In this document: in pieces, positions 1-23,440 of the stretch | How the letters are laid out: every line of letters begins with the position of its first letter | Position numbering within the stretch: position 1 is the first letter of the stretch | IMG/VR virus record: IMGVR_UViG_3300037294_000572 | Location: 1-23,440 of that record | Reading direction: 5' to 3' (one strand) | DNA length: 23,440 nucleotides | DNA from: a virus | Notes under the pieces: model-generated | The model's database searches: none | Told to the model about the DNA's origin: nothing | Seen by the model: only the letters and a program-made list of their open reading frames with translations | Position numbers and translations under genes: made by a program

Positions 1-150
1 GTCAGCTGCCGGTAATGCGTAGTCATCTGCGCTTGAATCCTTTGGTGTGAGAGCCTGGATTCTACCGGTGGCTGGCCCTCTGCCTATCGTTTCAAGCGTT
101 GCACTTATTCTATGAATTCAGGAGCCAGGGCCGCAACCGGAGCTTTACCG

Positions 151-480
151 ATGACCGCACAAGCCAAGCAAATGACCGAAGCCCAGCAAGTTGCCGGCGT
201 GATCCTCGATCAGCTGGGCGCGCGCCGCTTCCTAGCAATGACGGGCGCGCGCGAGCTAGTGGCCATCGCCAAGGGCCTGCAATTCAAGCGGCCTGCCAAC
301 TTCGCAAAAGACGGCGTGAATATGATCCGCGTCGAGCTGCAAGACAGCGATACTTACACCGTAACCGCCGGCCGCTTTCGCGCCTTTGTGTTCAAAGAGA
401 AAGCCCGCGAAGAGCTGATTTATTGCGACCAACTACAAGCCGCCTTTAAGCGCCTGACCGGTCTAGACACCCCCCTTTAA
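151..480 (+). CDS. Hypothetical phage protein (109 aa)
   Basis: I do not recognise a named family. The protein is small, soluble and mixed alpha/beta in appearance, with no membrane segment or cysteine cluster. The ATG at 151 is chosen because a GGAG lies about 9 bases upstream; an in-frame ATG at 112 has no ribosome binding site and would add 13 unremarkable residues. It is the first gene of a plus-strand series of short genes (151 to about 1150). A GC-rich hairpin without a T-run follows the stop at about 490-510. It is probably a phage accessory or early protein. Coding status is fairly secure from codon pattern; function is unknown. Confidence 0.65.
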   Translation: MTAQAKQMTEAQQVAGVILDQLGARRFLAMTGARELVAIAKGLQFKRPANFAKDGVNMIRVELQDSDTYTVTAGRFRAFVFKEKAREELIYCDQLQAAFKRLTGLDTPL

Positions 481-531
481 GGATCGAAGCCCCGGCCGCT
501 GGCTGGGGCGCTTAGGACGCGCGCCGCCGCC

Positions 532-819
532 ATGAAAGACCCCTTAGACAATCTGACGCTTTGCCTTGTGGAAGCCGCGCGCCGCCCGCTGACGGGCGCA
601 GAGCGTCAGAAGCGCCGGCGGTTAAAGCTGGCCGCCGAAAAGGCGCAAGGGTTGCGCGTGCCGCTAGGTGACGTGACGCTGGCCGAGTTGCAGGCATTAA
701 AGGCGGCGGTGGGTGCCTATGCGCTGGATGCGCCCGGCGGTACTGAGCGCGCCGCCACCTGTGAGCGGTTATGGCAGCGTCTAGTGGCTGCCGAGCTGAA
801 GGCGCATGGTATTGGTTAG
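532..819 (+). CDS. Hypothetical phage protein, basic N-terminal half (95 aa)
   Basis: No family recognised. Residues 16-37 are rich in Arg/Lys with a run of RQKRRRLK, followed by a helical, leucine-rich middle (TLAELQALKAAV). The shape is that of a small nucleic-acid-binding or regulatory protein, but no clear helix-turn-helix can be defined. The ATG at 532 has only a weak purine-rich signal upstream. It lies between two other small plus-strand genes and is followed by the AT-rich site at 826-860. GC-rich third positions support coding. Function unknown. Confidence 0.6.
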   Translation: MKDPLDNLTLCLVEAARRPLTGAERQKRRRLKLAAEKAQGLRVPLGDVTLAELQALKAAVGAYALDAPGGTERAATCERLWQRLVAAELKAHGIG

Positions 820-825
820 CGGTGT

Positions 826-860
826 GTTATTTATTTAAATAAAGAATTGACGAATTAAAG
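826..860. promoter_or_regulatory. AT-rich site A related to the par-operon repeats
   Basis: A 35-base AT-rich island in GC-rich DNA. It contains a perfect 14-bp palindrome (TTTATTTAAATAAA, 830-843) and the 15-mer AATTGACGAATTAAA (845-859). The same 15-mer occurs inverted at 4084-4098, in the end of parA. GTTATTTATTTAA (826-838) is also shared with 4076-4088. It lies just upstream of the gene at 923. It is probably a binding site for the same protein that acts at the par operon; that role is inferred. Confidence 0.45.
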
Positions 861-922
861 TAGTGGCGTTAAAGTTCGCGCCAAGGCCAGGCAATACAGC
901 CAAGGCCGCCGGAGTTGACGCC

Positions 923-1150
923 ATGACCACTTACACCGCCGCCGCCTTCTTGAGTTCGCCCGCCTTCCTGGCTGTTGCCGCTGAAGACGCCTTGCAGCTG
1001 ATCGCCAAAACCAACGGCCAGACCTACGCCTTAACCCTGGAAGCCCTCGGCCAGTGCGTGCCGAACGTGGTGCGCGAGCTTGAGCGGCTGCTAGGCGTAG
1101 CAGCTGAGCACTGCGCCGCCGAAGCTAACGCCGGCCGGCTTTGGGCCTGA
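923..1150 (+). CDS. Hypothetical phage protein (75 aa)
   Basis: Small, mostly helical protein of unknown function. The ATG at 923 is preferred because GGAG lies about 9 bases upstream. A GTG at 863 in frame would place the start inside the AT-rich site at 826-860 and add 20 residues. The gene ends just before a dense cluster of inverted repeats (1167-1299) and the promoter of the C4/antirepressor unit. It has alanine-rich helices and no recognisable motif. Coding is plausible from codon use. Confidence 0.55.
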   Translation: MTTYTAAAFLSSPAFLAVAAEDALQLIAKTNGQTYALTLEALGQCVPNVVRELERLLGVAAEHCAAEANAGRLWA

Positions 1151-1166
1151 AGGCCACTGTGTTCGG

Positions 1167-1224
1167 CGTCTGCTCAAGTTTGAGTAGACGAAAGGCCTGA
1201 TAACGCGGCCATGATTTCCGCGTT
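1167..1224 (+). other. Two inverted repeats upstream of the C4 promoter
   Basis: Positions 1167-1190 form an 11-bp stem (CGTCTGCTCAA against TTGAGTAGACG, one G-T pair). It has no T-run, so it is either a protein-binding palindrome or the 3' end of the upstream mRNA. Positions 1202-1208 and 1218-1224 (AACGCGG and CCGCGTT) form a second repeat ending four bases before the -35 box at 1228. That places it where an operator or activator site would sit. The binding protein is unknown. Confidence 0.5.
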
Positions 1225-1227
1225 TAT

Positions 1228-1256
1228 TTGACAGTGCCGTTACCCGGGCTTACAGT
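1228..1256 (+). promoter_or_regulatory. Sigma70-type promoter for the leader/C4/antirepressor unit
   Basis: A perfect -35 box TTGACA (1228-1233) is followed by a 17-bp spacer and TACAGT (1251-1256) as the -10 box, predicting a start near 1263. The transcript would begin with a perfect hairpin (1263-1269 with 1276-1282), then a second stem (1282-1286 with 1295-1299), then the terminator at 1315-1338. It would then enter the C4-like RNA and the antirepressor gene. In phage P1, c4 and the antirepressor gene also share one upstream promoter. Confidence 0.65.
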
Positions 1257-1314
1257 CCGCTCGCTGCCGACAATTCGGCAGCCGGGTTTGGTCGCCCGGT
1301 AATGTCTAGCGGAC

Positions 1315-1338
1315 ACCGCCGCTGAAAGCGGTTTTTTT
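1315..1338 (+). terminator. Intrinsic terminator or attenuator before C4
   Basis: A short GC stem (CCGC TGAAA GCGG, 1319-1331, or an alternative ACCGC/GCGGT pairing) is followed by seven T residues. Because it lies about 55-75 bases downstream of the promoter at 1228-1256, it may act as an attenuator of the C4/antirepressor transcript as well as ending upstream transcription. Flanking bases GGACAC (1310-1315) and GTGTCC (1339-1344) can pair around the whole structure. Confidence 0.65.
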
Positions 1339-1344
1339 GTGTCC

Positions 1345-1471
1345 GGTTCTTGGCAACTTCCCTTTATGGGTGGGGCCGAGTGCGGAGGGCTTTATGCCCT
1401 GCCGGTTGCTAGCGTCCGGTCGACCAACCCGCTCGGTTCCGCCCACCATCTTTGGTCGATGGTTTGCGGGA
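1345..1471 (+). ncRNA. c4: C4-like antisense RNA controlling the antirepressor
   Basis: The sequence and its hairpin order match the C4 antisense RNA motif known from phages P1/P7 and many prophages, as I remember it. It has a CAACTTCCCTTTATGGG opening and an AGGGC-TTTAT-GCCCT hairpin (1386-1400). Next comes a CCGG-loop-CCGG hairpin (1402-1419), and last a long-range TCGACCAA/TTGGTCGA stem (1420-1427 with 1452-1459). In P1/P7, C4 blocks antirepressor translation by pairing with its leader. Here the loop segment GCTAGCGT (1408-1415) is exactly complementary to 1504-1511, codons 3-5 of the next gene. TTCCCTTT (1358-1365) can pair, with one bulged C, with the ribosome binding site AAAGGAA (1485-1491). 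Ends are approximate. Confidence 0.78.
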
Positions 1472-1497
1472 TTCCATTTCTTAGAAAGGAATTCGTT

Positions 1498-2559
1498 ATG
1501 CAAACGCTAGCCCAGTTTGATCCGCGCCAGCTTATTAACGCGATTGGTTCACAGCCCCGCACTACTTCCTTGAAGGTTGCCGAAGCCTTTGGCAAGCGTC
1601 ACGACAACGTGCTGCGCGCCTTCGCCACGATTGATTGCTCGGCCGAATTCAACGCCCTCAATTTTGAGGCCGTTGAATATCGTGATGGTAAAGGCGAAAT
1701 TCGCCCTGCTGTAGGGATGACTAAGGACGGCTTTATATTCCTGGTGATGGGCTTCACCGGGGCGAAGGCGGCACGGGTAAAAGAGGCGTACATAAACGCC
1801 TTTAACTGGATGGCCGAGCAGCTGGCCGGCGCGGCCCCCGCGCCGCAGCCTGCCCCCGCTGCGGCGCTGCCTGAGTTTGCGACGCTGCATTACGGTGCCC
1901 ATGTCTTGCCGGTGGCGCGGGTGGGTGCTGACTATTGGTTTGGCGCGACGGTACTGGCGCGCCTGCTGGGCTTTGAAAGTGCCAATCGCATTACCCGCCG
2001 CCAAGACCGCGCGTGGTTGACCCGCTTTGAAGTAGACGGCCGCTCGCTGCAAATGCTGGCACGCGCCTCGGTACTGGATGCCCTGCGCCGTGCGCAACCG
2101 TGCCGCGCTGCGCCTTTTCACGATTGGCTAACCGACACCTTGCCGGCGTTGTTCGCCAATACCCTTGGCCGGCATAAGCCCGCGCCTGCGCCTGCGCTGC
2201 CAGCGGCTAGCCCGTTACCCGTCACGCATGCCGCCCGCGCCTTAGCCCTGGACTACTTCGCCCAGTGCCGCGCCGCTGTTGCCGCCGCCGGTGGTGCCCG
2301 CCCGCAATGGGATCACGCCGCCGAAGAACGCATAGCCGATAACATGGCCGGGCTGTTGGTGGCTAACCGCCATTGGGTGGTGGCCTTCGGTGGCGACGGC
2401 GCGCCGTGCATGACCCCGGTGAAGCCCGGCGCGGTGCTGGTTGACCTGAGCGACAGCGGCCGACTGATTGAACTGCTACAAACCCACGTCCCGGCCGCTG
2501 CCTTGCCGCTGCTAATGGATGCCGGCCTAAAGCGCTTGGCCGGTTATGTGAAGGCGTGA
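1498..2559 (+). CDS. rha: Rha-family / BRO-like phage antirepressor (353 aa)
   Basis: Residues about 22-110 match the Rha phage regulatory domain, with TTSLKVAEAFGKRHDNVLR, then MTKDGFIFLVMGFTG and an AYINAFNWM end. An Ala/Pro linker follows. A BRO-N-like segment (about 125-215; LPVARVGADYWFGATVLARL) comes next, then a second Pro/Ala linker and a C-terminal domain of unknown fold (about 240-353). Such proteins commonly act as antirepressors that promote lytic growth. The ATG at 1498 has AAAGGAA 7 bases upstream. An upstream extension to 1339 would translate the C4 RNA and is rejected. Translation is probably repressed by the C4-like RNA just upstream. An intrinsic terminator follows. The Rha call is strong; the BRO call is moderate. 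Confidence 0.88.
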   Translation: MQTLAQFDPRQLINAIGSQPRTTSLKVAEAFGKRHDNVLRAFATIDCSAEFNALNFEAVEYRDGKGEIRPAVGMTKDGFIFLVMGFTGAKAARVKEAYINAFNWMAEQLAGAAPAPQPAPAAALPEFATLHYGAHVLPVARVGADYWFGATVLARLLGFESANRITRRQDRAWLTRFEVDGRSLQMLARASVLDALRRAQPCRAAPFHDWLTDTLPALFANTLGRHKPAPAPALPAASPLPVTHAARALALDYFAQCRAAVAAAGGARPQWDHAAEERIADNMAGLLVANRHWVVAFGGDGAPCMTPVKPGAVLVDLSDSGRLIELLQTHVPAAALPLLMDAGLKRLAGYVKA

Positions 2560-2608
2560 CCGTCACGCGCTGCGCATAACGGACGCTTTGTTAAATCGAC
2601 CCCTACAC

Positions 2609-2634
2609 AAGCCCGCCACCCGGCGGGCTTTTTT
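2609..2634 (+). terminator. Strong intrinsic terminator after the antirepressor
   Basis: An 8-bp perfect GC stem (AGCCCGCC, 2610-2617, with GGCGGGCT, 2622-2629) with a 4-base loop, followed by a run of T. It closes the C4/rha transcription unit. Confidence 0.9.
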
Positions 2635-2657
2635 GTGCCCGCTGGCTACCACTTGCT

Positions 2658-2691
2658 GGGGTGCTGGTCTACCATGTGGCGGGGTGCTGGT
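2658..2691. repeat. Direct repeat of GGGGTGCTGGT, possible operator
   Basis: The 11-mer GGGGTGCTGGT occurs at 2658-2668 and 2681-2691. The repeat period is 23 bp, roughly two helical turns, in the gap between the terminator and the gene at 2734. Such spacing suits a dimeric regulator, but the repeat is short and may be chance. Confidence 0.3.
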
Positions 2692-2733
2692 TTTACGCAG
2701 TGCCCGACCCTTCGCCGAACTGGAGTCGCCCGC

Positions 2734-3063
2734 ATGCCTTCGACCATCACTGACCCGCTAAGCCCCGAAACTTCTGCCGAAAACTACGACCGCCGTAGCG
2801 CCGCCGGCCTGGCTAACGTGCCGCCCGCTGTCGAGGCTGTAACGGCCCGCCTTAATCCGGCCTTTGTGCGCGCGCTGGGTGTAGAGCTTAACGGTCTGTA
2901 CTGTGCGAACGACCGAGCAGCAGCCCGGCACCGCGCTGATATTTGCCGATCCTTTATTCGTGGCTATGCACTCGGGTGCCGCCTGGACTACGAAGACGGA
3001 ACCGCGCTAATGGATTACGTCACCGCGCTGGAAATGGATAGGCCGTCACGGTCTGCGCCGTGA
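2734..3063 (+). CDS. Hypothetical phage protein (109 aa)
   Basis: No named family recognised. The start at 2734 has GGAG 8 bases upstream; an open frame extends to 2635, but that part lies in the terminator/repeat region and looks non-coding. The C-terminal half (ICRSFIRGYALGCRLDYEDG) looks helical and soluble. The stop overlaps the GTG of the next gene (GTGA), so the three genes 2734-3511 are translationally coupled. Their grouping with the partition-associated protein suggests a plasmid-maintenance or lysogeny role; that is inference only. Confidence 0.6.
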   Translation: MPSTITDPLSPETSAENYDRRSAAGLANVPPAVEAVTARLNPAFVRALGVELNGLYCANDRAAARHRADICRSFIRGYALGCRLDYEDGTALMDYVTALEMDRPSRSAP

Positions 3064-3275
3064 GTGTTGCCCGTGACGATCACGCCGCGCGCGACTTGCC
3101 AGCCTACGCGGCCAGCCTGCGCGCCGCTGTGAGCGCCCCCGGTGTTGGTGTGCGGGGCGACTTGGTTAGGGTTAACCGCCATGACCTGGCGGCGGTGCTG
3201 GGCGACTTGGCGCGAACGTCGAGGGTGCTGCGCCTGTTGATCAATAAGCGCCACCCTACGAACCGGCGGCCGTGA
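3060..3275 (+). CDS. Small basic hypothetical protein (71 aa)
   Basis: Starts with GTG overlapping the previous stop by four bases and ends overlapping the next start, so it is the middle gene of a three-gene coupled set. The protein is rich in Arg and Ala. It has a helical stretch (LAAVLGDLARTSRVLRLLI) near the C-terminus that could be a dimerisation or DNA-binding helix. No family recognised. Confidence 0.5.
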   Translation: MSVARDDHAARDLPAYAASLRAAVSAPGVGVRGDLVRVNRHDLAAVLGDLARTSRVLRLLINKRHPTNRRP

Positions 3276-3511
3276 TGCGCCAGGCTATCCAAGAAGACGC
3301 CGTGCGGGTGTTGATCGAGCAGGGCGCGGTGCGCGAGTGCTTGGCCAGGCGCGGGCCGGGTGGCGAGGGGTGGAGTTTTTGCGTTCGGTTGGGGGCGCAC
3401 TGGCTGCCGATTAGATCCCGGCGCGAGCCGGTGCGGGTGTGGGCAAGCCTGACGGCGGTTGAACGCTTCGCGGTGGGCTTGGGTGTGCGCGGCTTTGCTG
3501 TTGAGTTGTGA
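3272..3511 (+). CDS. ParC-like partition-associated small protein (79 aa)
   Basis: The layout resembles the small proteins annotated as ParC-family partition-associated in Pseudomonas and Xanthomonas plasmids. Those have an N-terminal AVR...GAVR helix, a glycine-containing beta hairpin, an RSRREPVRVW strand, then a helix and GVRGFAVEL at the C-terminus. This is recognised by pattern, not proven. The GTG at 3272 overlaps the previous stop; an ATG at 3275 is an alternative. It is convergent with the minus-strand par operon, with the terminator at 3528-3552 between them. If correct, it supports stable plasmid-like inheritance of this phage. Confidence 0.5.
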   Translation: MMRQAIQEDAVRVLIEQGAVRECLARRGPGGEGWSFCVRLGAHWLPIRSRREPVRVWASLTAVERFAVGLGVRGFAVEL

Positions 3512-3527
3512 CCCGTCACACAAGCAT

Positions 3528-3552
3528 AAAAAAGCCCCGCACTTGGCGGGGC
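3528..3552 (-). terminator. Intrinsic terminator of the leftward lysogeny/par block
   Basis: A perfect 7-bp GC stem (GCCCCGC, 3534-3540, with GCGGGGC, 3546-3552) and a 5-base loop. On the minus strand it is followed by a run of six T (A-run at 3528-3533), so it mainly ends leftward transcription. The stem may also slow rightward readthrough from the gene ending at 3511. Confidence 0.85.
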
Positions 3553-3567
3553 TTGGTGTGTGTTGCC

Positions 3568-3708
3568 TTATGCGGCGACGGCTTGCAGGATCATGGCGCG
3601 CTGAATGCGCCCGCAGCGGGTCATGTAGCGCGCGAGCTTCCAGCAGTTGAGGGTGCGCAGCGCGGCAAGCGGTAGGGCTGCGATTTCGTTATACTCGGCG
3701 TCTGACAT
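3568..3708 (-). CDS. Small hypothetical protein (46 aa), last gene of the leftward block
   Basis: A clean minus-strand frame starting ATG at 3708, with AAAGG about 9 bases upstream, and ending TAA at 3568, just before the terminator at 3528-3552. The translation begins MSDAEYNEIAALPLAALR and is followed by a helical segment with two cysteines (NCWKLARYMTRCGRI). Codon use matches its neighbours. Its position directly after the ParG-like gene suggests co-expression with the partition genes in the lysogen. Function unknown. Confidence 0.55.
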   Translation of the reverse strand: MSDAEYNEIAALPLAALRTLNCWKLARYMTRCGRIQRAMILQAVAA

Positions 3709-3795
3709 AGCGTTTACCTTTGAGGGGTGGCGGTGTGTTACCGGGTGCCGGGGTGGTCGCCAGACCCTGGCGCTCGATCCTTTCTTTGCAGGCCG

Positions 3796-4050
3796 TTAGG
3801 CGCTGCCCTTGGCTTTCTTCAGCAGTTCGAAACCTTCCTTTAGTACCGACACCATCGACATGCCGTGCATGCTGGCGAAGGTTTTAAGGTCGCGCCTAAA
3901 TTCGTCTTCTACTTGAAAATTCATAGCGACTTTTTCGGCGCTACCTGGCTTGTCGGTGTGGGTGTTGCGCGCCACGGCGGCCGCTGCTGTGGGTGACAGC
4001 GGCGGGGTGCCTTTGGTGGGCTTCTTGATGCTGGGGGTTTTAACAGCCAT
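3796..4050 (-). CDS. ParG-like ribbon-helix-helix partition/repressor protein (84 aa)
   Basis: The N-terminal half (residues 1-40) is unstructured and Lys/Pro/Thr-rich. Residues about 40-80 form a ribbon-helix-helix: a beta strand in KVAMNFQVEDEF, helix A in RRDLKTFASMHG, and helix B after MSMVSVLKEGFELLKK. This is the layout of ParG, which binds the centromere, stimulates its ParA-type partner and represses its own operon. The ATG at 4050 has GGAG 8 bases upstream; an in-frame GTG at 4059 overlaps that site and is rejected. It lies 26 bp downstream of parA, in the usual order. The AT-rich repeats at 4076-4098 and 4743-4835 are candidate targets. Confidence 0.75.
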   Translation of the reverse strand: MAVKTPSIKKPTKGTPPLSPTAAAAVARNTHTDKPGSAEKVAMNFQVEDEFRRDLKTFASMHGMSMVSVLKEGFELLKKAKGSA

Positions 4051-4075
4051 GTGATTCACTCCGATGTTTGATTGG

Positions 4076-4098
4076 GTTATTTATTTAATTCGTCAATT
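4076..4098. promoter_or_regulatory. AT-rich site B between parA and the ParG-like gene
   Basis: GTTATTTATTTAATTC followed by GTCAATT overlaps the last codons of parA and lies 26-48 bp upstream of the ParG-like start. It shares 15 bases with site D (4811-4825, inverted) and 15 with site A (845-859, inverted). This is probably a second operator in the par locus; being inside a coding end does not exclude that. Confidence 0.45.
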
Positions 4099-4721
4099 TT
4101 AGCCATAACCGATTGAATCAATCGCTCGGCTTGTTCGCGCGGGCCTTTGTAGGGGGTTTCGATTATCGAAAGGCCCTGGTCATGCGCGCGGCTGTATGAG
4201 GTTTTTTGCGGCAGGTAGCCGTCGAGGGTTTTGAATGGGGTTTGTGCGAGGTAGCCCATTGCCTCTTCTAGTTCGCTTGCGCTGTCGCCAACGTGGTTAA
4301 GCGCGAAGACGATGCGGTTAGGGTCTATGCCATGCTTGCTTTGTAGGGCGTCTGCTAGCACGACAGCCGGCTCTAGGTCGTCGGTCGACAGCCCGGTCGG
4401 TATTACCATTAGGTCGCATGCTTTGGCCATTTCAGCGGTGGTCAAGCTGGCTTGTGGCGCGCCGTCGAATATCAGCACGTCATGCTCGCCGGCTTTGCTT
4501 AGCGCTTGGCTGACGCTGCTGAATGGTTCGACCGACACAAGCGGCAGGTGCTCGGCTTGGGTGCGGCGCTGCTGCCATTTGGTGGCGGTCATTTGGTTTA
4601 GGTCGAAGTCGGCAATCTTGGCTGACCAACCGTTTTGGGCGAAGGCGACAGCTAGGCCGCGCGCGATGGTGCTTTTGCCTGGGCCGCCTTTCTGCGAGCC
4701 TACGGCGATCAATAAAGCCAT
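4077..4721 (-). CDS. parA: ParA/ParF-type partition ATPase (214 aa)
   Basis: The deviant Walker A KGGPGKST is at residues 11-18, with the signature lysine K11. A Walker B-like VLIFDGAPQ sits near residue 82, and DLMVIPTGLSTDDLEP is typical of small ParA/ParF proteins. At 214 aa with no N-terminal DNA-binding domain, it is a type Ib ParA. It uses ATP-driven patterning on the nucleoid to segregate low-copy DNA. The start has AAGGGG about 10 bases upstream. It is followed by a ParG-like gene. A sigma70-type promoter and flanking AT-rich repeats lie upstream (4743-4835). The gene sits in the same leftward block as the CI-like repressor, so it is probably expressed in the lysogen. Confidence 0.93.
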   Translation of the reverse strand: MALLIAVGSQKGGPGKSTIARGLAVAFAQNGWSAKIADFDLNQMTATKWQQRRTQAEHLPLVSVEPFSSVSQALSKAGEHDVLIFDGAPQASLTTAEMAKACDLMVIPTGLSTDDLEPAVVLADALQSKHGIDPNRIVFALNHVGDSASELEEAMGYLAQTPFKTLDGYLPQKTSYSRAHDQGLSIIETPYKGPREQAERLIQSVMAKIDELNK

Positions 4722-4742
4722 TGATGCAAACCCCTTTATTTA

Positions 4743-4835
4743 GTTAATTATTTAATTCTTTACCGTGAGGCGAGTATAGGCCCGCCAAAAATGGCAATCA
4801 AGAAAAAAAGAATTAAATAAATAAAGAGTTAAACG
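4743..4835 (-). promoter_or_regulatory. par operon promoter flanked by inverted AT-rich repeats (sites C and D)
   Basis: Reading the minus strand, TTGATT (4796-4801), a 17-bp spacer and TATACT (4773-4778) make a good promoter for parA. Site C (4743-4762) lies downstream of the -10, over the start and leader. Site D (4807-4835) lies upstream of the -35. C and D share the 14-mer TTATTTAATTCTTT in opposite orientations (4748-4761 on plus; 4807-4820 inverted). The arrangement is that of an autoregulated par operator/centromere, bound by the ParG-like protein. Binding is inferred. Confidence 0.6.
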
Positions 4836-5243
4836 AAGAGGGTAGGCCGCCCCACACCTGCCGCGCCACCTGGGGCGGTGCGAACTAGGCGGGTGATTTG
4901 GCTGCCGGTACGGCTGCGGCGCTGGGTGCGCAGACGGTTAGCGTCTTGATCAAGCTCTAGCACGCTGATAACGGCCAGCAGCATGCACAAGGCGTTAGGT
5001 ATGAGCACGCCAAGGGTGAAGCCGCGCGTGATCATGTGGGCCTTGTTGCGCGCGCCTAGCTTTGCCTGAATGCTGGCCTCGGTGTGGCGAAGGCCAGCCG
5101 GAGTCGGTGTGGATGCGCTCGGCCAGTACCTGGCTAGGGATGCCCTCGGCCAGCCCGACCAGCACAAGCAGTTCGTGCGGGGTTAGGCTTTGGCCTGGGC
5201 GGCCTATTAGTTCTTGGCCGTGGACTTCTGCGCATGCATTCAT
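4829..5243 (-). pseudogene. LuxR-type HTH regulator with C-terminal membrane segment, frameshifted
   Basis: From ATG 5243 the frame encodes MNACAEVHGQELIG, then a LuxR-like helix-turn-helix start (LTPHELLVLVGLAEG, VLAERIHTDS), and near 5095-5105 it loses similarity. In another frame the expected continuation appears: GLRHTEASIQAKLGARNKAH, the recognition helix and KLGARN signature. It then has a hydrophobic segment (GFTLGVLIPNALCMLLAVIS) and a basic tail ending at 4829. One base lost or gained joins the two halves into a single protein of about 137 aa. It may be a decayed gene or a sequencing error; no classical slippery site is visible. It lies between the small gene at 5272 and parA. Confidence 0.65.
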
Positions 5244-5271
5244 GGGTTCGCTTCCGTGCGGGCGGTGGGGT

Positions 5272-5520
5272 TTAGATACTGGCGATTTCGTTGGCCAGGG
5301 CTTCAAGCTGGCGGGTTAGCTGGGCAGCTAGGTGCTGGATGTGCTCGACCTGCTGAAGCGTTACAAAGCCTTCAACCTGGCAGTTAATGGTGATTTGCTC
5401 GATGCCATAGCAGAGCGCGGCCTTTTCTTTGACCTGGCGAAATAGCACGCGCTGACGTGCTGCTGTCAGGTTGGCAATTGGGTTGCTGTGGGCGGGGGTT
5501 AATGCACTACCTTGCGTCAT
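5272..5520 (-). CDS. Hypothetical protein in the lysogeny block (82 aa)
   Basis: No family recognised. The C-terminal 50 residues are amphipathic helix (LQQVEHIQHLAAQLTRQLEA), suggesting a coiled coil or oligomerisation. The ATG at 5520 (MTQGSALTPAHSN) is preferred to 5559, because the latter would start inside the operator palindrome at 5552-5568. AAGGAAAGG lies upstream. It has its own probable promoter, overlapped by a CI/Cro-type operator, so the repressor may regulate it independently of cI. Confidence 0.6.
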   Translation of the reverse strand: MTQGSALTPAHSNPIANLTAARQRVLFRQVKEKAALCYGIEQITINCQVEGFVTLQQVEHIQHLAAQLTRQLEALANEIASI

Positions 5521-5548
5521 TTTCGGGCCTGCCTTTCCTTGGTGTGTG

Positions 5549-5578
5549 ATCTTACACATAAAGTGTAAATTGAGACAA
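5549..5578 (-). promoter_or_regulatory. Leftward promoter overlapped by a repressor operator (O1)
   Basis: A perfect 17-bp palindrome, TTACACATAAAGTGTAA (5552-5568), matches the two sites in the cI-cro control region. Reading leftward, TTGTCT (5573-5578), an 18-bp spacer and TAAGAT (5549-5554) form a possible promoter that the palindrome covers. The promoter call is weaker than the operator call. Confidence 0.65.
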
Positions 5579-5614
5579 TAGAAAAGCCACTACGAAAGAG
5601 GCTGGATTTTGCGA

Positions 5615-6280
5615 CTAGCGTTCGTGGCAGATACGGGCGACGCGACCAATTATGTCGAGTTCGGCAAACTGCTGGGCGCTGACTTGCTGGTCGGGGTATT
5701 GGTCGCGGCTTTGCGCGGCAATGATGAAAGAGCCGTCGAGCTGGGGGCGTATCCAGCGCGTCCACACCACGCCGTTTACCACTAGGCCGAAGAGGTCGCC
5801 GCCGTGTACGTCGACCGTTTCGCGGTCGAGTAGGCATTCGTCGCCCTCTTCAATAACCCCGGCCATGCTGGTGTCAATTTGGGTGATTGAAAGCAATTTG
5901 TTTTTGTTGAGGCCGCGTCGCGCTAAATAATCGAGGTTATAGGCGGTGGCGGCGCTGGCCTGGGCGATCTGCAAAACGCCGGCTTTGGTGCCGATGCTGG
6001 GGCTATTGGCCGTGACGTAGTTAGTCGATACGGGGCTAAGGCTGTCGCTGTTGGTGAAGCCTTGCAGCCACGCCGGCGGGCATCCGAAGACTTCGCCCAG
6101 CGTGATTAATTGTTCAGGCTGTGGCCTGCGCACGCCTTGTTCCCAACTGTAGTACGTCGACAGCGTTATTTGCTCGCTGCCTGCCTCTGATAGCCGCCGT
6201 GCGGTTTCGTCACCCGTCCAGCCCTTGGCGTGCCGCCGCTGCTTGATGCGTGCGGCCACAATCGTTCGAAGTTCTGACAT
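5615..6280 (-). CDS. cI: CI-like phage repressor, XRE HTH plus S24-type domain (221 aa)
   Basis: Residues about 5-75 form an XRE helix-turn-helix (ETARRLSEAGS, LSTYYSWEQGVRRPQPEQL). Residues about 125-221 are LexA/CI-like: QIDTSMAGVIEEGDECLLDR carries the serine (S138), followed by GDLFGLVVNG. At the position where the catalytic lysine is expected, the sequence is VWTRWIR (T174/R175), so self-cleavage may be impaired. It should keep the prophage silent by binding the TTACAC-N5-GTGTAA sites at 5552-5568, 6350-6366 and 6413-6429. It is divergent from the Cro-like gene. A GGGA ribosome site lies about 9 bases before the ATG. Confidence 0.88.
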   Translation of the reverse strand: MSELRTIVAARIKQRRHAKGWTGDETARRLSEAGSEQITLSTYYSWEQGVRRPQPEQLITLGEVFGCPPAWLQGFTNSDSLSPVSTNYVTANSPSIGTKAGVLQIAQASAATAYNLDYLARRGLNKNKLLSITQIDTSMAGVIEEGDECLLDRETVDVHGGDLFGLVVNGVVWTRWIRPQLDGSFIIAAQSRDQYPDQQVSAQQFAELDIIGRVARICHER

Positions 6281-6349
6281 TAATTTTTCCCGCGTGGCTT
6301 GTTGGTAGGCCCTGCTGCTTGTTTAGTTATAGTCGTTATTGGTGCAAAT

Positions 6350-6366
6350 ATACACGCAAAGTGTGC
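6350..6366. promoter_or_regulatory. Operator O2 in the cI-cro control region
   Basis: ATACACGCAAAGTGTGC matches the pattern TACAC-N5-GTGT found in the perfect palindrome at 5552-5568. It lies about 70 bp upstream of the cI start and so may mediate autoregulation of cI. The outer bases are imperfect. Confidence 0.65.
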
Positions 6367-6383
6367 ATGCAACAAAAGAACGC

Positions 6384-6413
6384 TTGAAAAATGGGGGTTG
6401 ATAGAAATAGAAT
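6384..6413 (+). promoter_or_regulatory. Rightward early promoter (PR-like)
   Basis: TTGAAA (6384-6389), an 18-bp spacer and TAGAAT (6408-6413) form a good sigma70 promoter, predicting a start near 6420 and a short leader to the GTG at 6444. Its -10 and start site are overlapped by operator O3, so repressor binding would block it. This is the expected main early promoter of the phage. Confidence 0.75.
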
Positions 6414-6429
6414 TACACTATTCGTGTGA
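6413..6429. promoter_or_regulatory. Operator O3 over the rightward promoter
   Basis: TTACACTATTCGTGTGA is a 17-bp near-palindrome with the same half-sites as 5552-5568. It overlaps the -10 end and transcription start of the promoter at 6384-6413, the classic position for a repressor operator. Confidence 0.72.
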
Positions 6430-6443
6430 ATTGGTGACTATAA

Positions 6444-6710
6444 GTGGAACTTAAACCCTGGATTGAGCGGGTTGCGGGCAAAAAGGAAGGCGAGCGCCTT
6501 GGGCTTTTGCGTGTTGAGCCGGTCGCCAAGCTGCTAGGCGAGAAGCCGCGCACGGTTTACGCCTGGTACAGGTTGGAGCGTGCGCCGTCGTTTCGTTCGG
6601 CGCTGAATATCGTGATTTCCTCGCGTGGCGAGGTGGATTACAACGGGATTTTTGAAGCGTTTGGGCAGGCTGCGGTGGCGGTCAAGGATGCTAACCGTGC
6701 AATGGGTTAG
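6444..6710 (+). CDS. cro: Cro-like DNA-binding protein (88 aa)
   Basis: First gene rightward of the control region, divergent from cI, with a GTG start at 6444 about 24 bases after the predicted transcript start. The middle (PVAKLLGEKPRTVYAWYRLERAP) has the spacing of a helix-turn-helix whose recognition helix carries KPRTVYAWYR. Position, size and divergence support a Cro-type repressor or early regulator. It is not clearly a lambda Cro homologue, so the symbol is by role. Its stop overlaps the next gene. Confidence 0.65.
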   Translation: MELKPWIERVAGKKEGERLGLLRVEPVAKLLGEKPRTVYAWYRLERAPSFRSALNIVISSRGEVDYNGIFEAFGQAAVAVKDANRAMG

Positions 6711-7272
6711 GTTGGCCGGCGACCTGTCGAACCAGCCGCTAACGCGCAAGGTCGAGCAGCGTTTCGGCCTGCCTGGCTTTGCCCGGCTGGTTAAGCTGTT
6801 GGAGCTGCTAGCCGCCAGCCCTTGCCGTGATGCCGGGTTAATTGAAATGCCCGTGAGCGACTGGCTTGAAGCCTTGCGCTGCGGCCGCGAAGAGTTCGAC
6901 ACCTTCCTCGCCTACCTTACGGCCGCTAACTGGCTGACTGTCGAACAAGACGCAGAAGCCGGCGCGCCGTTACGCGTGACGCTGTTGCTGGCTGAGTCCC
7001 TGTTACCCACCGCTGATAGCCCGCAGCTGTACACCAAGCCCTGCCAGTGGGCGGCGTGGTGCGTGGTCGAGCTGGGCATGCCGCCCTCGCTGTCGACCGA
7101 CCCTTACAACCAGCAGCTGTACCGCCGTTGGTGCGCGTCGAATGTGACGACGCTGGAAATGCAGGCGGCCGTGCATAACGCGGTCAAGGGTAAGAACAGC
7201 CTAAGCCCGCAGGTGTTGCACGAAGAGCTGCAATTGATCCGCCGCCAGCGCCTCGACAAGGCCCGCGCGTGA
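6697..7272 (+). CDS. Possible phage replication protein, winged-helix type (191 aa)
   Basis: The N-terminal 100 residues (RKVEQRFGLPGFARLVKLLELL, then EMPVSDWLEALRCGREEFDTF and TAANWLTVE) have the rhythm of the winged-helix domain at the start of phage replisome-organiser and DnaT/DnaD-like proteins. The C-terminal half contains PYNQQLYRRWCASNVTTLEM, helical and basic. The GTG at 6697 is chosen for the AAGGA upstream; ATG 6688 is an alternative. It overlaps the cro-like gene and is coupled by GTGA to the next. Its position as second early gene fits replication. No helicase or primase is visible in the window. The functional call is tentative. Confidence 0.5.
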   Translation: MQWVRLAGDLSNQPLTRKVEQRFGLPGFARLVKLLELLAASPCRDAGLIEMPVSDWLEALRCGREEFDTFLAYLTAANWLTVEQDAEAGAPLRVTLLLAESLLPTADSPQLYTKPCQWAAWCVVELGMPPSLSTDPYNQQLYRRWCASNVTTLEMQAAVHNAVKGKNSLSPQVLHEELQLIRRQRLDKARA

Positions 7273-7547
7273 CCTTGGCCGCCAGCCGCCTGCACAGCAC
7301 TGCCGCCAGGCATTGCCGTTGCACTGTGCGCGCCTGCGGCAAACGCTTTAAGGGTGTGCCTGGGGCTACTCGCTGCCCTGTTTGCGCTGCTGCTGGCCGG
7401 CTGGATAAGTGGGCCGCCGGCAAGCCTTGGCGCGCGAATACCTGCCATTGCGACGCTTACCCATTCCCGCACCGATTGCACGGCGGTGCCTGCGTGCGCG
7501 CCCTGGTTTATCCCGTATTGCCCGGCGTTGCCGGCTTGCCGTTTTAG
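7269..7547 (+). CDS. Small cysteine-rich zinc-ribbon-like phage protein (92 aa)
   Basis: Cysteines C16, C18, C23, C36 and C39 (with CPVC) form a zinc-ribbon-like cluster. A second cluster, CHCDAYPFPHRLHGGACV (C59, C61, H68, H71, C75), is a pattern seen in many small phage proteins. The GTG at 7269 overlaps the previous stop (GTGA), so translation is coupled. It is probably a metal-binding nucleic-acid or protein adaptor; no reaction can be assigned. Confidence 0.6.
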   Translation: MTLAASRLHSTAARHCRCTVRACGKRFKGVPGATRCPVCAAAGRLDKWAAGKPWRANTCHCDAYPFPHRLHGGACVRALVYPVLPGVAGLPF

Positions 7548-7558
7548 GAGGTTTTAGC

Positions 7559-7951
7559 ATGTTGGTTATTGGTTTGGCGGGCGGTACTGCCCCAAGTCGC
7601 GAGGCTATCGCAAGCCGCATACACGACAGCGCCCGCGTGCAAACGGTGGTGTGGGCATTGCTTGGCGACCGCTTGCACGACGGCCGCGCGCGCACGTTGG
7701 CGCGTTCCCTGGAGCGCGGCCAGTCTGTCGCCCCGGTGATGATTCTTAGCCATGTGCTGACCGAGGAAGAGGCGGTAGTGATCCGCGCGCACGGTGGCCA
7801 CGTTTGGCACGTCTTCGGGCCGGTATCGAGCGCGGTGGTGATCCGCCATGGCGACTTGCGCGTGACGCAGACCGAGGGCGGCGACCGCCATTGGCTTGAC
7901 CCTATCGAAGCGCTGTCCGAGTCGCTGCTAATCAAGGCGCGGGAAGCCTGA
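7559..7951 (+). CDS. Degenerate nucleotide-kinase-like phage protein (130 aa)
   Basis: The start MLVIGLAGGTAPSREAIASR looks like the N-terminal P-loop strand of phage deoxynucleoside monophosphate kinases but lacks the GK[ST] of a working Walker A. The later stretch (EEEAVVIRAHGGHVWHVFGP) resembles the strand-helix-strand near the end of those enzymes. It is shorter than the usual 200 or so residues. It may be a non-catalytic relative or an unrelated Rossmann-like protein. A textbook TAGGAGG lies 7 bases before the ATG, suggesting strong translation. It is unusual in having a better ribosome site than its neighbours. Confidence 0.5.
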   Translation: MLVIGLAGGTAPSREAIASRIHDSARVQTVVWALLGDRLHDGRARTLARSLERGQSVAPVMILSHVLTEEEAVVIRAHGGHVWHVFGPVSSAVVIRHGDLRVTQTEGGDRHWLDPIEALSESLLIKAREA

Positions 7952-7954
7952 GCC

Positions 7955-8152
7955 GTGGCGCTGCCTGGCTGGGCGTATGGCGACCCCGCGCGGATTGTTG
8001 AGGCTGACGATATACGCACGAAAGGGTGTTCGGTGTGCGCGCGTGCGGTGTTCGTGGGTGGCGACGTGCTGTGCGGTGCGGGCCTGAAGTTGCCGGGCTG
8101 CAAGCGAGACAAAAAGAACGGTTACAAGCTGGCGGCTTCGGCTGGCGGCTAA
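7955..8152 (+). CDS. Small cysteine-rich phage protein (65 aa)
   Basis: Four cysteines in CSVCARAVF and VLCGAGLKLPGCKRDKKNGY form a possible zinc-binding knuckle followed by a basic tail. The GTG at 7955 is three bases after the preceding stop. Similar tiny cysteine-rich proteins are common in Pseudomonas phages, with no known activity. It is probably regulatory or nucleic-acid-binding. Confidence 0.5.
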   Translation: MALPGWAYGDPARIVEADDIRTKGCSVCARAVFVGGDVLCGAGLKLPGCKRDKKNGYKLAASAGG

Positions 8153-8159
8153 TGCGGGG

Positions 8160-8594
8160 GTGAGTGTGGCGCGTCGTCGAGTGGGTGATTTTGATTCTTT
8201 GCTGGAAGCCTGGGCGCGCTGGCTGGCCGATGATCGCGGCGGCCTGGGTGGCACGGGCGCGTCGATGTTGGCCCGCTGGATGGATGCGAAGGGGCACCTT
8301 ATTTTCGGCGGTGGCTCTGGCAGCGGCGGGCCGCTTGACGATATGGAAACCCGCATAGAAGCCGCTGTGCATGAAATGGGCAAAGCCTGCCAGATGCGCG
8401 CCGATGTGCTGCGCCTGGAGTACGCCGCCGGGTGGTGGCAAGTGGCGGCCCGCCTTGGTCTGAAGGGCTACGACCCGCGCGGCCTTACCCAGCTGCACAA
8501 CGCCCTGCATTTAGGTGTGAGCGTTAGGACGTACCGAACGCGCCTGGCCGAGGCCCGCGCTTATGTGGCTGAAAAATTAGGACGCAAACCATGA
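8160..8594 (+). CDS. Q-like late antiterminator candidate (144 aa)
   Basis: The C-terminal segment (HLGVSVRTYRTRLAEARAYV) resembles a sigma-region-4-like helix-turn-helix, as in several phage antitermination Q proteins. The central PLDDMETRIEAAVHEMG and LRLEYAAGWWQ match the helical body of those proteins. A long leader with a strong terminator (12001-12026) sits right before the lysis genes, the setting in which Q acts. It is, however, followed by several further early genes, so the gene order is not the lambda one. The start is GTG 8160 (GTG 8166 also possible). The family call is moderate. Confidence 0.5.
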   Translation: MSVARRRVGDFDSLLEAWARWLADDRGGLGGTGASMLARWMDAKGHLIFGGGSGSGGPLDDMETRIEAAVHEMGKACQMRADVLRLEYAAGWWQVAARLGLKGYDPRGLTQLHNALHLGVSVRTYRTRLAEARAYVAEKLGRKP

Positions 8595-8836
8595 CCCCTG
8601 ATCGCGTTGAGCTGGTACGCCGCTTGTTTGAACCCTACGGCAACCTTGACGGGTACGGCCCGGCCCTGGAGCTGGTCGAGCACGCGAAGGAACTGCAAGC
8701 GCTGGTGTTGGAATTGGCCGAGCACATGGCCAGCCCGCCGGGGCCTGAAAAGGTGGCCGGGCATTACCAAGCGATGCGCCTGGTATTCGCCATGCAAGCC
8801 AAGATTACGCCGCCGCGCGGCGCTTCAATTCTTTAA
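8591..8836 (+). CDS. Hypothetical phage protein (81 aa)
   Basis: The ATG at 8591 overlaps the preceding stop (ATGA), so it is coupled to the Q-like gene. The protein is almost fully helical (ELVEHAKELQALVLELAEHM), suggesting a coiled coil, with a short Pro-rich break and a second helix. No family recognised. Confidence 0.55.
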   Translation: MTPDRVELVRRLFEPYGNLDGYGPALELVEHAKELQALVLELAEHMASPPGPEKVAGHYQAMRLVFAMQAKITPPRGASIL

Positions 8837-8857
8837 ATCGTTATGAGGAGTTCCGGC

Positions 8858-9286
8858 ATGGATACCGCCACTTTGATTCGTGACCTTGCCGCCCGAGGCC
8901 ATAGCCGCGCCTCGGTGCGCGACCAGCTGGGTTATTCGCGCGAGCGTTTCGCGCTGACGCTGGAGTATTTAGGCCCGGTTAATTGGCCCACACCTGGCCG
9001 CTCGCTGGGCAATCGTCAGGCGATGGATGCCCGCAAGGGTGTTAGGCCGGCCGCCGGCCTGCGGGCGCTTGAGAATGCGCGCGCCATCCGTAAAGAACAG
9101 GCATCGCACACGGTTCGCGGTTATCGCGGAACCATTAACGAGCTAGTGGCCTATTTCAAGCTGTCGCTTAACCCGCAGACGGTGCGCCGCCGAATGGCTG
9201 AAGGCCAGTCGCTCGAAACCGCGCTGTTTACCCCCATTCAGCAGCCAAGCCCTGGCAGTCGCCAGCGCTGCGCTTTGAATAAATAA
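8858..9286 (+). CDS. Probable helix-turn-helix DNA-binding protein (142 aa)
   Basis: Residues about 5-30 (LIRDLAARGHSRASVRDQLG, then YSRERFALTLEYLG) look like a helix-turn-helix of the kind that scans DNA in small phage regulators. A second possible one lies near residues 95-130 (INELVAYFKLSLNPQTVRRR). The ATG at 8858 has GAGGAG about 8 bases upstream; an ATG at 8843 lies upstream of that site and is rejected. The end of the gene runs into AT-rich site E. It may be an early-to-late or late-gene regulator; function unproven. Confidence 0.6.
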   Translation: MDTATLIRDLAARGHSRASVRDQLGYSRERFALTLEYLGPVNWPTPGRSLGNRQAMDARKGVRPAAGLRALENARAIRKEQASHTVRGYRGTINELVAYFKLSLNPQTVRRRMAEGQSLETALFTPIQQPSPGSRQRCALNK

Positions 9287-9300
9287 ATAATTAACGAAAT
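9281..9300. promoter_or_regulatory. AT-rich site E related to the par-operon repeats
   Basis: TAAATAATTAAC (9284-9295) is the inverse of GTTAATTATTTA in site C (4743-4754). The site overlaps the end of the upstream gene and lies 14-33 bases before the gene at 9314, where it could act as an operator. It shows that the repeat family is not confined to the par locus. Confidence 0.35.
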
Positions 9301-9313
9301 AGGAGCCACCGAA

Positions 9314-9901
9314 ATGGCCGCAAAGACCCCCGCAAAAGATAAAACCCCCGCAGCCGCAAAAGCAGCCACGCCGCCAGTGGTCGCGCCAACTGAGCACGCG
9401 ACCGCGCAAGCCGCTAGCGCGCCGCCTGCCACTCTGATTGATCAGGCCGCCCCCGACGCCCCGCCTGCTGCTGTCGTCGAGCCGGTAAAGGAAGAAGCCC
9501 CCTCCCCGACTGTTTTAGTTGTTGGTGATGGCGTTATGGCAATGCCCGCCAGCCGCCTCGCCACGCTTGAGCTTGACCCAGTGTTGATTCTTGGCGACAG
9601 CGCTGGCGAAGGCTTCTTGCTGGCGTTGGCTGACGTGGCCGCCGAGCGCCTGCGCCAGGTAGGCGAGGAAGGTTACACGCCTGAGCGTGACGACGAATTG
9701 AGCGACTACCAGTTGCCCCGCGCAGCCGCCAGTTACGTCAGCAATGCGGCCGGTATCCCGCGCCATAAAGCGTTGCTGTATTGGCCGTTCCCGGCCCCCG
9801 GCTTTAAGCCGACCACGCGCCGCGCTGATTACGTTAAGGGTGCGGCCCTGCTGCTGGCTGAAATCGAACGCCTCGACCGGCTGGAAGCTGCCGAAGCCTG
9901 A
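9314..9901 (+). CDS. Phage protein with Ala/Pro-rich N-terminus and MazG-like C-terminal region (195 aa)
   Basis: Residues 1-70 are low-complexity Ala/Pro/Lys. Residues about 108-195 follow a pattern common in phage proteins: VAAERLRQVGEEGYTPERDD, an Ala-rich helix, WPFPAPGFKPTTRRADYVKG, and a terminal AALLLAEIERLDRL. This resembles small phage proteins sometimes compared to MazG-like nucleotide pyrophosphohydrolases, because of their paired helices and acidic residues. No catalytic EExxE cluster is clear. AGGAG sits 8-9 bases before the ATG. Activity cannot be assigned. Confidence 0.6.
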   Translation: MAAKTPAKDKTPAAAKAATPPVVAPTEHATAQAASAPPATLIDQAAPDAPPAAVVEPVKEEAPSPTVLVVGDGVMAMPASRLATLELDPVLILGDSAGEGFLLALADVAAERLRQVGEEGYTPERDDELSDYQLPRAAASYVSNAAGIPRHKALLYWPFPAPGFKPTTRRADYVKGAALLLAEIERLDRLEAAEA

Positions 9902-10024
9902 GTGCTGGCCGGCGGTGTTGCGCTGGCGGCTTTACCTGATGACCTACCGCGCCACCCTTCGCCTGTTTGGTTGCCTGCCGTGTGCGTGGGTAGGGGTGTG
10001 CTGCGCCTGATTCGCGGCTGGTGA
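9902..10024 (+). CDS. Possible small hydrophobic ORF (40 aa)
   Basis: A GTG directly after the preceding TGA opens a 40-codon frame (VLAGGVALAALPDDLPRH...), ending at 10024. It fills the gap before the recombinase gene. It has no ribosome site of its own and would rely on reinitiation. Composition is compatible with coding but proof is lacking. Confidence 0.25.
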   Translation: MLAGGVALAALPDDLPRHPSPVWLPAVCVGRGVLRLIRGW

Positions 10025-10054
10025 CTCTGGCCGCCTTGAATGGATGCCAGACCC

Positions 10055-11329
10055 ATGACCGACAGTAAGACCCGCTTTATTAAGTTCGCCGACGCTGAAA
10101 TCGTCCGAAGCGCGGCGCTGCCTGGCGTTAGCCAATTGCGTGACCCGCGCCACCCGGCCCTGCTGCTGCGCTTTCGAAAGGATCGCGCCCGCGCTTCCTG
10201 GCATATCGTGCGGCACGTTGGGGGTAAAAGCCTTTCGACCAAGCTGGGCAATTGGCCCGACCTGAAAGCCGCTGCTGTGCTCGAAATGCTGCCCCGCCAA
10301 CTGGCCAGGCTGACCGACGACGGCGCGGCCGTTGTGGCGGTTTCTGGCTGGGGCTTGGTTGCCGACTTGCTGCGTTGGTACGAAGAGCGCACAAGTCGGC
10401 TGCGATCCTTATCAAGTAAGCGCCGGGGTACGGTGCGCTCTTTGGTGGCCTGCCAGTTGCTGCCCCGCCTTGGCTCGCTGCGCCTCGATCACGTCGACTA
10501 CGCCGCCCTTGATTCGCGGCTGGTCATTCCAATGCAAGACGTTCACAGCCTGGCCTATACCCGGCAAGCCTTCGGGGTGCTGAAGCGCGCATTTAAGCAG
10601 GCGGCCACCCATAAGATGATCAGCGTTAACCCGCTGTCGGCGGTGGTGTTCACTGACTTTATCGACACGCCTGTCGAGCCGAAGGCATCACGCCTGCGAC
10701 CCCATCATGTGCCTGCCATCCTTTCGGCCTTGGCTGATCTTTGGAAGAGCCGCCCCGCTGACGCGATGCTGGCTTTGCTGATGCTTTGCCACGGCACCCG
10801 GATAAGCGAAACCCGCCTGACTAAGTGGGTGAATATCCAGCCCGCCGGTGGTGAGTGGTTTATTCCGGGTGAAGACACCAAGAACGGTAACGAGCACCGG
10901 CTGCCAATTACGCGGCAAGTGGCTGACCTGTTAGCCCTTTACGCAAGCAGACAGCAGCAGGCCGGCTATTCGGGTGCGTACCTATTCCCGCGTGGTGACG
11001 GTAAGCCCTGGACGGATTCGCAAGGGCAGGATGTTTTCGAACGCATTGGGGCGGGTGAGTGGTCGAGCCACGACCTTCGCAAAGTGGCCCGAAGCATGTG
11101 GGCAGACCTGGGCGTCGATTATCTGATAGGCGAGCTGCTGCTAAACCACGCGCTGAAAGATTTGGACGCGGTGTATATCCATACCCACGCCACCACGCTT
11201 AAACGCGATGCCCTGGAGCGCTGGCATACCTGGCTCGACCCGCGTGGCCTTTCTTTTTTTGCTACCCGTACAGAACCCGAACGCCCTGCGCCGCTAAACG
11301 CTGTGCAGGCCAATAACTGCGAGGCATAG
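10055..11329 (+). CDS. int: Tyrosine recombinase / phage integrase (424 aa)
   Basis: The catalytic set is visible, numbered from this start: R249 in HGTRISE, K276 in DTKNGNEHRLP, H339-x-x-R342 in SSHDLRK, H365 in LLNHAL, and Y374 in AVYIHT, nine residues after H365. The N-terminal DUF4102-like/arm-binding part (residues 1-90) and SAM-like core-binding domain (about 100-190) precede it. It cuts and rejoins DNA through a 3' phosphotyrosine. It lies in the middle of the rightward early operon rather than beside an obvious attP. Beside partition genes it could instead resolve plasmid multimers. An ATG at 10040 is an alternative start. Confidence 0.88.
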   Translation: MTDSKTRFIKFADAEIVRSAALPGVSQLRDPRHPALLLRFRKDRARASWHIVRHVGGKSLSTKLGNWPDLKAAAVLEMLPRQLARLTDDGAAVVAVSGWGLVADLLRWYEERTSRLRSLSSKRRGTVRSLVACQLLPRLGSLRLDHVDYAALDSRLVIPMQDVHSLAYTRQAFGVLKRAFKQAATHKMISVNPLSAVVFTDFIDTPVEPKASRLRPHHVPAILSALADLWKSRPADAMLALLMLCHGTRISETRLTKWVNIQPAGGEWFIPGEDTKNGNEHRLPITRQVADLLALYASRQQQAGYSGAYLFPRGDGKPWTDSQGQDVFERIGAGEWSSHDLRKVARSMWADLGVDYLIGELLLNHALKDLDAVYIHTHATTLKRDALERWHTWLDPRGLSFFATRTEPERPAPLNAVQANNCEA

Positions 11330-11370
11330 CGCCCCGTTAAGCGATCAATTCTAAAAGAGGATGTTAGGCG

Positions 11371-11502
11371 ATGGAAAACAAGGCGAATAAGCTGGCCGCG
11401 TTCCCGATGACCGAGCAGCAGCGGGCCGGGGTCGAGCAGTTGCAGGCGCTTGGCTTCAAAGTCGACCAGCAGCAGCGCACGGTGATGGGGGCAAAGCGAT
11501 GA
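11371..11502 (+). CDS. Small hypothetical protein (43 aa)
   Basis: A 43-codon frame from ATG 11371 to TGA 11502, with AGAGG upstream and an ATGA overlap with the next gene. The translation (MENKANKLAAFPMTEQQRAG, then a Gln-rich helix) is hydrophilic. The overlap and ribosome site support expression as a coupled pair. No family recognised. Confidence 0.5.
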   Translation: MENKANKLAAFPMTEQQRAGVEQLQALGFKVDQQQRTVMGAKR

Positions 11503-11852
11503 TCGAGGTCGAAGCCGAGAAAAGCCCCGAAGCGCTGCGCCAGGAAAAGCACCGGGCGAAGCTTGAAGCCCTGGGCATTAAGGAAGTGACCTTATTGCTT
11601 GGCCCGGTTGAAGTGGAGCGGCTGGAGTTGGCGCGACGTGAGCGCGGCGGGATTGATGGCCCTTATAGCGTGCGCGAATACTTGGCGACGTTGCTGCGCC
11701 GCGATGCCGAACGGCTGGAAGCCCAGCGCGAGCAGATAGAAGGCCGCTTTTGCGAGAACTGCCAAAAGCCATTGCCGCGCGGCTGCGGTGGCACTTGGGG
11801 CGCTGAAGGTGCTTGCTTGAGGTCGCAGGCTGACAAGTTTATTAGTTTGTGA
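11499..11852 (+). CDS. Zinc-binding phage regulatory-like protein (117 aa)
   Basis: The N-terminal 70 residues (EVTLLLGPVEVERLELARRERGG, then PYSVREYLATLLRRD) have the order strand-helix-helix and could be a ribbon-helix-helix-like DNA-binding unit. The C-terminal CENCQKPLPRGCGG...GACL gives four cysteines for a zinc ribbon. It is the last gene before the terminator and lysis genes, so it may influence late expression. The domain calls are by eye. Confidence 0.6.
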   Translation: MIEVEAEKSPEALRQEKHRAKLEALGIKEVTLLLGPVEVERLELARRERGGIDGPYSVREYLATLLRRDAERLEAQREQIEGRFCENCQKPLPRGCGGTWGAEGACLRSQADKFISL

Positions 11853-12000
11853 CGGGTAACGCGGCTGGGTTGATCAGTCGCCCGGCCATTACACTAATAG
11901 TAATATTTCACACGCTCTGTATTGTTTGCCGTTGCAGTTAGCCCTAACCTTCGCCCTATCGTGTTGTGACTGCGCGCACGGCCTGACAATAACCCTCTAA

Positions 12001-12026
12001 CCCTCGGCCTCGGCCGGGGGTTTTTG
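12001..12026 (+). terminator. Intrinsic terminator upstream of the lysis cassette
   Basis: CCCTCGGCC (12001-12009) pairs with GGCCGGGGG (12012-12020) with one T-G pair, followed by five T. It sits about 20 bases before the holin start. The 190-base gap 11853-12045 otherwise holds an AT-rich patch (11889-11912) that could contain a late promoter, though no confident -35/-10 pair was found. The arrangement suits Q-type antitermination control. Confidence 0.8.
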
Positions 12027-12045
12027 CTTTCAAGGATTCGGAAAA

Positions 12046-12249
12046 GTGACCGATCACGTCGACCCTTCTGTAATTGTCGCCAAGGCTGCGCCGCCTTTGG
12101 CGTATGGGGTCGCCACGGTGGCCGGTTTGAGCATAGAGCAGTGGATTAGCGTGCTAACCGTTGCTTATTTGGTGTTGGCCATTATGTCGCTGGTGTTTCC
12201 TGACTGGCGCAAGGCATTGGTAGAGCGGTGGCGCAAATGGCGAAGCTGA
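12046..12249 (+). CDS. Holin-like small membrane protein (67 aa)
   Basis: It has a hydrophobic segment at residues 32-51 (WISVLTVAYLVLAIMSLVF) and a weaker one before it (about 12-28), then a strongly basic tail (WRKALVERWRKWRS). These features fit a small phage holin that opens the inner membrane. The GTG at 12046 has GGA upstream. It is immediately followed, with overlap, by the endolysin gene and then the spanins, so the cassette context supports the call. Confidence 0.78.
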   Translation: MTDHVDPSVIVAKAAPPLAYGVATVAGLSIEQWISVLTVAYLVLAIMSLVFPDWRKALVERWRKWRS

Positions 12250-12743
12250 AAATACCCGCCGCCATCCTGACGCTTTTGCTGGGTGGCGCGACTGCTTACC
12301 AAGTGCTCGACGTTGCGATTCCTGCCGTCGAGGGAAACCCGACTGTGGCTTATGCCGATGTGGGTGGCGTGCCGACGATCTGCGCCGGCGTGACGAAGGG
12401 CGTAAAGCTGGGCGACGTTGAAACCCTTGAAGGGTGCCGCCGCCGCAACGCTGAAGAGATACAAAAGGGCCTTGCTGATGTGCGCCGCTGTATTGCCGTG
12501 CCATTAAGCGAAGGCCAGGCCGCCGGCCTCGGGCTGTTTGCTTATAACGTCGGCGGTGGTGCTTTCTGCCGTTCGACGCTGACCAAGATGATCAATCAAG
12601 GCCGCGCCCCTGCTGAAGCCTGCGCCCAGCTAGACCGCTGGGTTTATGTCGCGGGCAAGGATTGCCGTATTGCGTCGAGCGGCTGCGCGGGAATTATTCA
12701 CCGCCGCGCCCTGGAGCGCGCTTTGTGTGAGTGGTCGCCATGA
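12237..12743 (+). CDS. SAR-type endolysin, GH24 lysozyme family (168 aa)
   Basis: The catalytic triad of T4/P21-type lysozymes is present as E32-x8-D41-x5-T47 (from VEGNPTVAYADVGGVPT). The N-terminal segment (IPAAILTLLLGGATAYQVL) is weakly hydrophobic and Ala/Gly-rich, typical of a signal-anchor-release domain that lets the enzyme be exported and later freed. Cysteines (for example C49) may control activation. It cleaves the MurNAc-GlcNAc bond of peptidoglycan. ATG 12237 is preferred over GTG 12228 on ribosome-site spacing. It overlaps the holin gene and is coupled (ATGA) to the next. Confidence 0.92.
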   Translation: MAKLKIPAAILTLLLGGATAYQVLDVAIPAVEGNPTVAYADVGGVPTICAGVTKGVKLGDVETLEGCRRRNAEEIQKGLADVRRCIAVPLSEGQAAGLGLFAYNVGGGAFCRSTLTKMINQGRAPAEACAQLDRWVYVAGKDCRIASSGCAGIIHRRALERALCEWSP

Positions 12744-12892
12744 TCAAGGTCGCGCGCTATTTGGTGCGCCTTGCTGACGGTAAAAGCGCCACGGTAATCG
12801 ACACGCAGGGCGACCCGCTCGACGTGATAAAGGCGAGCATTTGCGCGCAGTTCAGCCGGCGCGGCTATGTGTTGGAGGTTGTGAAGTGCTGA
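12740..12892 (+). CDS. Small hypothetical protein in the lysis cassette (50 aa)
   Basis: ATG 12740 overlaps the endolysin stop (ATGA), and the frame ends TGA at 12892, inside the start of the Rz gene. The translation begins MIKVARYLVRLADGKSATVI and ends RRGYVLEVVKC, a compact alternating beta/alpha pattern. Perfect coupling on both sides supports expression. Small genes in this place occur in Pseudomonas phages, but no function is known to me. Confidence 0.6.
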   Translation: MIKVARYLVRLADGKSATVIDTQGDPLDVIKASICAQFSRRGYVLEVVKC

Positions 12893-13341
12893 GCATTAGC
12901 CCGCTACACGTCGCGGCCTTGGTCGCGCTACTTGCCGCCGCTTGGGCTGTTGACCATACCCGCAGCGAAAACGTGCGCCAGGCCGATCAGATTGAAACGC
13001 TTGAGCGTGACGGGTCACGCGCTGCCAGCGTGATCGAGCAGCAGGCCGCCGCCATTGCGGCGCAACAGGCCCTGCAAGTCGAGCTGCTGGCGATCAGTAC
13101 GAGCACCCGAAAGATTCAGCAGGCGCTAGACGGCCAAACCGCCCAGATACGCCGCGACCTTCAGGAGTTGAAAAGAACCGATGAAACCATCGAGCCATAT
13201 CTGCGCGGCCTTGTTCCTAGTGCTATCGGGCTGCGGTACGAACGCCGCGAAACAACCGACCCCGCCACCTACCGCGCCGGTGCTGGTGTGCGAGTTAGTG
13301 CCGTGCCTGTTGCCGGGCCGCCTGCCCCCGCAAGTGAATGA
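12886..13341 (+). CDS. Rz: i-spanin, Rz-like (151 aa)
   Basis: It has an N-terminal membrane anchor (LHVAALVALLAAAWAV, residues 7-22), followed by a long coiled coil (about 30-110, RQADQIETLERDG and AAIAAQQALQVELLAI), and a Pro/Ala-rich end. This is the layout of Rz, which spans the periplasm from the inner membrane and helps fuse the membranes at lysis. GTG 12886 is the start, with GGAG 8 bases upstream. The longer frame from 12841 lacks a site. The Rz1 gene lies inside its 3' part in another frame. Confidence 0.82.
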   Translation: MLSISPLHVAALVALLAAAWAVDHTRSENVRQADQIETLERDGSRAASVIEQQAAAIAAQQALQVELLAISTSTRKIQQALDGQTAQIRRDLQELKRTDETIEPYLRGLVPSAIGLRYERRETTDPATYRAGAGVRVSAVPVAGPPAPASE

Positions 13342-13465
13342 AGACTTGGCGGTCGCCCTGGATGATACCGAGGCGGCATTGCTGAGCTGCGCTGTTCAAG
13401 TGCTCGACTGTATGCAGAAGCAAACAGCCGCGCGGCTAACTGGAGTTAAGCCAAATGACCGCTAA
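13181..13465 (+). CDS. Rz1: o-spanin lipoprotein, Rz1-like, overlapping Rz (94 aa)
   Basis: The signal peptide MKPSSHICAALFLVLSGC ends in the lipobox LSGC with lipidated C18, followed by a Pro-rich stretch (KQPTPPPTAP). This is the hallmark of Rz1, the outer-membrane partner of Rz. It starts within Rz in another frame and continues 124 bases beyond the Rz stop. At 94 aa it is longer than lambda Rz1, with a helical C-terminal extension (NEDLAVALDDTEAALLSCAV). Confidence 0.85.
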   Translation: MKPSSHICAALFLVLSGCGTNAAKQPTPPPTAPVLVCELVPCLLPGRLPPQVNEDLAVALDDTEAALLSCAVQVLDCMQKQTAARLTGVKPNDR

Positions 13466-13688
13466 GCCAGCCGCTGGTTATCAGCCGTTTACTGAGGAAG
13501 AGAAGGGCGCAATGCGTCGTGTAGAGGGAATGTTGGCCGCTGGCACTATTGCCCTCGGCCCTGACCCTTACCGTCGTGGCGCTCTGTCATTTGCTGCGCC
13601 GCATATCGCCGCACGCTGGAATGCTCGCCCCTGCGCCTGTCAGCGGCCCGGCCTTCTGAAGCGGTTATGGGCAGCGGTGGTTGGCTGA
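13455..13688 (+). CDS. Hypothetical phage protein (77 aa)
   Basis: ATG 13455 overlaps the end of Rz1 and has GGAG about 10 bases upstream; the stop overlaps the HNH start (TGATG). The sequence is hydrophilic then basic and hydrophobic at the end (LLKRLWAAVVG). No known family. The tight overlaps on both sides support it as a real gene between lysis and packaging modules. Confidence 0.55.
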   Translation: MTAKPAAGYQPFTEEEKGAMRRVEGMLAAGTIALGPDPYRRGALSFAAPHIAARWNARPCACQRPGLLKRLWAAVVG

Positions 13689-14077
13689 TGCCGCCCCGCG
13701 CTAAGCGACCATGCCGGCAACCGATGTGCCCCGCGACCACGCAAGACCCGAAAGGCTATTGCGAGGCGCACGCGCATTTGGCTGTTGGCTGGAATAAGCC
13801 GGGCCGCGCCACGGCAGAACAGCGCGGCTATGACGCTGAATGGCGGCGCATTCGTGCGGTGATCCTGAAGCGCGACCGCTACCTGTGCCAGTGCGAAGAC
13901 TGCAAAGGAATGCGGCTAACTGCTACAGAAGTCGACCATATCGTGCCCAAAAGCAGGGGCGGCACTAATGAATACAGCAACTTGCGCGCTATCAATTGCG
14001 ACTGCCATGCGGCCAAGACACGGCGCGAGGCGCAAGACGCGCGAGGGCGTAACTTCGGCCAACTTCGGCGAACGTGA
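13688..14077 (+). CDS. HNH endonuclease of the packaging module (129 aa)
   Basis: The HNH core is clear: CQCEDCKG, then VDHIVPKSRGGTNEYSNLRA and the final CDCHAAKT with the metal-binding cysteines and histidines. An N-terminal zinc knuckle (CRQPMCPATT...GYCEAH) precedes it. HNH proteins of this size next to the terminase genes are known to assist cos cleavage with the large terminase in HK97-like phages. It is followed by a possible cos region, then the terminase small and large subunit genes, as expected. The start overlaps the previous stop. Confidence 0.9.
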   Translation: MPPRAKRPCRQPMCPATTQDPKGYCEAHAHLAVGWNKPGRATAEQRGYDAEWRRIRAVILKRDRYLCQCEDCKGMRLTATEVDHIVPKSRGGTNEYSNLRAINCDCHAAKTRREAQDARGRNFGQLRRT

Positions 14078-14081
14078 CGCC

Positions 14082-14133
14082 ATGCACTGCGACGGTGCAT
14101 CGAAGGGGAGGGGGGTGGTCAAATCCCTGCACC
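14082..14133. other. Candidate cos/packaging region
   Basis: The gap between the HNH and terminase small-subunit genes holds a perfect inverted repeat (ATGCAC, 14082-14087, with GTGCAT, 14095-14100). An unusual G-rich tract follows, GGGGAGGGGGGTGGTCAAAT (14105-14124). Similar G-rich tracts beside the terminase genes occur in HNH-carrying phages, from memory. The rest of the gap to 14231 is an AT-richer leader with no gene. The exact cut site cannot be read from the sequence. Confidence 0.4.
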
Positions 14134-14231
14134 TTTTGCCCTTCCACACCGAACGCCCAGTGCTTTACACGCGACCGCGAAATAAAAACTTTGGGGTATA
14201 GCGTTAGGGCTTTAATTAAAGGTTTAAAGAA

Positions 14232-14717
14232 ATGACGATTCGCGCGCCTGGAGGTGGTCGAAAACCAAAGCCGACCGCGCAAAAGATCGCCGCCGGGAAC
14301 CCCGGCAAGCGCCGGCTTAACAAAGACGCGCCCGACTTTCCGTCGCTTGAGAAGGCCCCCGATGCGGCGGCCTGGATGAGCGACAACGCCCGCGAAATGT
14401 GGGGCAAGCTCGCGCCCGAACTGATCGACGCCAAGGTGCTGACCCGTACCGACCTGCATGTGCTTGAGGGGTTTTGCTCGGCTTATGGCCGGTGGCGTGA
14501 GGCTGAAGAGGAAATTATTCAGCGCGGCATCACGCTTAAAGGGCCTATGGGCACGTCGAAGAACCCGGCTTGCACCGTGGCGAATGAGGCGATGCGACAG
14601 ATGACCAGCTACGGCGCGGCCTTGGGCCTTGATCCTGCCAGCCGCGCGCGCTTGATCGTGCCAAGGGGGAAAAAGAAAAACGCCTTTTCCGAGCTGCTCG
14701 GGGGCAGTCGCGGATAA
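14232..14717 (+). CDS. terS: Terminase small subunit, P27 family (161 aa)
   Basis: The start RAPGGGRKPKPTAQKIAAG and the segment NPGKRRLNKDAPDFP are typical of the P27-family small terminase. The body is helical (LHVLEGFCSAYGRWREAEEE), and the GPMGTSKNPACTVANEA stretch is characteristic. It recognises phage DNA and hands it to the large subunit. Its stop lies 6 bases before the large-subunit start. The ATG at 14232 lies after an AT-rich leader. Confidence 0.9.
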   Translation: MTIRAPGGGRKPKPTAQKIAAGNPGKRRLNKDAPDFPSLEKAPDAAAWMSDNAREMWGKLAPELIDAKVLTRTDLHVLEGFCSAYGRWREAEEEIIQRGITLKGPMGTSKNPACTVANEAMRQMTSYGAALGLDPASRARLIVPRGKKKNAFSELLGGSRG

Positions 14718-14723
14718 AACTAA

Positions 14724-16427
14724 ATGGCCAATCCGAACGTAAACGCGGCGAACAAGTACGCCCGCGACGTGGTGGCCGAAAAGATCGACGCGTGCAAGTG
14801 GGTCAGGCTGGCATGCCAGCGCCACCTAGACGATTTAGAAGACAGCAAGAAGCGCGGCGCTAAGTGGCGCTTTGATCGTGCCAAGGCTGAGCGGGTTTGC
14901 CGCTTTGTGCAGTTGTTACCCCACACGAAAGGCAAGTGGGCGCGCGAGCGCCGCCGCCTGAAGTTGGAGCCGTGGCAGCAGTTTATTTTCTGCTGCGTGT
15001 TTGGCTGGGTTAGCAAGCGCACGGGCCTGCGCCGCTTTCGTGAGGTCTATTGCGAGATACCGCGCAAGAACGGTAAAAGCGTGCTTGCGGCGGGTGTGGC
15101 TCTTTACATGCTGTGCGCTGACGGTGAATACGGCGCAGAAGTTTATTGCGGTGCCACCACTGAAAAGCAGGCATGGGAAGTTTTCAGGCCCGCGCGCCTG
15201 ATGCTGAATAAAACCCCTGATCTGGTCGAAGAGGCTGGCATAGAAGTGATGGCGCGAAGCATCGCCATTGCAGAAGACGGCAGCCGTCTTGAGCCGGTAA
15301 TCGGCGACCCCGGCGACGGCAGTTCGCCCAGCTGCGCCCTGGTCGACGAATACCACGAACACGATAACGACGCGCTGTATGAAACCATGCTGACCGGCAT
15401 GGGTTCGCGTGAACAGCCGCTGATTTTCACCATCACCACGGCCGGGTCAAACATATCCGGGCCTTGCTACGAAAAGCGCAAACAGATTCTTTCGATGCTG
15501 GAAAAAAGCCCAGCAAACGAAGAAATGTTTGGGATTGTTTACACCCTCGACGACGGCGACGACTGGCGCGACCTGAAGGGGTTGCGCAAGGCAAACCCAA
15601 ATTATGGGGTTTCAATCTTTGCCGAATACCTGCAACGCCAGCTAGCCGACGCCGTGCGTTACCCGTCACGGCAGAACGCTTTTAAAACCAAGCATTGCAA
15701 TCTGTGGGTGAACGCTAAGGCGGCATGGCTAAACCTGATCGAATGGGATGCCGCCGCCGTGCCTGGGCTGTCGCTCGATGATTTCATGGGTCGCCCGGTT
15801 TACCTGGGCGTCGACCTGGCGAGCAAATCAGACATTGCGTCGGTTGCCCTGGTGTTTAGGGATAAGGACGCCAACGGCCGCGACCTGTGGACGTTCTTCA
15901 CCCGCAACTACTTACCCGAGGGCGCTGTAGATCGTGGCGGCGTTAACGAGGATGCGTATTCGCGCTGGGTTAACGAGGGGCGATTGATCACGACCGAAGG
16001 CGAAGAGCTTGATTTCGACGTGATCCGTGAAGACGTTAAAGACATAGGCGAGCAGCACCAAGTAACCGAAATTGCCTATGACAAGTGGCGCGCGACGCAA
16101 CTGTCGCACCAGCTGATGAAAGACGGGGCCGAGGTGATCGAGGTCGGCGGCGGTATTGCCACGATGAACCTGCCCATGCGTGAGCTTGAAGCCGCTTTGC
16201 TGTCGGGCCGTGTTCGCCACGATGGCGACCCCGTGCTCGCCTGGATGGCGAGCAACGTGGTCACGCATGAATTTAAGGGCTGCTTAACCCCGACCAAAGA
16301 AAGCAAAGACCGGAAAATCGACGGCATGGTCGCGATTCTTATGGCTATGAGCCGCGCACTGTTGGCCGATGGCGTTGCGCCGTCCGTGCTCGACACCCTG
16401 GAAGACGACGACATTCTAGTCGGGTAA
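14724..16427 (+). CDS. terL: Terminase large subunit (567 aa)
   Basis: Walker A-like RKNGKS is at residues 114-119 (in EIPRKNGKSVLAAG), and Walker B with the catalytic acid is at about 205-209 (CALVDEY). The motif III region is LIFTITTAGS. The C-terminal nuclease has VYLGVDLASKSDIASVAL with its metal-binding Asp and a later KIDGMVA with another. The protein is full length for this family. It pumps DNA into the capsid and cuts it. It is intact here even though the portal gene downstream is broken. Confidence 0.96.
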   Translation: MANPNVNAANKYARDVVAEKIDACKWVRLACQRHLDDLEDSKKRGAKWRFDRAKAERVCRFVQLLPHTKGKWARERRRLKLEPWQQFIFCCVFGWVSKRTGLRRFREVYCEIPRKNGKSVLAAGVALYMLCADGEYGAEVYCGATTEKQAWEVFRPARLMLNKTPDLVEEAGIEVMARSIAIAEDGSRLEPVIGDPGDGSSPSCALVDEYHEHDNDALYETMLTGMGSREQPLIFTITTAGSNISGPCYEKRKQILSMLEKSPANEEMFGIVYTLDDGDDWRDLKGLRKANPNYGVSIFAEYLQRQLADAVRYPSRQNAFKTKHCNLWVNAKAAWLNLIEWDAAAVPGLSLDDFMGRPVYLGVDLASKSDIASVALVFRDKDANGRDLWTFFTRNYLPEGAVDRGGVNEDAYSRWVNEGRLITTEGEELDFDVIREDVKDIGEQHQVTEIAYDKWRATQLSHQLMKDGAEVIEVGGGIATMNLPMRELEAALLSGRVRHDGDPVLAWMASNVVTHEFKGCLTPTKESKDRKIDGMVAILMAMSRALLADGVAPSVLDTLEDDDILVG

Positions 16428-16431
16428 ACCT

Positions 16432-16590
16432 ATGAAAAAGCTAGTACCTGATTTGCTCGGGGTGGCCGGCTATTGCCAGTTGATCGCCGGGCTTTACCTG
16501 AGCTTTGGCCTTGGCCTTGCACTGGCTGTTGGCGGCGCGCTTATGCTGCTGGGTGGTTATTTGGCGGCCCGCCGCAAGGTGCGCCCATGA
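16432..16590 (+). CDS. Small membrane protein between terminase and portal (52 aa)
   Basis: ATG 16432 lies 4 bases after the terminase stop, and the stop overlaps the portal start (ATGA, 16587-16590). The translation has two hydrophobic stretches (LLGVAGYCQLIAGLYL and GLGLALAVGGALMLLGG) and a basic tail (ARRKVRP). It is probably an inner-membrane protein. Similar tiny genes occur in this place in other phages; function unknown. Confidence 0.65.
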   Translation: MKKLVPDLLGVAGYCQLIAGLYLSFGLGLALAVGGALMLLGGYLAARRKVRP

Positions 16591-17735
16591 TTTTCGACCA
16601 GATAGCGGGGGAGTCCCGCAGCATGGAAAACCCCGCGTACCCGCTTAGCGGTGAAGGGCTTAACGAGTTGATGGGCGCGCGGCAGGGGATATTGATTAAC
16701 CCGGATACAGCTCTAGGGCTGGCGGCCGTTTATTCCTGTATTTACTTGCTGGCCAGTTCAGTCGCCCAGCTGCCTATCAACGTCATGCGCCGGCATGAAG
16801 GCGAGATAACAGCGGGCACCGATCATGCCGCTTACTGGCTTTTGCACGACGAACCGAACGCCTGGCAAACGTCCTACAAGTGGCGCGAAACCAAGCAGGC
16901 CCATGTGTGCGGCCACGGCAACGGGTTTAGTCGCCTGGTGCGCTCGCCTCGGGGTGAGCTGCGGTCTATCGAGATGCACCGCCCGCAAGAAACCATGCTG
17001 ACTAAAAACGGCAATCGCTGGGTTTATGCGGCGCGCGACGAAGACGGCCACCCGATGGCTATTTCGCCTGAAGACATGGTGCATATTCGCGCCCTTGGTT
17101 CTGACGGCAAAATGGGCATAAGCCCTATTCGCCAGCACGCCGACACCATTGGCCTTGGCATGGCGACGGTGCGTTATGGGCGCGAGTTCTTTGAAGGTGG
17201 CGGCCGCCCTACGGGCCTAGTCACGATCAAGGGCGGCAGTCTTAACGACAACAGTTGGGTGCGTCTTAAAAGCGCATGGGCGACCGCTGTTGGCCGCCTG
17301 CGCCAATCTGAAAACAAAACACTGCTGCTACCGGCTGACCTTGATTACAAGGCTTTGACCATCGCACCAGAAGACGCGCAGTTTCTTGAAACCCGCAAGC
17401 TGACCCGTTCTGAAGTCGCCGGCCTGTTCAACGTGCCGGCGCACATGATTAACGATTTGGAAAAGGCCACTTTTTCCAATATCAGCGAGCAGGCTATTCA
17501 GTTCGTTCGGCACACGATGATGCCGTGGGTAAAGAACTGGGAAGAGGAACTAAACCGCCGGATATTCACCCGCGCCGAACGGGTGGCCGGTTACTACATA
17601 AAGTTCAACCTTGCCGGCCTGTTGCGCGGCACCCCGAAAGAGCGCGCCGAGTTTTACCACTACGCCATCACTGATGGCTGGATGGATCGAAACGAGGTTC
17701 GGCTTTTTGGGGTCGTCTCAGGAAACGGAATTTAA
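16587..17735 (+). CDS. Portal protein, HK97 family, 3' end replaced by transposon end
   Basis: It has the typical HK97-family portal pattern: LGLAAVYSCIYLLASSVAQL near the start, HAAYWLLHDEPN, GNGFSRLVRSPRGE, MVHIRALGSDGKMGISPI, ENKTLLLPADLDYKAL and TFSNISEQAIQFVRHTMMP. The start ATG 16587 overlaps the small membrane gene. The last phage codon is 374, ending at 17708 after DRNEVRLF. The next eight residues, GVVSGNGI, and the stop are encoded by the transposon's terminal repeat, which begins exactly at codon 375. The family usually continues beyond this with a further C-terminal stretch. The truncated product is probably non-functional, which would block virion assembly. Confidence 0.93.
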   Translation: MIFDQIAGESRSMENPAYPLSGEGLNELMGARQGILINPDTALGLAAVYSCIYLLASSVAQLPINVMRRHEGEITAGTDHAAYWLLHDEPNAWQTSYKWRETKQAHVCGHGNGFSRLVRSPRGELRSIEMHRPQETMLTKNGNRWVYAARDEDGHPMAISPEDMVHIRALGSDGKMGISPIRQHADTIGLGMATVRYGREFFEGGGRPTGLVTIKGGSLNDNSWVRLKSAWATAVGRLRQSENKTLLLPADLDYKALTIAPEDAQFLETRKLTRSEVAGLFNVPAHMINDLEKATFSNISEQAIQFVRHTMMPWVKNWEEELNRRIFTRAERVAGYYIKFNLAGLLRGTPKERAEFYHYAITDGWMDRNEVRLFGVVSGNGI

Positions 17736-17780
17736 AGCACGTTAAGCGCAGGTGGCCGCAGGAATCCAGCGGTACAGCGT
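17709..17780 (+). repeat. Outer left terminal repeat plus tnpR-tail relic (72 bp)
   Basis: The first 39 bp are the Tn3-type end (GGGGTCGTCTCAGGAAACGG at its tip). The remaining 33 bp repeat the coding end of tnpR. The whole is identical to 19006-19077. So this is a copied end of the transposon, not an independent terminal repeat. Confidence 0.92.
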
Positions 17781-17866
17781 AAGGCGCAACCTCGCTGCGC
17801 GTGTTTTTAGATGCGTGTGCCGAACCAAGTACTCTTACCAAGAAAATAAAATGAATCACAACAGCA

Positions 17867-17906
17867 TTGACCTGTAGACCCGAAGTGCCTATATTTGAGT
17901 CTACAG
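17867..17906 (+). promoter_or_regulatory. Promoter and operator of the xre-RES operon
   Basis: TTGACC (17867-17872), a 17-bp spacer and TATATT (17890-17895) form a strong promoter. The perfect inverted repeat CTGTAGAC (17872-17879) / GTCTACAG (17899-17906) flanks the spacer and -10. This is the expected layout for autorepression by the Xre antitoxin or the antitoxin-toxin complex. The remaining bases 17781-17866 hold no gene. Confidence 0.75.
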
Positions 17907-17927
17907 ACTTAACTAGAGGTTCCGGCC

Positions 17928-18332
17928 ATGACAGTCGCCGTCCAAGCACAAGGACTCACCAAAGACCAGTGCGTCACAGGTCTTCGCGCCGCTGTAGGCA
18001 TACTCGATAAGTGGCATGCATCGAGCGATCAAATATGTCGCATCCTGCGTATTTCCCGCAGTACACATACGCGAGCCAAGCAGCGCGATCCCGCTTGGTC
18101 TGTCGGGCTGGATTCTGACCAGATGCAACGCATCAGCTTCGTACTGAACATCCACGCGGCTCTACGCCTTGTGTTTGATAACCCAGAGAATGTTTATGGG
18201 TTCCCGGCGATGGCCAACGACAACGACTTCTTCAACGGTCGCCCACCCCTCGAAATAATGTCTCAGGGGGATATGATTTCCCTGTACGAGACGTTTCGCC
18301 GGATTGACGCGCTGCGAAGCGCGCAATGGTGA
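17928..18332 (+). CDS. Xre/ParS/MbcA-type antitoxin of a RES toxin (134 aa)
   Basis: The N-terminal half contains a helix-turn-helix (CRILRISRSTHTRAKQRDP). The C-terminal half, about residues 85-134, is the toxin-binding DUF2384/MbcA-ParS domain, with NPENVYGFPAMANDNDFFNG, RPPLEIMSQGD and a terminal helix. It neutralises the RES toxin and represses the operon. ATG 17928 has AGAGG 8 bases upstream. The stop overlaps the toxin start. The gene order antitoxin-toxin is standard. GC content is visibly lower than in the surrounding phage genes, consistent with separate origin. Confidence 0.9.
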   Translation: MTVAVQAQGLTKDQCVTGLRAAVGILDKWHASSDQICRILRISRSTHTRAKQRDPAWSVGLDSDQMQRISFVLNIHAALRLVFDNPENVYGFPAMANDNDFFNGRPPLEIMSQGDMISLYETFRRIDALRSAQW

Positions 18333-19042
18333 CGTTAAATCAACTGACTGAGCTGGCCGGTGAGCAGTTGCAGGCTTACCGGCTGATCAACTCGAAGTTT
18401 CCTCCTATTGCGCTGTTTGATGACGTTGCTAACGCAGACGAGTTTGATGTTCTGTACCAGATACAGGCTCTCACGAATCCCAGACTGCTAAATGGAGTCG
18501 GTCGTATTGAGTTGATACCGCGTCCTGAGATTCCCTTTGGCATCCCTGGGTGCTCTTACGCGACCGCTCCTTTCACCCACGTCAATCCAGCTGGATCGCG
18601 TTTCAGCGATGGTAGTTTCGGTGTGCTTTACTTAGCAGCCTCGATGGAAACCGCACTGGCTGAGGTGCAGCATCACCAAGATCTGTACTGGTCGAAAGTG
18701 CACAACCTCAACTACGAGCGGTTTGTTTTCCGGGGCCTATCCTGCTCCTTCGCTGAAATTGCGATGAAGGATGCAGCGTCTATCGCCATGACCGATCCAA
18801 TCTACAACCCAGATGATTACACCCACTCACATCGTCTCGGGAGAGAAATCAAGGATGCTGGCAGCCCAGGCCTCAGGTACAACTCCGTGCGCTCGCATGG
18901 AAGCTATTGTTGGGCACTGATGACCCCGAAATCTGTCACATCTATCGTTCAAACAGCCCATTACGAGATGATCTGGAACGGACGGATTACGAGCGTAAAC
19001 AAAATGGGGTCGTCTCAGGAAACGGAATTTAAAGCACGTTAA
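18326..19042 (+). CDS. RES-domain toxin, NAD-degrading type, C-terminus read into the transposon end (238 aa)
   Basis: The RES core residues are visible: R in GSRFSDGSFGVLYLA, E in METALAEVQHH, and S in YNSVRSHG. RES toxins of this family deplete NAD+ in the cell. The ATG at 18326 overlaps the antitoxin gene (a GTG at 18329 is an alternative). The last 11 residues ([11 protein letters not shown]) and the stop are encoded by the inner transposon end at 19006, so the native 3' end has been replaced. The RES core is intact, so the toxin may still work. It is convergent with tnpR, overlapping it by 4 bases. Confidence 0.88.
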   Translation: MVTLNQLTELAGEQLQAYRLINSKFPPIALFDDVANADEFDVLYQIQALTNPRLLNGVGRIELIPRPEIPFGIPGCSYATAPFTHVNPAGSRFSDGSFGVLYLAASMETALAEVQHHQDLYWSKVHNLNYERFVFRGLSCSFAEIAMKDAASIAMTDPIYNPDDYTHSHRLGREIKDAGSPGLRYNSVRSHGSYCWALMTPKSVTSIVQTAHYEMIWNGRITSVNKMGSSQETEFKAR

Positions 19043-19077
19043 GCGCAGGTGGCCGCAGGAATCCAGCGGTACAGCGT
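19006..19077 (+). repeat. Inner left terminal repeat with the tnpR 3' end
   Basis: A 39-bp end (19006-19044) identical to 17709-17747 and to the inverse of 23400-23438, plus 33 bp of tnpR. It is the presumed original left end of the transposon before the xre-RES unit was added. It is preceded by AAAAT. Confidence 0.93.
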
Positions 19078-19596
19078 TGGTACGGACACGCCGAGGTTCT
19101 TGGCCACGTCCCGTGGCGGCACGCCGTTGGCCAGCAGCTTCTTGGCTGACTCGATTTTGCTGTCGGTCATCAGGCGCTTGCGACCGCCCGTGCGGCCAAG
19201 CTGGCGTGCGACTGCCAATCCTGCTTGGGTGCGCTCCACCGTCAATTCTCGCTCCATCTCGGCCAGGCTGGCCATGACGTGGAAGAAGAACCGGCCTGAT
19301 GGCGTGCCGGTGTCGATGGCATCGGTCAGACTCTTGAACTGCACGCACTGCTTGTGCAATTCGCCAACCAGATCGACCAGGTTCTTGACGCTGCGGCCCA
19401 GGCGATCCAACTTCCACACAACCAAGGTATCGCCCTCGCGCAGCATCTCCAGGGCCTTGGCGAGTCCTGCCCGTTCAGCGCGGCTACCGCTCATTTTGTC
19501 ATCGAAAATCCTCTGACAGCCCGCCTTGGTTAAGGCGTCGATCTGAAGATCAAGGTTTTGCTCCGCTGTGGAGACGCGCGCATAGCCGATCAACAC
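19039..19596 (-). CDS. tnpR: Serine resolvase TnpR (185 aa)
   Basis: It has the N-terminal resolvase/invertase domain MLIGYARVSTAEQNLDLQ with the nucleophile Ser9, the conserved region VVWKLDRLGRS, and the E-helix EMERELTVERTQAGLAVAR. A C-terminal helix-turn-helix follows (RDVAKNLGVSVPTLYRWI). It resolves cointegrates at res. The GTG at 19596 is the start, 16 bases after hepT. The stop lies within the transposon end, so the last codons are duplicated at 17742-17780. It runs opposite to tnpA, with the toxin-antitoxin genes between it and the res site. Confidence 0.95.
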   Translation of the reverse strand: MLIGYARVSTAEQNLDLQIDALTKAGCQRIFDDKMSGSRAERAGLAKALEMLREGDTLVVWKLDRLGRSVKNLVDLVGELHKQCVQFKSLTDAIDTGTPSGRFFFHVMASLAEMERELTVERTQAGLAVARQLGRTGGRKRLMTDSKIESAKKLLANGVPPRDVAKNLGVSVPTLYRWIPAATCA

Positions 19597-19612
19597 GGGT
19601 TGTTTTCGTTGA

Positions 19613-19990
19613 TCATGGTTTCATCCCCTCGTCGTGTCGATATTCATCGTTGCGAACATTCGGCAGTAGTTGCAATAACTCCGGTAGGGCGGTCTGCACG
19701 GTGTCCCACACCACATCGAGGTTGATATCGAAGTAGCCGTGCGCGATGCGGTTGCGCATCCCTCGCATGCTGCGCCACGGCACGTCTGAGTGCCTCTCGG
19801 TGAACTCAGCGTAACCATCCATCACCTTCGTCGCCGCCTCACCCATGATGATGAGACTCATGATGACGGCCTGCTGGGTACGCTTGTCCGCAATGAAGTC
19901 GTCCTTATCCAAACCCTCAACGAAGCTGCACGCATCCGCTGCGGCCTGCTGCATATGTTCAAGGTAGTCAGGAAGGCGGTTTACGCTCAT
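19613..19990 (-). CDS. hepT: HepT-type HEPN toxin (125 aa)
   Basis: DUF86/HEPN protein with the diagnostic R-x4-H-x-Y motif R79-N-R-I-A-H84-G-Y86. The helical context SLIIMGEAATKVMDG and WRSMRGMRN is typical. HepT is an RNA-targeting toxin; its tyrosine is AMPylated by MntA, which inactivates it. The start overlaps the mntA stop by 4 bases. TA pairs between resolvase and transposase genes are a known feature of many Tn3 elements. Confidence 0.92.
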   Translation of the reverse strand: MSVNRLPDYLEHMQQAAADACSFVEGLDKDDFIADKRTQQAVIMSLIIMGEAATKVMDGYAEFTERHSDVPWRSMRGMRNRIAHGYFDINLDVVWDTVQTALPELLQLLPNVRNDEYRHDEGMKP

Positions 19991-20277
19991 ACCGGCTGCG
20001 CCTCCGCGAGTACCTGAGCGCGAAACGTCGGCGACAGATCCCCGGGGGTCAATAGATCGACATGGACGCCGAGCAAGGTCTCCAGTTCGACTTGCAAGCC
20101 ACCCAAATCGAACAGAGTTGCGCCGGGTAGCGCATCGACCAACAGATCAAGGTCGCTGCCGTCCTGATCGGTGCCGTGAAGAACCGATCCGAAGATACGC
20201 GGGTTCGCCGTGTGAAAACGGCCAGCTGCCTCGCGGACAGCGCTTCGTTTTAGGTCAAGAGCAATTGACGGTTTCAT
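19987..20277 (-). CDS. mntA: MntA-type minimal nucleotidyltransferase antitoxin (96 aa)
   Basis: The catalytic GSX10DXD motif is present: G30-S31 then D42-x-D44, in FGSVLHGTDQDGSDLDLLVD. The enzyme transfers AMP to the tyrosine of HepT and so acts as its antitoxin. Length is typical. It is the first gene of the leftward mntA-hepT-tnpR series. Its start lies at the edge of the probable res region, from which the operon is probably expressed and perhaps repressed by TnpR. Confidence 0.92.
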   Translation of the reverse strand: MKPSIALDLKRSAVREAAGRFHTANPRIFGSVLHGTDQDGSDLDLLVDALPGATLFDLGGLQVELETLLGVHVDLLTPGDLSPTFRAQVLAEAQPV

Positions 20278-20430
20278 GCGCGCATTTCCTTATCAAAACT
20301 CATTACAAAAACTGGTATTAAGAATAGCATTTCAAGAGCTATTTTTGAGAATAGCCGTGCCTTGATTCTGCGTGCTCGATTGGTGACGCACGAGGCTTAT
20401 CAATAACCTCCGTTTGTAAGAGGAGCAGCA
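20278..20430. other. Probable res site and divergent promoter region
   Basis: This 153-bp gap between mntA and tnpA is AT-rich and is the only space where a Tn3-type res site (about 120 bp) fits. It has repeated TATT/AATAGC elements (AGAATAGCATTTCAAGAGCT, and GAGAATAGC at 20347-20355). An imperfect palindrome, CGTGC...GCACG, lies around 20371-20392. TnpR should bind here and control tnpA and the leftward genes. Site boundaries cannot be fixed by eye. The tnpA ribosome site AGAGGAG is at 20420-20426. Confidence 0.6.
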
Positions 20431-23415
20431 ATGCCCCGTCGTTCCATATTGTCCGCCTCTGAGCGCGACTGCCTGCTGACTTTGCCTGACGCCCAGGATG
20501 AAATGATGCGGCACTACTCTTTCAGCGAATCAGATCTAGCCATCATCCGCCAACGGCGCGGGCCTGCGAACCGGCTGGGCTTTGCCGTGCAACTTTGCTA
20601 CATGCGCTACCCCGGCCTGATGCTCCGCGTGGGCGCCGAACCGTTTACGCCGCTGCTGCGTATGGTGGCGGCGCAACTCAAGGTCTCCGTCGAAACTTGG
20701 AACGACTACGGCCTACGTGAGCAAACCAGGCGCGAGCACCTAGTCGAGTTGCAGACGGTATTCAGATTTCAACCGTTCACGACGATGAACCACTATCGAT
20801 CAGCGGTACGTGGCCTAGATGAACTGGCATGGCAGACCGACAAGGGCATCGTGCTGGCGACCTCACTGGTGCAAAGCCTTCGTCAACAAAGCGTGCTGTT
20901 GCCAACGCTGGATGTTATCGAACGCATTTGTGCCGAAGCCGTCACCCGTGCCAATCGGCGCATTTATGCCGCGCTGACCGACGCACTGTCTGACGCCCAT
21001 CGCCTGCGCTTGGACGATCTGCTCAAATGCAAAGAGGCCAGTACGCTAACCTGCCTAGCGTGGCTTCGCCTGTCCCCGATCAGGCCAAACTCGCGGCACA
21101 TGCTGGAGCATATCGAGCGCCTCAAGGCTTGGTATTCGCTGGATCTGCCCGTCGGCATCGAACGGCGGGCTCACCAGAACCGGCTGCTCAAGATCGCCCG
21201 TGAGGGCGCCCAGATGACGCCCGCCGACCTAGCAAGGTTCGAGCCGCAGCGGCGCTATGCGACCCTTGTCGCGCTGGCCATGGAGGGCATGGCCACCGTC
21301 ACCGACGAGATCATTGACCTGCACGACCGTATCATCGGCAAGCTGTTCAACGCCGCCAAGAACAAGCATCAGCAGCAATTCCAAGCCTCCGGCAAGGCCA
21401 TCAACGACAAGGTGCGTCTGTACGGGTGCATCGGCCAAGCATTACTCGACGCCAAGCAAAGCGGCGGCGACCCCTTCGCGGCCATCGAATCAGTCATGTC
21501 TTGGGACGCGTTCACGGCCAGCGTGACGGAGGCGCAAAAACTTGCGCAGCCCGAGAGTTTTGACTTCCTGGCGCGTATCTCAGAAGGCTACGCCATGCTG
21601 CGGCGCTACGCGCCGCAGTTCCTGGACGTGCTCAAACTGCGGGCGGCACCCAGCGCCAAGGGCCTGCTTGACGCCATCGAGGTGCTGCGTGCGATGAACA
21701 CCGACAGCACCCGCAAGGTGCCGGCCGATGCGCCAACGGCGTTCGTCAAACCGCGCTGGGCCCGGCTGGTTCACACCAGCGATGGCCTCGACCGGCGTTA
21801 CTACGAGCTGTGCGCGTTGTCGGAGCTGAAGAACGCGCTGCGCTCAGGCGATGTCTGGGTGCAGGGCTCGCGCCAGTTCAAGGTTTTTGACGAATACCTG
21901 GTGCCCGCTGAGAAATTCACCAGCCTAAAGCTGGCCAGTCAATTGCCGCTGGCCGTGACCACCGACTGCGACCAGTATTTGCAGGAGCGCTTGTCCCTGC
22001 TTGAGCAGCAGTTGGCGACGGTCAACGCTCTAGCGGCAGCCAACGGCCTGCCAGACGCCACCATCACCACCGAGTCAGGCTTGAAGATCACGCCGCTGGA
22101 TGCCGTGCTGCCCGATACAGCACAAGCACTGATTGATCGGGCCGCGATGCTGCTACCGCGCGTCAAAATCACCGAAATGCTGATGGAGGTGGACGAGTGG
22201 ACTGGTTTCACCCGCCACTTCACACACCTCAAGACCGGGGACATCGCCAAGGACAAGACCTTGCTGCTCACGACGATCCTGGCCGATGGGATCAATCTTG
22301 GGCTCTCCAAGATGGCCGACTCATGTCCCGGCACAACCCATGCGAAGCTGTCGTGGCTACAGGCCTGGCACATCCGGGACGAGACCTACGGCGCGGCGCT
22401 GGCCGAGCTGGTCAACACGCAGCTGCGCCAACCCCTGGCAGCCCACTGGGGAGACGGCAGCACCTCGTCATCGGATGGGCAGCGCTTTCGCGCGGGAGGC
22501 CGGGCCCAGAGCACGGGTCACGTCAACCCCAAATACGGCACCGAGCCCGGGCGGATGTTCTACACGCACATCTCTGACCAGTACGCACCGTTCAGCATCA
22601 AACTGGTCAATGTCGGCGTGCGAGATTCGACCTACGTGCTCGACGGCCTGCTGTACCACGAGTCGGACTTGGCGGTCGAAGAGCACTACACCGACACGGC
22701 GGGCTTCACCGATCACGTCTTCGGCCTGATGCACCTGCTGGGCTTTCGCTTTGCGCCGAGAATCCGCGACCTTGGCGACACCAAGCTGTTCATCCCCAAG
22801 GGCGAAGCCACCTATGACGCGCTCAAGCCGATGATCAGCGGCGAGCGACTGAACGTCAAACAGATCCGCGACCACTGGGATGAAATCCTGCGGATGGCCA
22901 CCTCGATCAAGCAGGGCACGGTGACGGCTTCACTGATGCTCAGAAAGCTCGGCAGCTACCCGCGCCAGAACGGCCTGGCCGTCGCCCTGCGCGAACTCGG
23001 GCGCATCGAACGCACGTTGTTCATCCTGGACTGGCTGCAAAGCGTAGAGCTGCGCCGCCGTATTCATGCAGGGCTGAACAAGGGCGAAGCGCGTAATGCG
23101 CTGGCCCGCGCCGTGTTCTTCAACCGGCTGGGCGAAATTCGTGACCGTGGATTCGAGCAGCAACGCTACCGCGCCAGTGGCCTTAATCTTGTGACGGCGG
23201 CCATCGTGTTGTGGAACACGGTCTATCTGGAGCGGGCTGCGAACGCCCTGCGCGGGCACGCCAAAGGCATTGATGACGCATTGCTGCAGTACCTTTCGCC
23301 ACTGGGCTGGGAGCACATCAACCTGACGGGCGACTACCTGTGGCGCAGCAGCGCCAAGATCGGCGCGGGCAAGTTCAGGCCGCTGCGCCTACTCGCTGGG
23401 CTTAACGTGCTTTAA
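20431..23415 (+). CDS. tnpA: Tn3-family transposase TnpA (994 aa)
   Basis: It starts [20 protein letters not shown] and [20 protein letters not shown], the N-terminal end-binding region shared by Tn3/Tn21-type enzymes. The DDE triad is visible as D682 (SSSDGQRF), D755 ([13 protein letters not shown]) and E886 ([12 protein letters not shown]), at the spacings expected for the family. Full length. It copies the element by replicative transposition. The ATG has AGAGGAG 5-8 bases upstream. The stop lies inside the right terminal repeat, leaving no spare sequence. It is intact, so the element may be active. Confidence 0.97.
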
Positions 23416-23438
23416 ATTCCGTTTCCTGAGACGACCCC
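23400..23438 (-). repeat. Right terminal repeat of the transposon
   Basis: Exact inverse of 17709-17747 and 19006-19044 over 39 bp. It contains the tnpA stop. Only TA follows before the window ends. Confidence 0.95.
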
Positions 23439-23440
23439 TA

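Follow-up and report, generated by a model that had tools for sequence, protein, structure and literature searches.

A C4/IsrK-type RNA switch before a prophage Rha gene, with a possibly functional target site displaced into the early codons

Results and Discussion

The prophage RNA element upstream of an antirepressor-like Rha gene in IMG/VR record IMGVR_UViG_3300037294_000572 (positions 1 to 23,440, here called the window) genuinely belongs to the C4/IsrK system, a phage RNA switch that is already known. The one unusual point of the locus is that the recognition loop of its C4 RNA matches codons 3–5 of the gene and not the ribosome-binding site; this displaced, possibly functional target was seen in no other locus examined. 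The reading favored here, at a probability of roughly 0.7, is that the switch keeps the Rha gene off in the lysogen. Features are on the plus strand unless otherwise stated.

Identity of the RNA and of the gene behind it

An earlier note, made from the letters of the sequence, had proposed a C4-like RNA before an antirepressor-type gene and suggested the Rfam C4 covariance model as a check. Both parts are borne out: positions 1362–1450 match RF01695 with 56 bits, above the curated gathering cut-off of 45 (52.7 bits with our own covariance model), and the Rha domain of the gene is confirmed. The segment has a minimum free energy of -48.0 kcal/mol (z = -4.1), and the closing stem P1 and hairpins P2 and P3 are all present in the fold. 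By these sequence measures its membership in the C4 family is very nearly certain.

Segment names follow the P1 record, which marks a1, b1, c4, a2, b2, and icd. The fold and the family alignment place b' in the loop of hairpin P3 (UUGCUAGCGU, 1406–1415); a' (CGACCAACCC, 1421–1430) is in the same position as the a' of P1, as the single strand 3' of hairpin P3 in the alignment to the P1 record. The RNase P cut site was placed solely by alignment to P1, where the annotated c4 (48343–48419) begins 6 nt inside the Rfam match (48337–48422). This predicts a 5' end near 1368 and, by homology to the P1 type of about 77 nt, a mature C4 at about 1368–1447. The earlier note had paired a second segment, TTCCCTTT (1358–1365), with the ribosome site AAAGGAA. 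This segment lies 5' of the cut, and so outside the predicted mature RNA, and its pairing is at chance level: 123 of 1330 upstream 8-mers reach the same grade, and 67% of shuffled leaders equal it. Silencing by two segments survives in principle, with a' (1421–1430) and the b' loop as the pair and without TTCCCTTT.

The gene (1498–2559) encodes a Rha-domain protein of 353 aa (PF09669, 2.8e-27; TIGR02681, 2.2e-29; phrog_518, 6e-48). Anti-repressor PHROGs also match, more weakly, and Bro-N below threshold; “antirepressor” seems a reasonable name for the product, the activity itself being putative. Its ATG (1498) is 48 nt 3' of the C4 match with no gene between, so there is no icd-type leader gene. 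An AUG at the 5' end of the C4 (1366) is in frame with Rha and reads into it without a stop, adding 44 codons (1366–2559). Among 151 C4 loci, however, this frame is open in 118, hardly more than the other two (106 and 102); the upstream extension is therefore probably not coding, and an orf45-like peptide from this AUG was rejected.

No close relative of the locus was found. The best Rha match is about 60% identical over the N-terminal third, and IMG/VR searches with the exact loop or leader patterns yielded no closer relatives. At the DNA level there were no near matches in phages and no distant ones in E. coli genomes, and a plasmid search returned one short match.

An IsrK-type leader upstream of the C4 RNA

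Between 1228 and 1338 are several elements absent from the earlier note. A sigma-70-like promoter, TTGACA-17-TACAGT (1228–1256), was found by a pattern scan with 10 of 12 matches, as a consensus only; it ends about 6 nt 5' of the presumed start of an IsrK-type short RNA, comprising a leader and an intrinsic terminator (1263–1338; Rfam RF01394 isrK, 62.8 bits, gathering 50). The terminator, GCCGC-TGAAA-GCGGT and then a T run (1318–1338), is inside the isrK model. A c4-a1b1 element, the upstream target of C4, covers 1250–1302 (RF03163, 47.5 bits, gathering 46.7). In a fold of 1263–1530, the a1 site (1284–1294) forms 10 bp with a' (one bulge; score 20), and the b1 site (1302–1310) forms 8 bp with b', again with one bulge, without which the pairing is weak. 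From 5' to 3', the promoter comes first, followed by the leader with a1/b1, the terminator, the C4, and the gene. C4, c4-a1b1, and isrK, three separate families in Rfam, are thus joined in a single operon leader, here before Rha.

That a chance series of hairpins is present here, and no C4 RNA, is extremely improbable: the three Rfam matches stand in family order and with a promoter and a terminator, the fold has a z-score of -4.1, and the search turned up nothing in favor of the idea. At the level of sequence it stands refuted.

Left unconstrained, the fold of 1263–1530 contains a leader–C4 duplex of 22 bp (1284–1310 with 1408–1430), and is more stable than with the C4 structure enforced (-123.3 vs. 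-113.8 kcal/mol); this is the strongest interaction at the locus. Immediately after the C4 is the a2 site, UUGGUCGA (1452–1459), which pairs with 1420–1427 (score 20; duplex -11.9 kcal/mol).

From these elements we infer how the locus would be expressed, its RNA processed, and the gene repressed. The promoter would give a leader RNA mostly ending at 1338, the IsrK-like short RNA, and read-through transcripts would carry the C4 and the Rha gene. As an IsrK RNA, the short RNA would be expected to bind Hfq and to activate the read-through mRNA in trans. By homology, C4 would be excised from these by RNase P, and would block Rha translation through pairing of a' with a2 and b' with b2. The leader sites a1 and b1 can pair with the same a' and b', and might hold C4 off in trans, which would amount to activation; alternatively, they might lock the long transcript in cis.

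A rival possibility is that C4 mainly controls transcription past the terminator at 1338 through a1/b1, in the manner of the P4 CI RNA with seqA. The dominance of the 22-bp leader–C4 pairing would suit this, as would a subset of relatives with perfect b'–b1 pairing and no b2, and the P4 precedent has been discussed (PMC4825925). The a2 site, however, is present and strong in the window, and the larger effect measured in Gifsy-1 is on translation (PMC4825925); control mainly of transcription is accordingly considered unlikely.

Comparison with known systems

The C4 of P1 and P7 (RF01695) has the same fold and the same a' and b' segments, with a1/b1 upstream and a2 directly after the C4. In P1, though, there is a leader gene, icd, with b2 on its ribosome site, whereas in the window Rha follows directly and the b' match is in codons 3–5.

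A similar arrangement is that of isrK-orf45-anrP in Gifsy-1, which likewise has a promoter, an IsrK-type RNA with a terminator, a C4, and an antirepressor-like gene directly behind. For this locus, mutations support a silent structure A of the long transcript, which the short IsrK RNA activates in trans (Hershko-Shalev et al., PMC4825925); the 22-bp leader–C4 fold of the window agrees with that silent structure (PMC4825925). In NC_010392 (locus L385, 34131–34329, minus strand) the C4, isrK, and c4-a1b1 models match with 69, 79, and 48 bits, in the same order as in the window, and by these Rfam matches the published locus is a C4 operon. The terms “C4 RNA” and “C4 antisense” are absent from the text of PMC4825925, and the paper therefore appears not to connect C4 with IsrK; with this connection, findings from P1 and from Gifsy-1 can inform each other. 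There are differences from the window. In Gifsy-1 the b' loop is complementary to the ribosome site of anrP (ATCACCGGAGG), and orf45, which begins at an AUG at the 5' end of the C4, stops at the start of anrP, whereas the corresponding frame of the window enters Rha with no stop. Given the Gifsy-1-like arrangement and the presence of a C4 in Gifsy-1 itself, the P1/Gifsy-1 mechanism acting on Rha is the most likely one in the window.

The sar RNA of P22 is a different RNA, made from the strand opposite its target region. It resembles the window element in being an antisense control of antirepressor translation, on the ant mRNA (PMC12197685). The P4 CI RNA with seqA and seqC is also a processed leader RNA that pairs with flanking sites (PMC4825925), but acts by transcription termination, unlike the translation-blocking model for C4.

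C4 loci in other genomes

Sources for the C4 loci were Rha relatives (their IMG/VR records and genomes), class- and order-level genomes, and pattern searches; the loci were aligned with our own covariance model. Twenty-four of 369 class-level and 44 of 300 order-level genomes contained matches. The fold is well supported by covariation: among 86 distinct relatives 98.8% of cells are paired, with double changes in 22 of 26 pairs (0 of 500 shuffles). The first genes after the C4 (n = 97) include 13 Rha, nine Bro-N, and four AntA, with others of P22_AR or ORF6N type. The earlier note had regarded the antirepressor start itself, without an icd-like leader, as the distinctive target; there is indeed no gene between, but 13 of 97 first genes are Rha, and direct C4 control of the first gene is common in the family, hence nothing new.

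A clear gene start is present in 151 loci. In 101 of these, the pairing of b' with the ribosome site scores 20 or more, as compared to 2.6% of non-cognate combinations; the corresponding figures are 75 loci vs. 3.3% for b' with b1, and 95 loci vs. 13% for a' with a1. Covariation of b' with its target is thus established family-wide, and over the 187 loci the sequences put the P1 model to a clear test. A duplex of -8 kcal/mol or lower between b' and the ribosome site is found in 167 of the 187: it is usual, though outside the Rfam definition. The covariation between the loop and codons 3–5 that the earlier note had proposed to look for in homologues is not what the relatives have; in them, it is the ribosome-binding site with which the loop covaries. 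This includes the closest linked Rha relative with a C4 (L349, ~58% identical over the Rha domain), whose b2 is on the ribosome site, and nearly all judgeable IMG/VR relatives that share the a' of the window or have a CTAG loop. Among the 187, only the window combines a strong duplex at early codons with the lack of one at the ribosome site, and its codon 3–5 target is therefore unsupported by conservation. A second candidate for a codon-located b2, L343, was discarded as no clear parallel: its ribosome site pairs as well, with one bulge (-19.2 kcal/mol).

Some C4 loci pair with the leader alone, and not with the Shine-Dalgarno. In L260, L310, and L320 (the last two from one genome) the b' loops differ, each strongly matching its own upstream b1, and the same is true of L271, L275, L281, and L289 from another genome. 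In copies of this type the downstream ribosome-site region is near-identical and has no b' match; these C4s may act on their own leader only, for example by transcription termination. Three genomes (G512, G488, and G322) have 10–14 C4 matches each, with b' loops that differ where they were read, pointing to numerous prophage switches that reside together yet are insulated from one another.

The recognition loop and codons 3–5

As the earlier note observed, the loop segment GCTAGCGT (1408–1415) is the exact reverse complement of ACGCTAGC (1504–1511), which occupies codons 3–5 of the Rha gene; these are the only two copies of either in the 23.4 kb window. The predicted duplex has -13.8 kcal/mol. 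By several measures this is a 0.4–2% event by chance. Among trials with shuffled loops, 0.55% equal the match score 18–70 nt after the C4, 2.2% do so at any position up to 110 nt after it, and 0.5% give a Watson–Crick run of eight; only 0.42% of non-cognate C4 loops attain -13.8 kcal/mol in the early codons, and the window loop does so in none of 186 other targets. With the Shine-Dalgarno region of the window, b' reaches only -3.7 kcal/mol, a value equaled or bettered by 119 of 150 foreign loops.

This last comparison fits a different account, in which the locus is a normal C4 operon whose ribosome-site b2 has degenerated, as might follow an exchange of the 5' end of Rha, and in which the match to codons 3–5 is coincidence. 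C4 would then act only via a'–a2 and the leader a1/b1, the ribosome site being shut by its own hairpin. The leader-only loci described above would be a parallel; the Shine-Dalgarno is among the most buried of the 151 loci; and the core of the loop, GCTAGC, is a palindrome that occurs seven times in the window. An 8-bp complement is nevertheless improbable by chance, at the rates just given, and this one is less than 100 nt from the loop and within the ribosome footprint. Decay of b2 is a real but distinctly less probable alternative. Palindromic loops, which might allow loop–loop dimers, are not enriched in the C4 family (five observed, nine expected).

An initiating 30S subunit covers codons 3–5, and pairing there could still block initiation because it is inside the covered region. 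The displaced b2 candidate directly follows the ribosome-site hairpin, within the area of the initiating ribosome, and it is somewhat more probable than not that it is used as a C4 target. If it is functional, a switch of this kind can shift its target into codons and yet keep control.

A possible clamp on the ribosome-site hairpin

In a fold of 1451–1530, the Shine-Dalgarno (1486–1490) and the AUG (1498–1500) are buried in a hairpin at 1462–1505. The Shine-Dalgarno has an unpaired probability of 0.04, the second lowest of the 151 loci; over the full 80 nt, stability does not exceed that of shuffled sequences (z = -0.36). The a2 site is directly 5' of this hairpin and the codon 3–5 site directly 3', and one C4 molecule could therefore bridge its foot. 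Conceivably, a' and b' bind to either side and clamp the hairpin shut, instead of covering the Shine-Dalgarno. The suggestion is a tentative one. If correct, this would be a C4 variant with its target inside coding sequence, unique among the 187 C4 loci examined. A hairpin between a2 and b2 was also considered as a family trait and rejected (eight of 113 at p ≤ 0.05, about six expected), and the clamp idea is therefore specific to this locus.

Other features of the window

The same record encodes an integrase, a terminase, and a portal protein, as well as a ParA/MinD-type partition ATPase (4077–4721, minus strand). A Tn3-family transposon (17708–23439) follows the portal gene, with TnpA at 20431–23415 and a resolvase at 19039–19596 (minus strand); its matching pieces are ~99.9% identical to a plasmid of Pseudomonas sp. 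TMP25. It carries a HepT/nucleotidyltransferase pair (19613–20277, minus strand), and a RES/Xre-type pair (17928–19042) adjoins it.
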